Origin: Hydrangea macrophylla
Taxonomy: Eukaryota; Streptophyta; Magnoliopsida; Cornales; Hydrangeaceae
Length of the DNA stretch: 64,000 nt
Assembly (NCBI GenBank): GCA_033977485.1
Contig: CM066993.1
Coordinates: forward strand, 71,030,864-71,094,863
Direction: 5' to 3'
The stretch's first letter is position 1; the number at the start of each line of letters is the position of its first letter. A program made the position numbers and the translations under genes. The notes under the pieces are model-generated. The model was not told the DNA's origin and searched no databases. It was given only the letters and a program-made list of their open reading frames with translations. Of the stretch, positions 1 to 64,000 are shown one piece after another.

Positions 1-215
1 GATTTGGGTTTGAATCTTTAATCGGATTGAGACAGGGGCTCCAGGGATTTATTTTCCTTCAGAGCTTGAGGATTTATTTTCCTCGTGAGATTGTGATATC
101 TCAGTAGGGATGTGTGGGTTGTGATGAGACAAACATTAGACTTACTTATTAGAGGTCTTCTGACTTGATGAGATGTATAGGTTTGGGGACAAACTTCTTT
201 TTTGGAGGGAAGAGT
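1..215 (+). mobile_element. 3' end of gypsy-like element internal region with polypurine tract
   Basis: No open frame of useful length is left here. The last bases before the LTR (about 195-215) hold a T run followed by a purine-rich stretch ending GGAGGGAAGAG, directly before TGTCACGCCC. This is the arrangement expected of a polypurine tract next to a 3' LTR on the plus strand. The gypsy assignment rests on that layout and on the similarity of the LTR end to those at 52554 and 56508. The pol genes, if present, lie outside the window. Confidence 0.4.
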
Positions 216-2267
216 TGTCACGCCCGTCCTGGAAAATACATTTATTTTAAAATGCATAATTGATTTTAAAAGCTTATCAATGTTATTTGATAATGGTGGA
301 TAGAGTTGACTGTGGGTCAACGGTGGGTGTCAATTGAGGACACGAGAAGTTGGTAATTCATAAGGCATTGACATGTCTTAAATGATATTTATATGATTAA
401 ATATTATTTGACTTTATCTGGTAATTATGAATAGTAATTTTTTCCTATTCTGAAGTACTTTCTGGTAGTTTTGATTTTGTTTAAGATTATTTTGATTATT
501 TTGGAGATAACCAATATGATGCGTTGTATAAAAGTTAGGTTAGATATATATATATTCTACGAAAATAGTTTCAGAATGTAATTTCGGACCCAAACGGAAC
601 TTATATGAAAACTTTTATGGAATATAGATTTTTTACCCGTGAATCAATAACTTAGACGTTTAAGACGTTTTGGGAGATAATTGGAAGTTTTGAGAACTCA
701 TGGGGAGGTAAACGTAATTCCTGAGAGTTATGTCTATATATTGTTGAATTGAGGTATTTTCATAAATATCTTCAAAACAAATATCTTAGGAGAGAGGGAG
801 AGAGAAAAGGGAGATTTTGTTCCTACGATATTCCCGACACCTATCGACGACTGTTCGTTCGTCAGTTTTTCTCCAGATTCCATATTCGGACTCCTCGAGG
901 TAAGAGCTTCATTTTGATATCTCTTAGGCATTGTTTAGCTAAGTTCTACGAAAATTCTAATTCTAGAAATTTGAAAAAAAAAATGTGAATACTTATAGGA
1001 ATCACTTGTAATCAGAGATCCAAAGTAGAATCGGTGTTCTTAAGCTTTTCTTAAAGTTATAGGACAATAGCTTAACGTATGAATTCCTAACTTATGTTAT
1101 ATAAGGAATTTTGGATGTTTTAGATATCATGTATGAAATTGTGATCCAGGCAAAGCTCATGTATTAACTTAGGCCCGTTAAATGCAGTGAGTACGCATGA
1201 ATATCATGTTTGTATGACTATGTGAGTATGCTAAATGGCTATGTGGGCCAAAGGGGAGTTTGGTACAAGTTCATGTCGGGGTTCGCCTCTCGATTTTTCA
1301 GAGTTATAGTAGTGGCGACTACTTGCTTGGCTTGGGAATCGGCTCAGCTAGAGTAGTTAGATGCAATGGTTGAGTGACCTTGGCTAGACATTAATATCAC
1401 AATTTAAGATTTAAGACTTGCTGATATACCGGATGAATGCGTATCTCTTTCCCTAAAGACTAGTTGATGTATGTTAGATGTTTAAAGCATGAATTGCCTT
1501 ATATGTATTTGTTTAGAATTATACACTCAGCATATAGATGAGTAGTGGAGACTTCCTCCATTGCAGGTGATAAGAAGAAAGAGAAGAAGAATCGAGCAGA
1601 GTAAGGCCGATAGAATGATGAGATTGTCCTTGTACATGTTTTTTTTTTCATTCCAATGCTGTAATAAGAATTTGTAAGAATTAGGAGCATGTTTTATTTT
1701 AAATCTTGGAATGGATCTGTAACGTTGTAACTCATTGTAAAACAGTTGTAATTATAATTTAATGATGTTGTAATACAGATAGAACTACTTTGGGATGAGT
1801 TGATGTGTGTACTTTAATCCCGGTTTGAGTTTGGATAACCTTAGACTGAAGTTCTGCAGAATGTGTAGTAAATGAGAAAACAGTCGACTAGGCTGGGGCC
1901 ACAGTCGATTGGACCCTCTGTTTTAATGAAAATTTCTCCCTAGTTTTAGAAGTGCAGTCGACTTGGTTGCCAAACCAATTGACTGAAAAGTGTTTTTAAA
2001 TCAGGCATTTTGCTGAATCTCGATCCAGTCGACCGGACCAAGGGTCAGTCGACTGGATTGCTTATTTATAAATTGGACTTGTTTCTTTAAGTGTTTTAAA
2101 GGGGAAAACTTTTTATAACTCTAATTCTCATAACTTGTTAAATCCTTAGACTGATTTATCACTGTCCCACGTATATTTTCGTTGCTATAATGATGTAATT
2201 GAACTAGATGAGCCTTGGTGGCGTGCCACGTATCCTATTTCCGCCTGTAGAGGGATGGGTCGTGACA
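216..2267 (+). mobile_element. LTR of gypsy-like element (LTR A)
   Basis: The segment starts TGTCACGCCC after a polypurine-like tract and ends GGGTCGTGACA. It therefore has TG...CA ends and a seven-base terminal inverted repeat, TGTCACG/CGTGACA. The GTGACA end is shared with the two LTRs at 52554-55445 and 56508-58786 when those are read on the minus strand. There is no primer binding site after the right end, so it would be a 3' or solo LTR. The flanks AGAGT and CAGCC do not match as a target duplication, which fits a 3' LTR whose partner is outside the window. At about 1555-1570 there is a CTCCATTGCAGGTGAT stretch like the intron acceptor often seen late in chromovirus LTRs. No coding potential is visible. 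A DNA transposon with short inverted termini is the alternative. Confidence 0.5.
1881..2055. repeat. Palindromic word array CAGTCGACTG in LTR A
   Basis: Six copies of a ten-base word related to the palindrome CAGTCGACTG start at 1881, 1902, 1955, 1976 (inverted variant CAATTGACTG), 2026 and 2046. They form three pairs with starts 21, 21 and 20 bases apart. The last copy is a perfect palindrome and the others have one or two changes. The sequence between words is not repeated. Confidence 0.7.
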
Positions 2268-4188
2268 CAGCCTATCCACTGGACAGAGAAACTTGGAACT
2301 CCAATTTAATTATGAGTTCGTTGGATATTATTATACCATGAGAGAAGTGGGAAAGGGCGGGATAAGGCGCAACGGGAAAATAAATATGACTAATATTATT
2401 TTCAACAGTAAATAGTCATTAATATTTAATTAAACCATATATGTTTGGAAAAATCATAAAACTAATATATGAAATAGAGGATAATTTTTAAACTATTCAA
2501 GTATTCATAAAAAAAATCATTAAAAAAATCAAAAATTGTATTTTTAACATAGAAAAGAAGAGCTAAAAAATGATAAGAATACATAAAATTTACTACAATT
2601 ATTATCTTACACATTTAATCATATGCGCAACTCTTATCTGACACTCTGCTAAACTCATAGCATGGTTTAAGCTTATCTAGAATTACTGTTCCTATCCTGT
2701 ATTCCTATACAATAGCTTTATTCGACTTGCCAAACACAACTTAATGTAATAGTACAATTCCTATTGCTTAACCCTTTGTGTTTAAAAAAATTGAAATCAC
2801 TTGCGAGACTTACGTAAATTGTGGAACTAAAATACTGAGGAGTCACAAGTGAGATACATTTATTCACATCTTCTAAAAATAATACAATTCTTATCAATTA
2901 TTTTTTTGTGTTGTAATAAATGATACTTATTTATGGGCAATTATGAAACCTAAATAACAATGAATTTTGAGGTGTAGTTCTCTGTTACAGGGATTAAAGG
3001 ATTTCTTTGGATTAGGTTGTAATCTAAATCAAAGTAATTAGATCGAAGTATGAAACCATATCTATCGAGTTAAGAATAAGAAGGAATATGTATATTGAAT
3101 TGTTTTAAATTCACACAAGTACTGTTGGTATACGATAGTATATATCTATCTACAGTAATAACTATCGATATTAAACTACAAGTGCAAATTTAAAAAAATT
3201 TATTTCACAGTACATACTCATTATCCAATAAAGTTTTTCTTCAACATTACACCTACTTATTTAATTGCTTTTTTTATTTCCCTCAACTTACCTCCATAAT
3301 TAATTCTAAAACTCTTCCGAGTCTTTTGTTAATATTAAATATATTCATTGAAAAGATTCATGGTATTTCTTTCCTTTTTTTTATTGGCTTTCGTAAATTT
3401 TTTTTGGTTATTTACATTTATGTTTGATTGATTAGAAAATATTGAAAATAAACAATAAACAAAACATGCTTTTTGTATATCATTGTCCTTTTTTTTTGAC
3501 AAATATTTGTATAGCATTTCAAAAACTGTTTTATGTTCACCAATCTTCGAGGAATTTACTGTCAATTCTAGGTTTAAGTGAGGCTAATGTTATTTTTTTT
3601 TCTTCAGTATAGATGTTACAAGACCCTTGGTATTTAAGAGCTTTTAGAACTTTTTATGTTCTTATGGAACTTTCTACCCCTAATCCTCCTCTAAATCAAG
3701 AGCTTGTATTGTTTTAAAATTGTTCCTCATTTTTTTTTTCGGACCGTTATTTATAATGAGTCAATAAAACGTAAGACCTCTTATTTTATTCTTTTTTATT
3801 ATTCTTTTTTTTTTGTTGGGGGGATGTTGTCTGTTAGTTCTACTATTTGATGAATTCTAATAAAATATGACCTATTATTTTATTCTTTTATTGTCTCCTT
3901 TTTTATACGAGTCAAGTGTTCAGCCAGTTTGATCTTTCAATTTGTTAATGCTACTCTCTTGTGCACCAACCATGTGCAAAGCACGTGATGTAAGACAAGT
4001 ATATGTATATATATATATCTTAAGTAACACATTTTGGTTGACTGTAGCGCTGTATACGAGCCAAGCAGCCAACATGTTCGATAAAGGTTCGACTCGGTAT
4101 ACGTTTAATATACGGACAAATCAAGCTCAAACATATATGAGCTAGCTCGATTCGATAGATCTTACTAACACATTTTATATAGGCTCAT
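2268..4188. other. Intergenic AT-rich DNA, no gene seen
   Basis: Stretches of A and T dominate. I see no conserved protein segment, RNA gene or clear transposon end. Short frames here (for example minus-strand 3335-3565) are low-complexity and match no family I know. Confidence 0.6.
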
Positions 4189-4736
4189 TAAATGAAAGGG
4201 GTGGACCTAGAATTTGTATTTTTGTTTTTTTTAAGGGGGGACATTAGGGTTCGGGGGCAACAACCCCGAGTAATTTTTTTGGGGGTAGAAACACTATAAT
4301 TTTAAATTTTAAAAACTGCGTGGTTATTCTTTGTATTTGACATATAGTTAGTTGACTTGTGAGGGTTAAATAACATGATAATTCAAAGACAAACTTATCT
4401 TTCCATAGCTATTTAAAAAAAAATGTATTCATATGCTTAATTTCTTTTCTTTTATTCCTCAAATTTTATCAATAAAATAAAGAATTCTTAATATGTTTAA
4501 AATAAATATCTTGAGGGTCTTAAACACCCGAGGTTAATTGAGTAATAAGATGTTTGTGAGAGTGAAAGTTATGAAAACAAAATGATATTTTTGAGTTTAG
4601 AAGTGGTACATTTAAAACATTTTTAGAGGGACACAAATGCATATAATATAAAATACAGAGGGTGTAGAAATAAAATTCGAAAGTTGAGGGGGTGGGGTTG
4701 GGCCCACCCTAGACCCCACATGGCTCCACCTTTAAT
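4189..4736. mobile_element. Degraded insertion, probably DNA-transposon debris
   Basis: The block begins GGGGTGGACCTAGAA and ends near CCCCACATGGCTCCACC, so its two ends are loosely inverted. It interrupts a dispersed repeat rich in AAGCTC/GAGCTC words that is found on both sides (about 3990-4188 and 4737-5095). No coding capacity is visible and no target duplication could be fixed. Confidence 0.3.
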
Positions 4737-5095
4737 TAGTAAGCTCATGAAAAGACTTGATAAATGGCTTAAATATATATACATCTATTATAGAAAACTA
4801 TGTAGTTTTAGAGGATATATGAGCCAAGCTCGTTTAAAGGGTTTGAATTATGGGTGTAAGAAAAAAACTGATGGACCAAAAGTCGGTTGATTTACATTAA
4901 GAGATCCCTGTGGAAAAATCAAATCAAACCAAACTGATTTCACCCGTAACTTCAATTTCAGCTCGTGAAAACGCTTGAATTTCAGGCTCATTTAGTAAAT
5001 TAACAAGCTCAAACAAACATGAGATCGACTTGTTTAATAAACAAGCCAAGCTCAAAACATACATAAACTCGGCTCGACTTTACAAGCCTAGAGCA

Positions 5096-5360
5096 ATGAA
5101 GTTGTTTGTTAACAAAACTCCTTCATCCCCAACTTCGAATCACTCCATGGCCTCAAAATTCTTAGACAAGTATCTAGACTATCACATTATCACATGGGAA
5201 AAATCTATTCGTTATCCCAATTATTTGATTAACTTAGTATAATGAAACTATTAAACTCTTTTATTTGCCATTTGCCCCTTTATATTTGAAAAAAATAATT
5301 TTCACGTAAGCATGTTAACAAAACTCCTTCATCCCCAACTTCGAATCACTCCACGGCTCG
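5096..5360 (+). repeat. Two direct copies of a roughly 44-base segment
   Basis: A segment running from GTTAACAAAACTCC to CGAATCACTCCA occurs at about 5109-5152 and again at about 5313-5357, with nearly no difference. The copies are separated by about 160 bases. They could mark a local duplication or the footprint of a lost insertion. Confidence 0.6.
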
Positions 5361-6250
5361 TTGCACTTTGTGGGCAGTACCCAAACGGTGTTTGCAAGAT
5401 CACAAATATTTATTTTCTTTTTTTGTAAAAAAAAAAAAAAAAAAATACATGATCTTGAAAACACCACATGAATGCTACAAAAAATCCTTAACCTTTGATA
5501 TATTAATACGCTACAACTAGTGATGCAATATTTCCGCTGTATCATATATTTTCTACTATCATAACCCCATCTACATTTTAACTCGTCTTTCTTTCCATAT
5601 ACTAGTGGGGTGCCACTCACTTTGTGAGTGCAAGTTTTAATTTTTTCTTAAAAAAGCTTCTTTTTTTCCTTCTTTGAATTACTTTTTGGACAGTTTTTTC
5701 TGGAGCAGTTTTTTTAAATTCTAAACAGTTTTTTTTTTTTTTTAATAATTACTTTGTTTTACCCCTACTATTATATTTTGTTAGTATAAAGTTTTATGGT
5801 ATAATTATAATTATGAGTAATAAATTTATTTTTTTTGGTACCCTTATTTCTCCCTTTCTATACTATAGTAGTATAGATATTGGCAATCTATACCATGTAA
5901 CATAATATTTATACAATTATCATATTATGTGATGAAAAAAAAAATAAAAAAATTTTGGATTCAAACAATAAATGTGAGATGATTATATCATCTAGAACTA
6001 CGATTCTGCCCTCACGAGCAGAGAGGCACATTGAATGCTTGTCCAGAGTTCATTAATCATAGTAATACTGATACATATATATCAGCCGAGAGTTTAGATG
6101 GATATAAAGTCAAAATCGGGGGGATATATATGTAAATTCGCAACTTATCCTTCCCCGTAGTTGTGTCCAAAACCAATCAGTCCTGATTATTCATGACATA
6201 AATTAGTCAACACCAAAGGGGCACTTCAGTAAATCTAAACAATCTCCGAC
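5361..6250. other. Intergenic DNA upstream of the NT-C2 gene
   Basis: AT-rich with long A and T runs (for example 5424-5445 and 5725-5745). No gene or transposon end is recognised. The 3' part probably includes the upstream control region of the gene that follows. Confidence 0.5.
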
Positions 6251-6368
6251 CCATATAAAGCGCAAAGTAGAGTAAGTTCTGATTAATGACATCACACCAT
6301 TTATTAATCAATAAATTAATTAACGAAAATCATACTCTTTGGCGGGATGTCTCTGTTTCTAATCCCTT

Positions 6369-6412
<44 letters not shown>

Positions 6413-6655
6413 ACTACACACATATATATATATATATATTAGAGAAAATAAAATAACAAAAATAGAAATTGATATTTCAACTGTGATCTCAACTATTCCC
6501 CACATTTAAATGGCGAGGACCCTAAATTTCACTGTGTTTTTACGCTACTTGGACACTCTCATTCTCTGCTCTGTGCATCGCCGAAGCTTCTCTTCAAAGA
6601 TTCCCCCTTTTTTCTTTCGTCTCAAGCTCCCCCAGATCCGGTATTAGGTACCTGA
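6250..6655 (+). promoter_or_regulatory. Putative promoter and first leader exon of the NT-C2 gene
   Basis: A TATA-like CATATAAAG lies at about 6252-6260. A (CT)n microsatellite occupies about 6373-6408, followed by (TA)n, and then a pyrimidine-rich, more GC-balanced stretch runs to about 6647 where a TTAG/GTACCT junction could be a splice donor. Pyrimidine-rich leaders and a first intron in the 5' UTR are common in plant housekeeping genes. Without transcript data the start site and the intron are inference. Confidence 0.35.
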
Positions 6656-7390
6656 CAGCACCACATTTCCTCATTTTTCCTTTTTAATATATATACATCT
6701 ATATATATATATACATGTACATCAATATATATATGTATATATGTATATGTGTACAGTTGTTTTCATTAAAAATGTCTTGGCATGAATGTGATGTTTGAAC
6801 TTGGGAGTTTTTTTTTAACTGATTTCTCTGTTGAGTTTGTGAAATCTGGTTAAATTGTCTGGTTTAGGAAAAAAAAAACCTTTTTTTTTTGCTTTCACTA
6901 TTCTCCTTTTGGGGGAACATTTTGGCCAAAATTGGTTGGACATTTGGTTGAAGGAATCAAATTGATGGTTTTTTGCTTTGAGCTGCAAAAGTTTCTTTTG
7001 CATATGAAAGTGTTTGTTTCGGTTTGGGTCTGAATTTTTTTTTTCCTTAAAGCTTTTCGGATGCGGCATTGTGTCTTTGTTCCTCATTGGTGTTTGTCAG
7101 TTTAGGGTTTGGATCAGAGGGTTTTGTGTGATTCTATCCTGATTTTTAGGGAAGTTGAAGAAAGGTAATTTTTTTTAAGGTTAATTAGTTGTCTAATTTT
7201 GTGATTGAATGTTGGGTTTGTGATATTACTTCAATTTATGTTGTTGTAGGTTAACTATAAAGATCAGGACATTTATATCAGAATTTTCAAGGGGTTGAGC
7301 TCTGCTGTTTGCTACCACTGTTAGTACTTCTCTTTTGTAATAATGTTGAAGTTTTAGTTTTAGTTTATTCAAAGTTAATACATTTTCTCT

Positions 7391-7450
7391 GGGATAAAAA
7401 TTACTAATTTGAGATGATGGGGGATAAAAATTACTAATTTGAGATGATGG
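7391..7450 (+). repeat. Exact 30-base tandem duplication
   Basis: The 30-base unit beginning GGGATAAAAATTACTA is present twice, head to tail and identical, at 7391-7420 and 7421-7450. It lies in the presumed leader intron of the NT-C2 gene. Confidence 0.9.
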
Positions 7451-8363
7451 GGTGCCTACAATGTTTATTATGTTTTTAGCTACACTGAGATGTGTATGGA
7501 AGCTGTTCTTATGATCTGCTTTTGTAGAAATGCATTTATGCAAATGTCTTCAAAAATTTTTCGAATAAGGGGGATTGTTGAAACATTTGAGTGTGGTTAT
7601 CTTGCTAGCTTACTTCTTCGCATTTCATTTTGCAGATGTTATCTTGGTTACATTCTCAAATCCTTACTCACAGATAGTAAATTTAGGCATTAAGAAAGGG
7701 AATTATATATTGGACTATTTTAACTGTAGTGTGTCCCCTGGTTTTAATGGTAGATTGGTCAGTAGTGAAGATGCTCGACTCTCAAGTTCAATTATCCTGA
7801 AACAAATCTATTTGACTTTTCCTTTTCAGCAGTGCATTGACTTTCAAGTTCAATTATCCTGATTTAAATAAATTTGAATATTCCTTTTCTGCATCCAAGT
7901 GGAGTTTACTTTTGAAACTGCAGTGTGATATGCTCTAAGACGACAACCTTAATAGAAATTAATCATGTTGCTAGGATGTGCTCTTGTGTGTGTCTTGTCC
8001 TCGTCATTTACTTTTTACCAGACCGTTCAACAATATCTGACTTTGACATGATACATATTGGTCTCTTTGATATTCAGTTCGATTACTTGTTGAAGAACCG
8101 AAAAAAAATTGACTTTCTAAGATTTACCATGAAGCAGCTTGGTGTATGTGTATGTGTATGTATGTAGTTTATTTGCATCAACGTAAATTGTTCGTTGCAG
8201 AAATCTGTGGAAATCGTAATGTTAGTCATGGGGCATTGTATAGTAAACAAAAGTTTTAGTCTTTCTGAGATTTTGCTGTTGTTCTTGGCTCATTGTGCAT
8301 TGGCTACCTTTATGTGTTAGCAATAGTTATCTATGACTTTCTTTTGCATGATGACAAGTGCAG

Positions 8364-8559
8364 AAGCTATGTCCTCGCCTTGACGCTCATCATCTAAGAG
8401 ATACTACTTTGTTTCTCACGTCTTCATGTGCTATTAACTCATCAAAAATATAATATTGAACTTCTTGTAGAAATGATACAGGGGTTTTCGGGGTGATTTT
8501 GAATAAATGGGAGTGGAAACCTGAGGTTTGGAAGCCGATGGTAGATTGATTCTGTAGTA
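8364..8559 (+). promoter_or_regulatory. Putative second leader exon with five mini-uORFs
   Basis: An acceptor-like TGCAG ends at 8363. Between it and the start codon at 8560 lie five tiny frames, each closed before the main start: 8369-8383, 8426-8437, 8473-8496, 8507-8524 and 8538-8549. If this stretch is in the mature leader, translation of the main frame would need leaky scanning or reinitiation. The exon boundaries are inferred from splice-like signals only. Confidence 0.35.
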
Positions 8560-8637
8560 ATGTCGAGGATTGCAAAGTGGAAGCTTGAGAAGACCAAAGT
8601 CAAAGTGGTATTTCGGCTGCAATTTCATGCTACACAT
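8560..8637 (+). CDS. NT-C2 gene, coding exon 1
   Basis: This exon encodes the first 26 residues, beginning [18 protein letters not shown], the conserved first strands of the NT-C2 domain. The ATG at 8560 is chosen because this opening matches the family and upstream frames are closed. It ends in phase 0 before GTATGT. Confidence 0.9.
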
Positions 8638-9470
8638 GTATGTTTTCTCTTTATGTTGTTAAATGTTTTTTTACTTTTCACATCCCTCCTTATTTGTTTG
8701 TTCTTTTGGACTTGTGTAAATCTGTTGATAATGAATTTTCTTTCATGTGGAAATCTACCAACACACTCAGACAGCATTTTGTGGTTGCCTATGTATGTGA
8801 AAACCCACTTTTGAATTTTTTTAATTTTTTTTTATCATGTTGATAGAGTCACGTAGCTCTTGTGAGTTGGAAGTTCATTATAGTTTCCAATATATAAAAG
8901 TGTATTGTAACAATAATATAAATGGATGCAAAGTCCACCTATGCTGCATGGCTAGTCTATCTCTAGCATTACAATTAATATTATGTGATTCACAACACAC
9001 TTTATTATTTCAAATTAATCCTGGTCTCAATTCAAATTTGTTCATCTAACTCATTAATCGTAATAAATTGATTACACAATTAATACTAGTATATTTCAAA
9101 CACAAAAAAATTAATATTAGTATCAGGAAAGATAAACAATGATTGTAGTTCAATCATGGAAAAAATGTTTTGATGACTCTTCGGAAATTAAAATCCTACG
9201 ACCAAATTATGTACTCCTTTGGGCGACTATTACTGAATAGCCTCTTATAGCTCGTTGCATTAGCTGGGAAAACTGCATAAATTCCATGTAATTAGAATAA
9301 ACCTTATAGATTCACAATAATTCAATTTCAACCAACCTAAGGAACGGGTTAGAGAACTTCTCTCTCTAGTTTTTCTAGAGAGAGAGAGAGGATGGTGTTT
9401 TATTTTGTGACATAGCCCAGCGCCGCTTCCCCCCCCCACCCTCTGGTTTCCTGCGACCAGCCCCTCCCCT

Positions 9471-9519
<49 letters not shown>

Positions 9520-12500
9520 GTGCCATGTTTTGTCCCAGTCCAAATAAGGGTCTGTTTGGCTCCTCCGCTTCTTCTGTGAAGCTTTTCCCCTTCCTTTGTG
9601 AAGGTTGTTTTCCTTTTCTCGCATGGCTTCTCCTTGGGTTCAAGATGGTGGATGTTGCCCAAACCGGTCTTGCAACAGTAGATTGGCTTTTTGGGCTTCA
9701 TTGGGTTATGATTGGTGGCTTTGGAGATCTCTTCTACAGCTTTGTTGCTTTCCATGGTGCAACTCTTGCTATCATGGAAGCTTTTCAAGCAACTTCGGTT
9801 GCCCCCTTTGGTGAAGCTTCTGCACTTGTTTGGACTTGGCGTTGTGCCGTCTTCTTGCTTTGGGCGGTCTCTATCATCTACAGTTTTGAAGTTGTCCTGG
9901 GTTCTGGATCTCTCTACGCAGCGGTCCTTGTGGCGCAGTGGTGGATTCCTCATGCATCGGACGGAGTTTTTTCTGTTGTCGCTTATGCTTCCTTATCTAT
10001 TGTACCCTTGGTTGTTTTGCTTTTGCTTGTTCTTTTATTTTCTTTTGTTGTTTGTTTGGTTTTCTTTGTAAGCATTGTTTTTCATTAATGAAATTCCGGT
10101 TCTTCAGCAAAAAAAAAAAAAAGAAAAAAAAAAGAAAGAATAAAGTTTATAGCAAATCAATGTTGTTATTGACTAGTTGTCATCTTTGCATGATTGAATT
10201 TAAAATTTCCCTTTCCTTTTTGTGATTCAGATTCCTCAAAGTGGATGGGATAAGTTATTTATATCTTTTATTCCTGCGGATTCTGGAAAGGCAACATCAA
10301 AGACAACCAAAGCTAATGTGAGAAATGGAACCTGCAAATGGGGAGATCCTATCTATGAAACAACAAGACTTCTCCAAGATGCCCAAAGCAAGCAATATGA
10401 TGACAAGCTATACACATTTGTTGTGGGCATGGTACTTTTTACCCTTATTCATTTGTGCCAGTTCTAACCTTTAAGGCTCTGTTTGGTTCATGGATTTAGT
10501 GAGGGAAAGGAAAGGAAACACACACTAAGGAAAACACTTTCTTTCTTTCTTTAACAAGAAAAGCAGTGTGCAAAATAGGAAGGAAAAGATAATATAGTGA
10601 TTATAAATTAAAATTTTGAAGTTTGTTACTTCTCACCCTTTTTTCTTAAGTTACAATCGTATTTTGAAATTTTTTTTAGGGTTTAATGTTATTTAACTTA
10701 TTTGAGCATGGAGAAAAACACAAGGGAACTAGTTTTCCTTGTATTATTTTCCTTCTCTAAATTTGCAAATTGACCAAAGCCGAAATGTATCCCCCCCACA
10801 CCCACACCATCCAAAATTTGTCACACCCAAACCCGCAACACCCCCCTCCCCCCCCTTCCAACTCAATTAATTCATCACATGGGAAAACAATTCCCCTTTA
10901 TACTCCATTTTATTTTCCACAATGAAGCTTCCAACCATCTCTCCACATATTATAATATGTAGAATGCATGCAATATGATATGCATGCTCAATAAATCGCG
11001 TGCTGTAAACATGTATGCTTCTACATGTAACGATGTGTCATGATTATCATATACATGCATTTTTTTTTAACGCGTCGTATTCGTCCCCCGTACCAAAAGG
11101 CTCTAACCTTAGTGCAAATGATCTTCACATCAAATTTTCATGCTCCTTATTTGCACGCATTTTTTCCTACTCCCTTGTTACCAATGAAACAAACAACTTC
11201 ACTCACTCATAACCGGGATTTACTATGTCTCTGTCCTTACTCTTATTTGTGTCAGGGTTCATCAAGGTCCAGCGTCCTTGGTGAGGCTAGCATCAACCTT
11301 GCTGATTATGCTGATGCACAGAAGCCTTCTGCTGTTGCGCTGCCTCTTAACGGATGTAACTCTGGAACTACATTACATGTAATAAACTTCAGGACTTGAT
11401 ATATTATACCCTATAAGTTCTCGCAGCAACATTTTATGCAAAGCCAAACGATTTTGTAGCCACTAAGAACCTGTTTGGATTAGCTTATTTGGGACCGACA
11501 ATCACTTGTAGGGTATATTTAGGGATTTGAGTATGTTTGGCAAAAACTTTTTTTCACAGTTTTTTTTTTGGTTAAAAAAAGAAAAGAAAAGAAAAGAAAA
11601 GAAAAATTGTTCCACATTTACAGCTAAAACAACAGCTTATATCTAAAGCAGCAAATTGCTGCAAAAAATTTCTTATTTCCACAACAATGCCAGTCGGGGC
11701 TCTAAATGGTCCTTTAAACCCATGCACACAATATGATCTGAACTGTGTGGTACATGTCCAATATGCCTGATATTGGGAATGTACTTGGCAGACTTGTTTT
11801 CAGAAGAAGAGATGAACTTTTCTTCGTTCATTTGAAATCTTTTGGACACCTAACTTCTCTATTTCATGGATATCTGAAAAATGAGTGTATGCCTTTGTTT
11901 ACTACAGAGTTTGGTGGCCAACTTTTTAATCCATGTATCTTGATATTTGAGGATTGGGAACTTGATACAATTGACCTAAGAAGCTCTGACCTGCACGCTA
12001 TTCATGTACCTGAATCCACTTGTAAACAGCTTTTTTGAACCATGCATTGACTGTTGCAATTCTAAAAATGTTTTTTTCTTTCTTATTCTATGTTTTTTTT
12101 TTCAAAGATATGTATTGTCTAAATAATTTGATTGACAGTCAGATTATCTAATAACTCGTCTTTTCAATAATGTGTGTGTATATATGTGTGTGTGTGTGTG
12201 CGCGCGCGCGTGCGTATCAATGAAAGATTAAATGGTTTGTATGTAGCGTCCATTCACCTAGTTCACACTTGATTTGCTTATTCACTTCCACCGTGAACTA
12301 TTTCATAATTCCCATATAATTTTGTATTGACTGTGATCTGGTGCCAGGTCACAATCCAGCTGCTAACTTCTAAAACTGGATTCAGGTATCACTATATGAC
12401 CTTTAAACTGCACGCATTTGATATTATGATCATCAAACTTAAGATCTGTATTCTTACAGAGAGTTTGAGCAGCAGAGAGAACTCAGAGAGAGGGGATTGC

Positions 12501-15500
12501 AGGCGGGAACTGATTTAAACAGGCATGATGGATCTGGTTCTGGAAAAAGATCATTATCAGGAGAGACTGCCAATGATCATATGGATAAGGTTTGCATTGT
12601 TGTTTCACTTGCATAACTCCAAAGATATTTCTCTGTTTATTGTTAATTTATACTTTTGTATAGGTTTATTTTATGAACTTTTTTCCCCTTGTAAACTCCT
12701 AGTAGTTAAGTTTTTGAATAGGTAAGAGCCTGATATTAGAATAAGTAAGCTCCTAGGTGATTCTTGAGTCAATTCAAGTTTCCTACAACCCGATATGACT
12801 CACGATTCATAATTTTGAACTTCGAAGTTTTTAGTGGACACCTTACAACATTTGGAGCCTTAGTATTGCATGAAACTTGTGTTAAATTATTCATTTTACG
12901 TACTCTACATGTGTTTTAATATTGGCATTATTGTTTTATGCTACAATTTCATGTTTGGTACGATTCCCGATTCATAATTGGTGGCAAACCTATTTGTGAT
13001 TCGATTCACAGTTTGACCAGAAGGATTGAAAGCAAAAGCAGAACACATGATGAAACAACACAAAATAATTTCTTCAAAGTCAAGAATATAATACATGAGC
13101 TAATTTTGCTTACATTTACATGGATATATTTATTTGCGAGATGAAGTATTTATGACAAGTCAATTTCAGAATGGAAGCATATTCTTTGAGACAACTGTGC
13201 TATAAATTCTTTCAAGTACCTTGGTGTGTGTGCATTCCCAGTTACGAATCTTTCGAGGCCTATCTCACTTTCATGCCAGATTGAGGGAAATCGAAGAAAA
13301 CTGAACCCAGTGAATTCCAGGGCTAGTAATGATCGTTGGGAAAAGATCAATCTTTTACTTTCTTGAAAAGATGTCCAAATTGGACACGACTTTCAGACTC
13401 TGAGGAAATGTACACACCCCCAAAACTGCTTAATGTGAACATAGATTTCCCCCTCCAAAATCGCAGATCTTCCATCGGGATTTGGGCAAACAAACACCTA
13501 TGAACTGCATATGCCCAGATCTGCTATTTTGATCCATAAATCGCAAAAACAAACGAACTCTATAACCTTTCTTTGAACGCTTGTGTATTAATTATATGCT
13601 AACCGTCTTTTGGTTCTTCATTTCTTGGTTGGATGATTAGATTTGTTATATTTTTCTTTATGTTTCTGAATTTCCTCTGGTTCTTTTTTTATAAGGCAGT
13701 CACTTTAAGCGTAACCTGTTTGTTTTTTCCCCCGCTTGTTTCTCTGATAACAGGTTAATGCAAGAGTTAGGTTCAGGTCAGAATCTAAAGAGCTTCCTTC
13801 TCTTGAAGAAGAGGTGGGGTTAAATGAAGAGTATGCAGATTCAACTGTTGGATTTGATGGCTCTTCGAATACTTCAGGAAGTCTATATGCTGAGAAGCAT
13901 GAAACCTCTAGTGCACATGAAAGCATTAAAAGTACAGTATCTGGTGATTTAAATGGATCTTCCCACTGTCAAAGCCCTCAGACCGAGAAAGGAGACACAT
14001 CTGATCATCGAATTTTGGCACAGGGAAGCAGTGATTGGATTCACGGCTGGGGTTCAGATTATTCTGCGGATAATGACTTGGCAATCACTTACGAGGAGAA
14101 TAATAGACTTAAGGGATGTTTGGAAGTGGCTGATTCGTCAATTCTTGAGCTTAAGCTGGAGATAAGCGCTTTACAAAGTCAGGCTGATCAAATAGGTGTT
14201 GAAACACAAACGTTTTCCCAACAACTTGCTTCAGAGATTGCTTCTGTAGAAGAATTGGCAAAAGATGTTACTACCCTGAAGTCAGAGTGTTTGAAGTATA
14301 AGGATGACCTTGAACGGCTTAAAAATCTAAAACTTAGCCCTCAGGCTAACCAGAATCACTTATCTGGGGATATACAGCTCCGATGGCTAAATGGGTTGGT
14401 ATTAATGGAGGATAAGATTAGAGAGCTTCTAAACAAGGTGTATATTGGTTTCCAGGAGAGAGACTTCAGATTCCTTCCCTCAGACTTGGAAACGTTGTTC
14501 GGGGTTTTGCAGGATCTCAAAATAAAAGCAAATGGAAAAGAGATGAGAAAAATGAGCTCACGGGATGGTGAACAATTTGTATCGGGAACTGGGTTTGATG
14601 TGGACCTGTGTGAGCCAGAAGACATGCTCCATTGTTTAAGCATACCGGGACCAACGTTTCAACATCCCGACTCTATAGATGCTACTGATGTACTGAAAGG
14701 CAAAATCTTAGAACTTCTAAGGGAGTCAGATGAAAGCAAAACTGAAAAGGAAGGACTTGCAAGAAAAATGGACCAAATGGAGTGTTACTACGAAGGTCTC
14801 GTTCACGAGCTCGAGGAAAATCAGAAGCAAATATTGGGGGAGTTGCAGAATCTCAGAAACGAGCACTCCACTTGCCTGTGTACTATTGCCACCAAGGAAG
14901 CTGAGATGCAAGCAATGCGCAATGATATTAATGAGCAGATCTTAAGATTCTCTGAAGAGAGACGTGACTTGGATTCTACTAATAGGGATCTTGAAAGGAG
15001 GGCTATTACTTCGGAAGCCGCACTTAAACGGGCCCGCTTGAATTACTCTATTGCAGTGGGTCAGCTACAAAAGGACCTTGATTTGCTTTCTTTTCAAGTT
15101 TTGTCTATGTTTGAAACTAATGAGAACCTCATTAAGCAAGATTTTTCAGAAACTTCACAACCGTGCTTCAAAGGCTACCTGGATTATAAGCCGAACCAAG
15201 AAGAACGTGATGCTGCTGAATTTTTGCAGGATCAGAATCCAAATGCAAGGGTTCGAAAACAAATTTCAGGGGGAGATCTTCTTTTAGAAGACTTGAAAAA
15301 ATCGCTTCACTTTCAGGAGGATCTTTACCAGAAGGTCGAAGAAGAACTGTCCGAAATGCATTTGGTAAACGTGCAGTTGGATGTGTTTTCCAAGACCCTA
15401 CAAGAAACTTTGCTTGATGCAAGTGCTGGTATTTTACTTATGAAAGCAAAAACAGATGAACTTGCACAGCAATTAGAGTTTTCAGCCGAGTCCCAACAGT

Positions 15501-18500
15501 TGTTAATACGAAGGCTTCAGACTGCTATGGATGAGGTTCACACACTGAATGGGGATAAGGCTGGTTGTATTGCCAAGTGCAATGATATGGTTTTGCAGAA
15601 TCAAATTTTGGAGGCAAAGTTAGAAAGAGCTTCCAATGAAATCCGTCTTCTAACTCAGAAGATCACAGAAGGGGAAGAGCTGTTGGTGAAATACCGAGTT
15701 TATGAAAGCAAATATGACGCTTGCTCTGGTGAGAAAACGGAGCTTGTGGGTTTATTAAAGAAGGAAACCCTTGAAAATGGCAATCTTCAGAATAAAATAT
15801 CGTGTTTGAACGAAGAATTGAAAACTGTGAAAGCTGAATATGATGAGCTGGCTTATCTGAAGGAAAATCTTCATAAAAATGTCAGCTTTATGCAAGATAA
15901 GCTTGGGAGTATGTTGGCATCATATAACGATCAATTTGGCAGCCGATCTCTCTCTAGTAGTTCTCTATTCGAGGATTTGAAACTTAAGGACTCCATGGGT
16001 GCCATAGTGCAATTGGAAGAGATCCAGAATAACGCATGTGAAAAGATTCTTCAGCTCACGGAAGAGAAGAAAAATCTAGAGGACGAAATAGGTATTTCTC
16101 GTGTGTACTTGAGCACTCTCAAATCGGAAATGCTGGTTGTGAAGCAGAAGTTCGAAATGTCTAATGCCCTTGTGGAAAGGCTTCAGTTGGACCTTGAAGC
16201 TATTGCTAATAAAGTCCACGTTAGCTCAGAAGGTGAAGAAAAATATGAACAGCAGCACAAAGAGCTTTTCTCTGCTCTTTCTCGTTTGGAAGTTGAGCTT
16301 CAACAACTTACTTGCAAGAACGTGGACTTTTCTCAAGAGATTTTGGGTTTGGAAACCATAACTGATGAGCTGGGAAGGTGTAAGTTAACCATTACTGAGT
16401 TAATGCAGGGAAAACAAGATCTGATGACCTCATTAGAGGCCAAAACAGAGGAATCGATAAAGCTGGCGTGTGAGATTGATGGTTTGAAAGAGAATTTGAG
16501 ATTTCTACATGATGAAAGAGATATTTCTCGCGCATCCTTAACCACTGCCGAATCGGAAACATGGGTTGTGAAGAAGAAGTTCAAACATGAATTACAGGAG
16601 ATGGTGACCAAACTAGACATGTCTAATGCCCTTGTGGGAAAGTTTCAGTTGGACCTTGAAGCTATTGCTAATAAAATTCATGTTGACTCAGAAACCCAAG
16701 AAAAATATGAACAGCAGAACGAAGAGCTTTTCTCTGGTCTTGCTCGTTTCGAAGTTGAGCTTCAGCAACTCAATTTCAAGAACGTGGACCTTTCTCAAAA
16801 GGTTTTGGGTTTGGAAACCATAGCCGTTGAGCTTGAAAGGTGTAAATTAACCATTACTGAGTTAATGAAGGAAAAACAAGATCTGATGACCTCATTGGAT
16901 GCTCAAACTGAGGAATCTATCAAGCTGGCATGTGAGCTGGAAGGTTTTAAAGAGAATTTGAGAATTCTGCATGATGAAAGAGATGTTTCCCGAGAGTCCT
17001 TAAGCACTGCCGAAGCCGAAACACTGGTTGTGAAGCAGAAGTTCAAACATGAAATACAGGACATGGTGGCTAAACTAGACATGTCTAATGCTCTTGTGGA
17101 AAAGCTTCAGTTGGAACTTGAAGCTACTGCTAATAAACTCCAAGTTAGCTCAGAAGCTGATGAGAAATATGAAGAACAGAACAAAGAGCTTTTCTCTGGT
17201 CTTGCTGGTTTGGAAGTTGAGCTTCAACAACTTACTTTCAAGAACAGAGACCTTGCTGAAGAGATTTTGGGCGTGGCCGATGAACTTGGAAGGTGTAAAT
17301 TGACCATTACTGAGTTAATGCATGAAAACCAAGATCTGATGACGTCATTAGAGGCCAAATCCGAGGAATCTGTCAAGCTGGCTTGTGAGCTTGACGGTTT
17401 GAAAGAGAATTTTAGATTTCTGCATGATGAATTAGATGTTGAGAGAAGCTTTAGAGATAAATTGGAGAGTACAGTGACTGATCTTAATTCTCAATTGGAT
17501 GAAAAGTTTCATAAAGAATCTTCTTGCCTTGCTGATCTGAAAATTCAGTTATCAGAAATGCATCAATCTTTATTAGCCGCAGATGTTGAAGTCACTTTCA
17601 TCAGAACCCAGTACAAATCTCAAATTGGGGAGCTTCACAAAAAGTATCTTGATTTAGAGGGAATGCTGAATCGCTGTCTAAATAGTGAATCTCTTTACGC
17701 TGAAGAAAATGTGAAATTGATTGCCGCTATTGAATCCAAGAAATCAGAGTTAGACGCCTATGCTGCTCAGAATACAATCCTTTCAGATTCAAACAATGTG
17801 ATGATGGGTCAATTGGAGGAATACAAGAAAAGGGTTGCAAAATTTGAGTGTAGCTTTTCTGAAGATGAGATTGATAACCTTGTGACCTCCAAGGAAGAAC
17901 TGGAAATCCGAACTATTGTTATAAAAGCACAATTGGATGAACAGAAAGCTCAAATGAACTTTCTGGATCAAAATAACGATGAATTGATGATTCTCCGGAG
18001 CCAGTGTAATGATCTTAGCCATAGGCTCTCTGAACAGATTCTGAAGACGGAAGAGTTTAAGAACTTAGCGATACATCTGAAGGAGCTTAAAGACGAGGCT
18101 GAAGCCGAATGTCTCGAGGCTTGTGTAAAGAAAGAACCCGAAGGACCGCCGGTTATGCAAGAGTCCTTGAGAATTGTCTTTATAAGAGAACAGTACGAAA
18201 CCAGGCTGCAGGAACTGAAGCAACAGCTTTCTATTTCCCAAAGGCACGCAGAGGAGATGCTATTAAAGTTACAAGATGCCATTGATGAGATTCAGAATAG
18301 GAAGAAATCTGAAGCTTCTCACCTCAGGAGAAATGATGAACTTTCACTAAAGATCTTGGAATTGGAGGCTGAGTTACAATCATTCATATCCGACAAACGA
18401 GAAAAACTCAAGACTTCGGACCGGATAAAAGCTGAATTGGATTGTGCATTATTAAGCCTTGAATGCTGCAAGGAAGAGAAACAAAAGCTTGAAGCTTCTT

Positions 18501-21500
18501 TGCAAGAATGTGAAGAGGAGAAATCTAGAGTTGCAGTTGAACTTAATTTGACAAAAGGGCTGTTGAAGAGATCTGCATCTTTTGTGAATAATCAAGACGA
18601 GGAAAATTGTGGGTCCAATAAAGTGGTGGGGGCCCCGTCTGCTGAGGCTGTTATAGGAAAGGCTTCCCCCAAATACTCAGATCTGGATAGTTTGGTAAAC
18701 GGTGAAGACGCAGAAGATGCAGGATCAATTCTGGCCAGGGAACGTGAACATTTAACTTTACCCAACGAGGTAATTGTTTTCTTTTTTTCTTTAAAGATTT
18801 TTTGTTTTTAGAATGGCCTTTATTGGTTCATCGATGCCATTACAAGATGTGAATTGTGCTTGAGAATATGTAATTGACAAGGTCATGATGATGTGTACCT
18901 GATCGTAACTTTAGTGTTTTCAGGCTCTTTTGATATCAGGATATGCAAGGAAACGCAAATTACATTCTTTAGATGGCCTACCAACAGCAGATTGCTATTT
19001 TGCATTCTATAACATATAGAAAAGCAAGTTAGCAATTTTGCAATTGTCCACATGGTGGGTTCTGGACCCACCATTTAGTACTGCTTCTTTCGGAAGCATC
19101 CGTCAACACAGTTTTCTTTTCTTCATTCATCCTAATTTGTAGGCATGGAAACAAAGTTGTTTGTGAACACTCAAATAACTTGGTCTCATGTATCACAGTG
19201 CTTTTGTATACATCTGTTATACCCTGCTTTGTCCTAATATGTTGATAATTCTACCGTCTGATTCATTGCATCAATATCTTTAATCCTGCATCAATAATGC
19301 ATCCCTTTTGCTCGTTTACATTTGTAGGTTTCTAAGCATGTTTGTCTGTGATTTCATTTGGCAGGATGTTCCTGTACCTAAAGGTGTACATGGAATTCCA
19401 AGGCATGCATTTCTAGATCAAGGGGCCTCGCCACCTAGTGATTCGAAGCATCTAGCTTTTATCAATGATCATTTCAAAACACAAAGTTTGAAATCTAGCA
19501 TGGATCAACTACATGAAGAGGTATTTATCTTGTAGTCTGAAAATTCTGATCGGTAATAATGCCTGGCAGTAAACTGAAGCATCCTTGTCCTTGCTTGCAG
19601 TTGGAGAGGATGAAAAATGAGAACTCCCTTCTGCCGCAGAACGATGATCATTTTGACCCAAATATCAATGGTTTAGAGAGAGAACTCATGCAATTAAACA
19701 GGGTAACTTGAGTTAAATAATTCAAATTACGATATGTTAGTACTTTCCCCTGCGACTCTTATGTTTTACTTTCCTTTTTTCCCTTTACATTTTGTGAAGG
19801 CAAATGAACAGTTGGGAAGCATATTCCCCTTCTTTAACGAGTTTTCGGGCACTGGAAATGCATTAGAAAGGGTGCTTGCTTTGGAGATTGAGCTTGCTGA
19901 AACGTTGCGGGCAAAGAAGAAATCAAGTATCAATTTCCAGAGGTATGTCTGTCAAGTTACTGTTCCCCCAAAAGCATGAGTTGTTAGAGAATGGGTCCAA
20001 CAATGTATATCAAGCTCTAACCCTTCTTATATGGGACCTTGTGTCGCAAGTGGAGAGGCAACAAACTGAATTCCATCAAATAGGAGACTGATAATAAAGT
20101 GCAGCATGCAAATCAAAATGGGGAAGGGACTTGAACCCAAGACCTCCCATAACCAAGGGTATGATACTATGTTAAGTTACCATATGCTCCAAAAGCTTAA
20201 GTTGTTAGAGAATGAGCCTCACAATATAAATCAAGCTCCAAATCGAACTCCATCGTAATGGACATAGCTAACAGTGTGTAATATGCAAACGGAAAAGGGG
20301 ACAGAACTTGAACTGAATACCTCCCATAACCAAGGCTCTGATACGTATTAGATGCTCCAAAAACTTAAGCTACTAGAGAATGGGCCCATAATGGATATCA
20401 AGCTCTAAAAATGTCATTGCTGGCAATACCTATAGACAGAGAAATCTGAGTGTCATTGGTGATGGCAATGCAATTGTGTTAAATTGGAGCATTCAACCCA
20501 AAATCAATTGGCTTTAAATTTCCGATGTGGGATTACAATCTCAACACGCTCCCGCATGTGTGGTATGACTGAGAGCTACACGTTGAGATAGGGCAAGGTG
20601 GAGCACATGTGGCCAAATTAGGTATGACAATAACCTGCTCTGATACTATGTTGAATTAAAGCATCCAATCCAAAACTAATGGGCAATGGGTGAAGTATCC
20701 CCATTATCTTATATATTGAGTAGCAAGGCTTTGAATTCCGGATGTGGGATTATAATCTCAACATGCCACTGCATGTGTGGCATGACTGAGAGCCAAACAC
20801 GTGGATTATTGAGATAGGGTAACGTGGAGCACATCTGGCCAAACTGGGTAGTCAATAACATACTCGGTTACATTTCTGATGTGAGATTATTATCTCAACA
20901 CACCCCCGCACGTGTGGTATGACTGAGAGCCAAATACGTGGATTACTGAGATAGGGTAACGTGGAGCACATATGGCTAAATTGGGCCTGACAATAACCTG
21001 CTCTGATACCATGTTGAATTGGAGCATCCAACCCAAAACCAATTGGCAATGGATGGAGTAGCCCATAATCTTATATATTGAGTAGCATGGTTTTAAATTC
21101 CGGATGTGAGATTATAATCTCAACACGCCCCCGCATGTGTGGTATGTCTGAGAGCCAAACACGTGGATTACTATGATAGGGTAACATGGAGCACATGTGG
21201 CCAAATTGGGGTTTGACAATAATCTGCTCTGATACCATGTTGAATTGGAGCATCTAACCCAAAACCAATTGGATTTAAATTACCGATGTGGGATTATAAT
21301 CTCAACAAAAAAAAACCTATTTTGTTGTTTTCTTTCAAACAATTAGGTCATGGTTTTATTATCAGCTCTTGCTGAAAGCTCAACAATTATTAACGAACGT
21401 ATAAGTCAAGCTGAGCTTCAAAACACAAATGACGCTGAAAACTTGTATTGAGAAGGCTTGGCTAGCCTCAGCCCTCAGGTTCAGTCCCTTAAATGCCTCT

Positions 21501-24500
21501 ACTTGTGAGGGGCCTAATGTCAAACTAGAAGGCACTGTATTTATCATTTTTCTGGGCCTTGAGGCATGTGTTTTTGTCTCTGCACAAAAAATCAGGTTTT
21601 GCAGTTTTATAATCATCTCTTATTTTGTTTCTGATTTTGTCGATGTTATTTCTATGCGTCAATTCCCTTTCGTTAGCCTTGAACTTGTATTACAATTTTC
21701 GCTACTTTCCTTAGTCCAGCATTTGCTAATCATGTCTCCATCAGAAGCACGAGTCATATTTTTGTTTTAACTACTATTCTCTTAAGCATTGGTGCAACAA
21801 ACTAAGTTCATAGATATTTTAAACAATGGAAGGTTTCTTCATTTGCGATTTTTTTCATTGAATTTTGTGGAAAATGTGTCCCTTAATATAAGAGCTCCCT
21901 ATCCCACACCCATTGCGTGTAAACTACTGAAGTGTGTTAATTTTGACAACATAGATTAATCCAAAAGCTTAGAGTTGACTAATGTGTCACCCCCATATAT
22001 ATTATTCAAGAATAAGAAAGAAAAATAATTACAAACTAGTCCTTTAACTTTAATAATATAAAAACAAAGTGATATATCTAATACTCCTCCTCAAGTTGGT
22101 GCGAAGATCTCTCAATTCCAGCTTGTTTAGCATATCACGGAACTGTCTAACCCCAACCTTTAGTAAGAACATCAACAAGTTGATCACTACACTTCACAAA
22201 AGGAGTGTGTTAAAGCTTGATGTACATTGTTGGGCCCATTCTCTAATAGCTTAAGCCTTTGGAGTAGTTGGTAACTTAACATGGTATCAGAGCCTTGTTT
22301 GTGGGAGGTCCTGGGTTCGACTCTCCATCCCCGCTTTGTTGTGCATATTTGCACTGTGTTATTTGTCTCCACTATGATAGAGTTTGGTTTGTTTGCTCAC
22401 CACGTGCAAGTCGGGGTTGCACGTGAGGGAGAGTGTTAAAGCTTGATATACATTGTTGGGCCCATTCTCTAATAGCTTAAGCTTTTTGGAGTGGTTGGTA
22501 ACTTAACAGAGTGCAAATTGTTCCATCGATGAAGTTTTCTTTAAGGAAGTGCCTGTCAATCTAGAAGAAATCAATCTTTCTTATTATTCAATGTCAATGT
22601 ACAGAGAATATATACAACTATGAGAAGAAACTAAAAAGGAAATAACTGATAGGAACAAATCAATACAAATCAATCTATTCCTAAACTAACGTGATCCATA
22701 AATCACGGGGAATAAAACCCGAATATTCCAACACTCCCCCTCAAGCTGGAGCGAAGGCATTCACAAGTCCCAGCTTGACAATAGACGACTTCAATAGTGA
22801 GGGCCCAACGGACTTTGTAAATACATCAGCAGTCTGATCTGAAGAGGGAACGAAGTGCGGAGAAATAATACCAGAACGAACTTTCTCCCGGATAAAATGG
22901 ATATCAACCTCAATATGCTTGGTACGCTCGTGCAGAACGGAGTCAGACGCAAGCATTATAGCAGACTTATTATCGCAAAACAATGTAGAGGGCTCAGACA
23001 CTGGAAACCCCAATTCTTGTAAAATTGATCGAAGCCACAGTAGCTCACAGGTGCCTTGTGCCATAGCACGATATTCAGCTTCAGCTGATGATCTTGAAAC
23101 AACAGCTTGTTTCTTGCTTTTCCAAGAGATAAGGTGTTTACCATAAAATGTGCAAAAACCTGATGTTGAACGCCTATCACTCTTGGACCCAGCATAGTCA
23201 GCATCTGTATAACATGTGACCCCAGATTGTGCTCCTGCAACAAAGAAGAGACCCAGTCCTGGGCAAGTTTTTAGGTAACGAAGAATATGATAAACAGCAT
23301 CCATATGAGAATTACGCGGAGCATGCATAAACTGGCTAACTACGCTTACAGCAAAAGCAAGGTCAGGTCTAGTATTGGTCAGATAAATAAGACGACCAAC
23401 CAACCGCTGATACGAAGCTGGATCAGATAACAATTCTCCTGACTCAGATGATATTTTGATATTTGGATCCATAGGTGTAGAAGCAGGACGACAACCCATC
23501 ATGCCTGTATCGCTAAGAAGATCCAAGACATATTTCCTCTGATTCATTGAGATCCCATGACGAGATCGAGCAATCTCAATACCAAGGAAGTATCGGAGAG
23601 GACCCAAGTCCTTGACATCAAACGCTGTTCCAAGTTTCTCTTTTACCTTTGTAATCCCTGTAGTATCATTACCCGTAATAATAATATCATCAACATAAAC
23701 GGATAGGATAATATAGCGACCAGCAGGACTTCGTCGAACAAAACAGGTGTGATCAGAATGACATCTAGTGAACCCAATAGAAAGAATAACATCACTAAAG
23801 CGACTGAACCATGCCCGAGGGGATTGTTTCAATCCATAAAGTGATTTGCGCAGCCGACAGACTTTCCCAGAATACTCCCCCTCAGCCCGAAAACCCGGAG
23901 GAGGATCCATATAAATAATTTCCTGCAAATCGCCATTCAGAAATGCATTTTTAACGTCAAGTTGATGAAGAGGCCAAGACTGAGAGGCAGCTAAAGAAAC
24001 AATAAGGCGAACAGTATTAAGCTTCGCCACAGGAGCAAAGGTAGCACTGAAGTCTTTGCCCGGAATCTGAGTAAAGCCTTTAGCAACGAGACGAGCCTTA
24101 TAACGATCGATAGAACCATCTGGAAGGTACTTGACTGTAAAAACCCATTTGCAACCAACTGTCTTCTCCCCGGGAGGAAGAGAAACAAGATCCCAAGTAT
24201 GATTATGCTGGAGGGCATCCATTTCTGCTTGCATGGCTTGGACCCAATGTGGATTTTGGAGAGCCTCAGATACAGACCGAGGAATGGAAACTGAATCAAC
24301 CTGTCCAAGGAAAGCTTGATAGGGTTGTGAGAGGGCTGAATAAGAGATATACTGTGAAATAGGATGATGAGTGGAGCAAGCATGACCATACCGATTTACC
24401 GGGCGAGAAATCCGAGTAGAACGTCTTACCGGGACAGGAGAAGCAGGGCCTGGATCCGGAGAAGAATTCGGTGTTGGAGCATGAGCATAATTCCGCGGAC

Positions 24501-27500
24501 GCCGGGAGTAATGGAATTCTGGAGAAGATGTAATTACAGGTGGTAGGGTTACCTCAGAAGAAGAGGAATCAAAGACAGCAATCGGACGAGGTAACTCGTC
24601 GGGCACAATGAGAGGCTCTGGAGGAGCAGAAGCAGAGGAGTTATTTGGGCCTGCAAAGTAAGGAACATCTTCGAGAAAAGTAACATCCATAGAATTATAG
24701 AAACGACGACCAACAGAATCATAGCACCTATATCCTTTAGAGAGAGAAGAGTAACCAAGAAAAACACAACGTATAGCTTTATCATCAAGCTTAGTACGAA
24801 GAGGGCTGCGATTTTGAACAAAACAAGTGCAACCAAATACACGAGGTAAAACATGAAAGAGTGTACAATTTGGTTGAAGAACATGGAGAGGTGCTTTCCC
24901 ATCTAAAACACGACTCGGGGTACGGTTAATAAGATATATAGCAGTTAAAACAGCTAAGTGCCACAAATATTTAGGTACCTCCATACCACGAAGAAGACAT
25001 CGAACAACAGACATAATGTGACGATTTTTTCGTTCTGCCACACCATTCTGTTCCGGGGTATAAGTACAAGTGAGTTGTTGGAGGATACCTTTTTGATTAA
25101 GTTCAGAACAGAAGTCATTAGAAACATATTCACGGCCATTGTCAGATCGAAGGGCGCGAACAACAGTTTGATACTGAGTTTTAACCATTTGTAAAAATTG
25201 AATGAATAATGGACAAACTTCTGATTTCTTTTTAAGTAAATAAACCCATGTGCACCGTGAATAATCATCAATAAACGTAACATAATACCGATACCCATAC
25301 AAAGCAGTAACAGGGGAAGGTCCCCAAACATCTGAATGTATAATATCAAAAGCACAAGGTGCACGAGACATACGAGGAATATAAGACGAACGAGTATGCT
25401 TAGAAAGTTCACATACCACACATTGAAATTTATGAGTCTTACAGGCTTTTATTAATTCTGGAAAAAGTAAGCAAAGATATTGAAAATTAGCATGTCCTAA
25501 CCGGGCATGCCATAATCCTATAGTTTTATTCGAAAAAGAGCTAGACCTAGAACTAGGTAACACAGACGCCTGTAAGCTAGAAGACACAGGTGGTGGTGGA
25601 GGTTCCCCAAAGAAGTAGAGTCCGTCATGCTCATGGCCCGTACCAAAAATCTTCTTCGAAGTCAGGTCCTGCAAGAGACAACGGTCAGGTAAGAAAATGA
25701 CAGCACAATTATAACTTTTTGCAAGGCGACTAACAGATAAAAGATTAAATGACAACTGTGGGACATGAAGAACAGAAGACAGAGTAAGTTGGGGGGACAA
25801 ACAAACATCACCCTTACTCTGGACACGAGTGGTGGAACCATCGGCAATACTCACAGTTTGGTTAACAGGTGTAAGAGGAGACGAAAAAAAAGATAACTCA
25901 CCAGTCATGTGATCATTAGCTCCTGAGTCCAAAACCCACCTTGGAGTTCCTGTCTTAACATGTAAAGCAGTGGAAGTACCTGTAGCAATGGCAGCGGTGG
26001 AAGAAGAAGTGCCTGACTGATGCTGCTGAAGGAGAGAGCCAAGCTGACTCTGAATCTGTCCAAGCTGAGATTGAAGCATACTTTGATTCTGATGAAGCTG
26101 GCCAATATCAGGAGTAATGGGTTCAGGTCCGGTTTCGGCAATAGCAGCGAAGCGGGTTGGTTTAGGGTTGCGTCCTCGGGCTGCATACTGTTTCTTCAAC
26201 TCGGGATGCAGTTGGAAACAACGATCTTTGGTATGACCAACAACATTACAATGCTTACAGACTGGAGGCTGTCGACCACTGGGACGAGTGCTGGTGTGAG
26301 CAGCAAAGGCCATCTGATCAGGGATTGCAGGAGAGTCGGAAACTGGAATAGTGGAAGTCTGAAGTAATTGTCGACGACGCTCATCACCATCAACAATAGC
26401 AAAGGCCTCGTAGAGAGAGGGCATAGGAGATGTGTTCAAAATCTGAGTACGAAGAGATTCAAACTCAGATTTCAAACCCATCAAGAACTGGTAAGTATGC
26501 AGACGGTCGAGGCGCTGGACAATAACAGTAGCGGCTTCAGCAGGAACATCGCCCAGTGGCTCGTACTGAGCCAACTCCTCCCATCGAGATTGAAGATAAC
26601 CAAAATAATCCGAGACACTCAGCCGGAGAGAATCCTGAGAAGACTGAGAAACTTCGCGATGAAGTTGATAAATCCGGGACTCATTGCGCTTATGCGCATA
26701 CATTTGAGTCAAAGCATTCCAGAGGCCATGAACAGAAGAGTGATACATAAACATATGATAAATGCGAGGCTCCATTGAATTGAATAACCAACCCAAGATA
26801 GTACAGTTGTCCATATTCCACTGATCAAAAGTGGAATCAGTAGGAGCAGGCTTAGGTGTAGTGCCCAAAAGCCAACTAGACTTGCCCTTGGCACTAAGGA
26901 ACAGGCGAATGGAATGAGACCAAGCGGCAAATTTTTTTCCATCCATGAGAACAGTGGTGACCCTTTGCGCAGGGGAATGTGGAGTCAGGGACATAGAGAG
27001 ATCTGAACGCACATGCGAACCGGTAGAAGACTGATCAGTAACCTTATCCTTTCCAGTATCGGTCATTGTAGCCGAATCAAGAAACCCAATAAATGATCAA
27101 CTAGGCGCAAAGAGAGATCCAGAGGATGAAAAAGGCTGCTGGAAGTAGAAACTGCAGCAAACAGAGGCTACCAGTGCATCACAGGTAGCCCAAGAGAAGA
27201 GAAAGAGAGCACAAAGAGGGCTCTAAACCATCACAAGGCCCACGAACAGGGCAAGACGCAGCCTAGGGCTGCGCAAGGGTTAGCCTAGGCTAACCAAATA
27301 GAGGTGCCGAGACCCTGTAGGGGTCGCCGAGAGTGGAGAGGGGGCTGGAGGGGGTCCGGCGCAGGTAGTATAGAGGAATGGGGGGGCGGCGCAGGCTGCT
27401 GGTGGTGGTGGTGTTGCGGCGCAAGGGAGGGGACTGGTGGTTTGGTGGTGCGGCTGGAAGAGGTGTTAGGGTTAATCTCTTTTTGGCTCTGATACCAAGA

Positions 27501-30500
27501 AGAAATCAATCTTTCTTATTATTCAATGTCAATGTACAGAGAATATATACAACTATGAGAAGAAACTAAAAAGGAAATAACTGATAGGAACAAATCAATA
27601 CAAATCAATCTATTCCTAAACTAACGTGATCCATAAATCACGGGGAATAAAACCCGAATATTCCAACAAATCTCAATATGTTTCGTCCTGTTATGCTGAA
27701 CTGGGTTATGTGCAATACTAATTGCAGACTATCACAATACAACTTCATGGAATCCTCATACCCGATCTTCAAGTCCTATAATAGCAATTTTATCCATATA
27801 AGTTCACACACACCTTGAGCCATTGCTCTAAATTCAGCCTCTGCACTAGACCTTGCCACAACATTCTGTTTCTTACTTCTCCACATAACAACGTTGCCTC
27901 CCACAAATGTGCAATACCCTGAAGTGGACCTTCTGTCGGTCACGGAGCCTGCCCAATCAACATCAGTGTATGCTTCTATTATGAAATGATCATGCTTACC
28001 AAAAAATAAACTCTTACCTGGAGTAGACTTAAGATATCTCAAGATACTGTAAACTGCATCCATATGTGTCTCATAAGGAACATGCATGAGTTGACTTACT
28101 GCACTTATAACAAATGTAATATCAGGACGAGTATGAGAAAGATAGATGAGCTTTCCTACAAGTGTTTGATATCTCCCCCTGTTTACCATTTTCCCACCCT
28201 TTTTCATCACTCAATTTCTGATTCGATTCTACATGAGTATCACATGCTCTACTTCCAAGTATACATGTTTTACTCAAAAGATCCAGGACATACTTTCTTT
28301 GAGAGATGAAGATTCCATGCTTAGATCTGGCCACTTCAACTCCCAGAAAGTATTTAAGCTCCCCGAGATCTTTTATTTCAAACTCCCTTGCCATGTACTC
28401 CTTTAGTCGCTGTAATTCCTCCAAGTCATCACTTGTAAGGACAATGTCATCCACGTACACAATAAGTGCAATAGTCTTAACTTGCAAGGAGTGCTTGATG
28501 AACAAGGTATGATCAACTTGACTTTGTTTGAACCCATATCTACACATAGCATGAGTAAATCTCTCAAACCACGCTCTTGGGGACTGTTTGAGGCCATACA
28601 ATGACTTCCTGAGCCTACATACCTTACCTTCTGTCTCCGGGCCCTCAAATCCATGAGGGATATCCATGTACACGTCTTCTTCCAAATTGCCATGTGAGAA
28701 TGCGTTCTTCACATCAAATTGGTGAAGTGGCCAATCACAGTTGGCTGCAAGAGATAAAAGGATCCTGATAGAGTTCATCTTAGTAACTGGAGCAAAAGTC
28801 TCTTAGTAGTCCACTCCATAAGTTTGAGTGAAACCCTTAGCAACCAGGCGGGCTTTAAACCTTTCAATTGTACCATCTGCCCTATGCTTCACGGCATACA
28901 CCCCACTGTTCTTTTGCCTATAGGTAACTTAGTCAACTCCCAAGTGCCATTCTTATGGAGTGCTTTTATCTATTCATCCATGGCATGTCTCCACTTGGGA
29001 TCACCGAGAGCATCCTGGACATGATTAGGAATAGACACCGAGGCAATATTTGAAAGAAAGGAAAGATAAGTAGGAGACAAGTGAGAATATGACACAAAGT
29101 TAGATATAGGGTGTTGAGTACAAGATCTAACACCCTTTCTAACCGCAATAGGAACATCGAGATCATCAGACTCTAGAGAAATAAAGTTGTCAGTGTTACC
29201 TGGAGAGTTATCAGAGACATCACTAGTTGGAGATGATAACAGTGGAAGAGGAATAGGAGTACTGGCCTCTACCTCTTTGTTTTTTCTTTTACTCCACATA
29301 CCTTTGGAGTACACTAACAACTCTTTCTGTTTAGGGGTTACTTGCTCTACCTCTCCTTCACAGAACTTATTCTGTCAAGGAGTTACAGGTTCTTTCTCCA
29401 CTTTCTCCTTACTCCCTATTCTTTCCGGCTGGGATTCCTTTTCAAGGATTAAAATAGTAGGAGTTTCAGGTAAGACTGATCCCAGAACCTCTTCATGAAG
29501 TGGTATTGTGGGATTCTCAAAGACAGGTACATATTCTTGGAAAGTGACATCCATAGAGATCACTTTCGACTGACAGGGTTATAACACTTGTACCCTTTTT
29601 GAGTGGGAGAGTATCCTAGAAAAATACATTTAATGGCTCTAGGATCAAGTTTTCTCTTGGTAGGAGAGTGGTTATGGACAAAACACACAACCAAAGACAC
29701 GAGAAGGGATAGACAAACTGGAAGAGGGATGGGATAGAAGATCAATAGGAGCCTTTTTATCAAGAACCTGGGTAGGGAGACAATTAATGAGGTAAGCCGT
29801 TGTTTAGACAGTGTCACCCTAGTATGGATTGGGAGCATTAGCAGTGAACATCAAAGAGCGGGCAACATCTAGCAAATGACGATTCTTACGTTCCGCAACT
29901 CCATTTTATTGCGGAGTATCTATGCAAGAGGTCTGATGTAAAATGCCCTTTGAAGTAAAAAATTCACCTAGACCCGAGTCAATATACTCACCCCCTTGAT
30001 CGGAATGTAAAATTTTTATACCTGTCCCAAATTCAAAATCATTGCATAGAAAGATTTGAAAATAGAAAACACTTCACTCTTTTTTTTCATCATTCATGTA
30101 GTGCGTAAATAATCATCAATAAAAATAACAAACCAACGATGACCTTTAAGAGAATTAATATGAGAAGGACCCTACACATCATAATGAACTAAGTAAGGAA
30201 AAAGGAGTTAAAACTTTTATTAACGCTCGGAGCAAAAGACATCCGATGGTGTTTCCCAAGTTCACAAGGTTCACAAAAAACTCAGAAACATGTTTATTGA
30301 CTAACGAAGGAAACATATGCTTAAGTAAATGAAAGGACGGATGTCCTAATCTCCTATGTAATAACCAAATGTCGTCAGAGTTATTCTCAGTAACTGATGT
30401 CTGATGAGCTCCTTTGCTTCCTGCATCTAAAAGCTAAAGGCCATTCTCCTCTCTACCACTGCCATTCGTCCTCCTTGTGGTAATGTCCTGAAAGACACAA

Positions 30501-33500
30501 TGAGAAGGGAAAAAAGTTACATTGGAATTCAAATCACGAGTTATACGACTAATAGATAAGAGATTAGAAGTAAAACTGGGAACATTTAGGACCGATGACA
30601 GAGGCAATGAGGAAGTGGCATGAATGACACCCTTCCCTGTAACAGAAGAAAAAGTGCCATCTGCAATGCGAACTTTATCTTGACCTGAATGAGGAGTATA
30701 TACAGAGAACAAATCGGAAGAGCTAAATATATGGTCGGAAGAACCCGAGTCAATAATCCAAGGAAAGACAAATGGGATAAGCATGCTCGAGTAGAAGTGA
30801 CTAAGTTACCTGTTTGTGCAAATGAAGAGGAAGCACCTGTAGATGTAGCCGGGGCAAAGGTAGTAGAAGTACGGCGAGACAACAGGCTCCAGAGAGCCTC
30901 CTCCACCTCAGAGGTAGTAAACATAGGTGGAGAAACAGCAGGAGGTGACTGATCAATCGGAGCTAGAGCTGTAAGATCGACTGCTGTAGTATGATTTGAG
31001 CATGAGAATTTCTACTATTAAACCTTTCTCCACGACCCCTAGACTAGCTAGAACGACTCCTGCGACCCCCTTGGAGATAACCATGAAGCTTATAGCATGT
31101 CTCCTAGGTGTGAAATTTGGTATTACAATAATCACAAAACTGCTTAGATATATCCAAAGAACCAGACTCACTAGCCGTGTCACGATCACGGTTCCCATCC
31201 TTCTGAGGACCTGAAGAGAGAGCAGATCACTCTATATAAGTAGGTGGAAGCATAGCAGAATGTCGACTTTCCTCGTTCTGAACATAGGCAAAAGTCTCCT
31301 GAAGAGAAGGTAGTGGCTCCATTTCTAGAATTCGACTGCGAACTGGATCCAAAAGTCTCCTGAAGAGAAGGTAGTGGCTCCATTTCCAGAACCCGACTGC
31401 AAACTGGATCCAAATCAGAGTGAAGTCCCTTTAAGAACTTAAAATCCTATCCTCGACAATAAGTTTATGATAGGCCACAGAATTAGCAGGACAAACTGGC
31501 TTGTAGTCCAACAGGTGGACCAAACGTTTCCAACTGGTGGATAGAGATGTGAAGTACTGCAGAACACTCTTCTCCCCTTGTTCAGATCTACCAATCGACC
31601 TCAGCAACTCCAAAATCTGCGCAGAATTGCCCTTGCGCGAATAAGTGTTGGCCATAGTCTCCCAAATATCTTGGGTAGTCGCCATGTCTAAAAAACCTTA
31701 AGCAATCTCAGGCATCATAGAGTGGCAAAGCCACGTCATGATAGTGGAGTTCTCCATCTCCCACTTGTCATAAGAGGCATTCTTGGTGGTAGGTGCTTTA
31801 ATTTTGCTGTTGATATACCCCATTTCCCCCCTGCCTTTAAGAGACATAATCACAGATCCAGATCATGCTAGGTAGTTTTAACCATTGAAAAGTGATGTAG
31901 TAAGTTTAACATTCAGGCTATCGGCGGATGCAACAATAACACGTTCATCCCAAAGCAAATGTGTATGCACGTTGGACTTGGCTAGATCCGTCATCGTGAA
32001 TCATCACAAAAAAAAAAAAATGATACCCGCAACAGAAAAATTGGGGAAAAAAAAAAGGCAATAGAAACAGGGGTCAACGGATACGAAGCACACCAACAGA
32101 AATCAGACCACCATATAGGATGCCATTGCCAAGAAATCAATCACTGATCAATGGGCAATAGAAGGATCCAAAAAAAAAAAACGTGAGAAGAAACTTCAAT
32201 CAAAATAGGAGTAGTTGATGACTATATGAAAGTGGAAAAAATGCGATGAACAGTAGCGATGAACAGTAATGTGAACAGTAGCGATGAATAGTGTCATGAG
32301 CAGTGTCGATGAATAGTGCTCAGGTCGGTGGTGGGTTAGCGCAGGTGGTGGTTAGGGTTAAGGTTGTGGTGGCTCTGATACCATGTTAAGTTTGACAACA
32401 GAGATTAATCCAAAAGCTTAGGGTTAACTAATGTGTCACACCCTTATATATTATTCAAGAATAAGAAGGAAAAATAATTGCAAATTAGTCCTTTAACTCT
32501 AATAATATAAAAACAAAGTGATATATCGAACAAAGTGTATGAGAGCAGCCCGTTTTAGAGTGTTGATCATATGTCCTTTGCCACATGTAAATTGCTTCTG
32601 GATGATACAAGCCATCTGGTGTGCCAAACATTTAGTAAATTGTAAGGATGGTCTAAGAAACGCAGATGGGATAGCTCATGTTGAAATCCCCAAAATCATT
32701 GTGTGTGTGTGTGGATGCGTGTGGGGGTGCGTGAATTACTTCAATGGGGTACAGTTTTTAGCCTACTATATCTGACAAGTGATGGAAAACTTTGTTTCCT
32801 GGCCTGGATGTTTTGTAGCCTCATAGCCTAGGCTTAATCCTCCGAAGAGGGATTTTAGCTATCTAATATTTTTTCCGTGTTTATATCGAAGCAGAAAGTA
32901 TAATCACAGGGCACACGGGATATGACAAAAGATTCATTAATAGCCCTAATTTGCTTTCCCCACCAAGTCTTGGTCTGAAGCACTTCTGACCGGTTTCAGC
33001 CAAAACGGGCTTTTGGCCTTTAAAGTGCTTCCTAAAATAATCCAAACAAGCTAAAATATTTACATTTTGTATCCCAGAATCATGTTTCGGCCCAGACTTG
33101 CCTTGGGTACCAACCAAGCTCCAACCAAGACACAATATATTAAAATATAGCGTTTTACTGGTTAACGGAAGCTCAATTTGGAATATACTTTCCCTTTCAA
33201 GAAATTGACATGTTCTTTTCCTCCATTTTTCAGTTCTTTCCTGAAACAACATGGTGATGAAGAAGCAGTATTCCAAAGCTTTAGAGACATAAATGAGCTG
33301 ATAAAAGACATGCTGGAACTCAAAGGAAGGTATGCAACTGTGGATACTGAACTTAGAGAGATGCACGATCGTTACTCCCAACTTAGCCTCCAGTTTGCTG
33401 AGGTTGAAGGAGAGAGACAGAAACTTATGATGACACTCAAGAATGTCAGGGCATCCAAGAAGCTCATGCATCTAAATCGCTCCATATCAGACCACCCCTC

Positions 33501-33504
33501 GTAG
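8560..33504 (+). CDS. NT-C2 domain, long coiled-coil protein (At1g22060-like), 10 coding exons
   Basis: Joining exons 8560-8637, 10231-10431, 11256-11378, 12348-12385, 12460-12589, 13754-18769, 19365-19520, 19601-19702, 19800-19942 and 33234-33504 gives one frame of 6258 nt and 2085 residues. All introns are GT-AG and every phase agrees. Residues about 1-150 form the N-terminal C2 (NT-C2, EEIG1/EHBP1) domain seen in plant coiled-coil proteins of the PMI1 class and relatives. From about residue 265 to the end the protein is charged, heptad-rich coiled coil. The C terminus is strongly conserved in what I recall of Arabidopsis At1g22060, which is about 2000 residues. NT-C2 domains are thought to bind membranes or membrane partners, so a tether between membrane and cytoskeleton or organelle is a reasonable inference. 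There is no myosin motor, so the 'myosin heavy chain-related' label only reflects the coiled coil. Two oddities are a 154-residue internal triplication and a 13.3-kb last intron full of transposons. Confidence 0.9.
9365..10140 (+). mobile_element. Poly(A)-tailed retroposed insertion in intron 1
   Basis: The stretch starts with GC-rich DNA and a (CT)n tract (about 9471-9518), is unlike the surrounding AT-rich intron, and ends in TTAATGAAATTCC... followed by an interrupted A run at about 10109-10138. Such a tail points to LINE- or SINE-type retroposition on the plus strand. A frame of 187 codons (9525-10088) crosses it and is very hydrophobic, but it matches no known family and is probably chance. 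Target duplications were not identified. Confidence 0.45.
10231..10431 (+). CDS. NT-C2 gene, coding exon 2
   Basis: It encodes 67 residues starting [13 protein letters not shown], the middle of the NT-C2 domain, after a TGTGATTCAG acceptor and before GTACTT. Both ends are in phase 0. Confidence 0.92.
10475..10775. mobile_element. Probable MITE in intron 2
   Basis: The end GCTCTGTTTGGTTCATGGAT at about 10476 closely resembles the inverse of a sequence at about 48050-48086 in the MUB gene. The same short transposon family therefore seems to sit in introns of both host genes. The right boundary is only approximate. Confidence 0.4.
11256..11378 (+). CDS. NT-C2 gene, coding exon 3
   Basis: It encodes 41 residues with the [13 protein letters not shown] segment typical of NT-C2 domains. 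It follows GTGTCAG and precedes GTAATA, and both ends are in phase 0. Confidence 0.92.
12170..12216 (+). repeat. (GT)n/(GC)n microsatellite in intron 3
   Basis: Alternating GT, then TA, GT and GC dinucleotides. Alternating purine-pyrimidine tracts of this kind can adopt left-handed DNA. No other function is suggested. Confidence 0.85.
12348..12385 (+). CDS. NT-C2 gene, coding exon 4
   Basis: A 38-base exon encoding [12 protein letters not shown] plus two bases of an arginine codon, which closes the NT-C2 domain. The short size and split AG/A codon agree with exon 5. Confidence 0.88.
12460..12589 (+). CDS. NT-C2 gene, coding exon 5
   Basis: It completes the arginine codon and encodes [12 protein letters not shown] and a serine/glycine-rich linker, ending in phase 0 before GTTTGC. 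The [12 protein letters not shown] segment is a hallmark after the NT-C2 domain in this family. Confidence 0.9.
13754..18769 (+). CDS. NT-C2 gene, coding exon 6 (giant coiled-coil exon)
   Basis: An uninterrupted 5016-base exon of 1672 codons, running from the acceptor AACAG at 13753 to GTAATT at 18770. Its first 70 or so codons are a polar, serine-rich linker; the rest is long heptad-rich coiled coil. It carries three direct 462-base repeats. The start at 13754, rather than at the first in-frame ATG at 13814, is set by phase continuity with exon 5 and by conserved residues [11 protein letters not shown]. Confidence 0.93.
16095..17450 (+). repeat. Triplicated 462-base (154-residue) unit inside exon 6
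   Basis: The motif MSNALV is encoded at 16157, 16619 and 17081, exactly 462 bases apart each time. Long segments around it ([35 protein letters not shown]) recur in the same order. The first unit lacks about 12 residues before MSNALV and the third lacks three residues near LGVADEL. A length that is a multiple of three and preserves the heptads keeps the coiled coil in frame. Confidence 0.92.
19365..19520 (+). CDS. NT-C2 gene, coding exon 7
   Basis: It encodes 52 residues ending SSMDQLHEE, between TTTGGCAG and GTATTT, with both ends in phase 0. The first half is a variable linker. Confidence 0.9.
19601..19702 (+). CDS. NT-C2 gene, coding exon 8
   Basis: It encodes 34 residues beginning [13 protein letters not shown] and including [10 protein letters not shown], between TTGCAG and GTAACT, with both ends in phase 0. 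It is conserved in the family's C-terminal region. Confidence 0.9.
19800..19942 (+). CDS. NT-C2 gene, coding exon 9
   Basis: It encodes 47 residues including [18 protein letters not shown] plus two bases of a split serine codon. The acceptor is GTGAAG. The donor GTATGT at 19943 is followed by a TRIM-like repeat after only seven bases. Confidence 0.9.
19950..20410 (-). mobile_element. Tandem TRIM (family 1): three LTRs, two internal segments
   Basis: LTR-like copies lie at about 19950-20021, 20170-20240 and 20346-20408. Each resembles the inverse of the LTR of the complete TRIM at 22208-22508. Between them are internal segments ending with a degraded complement of the TGGTATCAGAGCC primer site and an inverse B-box-like GGACTTGAACC. 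Sharing of LTRs by neighbouring units is typical of tandem TRIMs. No coding capacity. Confidence 0.65.
20477..21307 (-). mobile_element. Tandem TRIM array (family 2): five LTRs, four internal segments
   Basis: LTRs begin TGTTGAATTGGAGCAT and end ATAATCTCAACA. They lie at 20477-20546, 20649-20763, about 20868-20900 (truncated), 21012-21125 and 21238-21307. Internal segments of about 100-110 bases start with a C-rich complement of a polypurine tract and end CTCTGATACCA, the complement of the initiator-Met primer site, so the element reads on the minus strand. The outer LTRs are a 70-base form and the inner ones a 114-115-base form. No target duplication was found. Confidence 0.75.
21308..21929. 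other. Intron 9 sequence between TRIM array and nested copia elements
   Basis: No exon-like or transposon-like sequence was recognised. Short frames here lack family resemblance. This looks like the original intron. Confidence 0.5.
21935..22083 (-). repeat. 3' LTR of the outer copia element
   Basis: 149 bases, TGTTAATTTTGACAAC to ATCTAATA. Its outer end on the minus strand has decayed from TGTTCGAT to TATTAGAT. It pairs with 32384-32532. Confidence 0.85.
22208..22508 (+). mobile_element. Complete TRIM (family 1), 301 bases
   Basis: LTRs of 74 and 75 bases (22208-22281 and 22434-22508) begin TGTTAAAGCTTGAT and end GGTAACTTAACA. The five-base duplication GAGTG flanks the element at 22203-22207 and 22509-22513. 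The primer site TGGTATCAGAGCC (22282-22294) directly follows the first LTR, and a purine tract GAGGGAGAG precedes the second. The internal 152 bases have no coding capacity, but at 22311-22324 contain CTGGGTTCGACTCT, close to a tRNA B-box. TRIMs must be mobilised by proteins from other elements. Confidence 0.92.
22563..22733 (-). repeat. 3' LTR of the young copia element
   Basis: 171 bases, identical by eye to 27498-27668. The polypurine tract complement CTCCCCC follows at 22734-22740. Confidence 0.93.
22741..27066 (-). CDS. Ty1/copia gag-pol polyprotein, 1441 residues, intact
   Basis: One frame without stops encodes all domains in copia order: gag (about residues 35-240), a CCHC zinc knuckle (C269-C283 region, [14 protein letters not shown]), protease with DSG at about 380, the HHCC integrase zinc finger (LWHARLGH to CVVC, about 518-552), integrase core with D579, D642 and E678 in D,D(35)E spacing, reverse transcriptase with YVDD at 1124-1127, and RNase H (TDADYAG near 1288, CDNKSA near 1364). 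The stop codon is only seven bases from the LTR, with the polypurine tract filling the gap. All key residues that I can check are present, so the protein could be active. The short LTRs and compact size suggest an Ale/Retrofit-like lineage, but this is only an impression. Confidence 0.95.
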   Translation of the reverse strand: MTDTGKDKVTDQSSTGSHVRSDLSMSLTPHSPAQRVTTVLMDGKKFAAWSHSIRLFLSAKGKSSWLLGTTPKPAPTDSTFDQWNMDNCTILGWLFNSMEPRIYHMFMYHSSVHGLWNALTQMYAHKRNESRIYQLHREVSQSSQDSLRLSVSDYFGYLQSRWEELAQYEPLGDVPAEAATVIVQRLDRLHTYQFLMGLKSEFESLRTQILNTSPMPSLYEAFAIVDGDERRRQLLQTSTIPVSDSPAIPDQMAFAAHTSTRPSGRQPPVCKHCNVVGHTKDRCFQLHPELKKQYAARGRNPKPTRFAAIAETGPEPITPDIGQLHQNQSMLQSQLGQIQSQLGSLLQQHQSGTSSSTAAIATGTSTALHVKTGTPRWVLDSGANDHMTGELSFFSSPLTPVNQTVSIADGSTTRVQSKGDVCLSPQLTLSSVLHVPQLSFNLLSVSRLAKSYNCAVIFLPDRCLLQDLTSKKIFGTGHEHDGLYFFGEPPPPPVSSSLQASVLPSSRSSSFSNKTIGLWHARLGHANFQYLCLLFPELIKACKTHKFQCVVCELSKHTRSSYIPRMSRAPCAFDIIHSDVWGPSPVTALYGYRYYVTFIDDYSRCTWVYLLKKKSEVCPLFIQFLQMVKTQYQTVVRALRSDNGREYVSNDFCSELNQKGILQQLTCTYTPEQNGVAERKNRHIMSVVRCLLRGMEVPKYLWHLAVLTAIYLINRTPSRVLDGKAPLHVLQPNCTLFHVLPRVFGCTCFVQNRSPLRTKLDDKAIRCVFLGYSSLSKGYRCYDSVGRRFYNSMDVTFLEDVPYFAGPNNSSASAPPEPLIVPDELPRPIAVFDSSSSEVTLPPVITSSPEFHYSRRPRNYAHAPTPNSSPDPGPASPVPVRRSTRISRPVNRYGHACSTHHPISQYISYSALSQPYQAFLGQVDSVSIPRSVSEALQNPHWVQAMQAEMDALQHNHTWDLVSLPPGEKTVGCKWVFTVKYLPDGSIDRYKARLVAKGFTQIPGKDFSATFAPVAKLNTVRLIVSLAASQSWPLHQLDVKNAFLNGDLQEIIYMDPPPGFRAEGEYSGKVCRLRKSLYGLKQSPRAWFSRFSDVILSIGFTRCHSDHTCFVRRSPAGRYIILSVYVDDIIITGNDTTGITKVKEKLGTAFDVKDLGPLRYFLGIEIARSRHGISMNQRKYVLDLLSDTGMMGCRPASTPMDPNIKISSESGELLSDPASYQRLVGRLIYLTNTRPDLAFAVSVVSQFMHAPRNSHMDAVYHILRYLKTCPGLGLFFVAGAQSGVTCYTDADYAGSKSDRRSTSGFCTFYGKHLISWKSKKQAVVSRSSAEAEYRAMAQGTCELLWLRSILQELGFPVSEPSTLFCDNKSAIMLASDSVLHERTKHIEVDIHFIREKVRSGIISPHFVPSSDQTADVFTKSVGPSLLKSSIVKLGLVNAFAPA
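27485..27497 (-). other. Primer binding site of the young copia element
   Basis: The minus strand reads TGGTATCAGAGCC, complementary to the 3' end of plant initiator tRNA-Met, directly next to the 5' LTR. Confidence 0.9.
27498..27668 (-). repeat. 5' LTR of the young copia element
   Basis: 171 bases, partner of 22563-22733. It would hold the promoter of the element. Confidence 0.93.
27674..31995 (-). pseudogene. Broken gag-pol of the outer copia element
   Basis: Read from high to low coordinates, fragments appear in copia order: gag start near 31995 with an early stop, gag (31431-31685), protease with DSGSSDH (30434-30784), integrase and linker pieces (29375-29838 and around 28970-29320), reverse transcriptase with YVDD (28122-28778), and RNase H with [10 protein letters not shown] (27776-28210). 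Stops and frameshifts separate them, including a 61-base tandem duplication at 31291-31412. The tail of RNase H continues at 22084-22557 beyond the inserted young element. It cannot encode a working polyprotein. Confidence 0.88.
31291..31412 (-). repeat. 61-base tandem duplication in broken gag
   Basis: The unit starting AAAGTCTCCTGAAGAG occurs at about 31291-31351 and 31352-31412 with a few changes. As 61 is not a multiple of three, it shifts the gag frame. Confidence 0.85.
32245..32330 (-). repeat. Short repeats in the leader of the outer copia element
   Basis: GCGATGAACAGTA and close variants (GTGAACAGTA, GATGAATAGTG, ATGAGCAGTG) recur about six times between the primer site and gag. Such GAACAGT-type leader repeats may affect RNA structure, but no function can be read. 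Confidence 0.6.
32371..32532 (-). repeat. 5' LTR and primer site of the outer copia element
   Basis: The LTR is 32384-32532 (149 bases). The complement of TGGTATCAGAGCC is at 32371-32383, directly adjoining. Confidence 0.87.
33234..33504 (+). CDS. NT-C2 gene, coding exon 10 (C terminus)
   Basis: It completes the serine codon split after exon 9 (AG/T) and encodes 89 further residues, including [22 protein letters not shown] and [18 protein letters not shown], the most conserved C-terminal block of the family, then TAG. The acceptor is TTTTTCAG. The exact phase match over a 13.3-kb intron supports the join. Confidence 0.92.
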
Positions 33505-34068
33505 GCAGAGATATGCTGCCTCGGATGTCTTGTTTGTGAAGTCCTCGAAATCACTCGTCTTCGGTTTCAGATGTTAATACTGCGCCCTGCGTATGTACTA
33601 ATTTATAAATCGACATTACCATCCCATGAGTTAGTGATCTGCTGCAATGCAAGTGATGGCTTCACAAGCTTGATTTGGCTGGTGGGAGCCAAGACAAGAG
33701 TCGTGTTTATTGTTGTATATAATGAAGGAGGGTTGGCAGGAATACTGTCACTTGCTTAAAATACATGTAGAGCTCTGTAATATTTGAACCTTTCCCTTCT
33801 TTTGTATTCTATTTTTTGTCTTGGTTACATAAGTTCTGTATAGATATTTATATTCTTAATTAAAGGTTATTTAGTTTCTAATTAAGTCTTATTCAAGAAG
33901 CATAAAAAATGCCTTTTTCCTGCTTTACCCTGATATTTTTCACTAGAATTTGTTGCATTTTGGACTGAATAATTCTGTGTCCCAAATTCAGACAATGGAT
34001 TGGGCACTAAATGTTGAGCAGATGGAAATTCAGGTGGGCATCAGTTCCAACTCTGAATTTGGGATACA
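33505..34068 (+). other. Probable 3' UTR and downstream flank of the NT-C2 gene
   Basis: GC content falls gradually and no other gene starts here. ATTAAAGG near 33859 could serve as a polyadenylation signal. No motif gives a firm transcript end. Confidence 0.4.
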
Positions 34069-34073
34069 TATTT

Positions 34074-34679
34074 TGTTGAGAAATTTGTCTTCAATATCTT
34101 CAAAATCCACCGACAAACAATACCGTACAACGTATTCCAATAATATGCTTCAAGGCGTGTACGAGACACTTCCCTAAATACAGTATTTGCCCCCACCATA
34201 ATTATCATTTGGTGTGCAAACGGGTATTCCGCAAATCTGTATTCAAGGTACAACGAAGCCAACCTATCTGCAATATGCACTATTGAAGATAGCCGAAAAC
34301 ATCCACCAAAAAATAAAAAGCCAGTTCTAGAATTCTATTTCTGCAGAAAATAGAATTTAGAAATTTGTATTTTGTATAAAGAAAAACAACATAAATAAAC
34401 TTCTAATTTTCCATAAGGAAGAAAGATCGATTCAACATCTCAATGATAATTGATTCATTCTATATATAGAATGCTTGGTGTCCCTTCATAGACATGTGTG
34501 TCTATTAGCCTTGTAACTATTGGTCCAAGGGACACAACCTATGGATTTGAACTTCATTTTGAATCGAATCTAAATGGTTGCGACCCATCAGTTCGAATTC
34601 AATATTAATGGTTGCGACCCATCATTTCTAATTCAAATCTCACTTACTCTTAGTTTCTTATTTTGAAAATTCCTCAACA
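34074..34679 (-). repeat. 3' LTR of the non-autonomous element
   Basis: 606 bases, TGTTGAGAAATTTG to AATTCCTCAACA, matching 45232-45837. Confidence 0.9.
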
Positions 34680-35219
34680 ATCCTCCACCATTTTCGAAAT
34701 AAGTTTTGAAAAACAATGGCTGTAAGATTTATGTATAAGTAATGGTGTCTTGCGACTTGAACCAATTACCCTGTGAGGACTCGTCAAAGCTAATCAGGAG
34801 AGCTTAGTAGACAAAGTCTTTGAACTGGCAATCCATATTGACTAACCGGACTCATCCCCACACATAAACCTTTAATCTTAGTGGATATTTATATAAGCCG
34901 ACACATGAATTAGGCCTTGTGTCTATACCTTGATTTCGTGAGTGCTCTAGATGTCAAGCCCTGAACGCATAGGAAGCGGCACCACTTCCACACTCATATA
35001 GGTAAACTTATCATAAGTGTTCCTGTAACTAAAACACTCCAACACAATTGTTATAAGTCTATTAAGAGCGTTATAACTCATCCTCCTCCTTAACACATTA
35101 CAGGTACAAAGCACTTATCATTGGGATGATTTATATGTATACATACACATATATTTTATTTAAAGTGCTTACAATCACGACATATGATGTACTTTACTCG
35201 TTGAACCTGAGAACTTGAA
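34680..35219 (-). other. 3' untranslated interior of the non-autonomous element
   Basis: This corresponds to the stretch between RNase H and the 3' LTR in copia elements. It contains CATAGGAAGCGGCACCACTTCC, whose complement resembles part of the same region in the inserted copia element (around 42860-42885). The two elements may therefore be distant relatives. Confidence 0.5.
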
Positions 35220-35640
35220 ATGTCAAGTGTCAGGTTGAGTTTCCATCAAGAGTGACCATATTTGTTGGGCTTTAGTCCCATCCCTACTGATGTCTTTGAC
35301 ATCAAATTCTTTGCAAGTCCTTTTGTGAAAGAATCCGCCAAATTTTGGCAGCACCTCACATAATCCACAGTTATTAGACCATCCGTGAGTAACTGTCTCA
35401 CATAACTGTGTCAAAGTCCAATGTGTCTGGACTTACTGTTATACACTTTACTATAAGCCCTAGAAAGTGTAGACTCACTATCACAATGGATAGATATAGG
35501 AGGCATAGGTTTTGGTCAAACTGAAATTTCTAAAACTAAATTCCTTAACTACGCGACCTCTTTTCTACTATAGCTAATGCTACAAATTCAGTTGCCATGG
35601 TGGAGTTAGCTATACAAGTACGTCTCTTTTTCCATAAGAC
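35220..35640 (-). pseudogene. Copia RNase H C-terminal remnant
   Basis: On the minus strand, segments such as IHCDSESTLSRAYSKVYNS, VRQLLTDGLITVDYVRC and LADSFTKGLAKN can be read; these are hallmarks of the C-terminal half of copia RNase H and the pol end. At least one stop and frame changes interrupt it. It is the only recognisable coding relic in the host element. Confidence 0.8.
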
Positions 35641-37790
35641 AACTCCTCCACAAAAAGTGAAAAAACCATCCACTCCTTGATATATGATCATTCCTCCCGC
35701 TTAGTGCCAACGGGCATATAAATCCTATTAGTGCATGTCAATACAAATAATTAGAATCACTAGTATCTCTACTAGGTTTACCAGCTACATATTAGGCCTA
35801 TTACATGTCATATTGTTATAACATTATAGTATCCATAAAACATATTCTGCCAATTAAACAATTTTAATTCTGATTAAAAGGTGCTTCACATAAGTGCAAA
35901 CATATTGCTATTACCGCAGTAATCCTTGTTCACTAATTAGCAAAACAAATACTAGACTTGGATTAACTTGGTTTTATTCTCAAAACCTTAACATCCAATG
36001 AACTTACATATAACCTTATTATGCAGTTTAAACAAAATAGTCTTAAGAGACCCGTTTAATAACTACACAATTAGTGTAATACTACTAATAAAATTAGTAT
36101 ACAAAATTATCACTCACATACACACACTGTAACCTTGTGAGTACATGTCATTATGACAAGTTCTAGTGCTTCAAAACAGCTGTTAAAAATTAAGTGGGTT
36201 TGAAATATAATAATAAATAACATAGTAATTCAACTTTTGCATTTAGGTATAGGTACAGGTACAGTTAGAAGTCCTAACCCAAGTGGTCAGGGGAGTTCAT
36301 GAGAACCCAAATCTTTACCTCGCATCATGCTTTGGTTGAACCACCTCTAAATTAGTTCTAACCAACCATGCTTTTGGGTTATTAAAGTGCTTCTGAAAAA
36401 TACATTTACATATTTTCCTTCGCTTTTATTTATATTATTGACGAAAGCTCCTAAGGAATTTCAAACAAGCTAATATATGTGTTATGAGTACCTAGAGTGT
36501 GTTTTAATCCAAAATTCAGTTGAGAAATGATTCCAAACATGGCCTAAGTGGTGTAAACCACTAAATTATCTAAATAAGTGTATGTTTATACATAGATATA
36601 CACAAATGTGTATATCAACATAACCTTTTCAAAAAAGTCTAGTATTGTCCAATAACAATTTGATAAGGCAACTTTATGTATAGTAACTAAAGTTCCAATT
36701 TTCACAAAATCAAAAAAAAAAATCGATTTGAAAAAATATACACCTTATTTCAAGATCAAGACAATTTCCAAAAGTGCAGAATTTCCAAAAAGTGGTTTTC
36801 AGAAAATATGATTCATGGAACGATGTGCACAAAGATGTGAGGAATATAAATTTAAGCATTAAACAAAAACTTTAAACATAAGTTTTGAAATTAAATGGGT
36901 CAAACTATAATTCACAGCAATTGGGGTCTAAACCAAAATTACTAGATTAATTTGCCATTGGTGAGGAACCGTCATCTCGATTTACAGAAGTCATGTCTTT
37001 TGGAAAAAGACTATTAACACTTCAAACATATTAACCAAATCAATGCACTGTTTTTATTTAATAAAAAATACCATGAATTGGTGCACTATTTTGTAATTAT
37101 TTTTTACTAACATTTATCGAGGTAACATGACCCAAAACAATATTTCACATTTTCCAAAAGTCTACAAATGTTGCACCGTTTAAATAATTATAATAATATT
37201 TCAAACTTTAAACTATTTCTTAATTATGATCAAAATTTGAACCATTTCTTAAATATTATCAAAAATAGGTCCAAGTCTTTTTGGAATCTACAACTGATCA
37301 CTTGATTTTATTCATGATAAAGTGCCTACAACACATTTGCACCATTGATGAAGAGGTGCATGACCTGGCACCATTTGTTTCTTTCCCTAAAGATGCGTTT
37401 GGTACCATTAGATACGAATATGATACAGAGCAAATGCATTCTTGTACTCTGTAAAACTAAACCAGAGATCCAAGTGGTGCACTGTTTGGGTAAGTGGTGC
37501 ACTGTTTGGGTTGTAATTAGTGTAATCATCAAGATAATACATAAATCAATTCTATGCTTTCAAAGGTCGCCACATGTATGTGTATATTATTTATATCAAA
37601 TGGAAAATCAAATAAAAAAAAAATGAGATATATATTATACAAAAATTTGACTAGTCAACAACCAAGCATATAAATTATGTAGACCATGTATATCCAATTT
37701 ATATACCAACTGATTTCTAAAACATCCATGCATCAGTTTGTATCAATTTTATGAATTGATTTTTGAAGCATGTTGCTAAAATACAGTACA
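35641..37790 (-). other. AT-rich interior of the non-autonomous element
   Basis: No retrotransposon protein segment is recognised. A 20-base sequence, AAGTGGTGCACTGTTTGGGT, is repeated at about 37471-37510. Confidence 0.5.
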
Positions 37791-37795
37791 ACTTT

Positions 37796-38675
37796 TGTTG
37801 AAAAGAAGTGTATATTTAAAATTGGAGGGAAAGGTTGAGAGAAAAAACTTTGAAATTTGGTTTTGAGTTTTGTCTTATTCACAAACTAACACAAATGATA
37901 TTTTTGCTTGTCCCACATAGGAAAATTAGAGGAAGTGGGAAGGACATATATAAGTGGAGGTTGGAGGAAGGGTTGGGCCCCTTGGGGGTACCAAGTTTTG
38001 TGAAGGGGAAGGACCTAGGCCCAATTGGGTTTACCACAAAACACACACACGCGCGCGCGCCGCCGCCGCCCCGCTCCGGGTTTGGGTGTGGGTGTGGGTG
38101 TGGGTGTGGGTGTGGATGTGGATCCTACTCCTATATACAAAGTTTATTTGGAAAATAAATTTCTTTTTTAATTAAAAAGAGTTTAATTTCAGTTGGAGAC
38201 CAAGTCTCCCCACCAACCCCTCCACGTTTTTTCCTCCAGATTTTTTCTCCAACGTTTCCAGACTTCTCTCCACGTTCTGCAACGTTAACTTTCCCAACGT
38301 TCACTTTTCCAACGTTCAGAATATCTTCTTTATATATACACAAACTGCTTTCATCAAAATACACAGTTTTACAGAGAGAAAAAGAGTTACAGAATTTTAA
38401 TACACAGTTTCATATACTGTTTCTGAGCAACGATTTCTGAAAGGGTGTGGGTTTTCCGATCTTCCTCCGTGCAAGGATTTTCGAGACAGAGGCGATTTCT
38501 GGGCTGCTTTATCCTGGGGACGTCGTGGCCTTCATCCGAACGAACTGCTTGCACAACTTGGGCAGAGCCGCGAAGCGTCTTAAAGAGAGCGACTAAGTCC
38601 GCGACTCATCCCAAGAAAAACGTCAAAGGCTACTGTTATTGGTAAAATTGTTCCTTTTTAGTTTCTGCAGTAACA
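37796..38675 (+). repeat. 5' LTR of the long-LTR copia element
   Basis: It begins TGTTGAAAAGAAG and ends TGCAGTAACA. It contains a (CA/GC)n and GGGTGT microsatellite at about 38041-38120. Confidence 0.92.
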
Positions 38676-38700
38676 ATTTTAAGACGACTTTACATCTGCC

Positions 38701-41700
38701 ATGGAATCTTCAATGCTCTCTGTTACCCATGACCTCAACAAACCCTTCAAATTTGAGGGCCTTCACTTTAAACGGTGGAGGATGAAAATGATGTTTTTCT
38801 TAACTACGAAAAAATTGCAATCTGTTTGTCTTTCTGAAAAACCCACTCTTTCTGAAAATCCCACTGTTGCTCAAATCAGAGAGTCTGACACATGGAATGA
38901 AAATGATTTTCTTTGCAAAAACTATATTTTAAATGGGCTCTCTGACAGTCTTTATGACTATTATGCAAACTGTGATTCTGCAAAAAAAGTTTGGGATGCC
39001 CTTCAGAAAAAATATGACACTGAAGAAGATGGAGCAAAGAAATTTGCAGTCAGCCGTTATTTGAAATACCAAATGACGGATGACAAATCTGTTGAAGCTC
39101 AATCCCATGAGCTGCAACAAATTGCTCATGAGATAATTTCTGAGGGCATGGATTTAAATGATCAGTTTCAAGTTGCTGTCATTATTGACAAGCTTCCCCC
39201 AAGTTGGAAAGATTTCAAAAATATTTTGAGACACAAAACCAAAGAATTTTCATTGGAAAGTTTGATTACTCGCCTTCGTATTGAGGATGAGGCAAGAAAA
39301 CAAGATTTAAAAGAACAGGTTCTTGTTGTTTCCAACAACAAGAAACCTCAAAATTTTTCTAAAAACAAAACCTCTGTTGTTCTGAAACCACCTTCAAAAA
39401 CCATGAAGTTTCAAAATCGAAATCAGAACAAGAACCGCAACAACAACAAGAATTAGAATCCGAAGCCAAATCAGAATAGGAACATACCCCCCTCAGGAAT
39501 AAATGAAGCTGGACTGTTTGTTTGCTACAATTGTGGTAAACCAGGTCATATGGCTCGAAACTGTAGGAATCAACGACGAGTTGCTCCCCAAGCAAATCTT
39601 GCAGAAGAGCAGCTCGTTGCTATGATTTCTGAGGTCAATATTGTTGGTGGATCCGAGGGGTGGTGGGTAGACACTGGCGCCTCTCGCCATGTTTGCTATG
39701 ACCGTGACATGTTCAAATCCTATTCTGAAGCTAAGGACAAGAAAGTGCTGTTGGGTGATTCCCACACCACTACTGTTGCTGGTATTGGGGAGGTTGAATT
39801 GAAGTTTACTTCTGGAAAGACTGTCATTTTGAAGGATGTCTTGCACACTCCAGAAATGAGGAAAAATCTTGTTTCAGGCTATCTTCTCAACAAGGCTGGA
39901 TTTACTCAAACTATTGGGGCTGATCTTTTTACTTTGACTAAGAGTGGAGTGTTTGTTGGAAAGGGTTATGCAACTGAGGGCATGTTTAAATTGAATGTTG
40001 ATTTTAATAAAGTTTCTTCTTTTGCTTACATGTTGTGTTCTTTTAATGTTTGGCATGCTAGATTATGTCATGTGAATAAAAGGCTTGTGAAAAATATGAG
40101 TAGTCTAGGATATATTCCACAATTATCTTTAAATGAATTTGACAAATGTGAATTTTGTAGCCAAGCAAAAATCACTAAAATACCACATAAATCTGTCACT
40201 AGGGAATCTGAACCTCTTGAATTAATTCATTCAGATATTTGTGAATATGAAGGAATTTTAACTAGAAATGGAAAAAGGTATTTTATTACTTTTATTGATG
40301 ATAGCTCAAATTATTCATTTGTTTATCTTATGAAAAATAAAAGTGAAGCCATTGACATGTTCAAAATTTTCCTAAATGAGATTGAAAATCAATTTAATAG
40401 AAAAATTAAAAGATTTCGTAGTGACAGAGGACATGAATATGATTCTGATGAATTTATTGCTTTATATAATATTAATGGAATCATTCATGAAAAAACTGCC
40501 CCTTACTCCCCTGAAATGAATGGAAAAGCTGAAAGAAAAAATAGAACTTTTACTGAATTAGTAGTTGCTATTTTATTAAATTCAGGGGCAGCTTCTCATT
40601 GGTGGGGGGAAATATTATTAACTGTTTGTCATGTATTAAATAGAGTTCCTAACTCTAAAACTAATATTTCCCCTTATGAAATTTGGAAAAGAAGAAAACC
40701 AAATGTGGATTATTTTAGAACATGGGGTTGTTTGGCATATGTTAGAATTCCAGACCCTAAAAGGTCCAAATTAGCTAGTAGAGCTTATGAATGTGTTTTT
40801 ATTGGTTATGCTATTAATAGTAAGGCTTACAGATTTTATGACTTAAAGAATCATGTTATAATTGAATCTAGTGATGTTGATTTTTTCGAAAATAAATTTC
40901 CTTTTAAATTTAAAAATAGTGGGGGTTCAACATCATATGATATGCCTAGATTAGTAGAACCAAACGAATATGAACTAGAACCTAGAAAAAGTAAAAGAGC
41001 CCGAATCGCGAAAGATTTTGGGACCGACTTTTATACCTACAACTTAGAGGAGGATCCTAACACCCTCCAAGAAGCTTTGACTTCTATAGATGCTGATTTA
41101 TGGCAAGAAGCTATAAATGATGAAATGGAATCATTGGAATCAAATAAAACTTGGCACTTAGTAGATCTTCCACCTGGTTGTAAGACAATAGGTTGCAAAT
41201 GGATTCTTAAAAAGAAATTGAAACCCGATGGCACGATAGATAAATATAAGGCACGTCTTGTAGCTAAGGGTTATAGACAAAGAGAAAATATTGATTTCTT
41301 TGATACTTATTCACCTGTCACTAGAATTACTTCTATTCGTGTACTATTTGCTTTAGCTGCTATTCATGATTTAGTAGTACACCAAATGGATGTTAAAACG
41401 GCTTTTTTAAATGGTGAATTAGAAGAAGAGATTTATATGGACCAACCTGAAGGTTTTATTATTTTTGGTCAAGAAAATAAAATTTGCAAATTGGATAAAT
41501 CTCTTTATGGTTTGAAACAAGCTCCTAAACAATGGCATGATAAATTTGATAGTTTAGTCATCTCAAATGGTTTTAAAATAAATGAAAGTGACAAGTGTAT
41601 TTATTACAAATTTAAAAACAATACTTGCACTATTATTTGCTTATATGTGGATGACTTACTTATTTTTGGATCAAATATTCATGTCATTAATGAAGTTAAA

Positions 41701-42597
41701 TCTTTCTTATGTGCCAATTTTAATACGAAAGATTTAGGAGAAGCTAGTGTAATTCTTGGAATTAATATTACTAGGTCAGAAAAGGGACTTTCTTTAGATC
41801 AATCTCATTACATTGAGAAGATTCTAAAGAAATACAATTACTTTAACTGTAAACCAGCATGTACTCCATATGACCCTAGTGTAAAATTGTTCAAGAACAC
41901 TGGTGACAGTGTTAGACAAACTGAGTATGCGAGCATCATTGGTAGCCTCCGTTATGCTACTGATTGCACTAGGCCAGATATAGCTTATGCTGTTGGAGTA
42001 CTATGTAGGTTTACTAGTAGACCTAGTATGGAGCATTGGCATGCTATTGAAAGGGTCATGCGTTACCTAAAAAGGACGATGAACCTAAAATTACACTATC
42101 AGAAGTTTCCCGCTGTCCTTGAAGGATATAGCGATGCTGATTGGAATACCCTATCAGATGACTCCAAGGCCACTAGTGGATACATTTTTTGTATTGCTGG
42201 AGGCGCAGTTTCATGGAAGTCTAAGAAACAGACTATTTTGGCTCAGTCCACTATGGAGTCAGAGATGATAGCACTAGCTACAGCTAGTGAGGAAGCAGGT
42301 TGGCTGAGAAATCTGCTATCAGATACCCCTTTATGGGAGAGACCGATACCAGCTGTCCTAATCCACTGTGATAGTACCGCGGCTATTGCAAAAGTTGAGA
42401 ACCGTTACTATAACGGCAAGAAGCGACAAATACGTCGCAAGCACAGCACTATTAGAGAGTTTCTCTCTTCTGGAGCTGTAAGAGTGGATTATGTACGGTC
42501 TGAGGAGAACTTGACTGATCCTTTGACGAAAGGACTAGCACGAGAGAAGGTTTGTAAAACCTCGAAAGGGATGGGACTAAAGCCCTTAGATAATTGA
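38701..42597 (+). pseudogene. Copia gag-pol with a single in-frame TAG
   Basis: The frame opens at 38701 (MESSMLSVTH), is closed by one TAG at 39454-39456 in the basic, asparagine-rich tail of gag, and then stays open in the same frame to 42597. After the stop come a CCHC knuckle [14 protein letters not shown] (39523-39564), protease VDTGASRHV, integrase with HSDICEY, RSDRGHE and [15 protein letters not shown], reverse transcriptase with YVDD (41643-41654), and RNase H with SDADWN and HCDSTAAI. All domains look complete. Either the element is recently inactivated, or the stop is read through at some rate; nothing here shows the latter. Confidence 0.88.
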
Positions 42598-43146
42598 GTC
42601 ACTTATGATAGTAACCCAACCTATAGACTGGAGATCCCAAGAAATAGGTTCAAAGGGTAATAACAAGTCATGAGTGATATGAGTGGAATCATGCTAATAC
42701 CTATATATGGGGGTAATACTCCAAGTCCATCCCTACGAAGCATGACATCCTGAAGGACAGAAGGTTGAGTTATTTATAACTCTTAATGAGATCTAAACTC
42801 CATTTGGAGTGGGATATCTAGCTACAGGAGTATCCTTGTTGGACTCACCTAGGCGAATGTGGAAGTGAGGCCGCTTCCTATGAAATTTTGGGCAAATTCT
42901 CTAGATCATTCGCTATACTAGGATATAAGCACACGGCCGTAAAGTGCTGGTTTTTGAACTTCACCCTAGTAGGACTGTGTGTGTGGTGTTGTCTGAGATA
43001 GAGTTCAAAACTACGGTTACTCTAGTATAATCGGAAGCACTATCACTACGTAAAGGTTCAAGTTGAAAAACACCTTTACTTATGCACAGTCTTATGATAC
43101 GTTGCTCAATAATCTTAAATCAATTTTTAAAATACAAGTGGGGGAT

Positions 43147-44042
43147 TGTTGAAAAGAAGTGTATATTTAAAATTGGAGGGAAAGGTTGAGAGAAAAAACT
43201 TTGAAATTTGGTTTTGAGTTTTGTCTTATTCACAAACTAACCCAAATGATATTTTTGCTTGTCCCACATAGGAAAATTAGAGGAAGTGGGAAGGACATAT
43301 ATAAGTGGAGGTTGGAGGAAGGGTTGGGCCCCTTGGGGGTACCAAGTTTTGTGAAGGGGAAGGATCTAGGCCCAATTGGGTTTACCACAAAACACACACG
43401 CGCGCGCCGCCGCCGCCGGGCCGGGCTTGGGCTTGGGCTTGGGTGTGGGTGTGGATGTGGATGTGGATGTGGATGTGGATCCTACTCCTATATATCTTTT
43501 TATACAAAGTTTATTTGGAAAATAAATTTCTTTTTTAATTAAAAAGAGTTTAATTTCAGTTGGAGACCAAGTCTCCCCACCAACCCCTCCACGTTTTTTC
43601 CTCCAGATTTTTTCTCCAACGTTTCCAGACTTCTCTCCACGTTCTGCAACGTTAACTTTTCCAACGTTCACTTTTCCAACGTTCAGAATATCTTCTTTAT
43701 ATATACACAAACTGCTTTCATCAAAATACACAGTTTTACAGAGAGAAAAAGAGTTACAGAATTTTAATACACAGTTTCATATACTGTTTCTGAGCAACGA
43801 TTTCTGAAAGGGTGTGGGTTTTCCGATCTTCCTCCGTGCAAGGATTTTCGAGACAGAGGCGATTTCTGGGCTGCTTTATCTTGGGGACGTTGTGGCCTTC
43901 ATCCGAACGAACTGCTTGCACAACTTGGGCAGAGCCGCGAAGCGTCTTAAAGAGAGCGACTAAGTCCGCGACTCATCCCAAGAAAAACGTCAAAGGCTAC
44001 TGTTATTGGTAAAATTGTTCCTTTTTAGTTTCTGCAGTAACA
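43147..44042 (+). repeat. 3' LTR of the long-LTR copia element
   Basis: 896 bases, partner of 37796-38675, with a longer GTGGAT-type microsatellite at about 43432-43480. Confidence 0.92.
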
Positions 44043-44047
44043 ACTTT

Positions 44048-45231
44048 CCAAACAGATTTTATAAATTTGCAGATAGCAGCAAATTCCAAATTTTCAGAAT
44101 GCTCAATTTGTGTGTGTATATATATATATATGTATTATGTATATATATATAAGACCAAAAGCATCCTTGCCTATGAACACGAATTCGTCAAGAATTTTCT
44201 AGAGTAATCCCAGAATTCTTCTAATCACAAATATACAAGATTTAAACTTATCATGGGTACTTACATAATCTTTGACTAATTCCGAAATCACCCTATAAAA
44301 GAAAACAGATGGCTGGATTGGAAACAATGCCAATTATTGAAAGCTTTATTCACGTGTGTGTTATAAGGTAATTCCTACTTTTGTTAAAAAGTTTATGCTT
44401 TACAACTGATATATAAACAGTTCTCGAAACATGCAATGGTTTATAATTTCTCCACTAATTGACAACCACTTGGTTTTTAGAATTGCAATATATGTAAGCA
44501 CTGTTTCGGTCTAAGCCAAGAGGTGGCTTCGTATAAAAGAGACAACTTTAATTTTAATTATTTAACCAACACAAATCAGCAATAAATTTATAAACGAGTA
44601 AATTCTTTTAAAAACACAGATATTGTTTCTAAAACGCAACTATTTACTAAAGCAGAGTATTATTTTGTTAAACAGTGTCATAAAATCGGAACTATTATCA
44701 GGAAAACAGAAACTCTAATGGAACACTATTTGATTACCCAAATCAGTTTTGTCAAAAGAAGCAATTTTGTTATAGAAACTGCAAATACACAGAAAGTTCA
44801 ATGTGACAGATGTTTGCAAATGTCCACCGTTCTACAAAATGGGTCATAAAAGTTGCAATGTTTCATAAATTTACATAAGAATAATTCACTATTCTATTAA
44901 AAATAGTGTCCGGTTGCTTCTTAATATATATATATATATAGATATATATATATAAACACATATGACACATAAGTATATGCATACAATATTATATATATAT
45001 ACGCACACAACTATAGAGTAGTTATACGTATCAAACTGAGGGTGAAAGCAAAATACACAACATATCGATAATCACCAAATTTTCGAAACATATTGTTTCT
45101 CTATGATGAATGAATATTACGAACCAGACCAAGAACAAGACTTGTGAATTGAATAAACATAGAGAAAGAAATAACTTATCTGTAAAAACATTGGTTCATT
45201 GAAGATGAATCCGGAAATACTGTATTTAGAT
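44048..45231 (-). other. 5' interior of the non-autonomous element
   Basis: This should hold the primer site, leader and gag of the host element, but no frame or gag motif is visible. (TA)n tracts occur at about 44108-44152, 44923-44952 and 44988-45000. The bases next to the 5' LTR (ATCTAAATACAG on the minus strand) are not the initiator-Met primer site. Confidence 0.5.
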
Positions 45232-45837
45232 TGTTGAGAAATTTGTCTTCAATATCTTCAAAATCCACCGACAAACAATACCGTACAACGTATTCCAATA
45301 ATATGCTTCAAGGCGTGTACGAGACACTTCCCTAAATACAGTATTTGCCCCCACCATAATTATCATTTGGTGTGCAAACGGGTATTCCGCAAATCTGTAT
45401 TCAAGGTACAACGAAGCCAACCTATCTGCAATATGCACTATTGAAGATAGCCGAAAACATCCACCAAAAAATAAAAAGCCAGTTCTAGAATTCTATTTCT
45501 GCAGAAAACAGAATCTAGAAATTTGTATTTTGTATAAAGAAAAACAACATAAATAAACTTCTAATTTTCCATAAGGAAGAAAGATCGATTCAACATCTCA
45601 ATGATAATTGATTCATTCTATATATAGAATGCTTGGTGTCCCTTCATAGACATGTGTGTCTATTAGCCTTGTAACTATTGGTCCAAGGGACACAACCTAT
45701 GGATTTGAACTTCATTTTGAATCGAATCTAAATGGTTGCGACCCATCAGTTCGAATTCAATATTAATGGTTGCGACCCATCATTTCTAATTCAAATCTCA
45801 CTTACTCTTAGTTCCTTATTTTGAAAATTCCTCAACA
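45232..45837 (-). repeat. 5' LTR of the non-autonomous element
   Basis: 606 bases, partner of 34074-34679. Confidence 0.9.
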
Positions 45838-45970
45838 TATTTGACAACCATAGTATTATTCTTTCGGATTTCCTTTGTACGACTATCTGTAAAAGTACAT
45901 TATCTAAGGTGCTTGAGAGGGTATAAAGCGGTTTTTAATTTTTAAAATTTTAATATATATATATATATAT

Positions 45971-46227
45971 ACAGTTTTTATCTAATGAGGACTCCCTCAT
46001 TTTATAAAATGCACACCTCTCACTTTTCTCTCAAAAAGGGTTTGTATGAATTCATCTAGCCCCCTATTTCCAGGGGATTCTTTTCCCAACTTAGCAAAAA
46101 ATTCTTTCAACTCAACAAAAAATTGAAATCTATGAGAGGTAAAATAGGTAAGAGAGACATGAATAGAGAGAAAAGTGAGGGGTGTGCATTTTATAAAATG
46201 AGGGAGTCCTCATTAGATAAGAACTGT
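45971..46227. mobile_element. Fold-back MITE, 257 bases, 62-base inverted ends
   Basis: The ends 45971-46032 and 46166-46227 are inverse complements over about 62 bases with very few mismatches, starting ACAGTTTTTATCTAATGAGG. The element lies inside a TA repeat, consistent with a TA target (Tc1/mariner-like). The centre has no coding capacity. The near-perfect arms suggest recent activity. Confidence 0.85.
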
Positions 46228-47221
46228 ATATATATATATATATATATTTAAAATGATAAGTTTCTAATTTTCGAAGTGAACCCAGGGTAACCCTGATAGA
46301 ATGTAACGTGCTGGGGACGACTGGAATGTCAGATTTCCAAGTTCAACGACGCCAAACATTAGTCATATCTTACCCGATACAACCTGTTAGTTGATCGTAT
46401 AATGAGGTTTATCTTGCAGGGTCAAGTCTAGATAAATAATAAAAAATAATAATAATAAAAATCAAATTGGTAATGATGACCCCTTAAAAAATGCAAATAA
46501 TCTATGGCCTAAATTCCAACTCTATTTCAATATTTAGAAGTTTGACAAACCTAGTTTGAAACACTCATGACCCTTGCTAAAACAAGAAGAAAAAAATCTT
46601 CCTAAATGAAAGAGGAAAGGAAAATCCAAGATGCCCCCTACAATGTTGAGATGTCTCTCTATCCCCAAGTGGCCACAAGCCCAAAGTTGTCCAACTATAT
46701 ATTCTGCAGTTTATGACACATCCATATGTAGAAAAGACAGGACTAAGAAGTGTAGTGTACCTCCAAGACACTTTTTAATCAAACAAAGAGATTTTGAAGT
46801 CCAAGATTTCATTTATGCCATTACCCAAAGGAATAAAGTTGAAATAAACATAGTATACAGTCTACAATACATGAGGACAACAATTAAATGTGCCCATTTA
46901 AAATTTTCTTTGATAACAAATAACACTGATCAAACCAAACAATGAATTTCTTCTGTACTTCCTTTTTTTCTTCACTCTCTCTGTTACTGTAATTTTGATG
47001 GTAAAAGGTACAAAAACCATTGAAAACCACAAAAGATCAAAACAACAAATAACAATCGTGAGAATCTATAGCTCCAAGATTCTTGATTCTGTGACCACTT
47101 GAATCGTAGAACGCTGGAAACACAAAGAGCTTCTGATATGCATCTCAACAACCATCTAATGAAAATCCGTGAAAAGTCACAAAACTAGTTGAAGATGCTT
47201 TGTCAATCTAGTCACTTGGGG
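46228..47221. other. Intergenic DNA and probable 3' UTR of the MUB gene
   Basis: No other gene is recognised. The part nearest 47221 should hold the MUB 3' UTR on the minus strand. The frame 46631-46945 matches no family. Confidence 0.45.
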
Positions 47222-47277
47222 TTATAGGATCGAACACGAACACCTGCTCTTTTTTGGGAAATCATCCTGCACTTTTT
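47222..47277 (-). CDS. MUB: MUB exon 3, prenylation motif
   Basis: A 56-base exon encoding the end of the protein, KVQDDFPKKSRCSCSIL, followed by TAA. The acceptor is TTTCAG on the minus strand. The basic stretch before the CaaX box would help membrane attachment. Confidence 0.92.
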
Positions 47278-49331
47278 CTGAAACAAGTGCATTCACATGT
47301 TAGTTTTTCAGGATCGGACCAGTAATCTTTAACTGGGTTGTGTGTGTGTGTTTTACTTTATCCTAGTTATCGAAGTAAAACACGCGTAATATAAATAAGA
47401 AAAGTGCTTCATATGTTCAAGTTTCTTCAGTTTCTCCATGAATTATATTCATTGCAACATCTTTGTGAATCAGTAATAATAGTATTATTGATAGTTTCTA
47501 CGTACATAAGGTTATCAAATAGGAGAGCACTTTTGTTCACCCTGGCCTCCGGTAGATGACATGTGTCCCATTCTTTTCTCATTTTTGCCCCTGTGGAGGC
47601 CTGGGTGAGCAAAAATGCTCTCATTCAAATAGAGCTCACAGATCATAATTCCCAGAACACAGCCATTTGTTCACAGTTTCAAGGTAGTAACGTGACTCAT
47701 AAATTCAATTAAATTATTTCCCACTTAATTTTCTTTTCCGGACTATTTTTCTCACTAGTTTCCTTGGTAACCAAACGAAGAAAAAAAATTTCCTTAGGCT
47801 CAGCTGCTTCGCGGGTTTAGAGAAGGAAAAGAAAATGGAAAGGAAATCAAGAAGAAAACTATTTTCCTTGTTTTCCCTATGATTTTTCCCCATGCTTAAA
47901 GACATTAGATTTTAAATTTTTTAAAATACGGAAGTAAGAGGATGGAAAGTGACACACAAAATTCAAATTATAATTTACTGTTCGTCATATTCTATATTCC
48001 TTCCTATTTTCCTCCCTAACAAAGAAAATCATTTTCCTCGGTGTTTTCGTATCTTTTCCCTCACTACATCTATGAACCAAACAGCATAGTAAATCCATCC
48101 AGTGAAAATATACAAAAGTATATACATATATAAATTTTTTGTATATATATGACTAGGAAACACAGTATAAAGTGAATTGTGAATTACCACTATTCTTGTC
48201 AAATATGGGAGGCCGCACGACGACGTGCATGGTGATGACTCCTCCTGGAATATCACCAACTGGGAGTCTTGACTCAGCAACTGTCCTGTTGTTTTCTAGT
48301 ATCTTTCCCGCATTAATAAGCTTCACATCACTTATATTCTTCGGACCATTTTCGTTATCTACGAAACAGAGGCAGCATTTTTATGAGGAATCATAACATA
48401 ATGAAATTCAACAAATAATCACGTGTTCCATGAAATTGTACATCATTTCAAGGTTTGATTAGAGATTAACATTTCAAGGCTACCAACATGAGTTGCATAA
48501 AATGAAGACCAACGACACCAACACAGAAAACACTATGAAAATGTATAGTGCCTTACACATAAGACTATGCAATCCTAAGTTGAACATATTGCCATGGGGT
48601 CATCAGGAAGCTAAAGCCGATACAACTATGCCATTTCCGTTTTGAGCGACGGGGGTGCATAGACGTACTTGTTTAGAAATCCTCTAGATTGTGATTTTTC
48701 GAAAGCGCTGCAATTATTTGTATCATATAAAATGTTTTCCATTACTCAGAGACGCCAAGAAAAAAAAAATTTAGTTTATAAGATGGACTCAGGTGGGAAT
48801 GTGAAACCAAAAGCAAGGTTGATAACACTTTATCTACCATCAATGACAAGATTTTCTATAAGCTCAAGATTTTCTGATCACTCTTATGCTTAAGAAGTAT
48901 ACCATGGATTTTGAAAAGCTCCATTAAATAGATTATGCCAAGCAATGAATGTGGAAAAATTAAAACAATTTGAATCATGATTTTGATACTGAAAAAATGA
49001 AAAACAAAAAATATTATCATAAATTGGGATGAAGGAAACACAATCAACTATCTTTAAGGCATAGTACTGATCAATCATGCTAACATAGAAGGAAAATGTG
49101 TCTTTACACAGTAATTTATAGAAATCACATATCAAACCATTCTAAGCACATTGGAATTCATATTTCAAAAAAAATTATAAGGATTAATATGTATATATAA
49201 CCTTTAGGCCATTGTGAAACTATCTTTTCTTTGAGAGTTCCCACAGTGGTATTAGGGCTGTACTTGGTTGGCCCAATATCAGTTCCATCGGCAAGCCTGA
49301 ATTTGAGATCAATCAATTCTTCTTCAGCCAT
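47222..49331 (-). CDS. MUB: Membrane-anchored ubiquitin-fold protein (MUB), 3 exons
   Basis: Exons 49202-49331, 48188-48358 and 47222-47277 on the minus strand join in phase (K/D and S/E codons split after one base) to 118 residues. It opens MAEEELIDLKFRLADGTDIG, has the conserved VKLINAGKILEN and PGGVITMHVVVRPP segments of the ubiquitin fold, and ends KSRCSCSIL. The last four residues, CSIL, form a CaaX box whose final leucine favours geranylgeranylation, and the cysteine two residues before it could be palmitoylated, as in other MUBs. Members sit at the plasma membrane and bind E2 ubiquitin-conjugating enzymes. The usual length is about 117-120 residues. The start is the only ATG giving the family opening. 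Confidence 0.94.
47515..47632. mobile_element. Small MITE with 8-base target duplication in MUB intron 2
   Basis: TCAAATAG flanks 47523-47624 on both sides (47515-47522 and 47625-47632). The element begins GAGAGCACTTTTGTTCACCC and ends with the imperfect inverse GGGTGAGCAAAAATGCTCTC plus AT. An eight-base duplication suggests a hAT-type transposase. A longer relative lies inside the Helitron at 61234-61854. Confidence 0.8.
47713..48086. mobile_element. Probable MITE in MUB intron 2
   Basis: The right end, CCCTCACTACATCTATGAAC followed by CAAACAGC, is the inverse of a sequence at about 10476-10510 in the NT-C2 gene. The interior is purine-rich and non-coding. The left boundary is approximate. 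Confidence 0.4.
48188..48358 (-). CDS. MUB: MUB exon 2, core of the ubiquitin fold
   Basis: 171 bases encoding DNENGPKNISDVKLINAGK and on through ITMHVVVRPPIFDKNS. Acceptor TTTCGTAG and donor GTAATT on the minus strand. Confidence 0.94.
48359..49201 (-). other. MUB intron 1
   Basis: AT-rich intron with GT (at 49201) and AG (at 48359) ends on the minus strand. No transposon end or embedded gene was recognised. Confidence 0.85.
49202..49331 (-). CDS. MUB: MUB exon 1
   Basis: 130 bases encoding the first 43 residues through KEKIVSQWPK, ending before GTTATA on the minus strand. The ubiquitin-fold opening matches the family closely. Confidence 0.93.
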
Positions 49332-49620
49332 TCAACAAATTCCCAATAAAACCCCCACTTCAAATTCTCATCATCCACCACCAAAATCAACTCAGATCAT
49401 ACAATAGATTCAGAATTCTGAATCTAAACCCCCTTTTAACAGTGAAAAAAGCAATTCACTTGAACCCTCTTTATAATAAACCAAATTACCAAGAACCCAG
49501 ATCAAATCTCACAAGACCATAACAAAAATTCTCAAACACATCAAAAAATTCACAGTAATCAATGAGAAAAACAAGAAGTTTTCAATTATTTCTTCCGAAG
49601 AAGACGATATAGGCATCTCT
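49332..49620 (-). promoter_or_regulatory. Probable 5' UTR and promoter-proximal region of MUB
   Basis: No coding sequence. The region is A-rich on the plus strand, so the leader would be T-rich. No certain TATA box or start site could be set. Confidence 0.35.
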
Positions 49621-49624
49621 TTTT

Positions 49625-49655
<31 letters not shown>

Positions 49656-49657
49656 GG
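49621..49657 (+). repeat. T14 followed by G23 homopolymers
   Basis: Fourteen T at 49621-49634 are directly followed by 23 G at 49635-49657. A G23 tract could form a quadruplex and is difficult to sequence, so its length may be inexact. Confidence 0.85.
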
Positions 49658-50474
49658 ACAACCCAAGACCAGTCTAACTGATTATACGTTCATGAGATCA
49701 ACCCAAAGAGCTTTGAAATTGTTGAGAAAGAAGCAATCAAGAATGTGGAAAATAGTGGGGGTGTGGTGGAAAGTATAAATGGATCGATACCAGCGAGCTG
49801 AATGAATGAGAAACTTCTGTAAAATGCTTGATGTAGAAATAAAGAAAGAAAGAAAATAAACATATATATATATATAATAATAATAATATAAATAAAGAGA
49901 ATCAAAGCCACCCAAGTGAGATTTTTTCACCTTGACAGAGTGAATCTAACTGAAAAATCTACAGATTTATTATAGATATAGGCACTTTCGCGTATGTACC
50001 CACATTATTTACCGTATTTACACTCTGTGCCCAACATTATATACACTTCTCATGTAGTTAGCACGGCTTTCAACTTATCCTGGAGTTCAAACATGACACT
50101 AGTATTATAGGGTGTTCACGTTCGGTTTTTTTTTTTTTTTTTTTTTTCAGTTTTTTTATTGGTTTTAAAATCGACTTTTCAATTTTGACAGGTCAGTACA
50201 GTTGGTTCTAAAATTTTCAGTTTTTTTTAACACCCCTATAACTAATACTCCTTATGGTTTGAACTAATGTTTGATTGTCAGTACATTTGTTAAATTTAGC
50301 GGAACAAAATTCTGCATAGTTGCTTTATTCTTTGGAGTTGTGATGTGTTTCAATTTGTACTCTCCATAAAAAAAATTGTTATATTCGTTATAATTTTTTA
50401 AACTTTGACAGATTTTGACATAACGTGCAAAGTTGACACAGATTGAAAACTTCAAAATCTAATTTACCAACTTT
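49658..50474. other. Intergenic DNA upstream of MUB
   Basis: Contains a TA/ATA tract (49861-49890) and a T run (50128-50148). Nothing else is recognised. Confidence 0.5.
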
Positions 50475-50879
50475 TAAGAGCATTCACGCCAAAACTTAAT
50501 TAGCTTAAACTTAGACTAAATTATGGTATAAGTTTTGTGCCCCTTGCAGTGGCGTAGTAACCAAACAGCACACTCAAAGCCGTTTGAAGCAAAATAGCAC
50601 TCACAAATCAGTTTGTGATGAAATAGAAGCTTTGCAACCAATGATTAAGTAAAAAAACCACAACATAGCACAAACGGCTCACACTGTACCATTTGGGAGT
50701 GGGCCGACATAGTCTGCCGTTTGGGAGTTGGACGATAGTGAAACTTAGTCATACCACAAAGTTAGGTTTCACTTAGTTTAATTGTGGTACACTATTGTAC
50801 CAACTACACCATTGTTAACTCCTTTAATCTAAATTCCTCTAAGTTATACTACACTAAAAGCCCACTGTAGATGCTCTAA
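50475..50879. mobile_element. PIF/Harbinger-like MITE with TAA target duplication
   Basis: TAA at 50475-50477 and 50877-50879 flanks a 399-base segment that starts GAGCATTCACG and ends CTGTAGATGCTC, an imperfect inverted pair. The TAA target and GAGCAT ends suit the PIF/Harbinger (Tourist) group. The interior is non-coding. Confidence 0.65.
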
Positions 50880-50951
50880 ACTATGAGTTAAAAAGTGACA
50901 CATGATCTTGAAAGCTAAGAGGGTATAAAGTGTAATTAATCAAACATTCAA

Positions 50952-51037
<86 letters not shown>
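50952..51037 (+). repeat. (GT)n(GA)n compound microsatellite
   Basis: About eleven GT units followed by about thirty GA units without interruption. Likely polymorphic in length. Confidence 0.95.
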
Positions 51038-51041
<4 letters not shown>

Positions 51042-52141
51042 GATCTAAGGGCAGGCGTGGATTGGAATAGGGAGACCTGGTCAGGAATGTGGATGTCACG
51101 TTTTCTTACACTATAATTATTCAACTATTGTTTAACATAACATCATTTGTTTGTTTCAAATGGCACATATGCAACTTTCCACCAATTGGCCCAACCACAC
51201 ACCACACCCAAACCTCCTCTCTTGTGTGTGAGAGAGATCTTCGGTTTTAAATTTAGTCAATGTAGGACAATCATTAACAAGGGGTTGATATATAATATAA
51301 GATATATTATTTTTTTGATAAATGTTGGAATAAAATAAATATATTCCTATCATGTATTTTGTAGAAGTAAGCCTTGTATTTATTTAAATAGAAAAAACTT
51401 CAATTAGGCCAACCAAACGTGACATAAAAGTTTTGAAAATTGAAAGCCTTAATGAAACCAATCCAAGGTTCATAGTAAAAAAGTAAATATTTATTTTAGC
51501 CTAAACCACTATAATATTTATAGTTATATTCATAGAAGCATATAATTTGCTTGTTTTGGAGTACAATCTGTTTGATTGTGACATTAGACCAATACAATCA
51601 TTGCATATATACAACCTTTATTTTAGTTCCAAAGAACATTGCTCAAGAAGCATCAGTGGAAATTAGCAACAATGGAGAATATATGGTTTTGCATTGATTC
51701 TCCATGACTTTAATCTCTCTCTCTCTCTCTCTCATAATAGGGACACATTTTGTTGTGTATATAATTTGGTGAAATTCCTCTATCTTATTTCCTAATTTTG
51801 TTTTGGTTTTGCTTATGAACAAATTTAATAACATGTATAGCTAAGCTAATAAGAAAGACAAATAATTAATAAAAGTATACAAAACCTAGATTCTATTACC
51901 ATAGCTTAATTTGATGCATTGATTTTAAGTTTATACCGAACCATATGACTTATTTGAATGCTTAATTGACACTTTCTTAAGTAGGAGTTTACATTGGCGG
52001 TTACACACCCAACATCTTTCTATGTATCCAAGTTATGAAAAGCCAGCCACTAAGGGCCATTTGCACATTTTTCAAAGTGCGAATTTGAATTTCGATAACT
52101 TTTTTTTTTCCAAAGAAAAACCTTATGATATGAATTTAAAT
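51038..52141. other. Intergenic DNA, no gene seen
   Basis: AT-rich with a short (CT)n at about 51715-51734. No conserved protein segment is visible on either strand. Confidence 0.5.
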
Positions 52142-52377
52142 ATGAATATTCGTGTAAATGCTAGGGCGTTCCCTTTAAGCGACGCGTTGCGCCTGTCTTC
52201 GGGTGTTTCGAAAAATGTGCAAGGGGCGCCACATCGACGCTTGGGTGCGATGTTAAATAAGCAAGGGTTGTCGCGCTCATCTGGGCCACCGCGGTTAAAG
52301 AAGCTAGTCCAGAACTATAGGCTTAGGTTAGCAACTTGGAATATAGGAACCTTAACAGGTAAAGCTATAGAACTATG
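52142..52377 (+). pseudogene. RTE-type LINE, 5' fragment
   Basis: The frame includes SDALRLSSGVSKNVQGAPHRR and then RLRLATWNIGTLTGKAIEL, the usual leader and first strand of the apurinic endonuclease of plant RTE-type LINEs. Similarity stops abruptly after AIEL at about 52377, where other sequence begins. The remainder of the LINE resumes near 58810, lacking most of the endonuclease. Confidence 0.8.
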
Positions 52378-52548
52378 TAAGATTTCCTTTTCCTCTTCCC
52401 ATTCTGACTTCTGTAGGCTTCCCAGTAATAGGGAAAAAGGTGCTGGAAAAGGAGAAAGAATTGGCTGAGCAGGCTTGTCTAGAGCAAACGATAGATGCAA
52501 ACGATATATCGTCTTATAGTCTTATCGTCTGCGTCTGCTCACTACTAT
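52378..52548 (-). other. Interior of the gypsy-like element beyond the solo LTR
   Basis: This piece joins the sequence at 55451 once the solo LTR is taken out. Around 52485-52540 there are repeated ACGATA/TATCGT words that could form a hairpin. The element's own left LTR is not seen, so it is truncated here. Confidence 0.45.
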
Positions 52549-53216
52549 CCCCTTGTCACGCCCCGACGTAACATAAATATGGAAAGCGTTTAATTTCCTT
52601 TATGGACTCGTAGGTCGCGACAGTTTGAAGGATCGATTTTGTCCCAAACGTCGAACAACATAAAACCATAATCAGAGTAGTGCAATCAAAGCTTACAAAC
52701 ATTTTTCTAACTTATTACATATTACAGTACGGGGTCTACTAAGGCACAAGCCGCCTTAAAACAAAACAATATCTATCGTCTATTACAATCATCCTTAGTA
52801 CCAAACAGTTCATGAATTAAAGTATAGAATATTAATAACAGTTTTATCTTCCAAAAGCAACCGTTCTCAGTTTGCATAGTCATAAGGCCTCGCGTAGTCA
52901 TAACCTGAAAAGCCTGAACACGAATGTCCAGGGCGCATCAACGTCGTCAGCTTCAAGAAGCTGGTGAGTATTAAAAACATAACTTTGAATGTAACACATA
53001 CTCATTTACCATTTTCCAATTCTCATTTAATTCAACAAGTTTATATTAAAGCAAAGAGTTCATTTTATGAAACAAGCACAATATTATTTAAAAGATATAA
53101 TTCACATATATGTGACCGTGTATGAGAACAATGCACCATCTCATTTTGTCGACTCTTTTCTCTCGACAAAACCCAACAACCCACTATCACACACCAGTAT
53201 TGATATTTGAAATACT

Positions 53217-53580
53217 CTGATAGCCACACTTTAGCACAGGGGTGCCAGGGAATGTCCAGTTTGCCTCACACTTTGGTCCGGGGTACCAGGGAGTGTCCAA
53301 TGCCTCACACTTTAATACCTAATCCGCCATGCAAATACCGGAGGAACCCTTACGCAGTATCCAGACTCGGGTATCAGGGAGTGTCCGTAAGCCACACTTT
53401 ATCACTACCATGGGTGCCAGAGAATGTCCAAGTTCGGCTTCACACACTTTGACGCTACCATGGTTGTTAGGGAGTGTCCAGTTTTGCCACCGTCGCATTT
53501 CAAAGACACCCTCGCCGCAATCTCAATCACAACACACTTTGATACTCACTTACCAGGGAGTGTCCACAACACAATCTCAA
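53217..53580. repeat. Degenerate tandem repeats in LTR B
   Basis: The phrase CCAGGGAGTGTCC or close variants, followed by a CACACTTT segment, recurs about six times (near 53246, 53287, 53373, 53416, 53466 and 53551) with irregular spacing of about 40-90 bases. A different tandem repeat occupies the matching part of LTR C. Confidence 0.75.
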
Positions 53581-53884
53581 CTGCACTCACTATGCCACAC
53601 TGACCATTACTCTTTTCCATACTAACTAACATTCACACTCACCATGCATGTACAACTGACTCCACATGTATGTCATGAAACTTTAAACATAAAGTAAATC
53701 ACTGAAATATAGAAACAACGTGGGTACGGGGATTGATAAGTCATAATACAACGTTTTAATCGTCCAAACATACCCAAATAGGATTCTGTTTTAGTAAATT
53801 TCCCAAACGGAGCTTTAACAGTTCATAAAATATCACCCAAACAGTTCCTTAACACAAGACAAGCAAAAACTAGAAACTGCCAGA

Positions 53885-54136
53885 AGTCGCGCGCGCGGGC
53901 CGCTCGCACGAGGGGTCGCTCGCGCGATATGCCCAATATTCCTTTTCTTTATTAAAGCTTTTCCATATGTCAGAATATAGGGAGATCACGCGTGCGAATC
54001 GCTCGCGCGATCTGCTTAATTTTTGTTTTCTTTTAAAAAACGTTTTCTGTCTGCTTGGAACCAGCCACCTCGCGCACGCGGGTCGCTTGCGCGAGGGGTC
54101 GCTCACGCAGTCCGCTCGCGCGATCGCGCGCACGAG
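53885..54136. repeat. G+C-rich word array in LTR B
   Basis: Three clusters (about 53887-53928, 53985-54011 and 54068-54136) hold variants of CGCTCGCGCGA, such as CGCGCGCGCGGG, CGCTTGCGCGAG, CACGCGTGCGA and CGATCGCGCGC. Word starts are about 14-16 bases apart, in an otherwise AT-rich LTR. Many contain the self-complementary core TCGCGCGA or CGCGCG. Confidence 0.7.
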
Positions 54137-55559
54137 TTTTTGCAGAGTCTTCATCTTCTTCGTCAGAACTGCTCTGTTTCAGTTTTAAGGGGTCTTTTTG
54201 ACCCATTTTCAAATCCGGAAGCAAATAGGGCATGTAATATATGAATTTCTTTGTTTTTCAATAAGGATTAAGAATATGAAATCAATTTAACATAATTCAA
54301 ACCATAACTCTCAAATTTTATGAAAAATTAAAAGTTGTCAAAACTTAATTTCTTATATACTTTTTCATATGAACAAATTGGGTTCTAAAACTTTAAACAT
54401 AGCATATATGTTGTATATCTTTCATAATCATCTCTAAAAACGGATTTTGATCAAGTTTGAAAAAATCTTGATTTCAAAACTATGGAGGTCCAAACGTAAA
54501 ATCAACAATGGAGATTAAAAATTACATACACCCACGTCGTAACTAAGCATGAATTACATTTAAGAGTGAGTTTAAAATACTCACAGAGATTAAGAGTGTA
54601 GAGATTGTTGAGAAAGACAACCAATTTAAGAAATCCAATTTCAAACTTTGGCTATGGTGGCCCAAGCTCTCTCTCTAAAATTATGTAGAAGCTCTCTAAA
54701 ACTCTCTCTAAACTCTCTGAATTTTATGTTTTGTAATGAGCAAAACCAGTGAAATAGAGAGAGGTGTATAAGGTTTATATAGGCATCAAGAACTTGGCCT
54801 CCAAGTTCCTTCTCAAAGGCTCAACAAATTGGGATTTTTTTGTTTCTCAATTAAAAACATATACATAGATGTATACATACGTATACTCATCTCCACAGTT
54901 TAACCAAGAGCCATGTATAGGTATGTAGGGGTCAACTTGTGGGTGTTTGGCAAATCTAGCTTGTGGCATAAGAATACACACACACAAAGCATTCCCAAAC
55001 AAACTCAACCCAATCATTGCTTGCCATAAATAGAAATAAAGCAAATGTCATGTCTTTGCTTTACGAAGATTCCAGAATCTGTGGAATCCCAATGCGGCGC
55101 AGACATTTTTGAACATAAACTGGTATTTTCACGGCGCGGTGTTCACCACAAAATACAGAAAATTCATTTTTGTGTAAGAATTGATTTCCCGGTTTTATAA
55201 AAATACAAGTTGAGTCAAGAGAAATTATTTTCACCATCTTTGAAATACAGATTTTGAAATCCACACGGATATTACTAACTTTTGTAAAATCACAGTTTGA
55301 CCCAATAAGAAAATTCAATATGAATTAAAACAAGTATTAAGGTTTAACACATGAAAATTGAAATTAAATTAAAGCAGACAATTATTAAATATAAATATGA
55401 CAAATGAAAAATTACAACTAATTTAATGAAATGCAGGTTGTTACACCCCTAATATAGCAATCCAACAAACTAGGAAAGCTAGTATAGCCCTATGAGATCC
55501 CATGAGGGAGGACCCCTACATCTATCCTATCATGCCACGGATTAGGGGAAAAGCCGATC

Positions 55560-56369
55560 TTAAATCTCGGGTCCATCATACTCCACAACAACTCCCAAAT
55601 CTCCTACATCAGCGGCCATGTCAGCCTGGGCTGCATCAAATGCGGCTGCAAGTGCCTCAGCCTGTACCATAGCCTGTGCCAACTCTGGTGCTCCAATCTC
55701 AAATCCATGGGGATATGCAGCCATCTCTGCAGCCCACTCAGCTGCCAGCTGTGCTATAACTCCTCCTGGTAAGACTGGTACTACTGCATCATCACCTGCA
55801 TCATCGTCTGCAGCTACCTCCTCTTCCCCTATCGGATAACCCTCTGCAACTACAATATCTATGCCAACTAGCATGTCCATACCGGCTGGGTCCACGGGGT
55901 CCTCCTCCTCTGGATCATACTCCGGCTCCTCGTCATCGGTGTCCTCGTCCTCTTCATCCTCCATCTCCTCATCTGCATCCTCTGGCTCATCATCGCCATC
56001 GCTCTCATCATCATCCTCCGGATCCTCATCTGCTGGGGGTGCATCAGCCATGTCCTCTTCTGGTGGGGGTGGAGGTGCTGCTCTAACCTCTGCAAGTAGA
56101 ACCTGGTACGAAGAACGGTCTCGTAACATCAGTAGAGAATCCTCCTCGACGCGTTTGAAGGTCTCCTTGCGGTAGATCATCTCCTGACGTATCACTTCTG
56201 GGTCCTGGGTCCCAAATCTCTGCTGCTCAATCCGCATGTCTCGCTTTGTCTCTGCAATAGCCCTCTGCCTAACCTTCCAGGCATAGTACTCTGGGTCTGC
56301 TGGCGCAATACTCCTCTCATACACATAGTGTCCTCCGAACTCGTCTGGAACGAACAGCAGCGGTGCCAT
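55560..56369 (-). CDS. Acidic orphan ORF, 269 residues, in gag position
   Basis: An intact frame begins MAPLLFVPDEFGG about 120 bases after the primer binding site and ends with TAA. Residues 1-95 look like a globular, charged alpha-helical domain (YYAWKVRQRAIAETKRDMRI, RQEMIYRKETFKRVEEDS). Residues about 98-165 are a proline cluster followed by an almost uninterrupted Asp/Glu tract, and the rest is alanine-rich and acidic. There is no CCHC knuckle, transmembrane segment or recognisable gag motif. It could be a diverged gag fragment, an element-borne accessory protein or an acquired host segment. Function unknown. Confidence 0.6.
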   Translation of the reverse strand: MAPLLFVPDEFGGHYVYERSIAPADPEYYAWKVRQRAIAETKRDMRIEQQRFGTQDPEVIRQEMIYRKETFKRVEEDSLLMLRDRSSYQVLLAEVRAAPPPPPEEDMADAPPADEDPEDDDESDGDDEPEDADEEMEDEEDEDTDDEEPEYDPEEEDPVDPAGMDMLVGIDIVVAEGYPIGEEEVAADDDAGDDAVVPVLPGGVIAQLAAEWAAEMAAYPHGFEIGAPELAQAMVQAEALAAAFDAAQADMAADVGDLGVVVEYDGPEI

Positions 56370-56487
56370 GCTACCTGAAAAGGGACTATCTTAAGTCAGA
56401 ACTAATCTTAATACTCATCTATAGAATCTCAAGGTTCTAGGACCAGATGGTGTGGGACAATCTGTGAACGAAAAGGTATAAAACCTA

Positions 56488-56500
56488 GGCTCTGATACCA
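56488..56500 (-). other. Primer binding site of the gypsy-like element
   Basis: The minus strand reads TGGTATCAGAGCC, seven bases from the LTR end, the usual position in chromovirus-type gypsy elements. Confidence 0.8.
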
Positions 56501-57209
56501 AAAATCCTGTCACGCCCCGGAACGGCAAAAATAGAGAAAAATAAATTTCCTTTTTGGGTCCAAAGGCAGCGACGGGTGAAGTCACATGATTGTCCACACC
56601 ACGCAGTACTAAGCAATAAGAAGTAATAGTGTAACAACAATGAAGTCTAGGTTCTGATCACAACGTATCACAAGGTCAACAGAAGTTACTAACTATTACA
56701 TATCAGAGTCTCGAATCAAATATAAGGCAGCGGAAGTACAAATGCCAAGGCAACATATGCCTGACTACAAAAAGATTCTAAAACGGTAAAGACGATTAGC
56801 TATAATTCTAGTCTAGTCTTCAGTTGGCATAAAGGTAGTCATCGGCGTAGTAGTCTTCTTCGGTCTGACCTCCGTCGGAGAAATCCTCCACAGGGACTCC
56901 GTCACCGGCATAGTAGTCCTCTCCTGCAGGCCCTTCACCTGTATAGTCATAACCAGGGTGCGCTGGAACGTAGAAATGTCCAGCGGCATAAACGCCGTCA
57001 GCTTAATGAAAGCTGAGTGAGTTAGATACTAACAGGGTATCAACTATTGATATTATTACAAGTTATAAGTAATAACCAAATTAGAATTCAGTAAGGGTAA
57101 CTCCTTTACATCAAACCGATGATCCGATTACTGACATCCTATTCATTTTAAGATCGACAATGCGACATGATAGGGGAACAGACTCGACAATAGTTCAACT
57201 CTATAACAC

Positions 57210-57545
57210 ACCATTGCTCATCCACCGCTTTTAAGAACATATGCACAGTTCACCGCATGTCATGGATACCACGTTAGTCCATCCTCCGCTTTTAAGAACA
57301 TATGCACAGTCCACCGCATGTCAGGGATATAACGCTTTAAACAACAGTACATCATTCTATGCCACGACTTAGCGACGTCTACCAGTGATCACGGTCCACC
57401 GCATGTCATAGACACCTTCGTCTGTCTACCGCTTTTAAGAACATATGATTAGATCATCTGGCTATCTTAGGGCAAATGGTCCGGTTCACCGCAAGTCATA
57501 GACACCTTCGTCTGTCTACCGCTTTTAAGAACATATGATCGACCA
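57210..57545. repeat. Tandem repeats in LTR C
   Basis: The phrase CCGCTTTTAAGAACATATG recurs four times (near 57225, 57287, 57427 and 57519), each followed or preceded by CACCGCATGTCATGGATA-type sequence. The units are 60-140 bases apart and imperfect. Confidence 0.8.
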
Positions 57546-57862
57546 AAGCCCGCCCACGCAAATTTCCCGAATCTTAGCAAACCTACTTAAGTTCAACTCT
57601 ATCACCGATACATGACAATCCCAATGTGGCCCGACTACTCTGAATGAAATGAACGTCAACTCCAAAGGATTCACGACTATTCCGTTATCTAACATTATAA
57701 ACATTATCCGTTAATCTTGTTATTACTACGATCCTACGCTGCATTAACTCGTTATCATGTCTGTATTACAATAATAAAGCATGCTGGGAAATACTGAACA
57801 GTAAATAAACAACTAAACAGTTATTACATTATCTAAACAAGTAAAACAGTAAACTGTAACTG

Positions 57863-58074
57863 CCAATCGATTGGTATAGATGTCAATCGATTGGTATAAA
57901 AGTGGCATCAATCGATTGGAAGAAGGTTCAATCGATTGGTATAAAAGTAGTGTCAATCGATTGATAAAAAGTTCAATCGATTGGATCACAATCCATGTCA
58001 ATCGATTGCATAAAGTGTCAATCGATTGGAACATGAAAGATGTCAATCGATTGGTATAGATGTCAATCGATTGA
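57863..58074. repeat. Palindromic word array CAATCGATTG, ten perfect copies
   Basis: The perfect ten-base palindrome starts at 57864, 57884, 57909, 57929, 57954, 57974, 57999, 58019, 58044 and 58064. The distances alternate 20, 25, 20, 25, 20, 25, 20, 25, 20, so the array is five 45-base units with two words each. No word has a mismatch, while the 10- and 15-base spacers between words vary freely. The preceding base is T or C and the following one mostly G. It lies in LTR C. Confidence 0.95.
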
Positions 58075-58204
58075 CACTTCGTCTTCTTCACAGAGAAGAC
58101 TGCCCAGCAACATATAAACGGGAATACATGGTTTCTTCTCCATTTCTTCATTCAAGCATATTCTAACACCAATATAAAGCTACCAAGTAAGTTTAAAACT
58201 CACC

Positions 58205-58440
58205 TTAGACATTAAGGGCGTGTTTGGTTGTGTGAAATGAAGCTTGGAGCTTCAATGGTGGTCTCCATCTCTCTCTCTCTAGTTCTCTGTCTTCTCTCTT
58301 CTCCTTCTCCTTCTTTCTTCTTTCTGATCTTCTCCTCTTCTTCCTTCTTGTCTCAGTCCATGGATGTGTGTGTGTGAGTGTATGAATACATGTATATATG
58401 TGTGTATATATATGTGTGTTTATATATACATAACACACAC
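58205..58440 (-). repeat. (CT)n and (GT/TA)n microsatellites in LTR C
   Basis: CT-rich (58262-58350) and GT/TA-rich (58366-58440) simple sequence separates the two palindrome clusters. Confidence 0.8.
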
Positions 58441-58571
58441 ACAAACACTCCTTCTCACTCTCTCTGATTTCTGTAAACAGAAATCCGCCCAAAATGGGCT
58501 GGTATATATAAAGGGAATGTGTTCACGTGGCCTCTCCCCAGGCAGAGCAAAAGAATCTGCCCAGCTGCCTT

Positions 58572-58683
58572 CAATCGATTGGCATAAGTGTCAATCGATT
58601 GATACAATCAATTGATTGGTATAAAGTTCAATCGATTGGTATCCAAAATAAGGCAATCGATTGGAAAACTTGTCAATCGATTG
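58572..58683. repeat. Second CAATCGATTG cluster in LTR C
   Basis: Words start at 58572, 58592, 58609 (CAATTGATTG, one mismatch), 58629, 58654 and 58674. Distances are 20, 17, 20, 25 and 20, again mostly 20/25. This cluster is near the transcription-proximal end of the LTR on the minus strand. Confidence 0.9.
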
Positions 58684-58809
58684 GTATCCAAAATATACCA
58701 AGGGTAAGGCCAAGCTCATACAAGTATAAAAAGAAACATACAGGGTCTTATTCACATAATATATTACAAAAATACAGGGTATTACAATATAAAAGGACAA
58801 TGTCGTACT

Positions 58810-59810
58810 AGAAAAGACCCTATAAACCCGCGAACTAGGTGGTGGAACCTTATGGCGAGAAACTAGCAATATTCCGAGAGAGAATGGATACAGAAGCACA
58901 TTGGAATTTGGAAGATGGGAGCAATACTACGTGGGATAGAATGGCAGGGTGCATCACGAGAATATCGAAGGAGGTGCTCAGAGAGTCGAAGGGAAGAGGG
59001 TTAGCATCTAAAGATACTTGGTGGTGGAATGAAGAGGTACAAGCTGCAGTAAAAACCAAAAAGGATTGCTTTAAGAAGTGACAAAATGATAGAAGTGATG
59101 AACACTTCAAAAGTTATAAATGTGCAAATAAGGAGGTTAAAAAGACAGTTAAAGTTGCTAAAATGGAAGCCTATGACGCATTCTACACCAAACTAGACAC
59201 TAGAGAGGGAGAAAAATATATTTATAAGCTTACTAAGTTGAGAGAAAGGAAAACAAGAGACATTAATCTGGTTAAGTGTATAAAAAGCAAAGACTCTAGG
59301 GTATTAGTGAACGACGAAGAGATTAAGTAAATGTGGAAGAGCTATTTTGAGAAGTTGCTGAATGAAAAATATATGGATAACACAATTGAAGGAGAAATTG
59401 GAAGTTACGATGAAACTAGAGAATACAGATTCTATCGGAGAATAAGAAACTAGCTATTAGGCCAGCTATGCTCTACGGGACAGAGTGTTGGGTAACTAAG
59501 AAACAACACATTAGCAAAGTGAGTGTAGTGGAGATGATGATGCTAAGATGGATGTAGCGGAGAAATGATTATATCCGAGAGACTGTAGGAGTGACACATA
59601 TTGAGGATAAGTTGAGGGAGAATAGACTTAGATGGTTCGGCTATGTACAACGAAGACCTGTAGATGCACCTGTACGAAATAGTGATAAGATCGTAGTGCC
59701 TGAAATGGTTAGAGGGAGAGACAGACCTAAACTGACTTGGGAATATGTAGTACAACAAGATATAAATATATATAATTTAAATGAGTATATAGCTCTTAAT
59801 CGTGCATGAT
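58810..59810 (+). pseudogene. RTE-type LINE, 3' fragment
   Basis: Fragments such as GEKLAIFRERMDTEAHWNLE, WDRMAGCITRISKEVL and DTWWWNEEVQAAVKTKKDCF precede the reverse transcriptase. A deletion removes most of that domain near 59440, and C-terminal segments follow: AMLYGTECWVTKKQH, MLRWM, GVTHIEDKLRENRLRWFGYV and DRPKLTWEYVV. Stops and frameshifts interrupt it. It is collinear with the 5' fragment at 52142-52377 and belongs to the same LINE type. Confidence 0.85.
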
Positions 59811-61128
59811 AGAGAAAAATGATTCATACAATTAATTGGGACACAAGTCTTGATTTGGTTTAGAGTGATCATTAATTTGAAAAGAATATTAGAGTATTTC
59901 CCCATGTTAAATCATAGGTAGTCTTTTTAAGTTTTCTCGTGATTTTTTTCATGATTGCAAGTCGAAGGAAATGGTAAGGTATTTTTTTTTTTTTTTTTGG
60001 TGATCTGAATGTTACGGATTCAAAACTTAAGAATAGCTTCTGTGGACAGAGATAAAGTTGTGTACTCTCTCTGGATTTCTCTTTTAATCATGATTACAAT
60101 CACTGTTGTTGAGATACTACTACAGTCACTCAAAATGATTTTAGATGAAACACTTTTTATTAAAATGTTATTGGAATCATTCAATTCAAGGACATCCAAA
60201 CAGATTTTAATTATACATAGAAGTTAAGGGTTCCAACCACCATTTTCGAAGACTTTGATGTCACCTAAGAATATAAGAAGGATGGTAAGTAAGCATATTC
60301 CACCCACCATGGCCAATCTGTCAAAGATTCTCATCATAATAAGATCAAACTCAAAATTTAGATTATAGTTCTTATTAAAATTATCATTTTTAACTATTTT
60401 CTTACTGATTAATCATGCATGTCAATTAAGAAAGGTTTTTTTTTTTTTTTTTTTTCCCCCCCTTTTCCTTGTTAAGTTCCATCAGTATTATATGTTCTTT
60501 GCCTGTACCTATGTTTCTTTATGTTGCTTTTCAAAATACATTTGTAAAAGCAACTTATGCTCAGTGAGAGAGTTGAGACTTGAGAGTGAGAGATCCACCA
60601 TCAGAAATTCCGATTGATTTTGACATCCATGTCAGGGCAGCACTCTGGAGGTAAGTTTTTTTCGGTCTATTTATAATTAGATCAATATATTATATATAAT
60701 AAGGTTTTTTTTTTTTTTTTCAAATTTTAAGAAAATGAAGTATAATTGAACCAACATATTACATATAAAATCATTTTCTTTTAACCTAATTAATATTTTT
60801 TGGGGGCTATATAATAAGTTTACTTATTTTAGGGGGGCAAAGTTTAATAAAATTTGAATTTTTTTCTAAAATGCACATATAAAAATATAATTTTCCAAAA
60901 GTCAAGGGTGTCCACTGTCTCCCCCAGCCCGTGCATCCGCCACTGCCCAAAAGTTAATTGGAGGAAAATGTTACACACTATATGAGCCAAGGACAGCCCA
61001 TTACATAGTCAATGTGGGATAATCTGTTGTATCAATGTAGTTCGTTCAAACCCTAACTCATGTTCTCATGTGCAAAAATATCATCTTGAAAAAGTCAAAA
61101 TGGTACTAAAATGCACCTTTAAAATGGA
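59811..61128. other. Intergenic DNA with transposon debris
   Basis: T runs occur at 59982-59998, 60437-60456 and 60703-60720. At about 60905-60950 the sequence CCCCCAGCCCGTGCATCCGCC followed by ACTGC resembles the end of a hAT- or Mutator-type transposon, but its partner end was not secured. No gene is recognised. Confidence 0.45.
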
Positions 61129-61233
61129 ATATTTTTTAGATGCCAAATTAATTTGGCCTTAATGGTCATTTTTGGTTTGTAATTTGGTGGTTTGGTAATT
61201 TTATATCACTTCTATCTACCTCAAGTTACTATA

Positions 61234-61854
61234 TCTATTACTATATATAAAAGCTAAGAGTATTAGCCTAGAAATCATAAGAAAGTGACATGTGTCACTC
61301 TCATTTATGTCAAACCTTTTAACCCATTTCATAGAGTATTTTTGCTAACCTATTATTGGTCTACTATTGTTCACCAGGCTTCACTGGGTGACACATGTCT
61401 CATTTCATTCCCATTTTGCCCCTATACTATCAACATAATTACTGGAATGGGACACATGTCACCCAATGAAGGCATGGGTGAGCAATAGTGGATCAAAAAT
61501 GGGTGAGCAAAAATGCTATCATTTCTCAAATCCTTAATCACTCTCTTTACATCAAAGAATTACTTGAGTATCAAATATTATCATTTAATTGGTACATAAA
61601 GGACTTTTTGTATTCAAATATTTTGTCCTCTCCATTCAATATTGCTTGGTGCCTCATCCATTAATTGTATAAATAGATCGATTTTAGAGGATGCAATTTT
61701 GTATATGCTATGCGAAACTTTTCACAAGAACTATAATAACTATTGCAAGTGTGTTGTTTTTAATTGAACTCAGATAATAAAAATATTCATCACCAATATT
61801 TTTGATTAATTAGATGAACAATGTACCCCGCACACTGTGCGGGATACATTCTAG
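61234..61854 (+). mobile_element. Non-autonomous Helitron, 621 bases
   Basis: It begins TCTATTACTATATATAAAAG after an A and ends ATACATTCTAG before a T. Seven bases before CTAG is a hairpin with stem CCCGCAC/GTGCGGG and loop ACT (61827-61843). The matching position in the second repeat copy (around 63432) lacks the element, which gives an empty site with A/T-type insertion. No coding capacity. Confidence 0.88.
61330..61525. mobile_element. Fold-back MITE inside the Helitron
   Basis: Arms of about 75 bases (TTTTTGCTAACC...GGGTGACACATGT and its inverse ACATGTCACCC...GGGTGAGCAAAAA) face each other. The sequence is related to the small MITE at 47523-47624. It may have inserted in an ancestral Helitron copy. 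Confidence 0.7.
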
Positions 61855-62405
61855 TATAAATAGTAACTTGAGTCTTGTTTGACAAAATTTGTTTGAGCCT
61901 TAAGACATCTTTCAAGGAACATTTGTATTACTAAACAAGCCTCAAATTGATTTTGTAGATTAAGGCTTGTTTGGCAAGGCTTGTTTGACCCTTAAGACTT
62001 ATTTCAATAAATCTTAGAATTACCAAACAAGCCTAAGTTACTTTTATAAATTACCCTTTTATGCATATGTATATATACATATACATATACATACATATTA
62101 TAATTTATTATTATTCTTAATATTTTTTAAGTGTGTACAATTATAAATTTAATTATCAAATTACCCTTTTATCTTTTGTTATTACCCTTGTGTGCATATG
62201 TATACATATACTATTATATATTATATATATACATATACATATACTATTTTATTGTATTATTAAAATTACTATTTTACTTTTTGTAATTTGTTAAAGTTGA
62301 AAGGGTGTACAATTATAAATTGAATAACCAAATCACCATTTTGTTAAATTGATTTACCAAAAACCCCTTTACCTTTTGTAAATTACCCGTTTGTATATAT
62401 GTATA

Positions 62406-63045
62406 CTAGCGTTGGCCTGTGCTATGCACGGGTATCATTGATTTTTTTTTTTTTTTTTTAAATTTACTAAGGAAGTCTGAAAAATAATTAAATTAAAAAA
62501 ATGCAAAAAAAAAAAAAAAAGATATATAGTGGGAGAGAGGCGGTTATAGTGAGTGTGAGGGAAAACTACTACAAAAATGTAAGGGTGTGTTTGATAACCC
62601 AATTAAGTGGTGAAAATGAAAATTTTTATCACTTAATTTTTTTCAGTGCGTTTGATAATATACCACTTAATTCAAAAAGCAACCAAAAATCCACTGAAAA
62701 TAAGTGAAAATTTTCTACTGAAAATAATCACTGATTACAGTCTATTTTAGTTTTTGAAACACTGTTTTCAGTATTGCAAATACAAATCACTTAAAATTTT
62801 CAGTACTTAAATTCAGCACTTAATTTTCAGTACTTAATTTTCAGTTTTATCAAACGCACCCTAAGAGTGTAGGAGGCATGTATTTTTTTTTACTTTAAGA
62901 ATATAATTTATTTTCAATATCTATATATATATATATATACTTAGTTGTGTATCTATACTATACTATTGTGTAATAATGTCATGCGACATCTCAACAATAC
63001 GAGAGTGCCACATGGCATCTACATTGCTATTTATAGATATATAGA
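62406..63045 (-). mobile_element. Second non-autonomous Helitron, minus strand
   Basis: The minus strand ends in a hairpin (CCCGTGC/GCACAGG, loop ATA) at 62416-62432 followed by CTAG at 62409-62406. The likely 5' end TCTATATATCTATAAATAGC is at 63045. The same terminus appears again at 63977, within the second repeat copy, and continues past the window. Confidence 0.65.
62580..62864. mobile_element. MITE with TAA duplication inside the second Helitron
   Basis: TAA flanks 62583-62861, which begins GGGTGTGTTTGATAA and ends TTATCAAACGCACCC, a close inverted pair. PIF/Harbinger-like by target size. The interior is non-coding. Confidence 0.75.
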
Positions 63046-63253
63046 TCTATAGATATACATATATTTATGTATTTAAAGTGAGTACATTTATAAATTGAAT
63101 TACCAAATTACTATTTTTCCTTTTTGTAAATTACCCTTGTGTGTATAAATATACATATATACGGCCAGACTCTTAAGTGAATAGGGTCGAGTGAACATAT
63201 CCAGTGAATATTATTTTTTACCTAAAAGAACCCGCATACTATACTATAAAAGT

Positions 63254-64000
63254 GCCTAAAGGGGAACATTCCTTAGATGTCAAATTAATTTAGCCTTAAT
63301 GGTCATTTTGCCTAAAAAGGAATATTCTCTAGATGCCAAATTAATTTGGCCTTAATGGTCATTTTGGGTTTATAATTTGGTTGTTTGGTAATTTCACATC
63401 ACATGATTCACATCTATCTACCTCATGTTACTATACATGAATAGTAACTTGAGTCTTGTTTGGCAAAGTTTGTTTGAGCATTAAGGCATCTTTCAAGAAA
63501 TCTTTGCATTACCAAACAAGCCTCAAATTAATTTTGTAGATTAAGGCTAGTTTGGCAAGGCTTGATTGACTCATTTTAATGAATCTTAGAATTACCAAAC
63601 AAGCGTTAAGGTACTTTTGTAAATTACCCTTTTGTGTATAAGTATATATACTAATATACATATACATACATACATACATATCATAATTTATTATTATTCT
63701 TAATGTATTTGAAGTGTACAATTATAAATTTAATTATCAAATTGCCCTTTGCCTTTTGTTATTACCCTTGTGTGCATATGTATACATATACTATTATATT
63801 ATATATATATATACATATACTATTTTATTGTATTATTAAAATTACTATTTTGCCTTTTGTAATTTGTTAAAGTTGAAAGGGTGTACAATTATAAATTGAA
63901 TAACCAAATTATCATTTTGTTAAATTGACCAAATTACCCTTTTGCCTTTTGTAAATTACCCGTTTGTATGTAAGTATACTAGCGTTGGCATGTGCTGTGC
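63254..64000 (+). repeat. Direct repeat copy 2, running off the window
   Basis: It opens with two short tandem copies of a CAAATTAATTTGGCCTTAAT-containing unit (63254-63365) and then follows the sequence of 61138-62440 without the first Helitron. It ends in the Helitron terminus CTAGCGTTGGCATGTGC (from 63977), cut by the window end. Confidence 0.8.

Follow-up and report, generated by a model that had tools for sequence, protein, structure and literature searches.

The locus examined here raises the question of what keeps many identical copies of one short palindrome in an ordered array within the long terminal repeat (LTR) of a plant retrotransposon. The window, by which we mean the whole stretch of 64,000 nucleotides of Hydrangea macrophylla DNA that was analysed (contig CM066993.1, positions 71,030,864 to 71,094,863), contains the 10-letter palindrome CAATCGATTG in ten exact copies starting at 57864, 57884, 57909, 57929, 57954, 57974, 57999, 58019, 58044 and 58064. 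Exact recounting confirms the ten mismatch-free words reported in the original prediction, as well as their start-to-start distances of 20, 25, 20, 25, 20, 25, 20, 25 and 20 bp. The spacers between units have a pairwise identity of just 51%, and under a simple independence model the probability of finding ten intact words, had they decayed as the spacers did, is about 10^-16. With up to one mismatch allowed, CAATCGATTG occurs 19 times in the window against an expectation of 2.70, a count reached by none of 100 shuffles. Every word contains a CpG, as its two central bases are CG.

The element lies on the minus strand and carries a second array ~500 bp from the first, both of which had escaped the original prediction. 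The array of ten exact words at 20/25 alternation is here termed array B (57864..58073, minus strand); array A (58572..58683, minus strand) comprises five exact words together with one-mismatch variants and lies 5' of a putative TATA box. The LTR that contains them, with 15 exact words in all, is 2,279 bp long (56508..58786, minus strand; TGTAATACCC...CGGGGCGTGACA); its ends were located and 39 further copies were aligned over it. Read along the minus strand, array A is followed by the TATA box CCTTTATATATACC (58501..58514, at ~58510), a predicted splice donor (AG|GTGAGT, 58198..58205, with the site at ~58204), array B, a candidate splice acceptor (TAACTCACTCAG|C, that is, TAACTCACTCAG then C; 57012..57024, with the site at 57013), the LTR end, the primer binding site TGGTATCAGAGC (56489..56500, minus strand, just inside the 5' LTR), which we take to match initiator tRNA-Met, and an additional 5' open reading frame (5' ORF).

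Parts of this layout recur in other copies. In the window LTR, 71 bp separate the start of the last array A word from that of TATATATA downstream; the distance from that word to the TATA box is 71-73 bp in the window family and in a second LTR family represented by L009, and a TATA-like site lies at most 120 bp from array A in 39 of 40 copies. The donor sequence AGGTGAGT was found between the first and last word in all 40 copies, and the donor precedes the first array B word by 132 bp in all four LTRs read for this (window, L050, L067 and L009). Judged from the predicted donor and acceptor, array B possibly lies within a leader intron. The donor stretch was not found in the LTR of a third family, represented by L013, where array B is consequently not intronic on that model; this argues against an intron in all families.

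The window copy has no pol genes. In L009, however, protease (6912-7505), reverse transcriptase (RT) with RNase H (7570-8631) and integrase (9144-9743, with the rve match below cut-off) follow one another in an order that identifies the element as Ty3/gypsy, and an integrase C-terminus like that of L009 occurs, at 81-91% identity, in the flanks of 15 of the 39 other copies (loci belonging to one copy being merged by place). The original assignment of the LTR to a gypsy-like element is thus upheld. Sireviruses have the copia pol order, with integrase before RT; membership of that group was rejected, as RT precedes integrase in L009. An affiliation with Tekay is suggested by the 5' ORF and the overall arrangement. 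The integrase C-terminus matches Pfam SH3_Tf2-1 and gives no Chromo match at E up to 0.01; by eye, the tail presumably resembles a type II chromodomain. Matches to the LTR are mostly paired 8.2-8.4 kb apart, with one pair at 11.2 kb, and on contig C1 the arrays occur in pairs of pairs ~8.4 kb apart.

Several further features of this region are recorded as side observations. A short open frame rich in Y, D and G, detected by eye in the 3' part of the window LTR (~56990-56820, minus strand), ends in TATGCCAACTGA, and both L009 and the neighbouring LTR (TATGCAAACTGA, 52878-52867) have similar endings. A second repeat within the window LTR (57188-57540) is built from CTTTTAAGAACATATG and CACCGCATGTCAT units (plus strand), which CTCTTAAAAGCGGTGA words in the L009 LTR resemble. 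Elsewhere in the window, direct repeats of CAACGTTCACTTTYC at 38280-38318 and 43647-43685 flank a copia-like ORF (39457-42597), perhaps within its LTRs.

We compared spacing among 40 LTRs, the window copy included, taken from 3,522 first-look candidates; these share 95-100% identity with the window over the query, so that the family is seen as it is near the window copy. Among the 330 distances between neighbouring exact words of array B, 305 are 19-21 or 25 bp and the other 25 are 44-46 or 65 bp, which are sums of 19-21 and 25; none is 22-24 bp. The commonest of 185 distances in array A are 20 bp (103), 17 bp (42) and 25 bp (24), and two are 22 bp. Exact words per copy range from 6 to 17 in array B and from 3 to 10 in array A, the ten-word 19-20/25 alternation is present in 10 of the 40 copies, and distances identical to those of the window occur in three, the window counted. 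Spacing is therefore conserved but not frozen, and units come and go. Fixed 20/25 spacing had been proposed originally; the spacing is indeed shared by other copies and by the two other LTR families read, rather than being peculiar to one copy, but it is not strict, given that only a quarter of copies show the ten-word alternation and that array A uses mainly 20, 17 and 25 bp.

A decayed form of the word is CAATTGATTG. In 42 LTRs, we counted 54 near-words against 622 exact words. CpG transitions account for 25 of the near-words, and in 15 one outer C or G has become T or A; in 40 of the 54, a single C has thus turned into T or a single G into A, either at the CpG or at an outer base, a spectrum of ordinary loss in copies. 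Only one of the 54 is another palindrome, which indicates that the sequence, rather than palindromy, is kept.

Change along the transposing lineage can be separated from decay after insertion in elements that retain both LTRs, of which 11 were used. Columns were counted at sites where both LTRs of an element agree, leaving out those readable in fewer than eight of the 11 elements; the L009/L010 pair, which belongs to the other family, and L054/L073, a possible pair 50 kb apart, were kept out of the set. We found that 5 of 147 word columns are variable among the elements at insertion, compared with 69 of 162 spacer columns and 296 of 1,945 columns in the rest of the LTR. Differences that arose between the two LTRs of an element after insertion number 14/1,533 in words, 11/1,719 in spacers and 208/21,336 in the rest. 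The contrast is significant for words versus spacers (P = 7e-7) and for words versus the rest (P = 0.008, both by Fisher's test), these P values being approximate because columns are not fully independent. In the non-array LTR outside the search query, 164 of 591 columns are variable, with 97/6,449 within-pair differences (P = 0.003 against words).

These comparisons need to be read with regard to how the copies were chosen. The ranking of matches used LTR positions outside the arrays, so that the non-array part looks quieter, and the columns labelled as words are those that the window copy has intact, a choice mildly in favour of words. At LTR positions 1080-1619, which belong to no array, variable columns are as few as in the words (0-7%), partly because the search query lay there. 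Six of the 14 word decays are held by one of two elements on contig C11. When it is dropped, variable columns number 5/130 in words, 55/137 in spacers and 285/1,932 in the rest, and within-pair differences 8/1,393, 10/1,557 and 175/19,390, respectively; words still differ from spacers (P = 0.001), but the difference from the rest is no longer significant (P = 0.15). Conservation of the words is thus firm relative to the spacers and weaker relative to the rest of the LTR.

Once inserted, words decay at 0.91%, the rest of the LTR at 0.97% and the part outside the query at 1.50% (P = 0.09 for words against the last). In an alternative within-pair count, which includes L009/L010 and takes words intact in either LTR, differences number 17/1,832 in words, 24/2,021 in spacers and 306/23,248 in the rest; split by context, words have 9/365 against 75/1,551 for non-words at CpG and 8/1,458 against 255/23,718 at other sites, that is, rates about half of those of non-words. 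There may accordingly be some protection of words after insertion, with words decaying somewhat more slowly. Taken together, this looks like purifying selection on the words in the transposing lineage, with little or none once an element has inserted. The same contrast is seen when the 39 other copies are compared with the window copy: word sites differ at 11/1,913 (array A) and 31/3,700 (array B), or 0.58-0.84%; spacer sites at 395/2,265 (A) and 346/4,011 (B), or 8.6-17.4%; and other LTR sites at 4,477/75,789, or 5.9%. Equal divergence of words and spacers was looked for in the aligned copies and was not found, in agreement with the earlier proposal that the words are conserved and the spacers free.

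Between families, the register of the arrays persists. When the L009 and L013 families are compared with the window, array spacers are 48-74% identical (36/61, 46/96, 46/62 and 61/110 sites), other LTR parts 55-86% and words 98% (49/50, 86/88, 49/50 and 98/100 sites). With mutated slots counted, distances in array B are 20, 25, 20, 25, 20, 25, 20, 25 and 21 bp in L013, which has ten slots, and 19, 25, 20, 20, 25, 20, 25 and 20 bp in L009; over all slots, 14 of 17 are intact in L009 and 13 of 16 in L013.

The word is abundant. In the 2.22-Gb genome (19 contigs), CAATCGATTG occurs 189,157 times, against 1,095 for the reversed control, and pairs at exactly 20 bp and 25 bp number 49,920 and 23,046, with none of either in the controls. 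Of the first 100 places listed, some of them in duplicated stretches of contig C1, three lie more than 1 kb from any other. As a separate observation, arrays in the stretch C1:104963-1461771 of this assembly (G000) recur ~503.6 kb further on and then again in inverted order, which suggests that the beginning of the contig is duplicated, either segmentally or in the assembly. The 20-bp pair was found in seven stretches of a 257-Gb prokaryote collection, which we take as chance background, and no array pairs were found in viral contigs.

Palindromic motif arrays are known from the LTRs of copia Sireviruses; here they are found in a gypsy LTR, as two arrays flanking the TATA box. In the text available to us, Bousios et al. 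(2010; PMC2829016) describe the palindromic repeated motifs (RM boxes) of Sirevirus LTRs as Sirevirus-specific within their Ty1/copia sample. Like the words of the window element, RM boxes are palindromes that occur eight or more times in an element and cluster in the LTR; in most Sireviruses they stand upstream of a TATA box. They differ in that Sireviruses are Ty1/copia and the window element Ty3/gypsy, and in that the two arrays here flank the TATA box with 20/25 spacing and place 10 of the 15 words downstream of it. The closest match in that text is tobacco Tnd-1, with eight copies of ACAATCGATTGT in its LTR at 100% identity, a motif that contains the same 10-bp core as CAATCGATTG. Tnd-1 is also one of two Sireviruses there without a conserved TATA box, and the only one of 13 listed motifs without the CGG-CCG signature. 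Among the matches listed in a full-text search for the word, this was the only paper on retrotransposons by title.

Palindrome arrays in gypsy LTRs were described in no title listed for the Tekay and chromovirus literature searched, a scope that left most subscription papers and preprints outside. Sunflower Tekay chromoviruses share with the window element both Ty3/gypsy membership and an additional 5' ORF, which, in the portion seen of PMC11728184, is present in a subgroup, is conserved from copy to copy and shows no sequence similarity to its counterparts in grasses; the main text of that paper contains no occurrence of 'palindrom'. Further comparison literature, likewise seen in part, comprised PMC12844716 and PMC5311732. 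The word also resembles HD-Zip sites, which are bound by dimeric proteins and with which it shares CAAT ... ATTG half-sites. HD-Zip I sites, CAAT(A/T)ATTG, are 9-bp pseudopalindromes with one central base (PMC3060862, in part), so that the HD-Zip site (CAATNATTG) does not fit CAATCGATTG, which has two central bases, CG.

Which kind of agent could hold these words in place? We give an even chance to the reading that the arrays are putative promoter-flanking binding sites for a host, probably dimeric, sequence-specific protein, which the element would use to drive or license its transcription. The reading draws on the conservation of words relative to spacers between elements, the decay of words after insertion and the geometry shared by the families read. 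A host dimer would recognise the word at the promoter of the element, where array A lies ~60 bp upstream of the TATA box; array B would lie in the leader, which is presumed to be transcribed, and perhaps within an intron. Loss of sites would leave an element with fewer descendants, so that the lineage that spreads would keep its words near-identical as its spacers diverge and its units are duplicated or lost, 45 bp (20+25) at a time. Some features count against this reading. An activator would not usually have sites placed, as array B is, downstream of the promoter, and the distances are out of helical phase (20 bp corresponds to 1.90 turns, 25 bp to 2.38 and 17 bp to 1.62). That words contrast less with the rest of the LTR than with spacers, and that L013 lacks the donor, matters for how strong selection is judged to be and for the intron, but leaves the choice of binder unaffected.

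It is unlikely, in our view, that the binder is instead a protein of the element itself, which would attach to the arrays and remove silencing from its own copies in the manner of VANC. The arrays do take the form of VANC targets, namely short-word arrays in non-coding DNA (PMC5735166, in part), and words differ between related VANDAL families (PMC5735166 and PMC10398659, both in part). VANDALs, however, are DNA transposons with a known binder, their word YAGTATTAY is not a palindrome, and CAATCGATTG is common to diverged families. The best candidate for such a protein is the product of the 5' ORF (55560..56369, minus strand; 269 codons, with an acidic tail), located 5' of the expected position of gag. 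It is open in eight non-window copies, at 300-323 codons and with the same N-terminus, and its pN/pS is 0.32 over the first 95 codons in nine copies (single-change codons only, no correction); the CpG in each word would also suit an anti-silencing target. The same N-terminus is present in 9 of 13 window-family 5' junctions, but in the other four (L017, L022, L035 and L043) the ORF is shifted, shorter or different. The ORF has no Pfam match and no DNA-binding domain was found in it, protein searches returned no homologue at E up to 0.001, and its single-sequence structure model is poor (pLDDT 49). Between the window and L009 families the protein is barely alignable (20% identity, E = 4.3), yet the word is identical. 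Because the word is kept across diverged families and its core occurs in a copia element of tobacco, and because the 5' ORF has diverged between families that share it, a host factor is favoured over an element-encoded one. The original prediction of an element-specific array is weakened on the same grounds; of its interpretation as a whole, the gypsy LTR, the kept words with free spacers and the shared spacing stand, and strict spacing does not.

A neighbouring solo LTR (52554..55445, minus strand, with AGGGG on both sides) has been weighed with this alternative, since it carries CG-rich clusters in the corresponding place, as if recognition had switched. It is related to the array LTR and shares the order of TATA box, donor-like site, acceptor-like site and LTR end; no CAATCGATTG was found in it. 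Between donor and acceptor lie three CG-rich clusters (~54140-53880), in which TCGCGCGAGCGA occurs twice without mismatch and TCGCGCGA three times; they are far less regular than the CAATCGATTG arrays. In the genome, ATCGCGCGAGCGA occurs 7,495 + 7,294 = 14,789 times on both strands, with 0 and 0 for the control, and same-strand pairs ~7 kb apart are frequent among 100 places listed. It is a doubtful but conceivable extension that families each carry arrays of their own word (CAATCGATTG or ATCGCGCGAGCGA) in the corresponding leader position, where a dimer encoded by the element or by the host would read them, and diverge by word switching, which would amount to a VANC-like licensing or anti-silencing code in the gypsy elements of this plant.

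We consider a role at the level of RNA, in which the palindromes pair in the transcript and give rise to double-stranded RNA or small RNAs, to be improbable as well. Array B folds at -85.6 kcal/mol (z = -12.7) and array A at -42.3 kcal/mol (z = -4.6), but any repeated palindrome would fold likewise, and a self-folding hairpin for each word was rejected, as a single word forms none. A double-stranded RNA or small-RNA role has reportedly been discussed for the LTR palindromes of maize Sireviruses (Genome Research, 2016). In three copia families of maize, LTR regions rich in palindromes are hotspots of small-RNA mapping, according to the available part of PMC5311732. Pairing, however, would permit joint drift to other words, and near-words are instead predominantly the single C-to-T or G-to-A changes counted above (40/54).

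Slightly less probable is that the arrays are a footprint of silencing, with the word recognised by a repressor or methylation guide of the host; very high copy number and a CpG in each word are consistent with it, but elements should lose such sites, and the spreading lineage keeps them, unless they serve a dual use. An ordinary decaying tandem repeat without function is highly improbable and was rejected: 45-bp unit turnover is real, as the range of 6 to 17 exact words in array B attests, but the contrast between words and spacers (5/147 against 69/162 variable columns) and the register that survives between families are not those of such a repeat.

Paired LTRs allow selection on a cis element to be tested with a neutral clock and a lineage clock that are contained in one element. 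At 189,157 copies in one genome, the word constitutes a large sink for any protein that binds it. A gypsy element here and a tobacco copia element share the palindrome core, which points to a factor of the host that may be exploited by parasites unrelated to each other, and the identity of the binder would make the escape of gypsy elements from host control, or their recruitment of it, directly testable.
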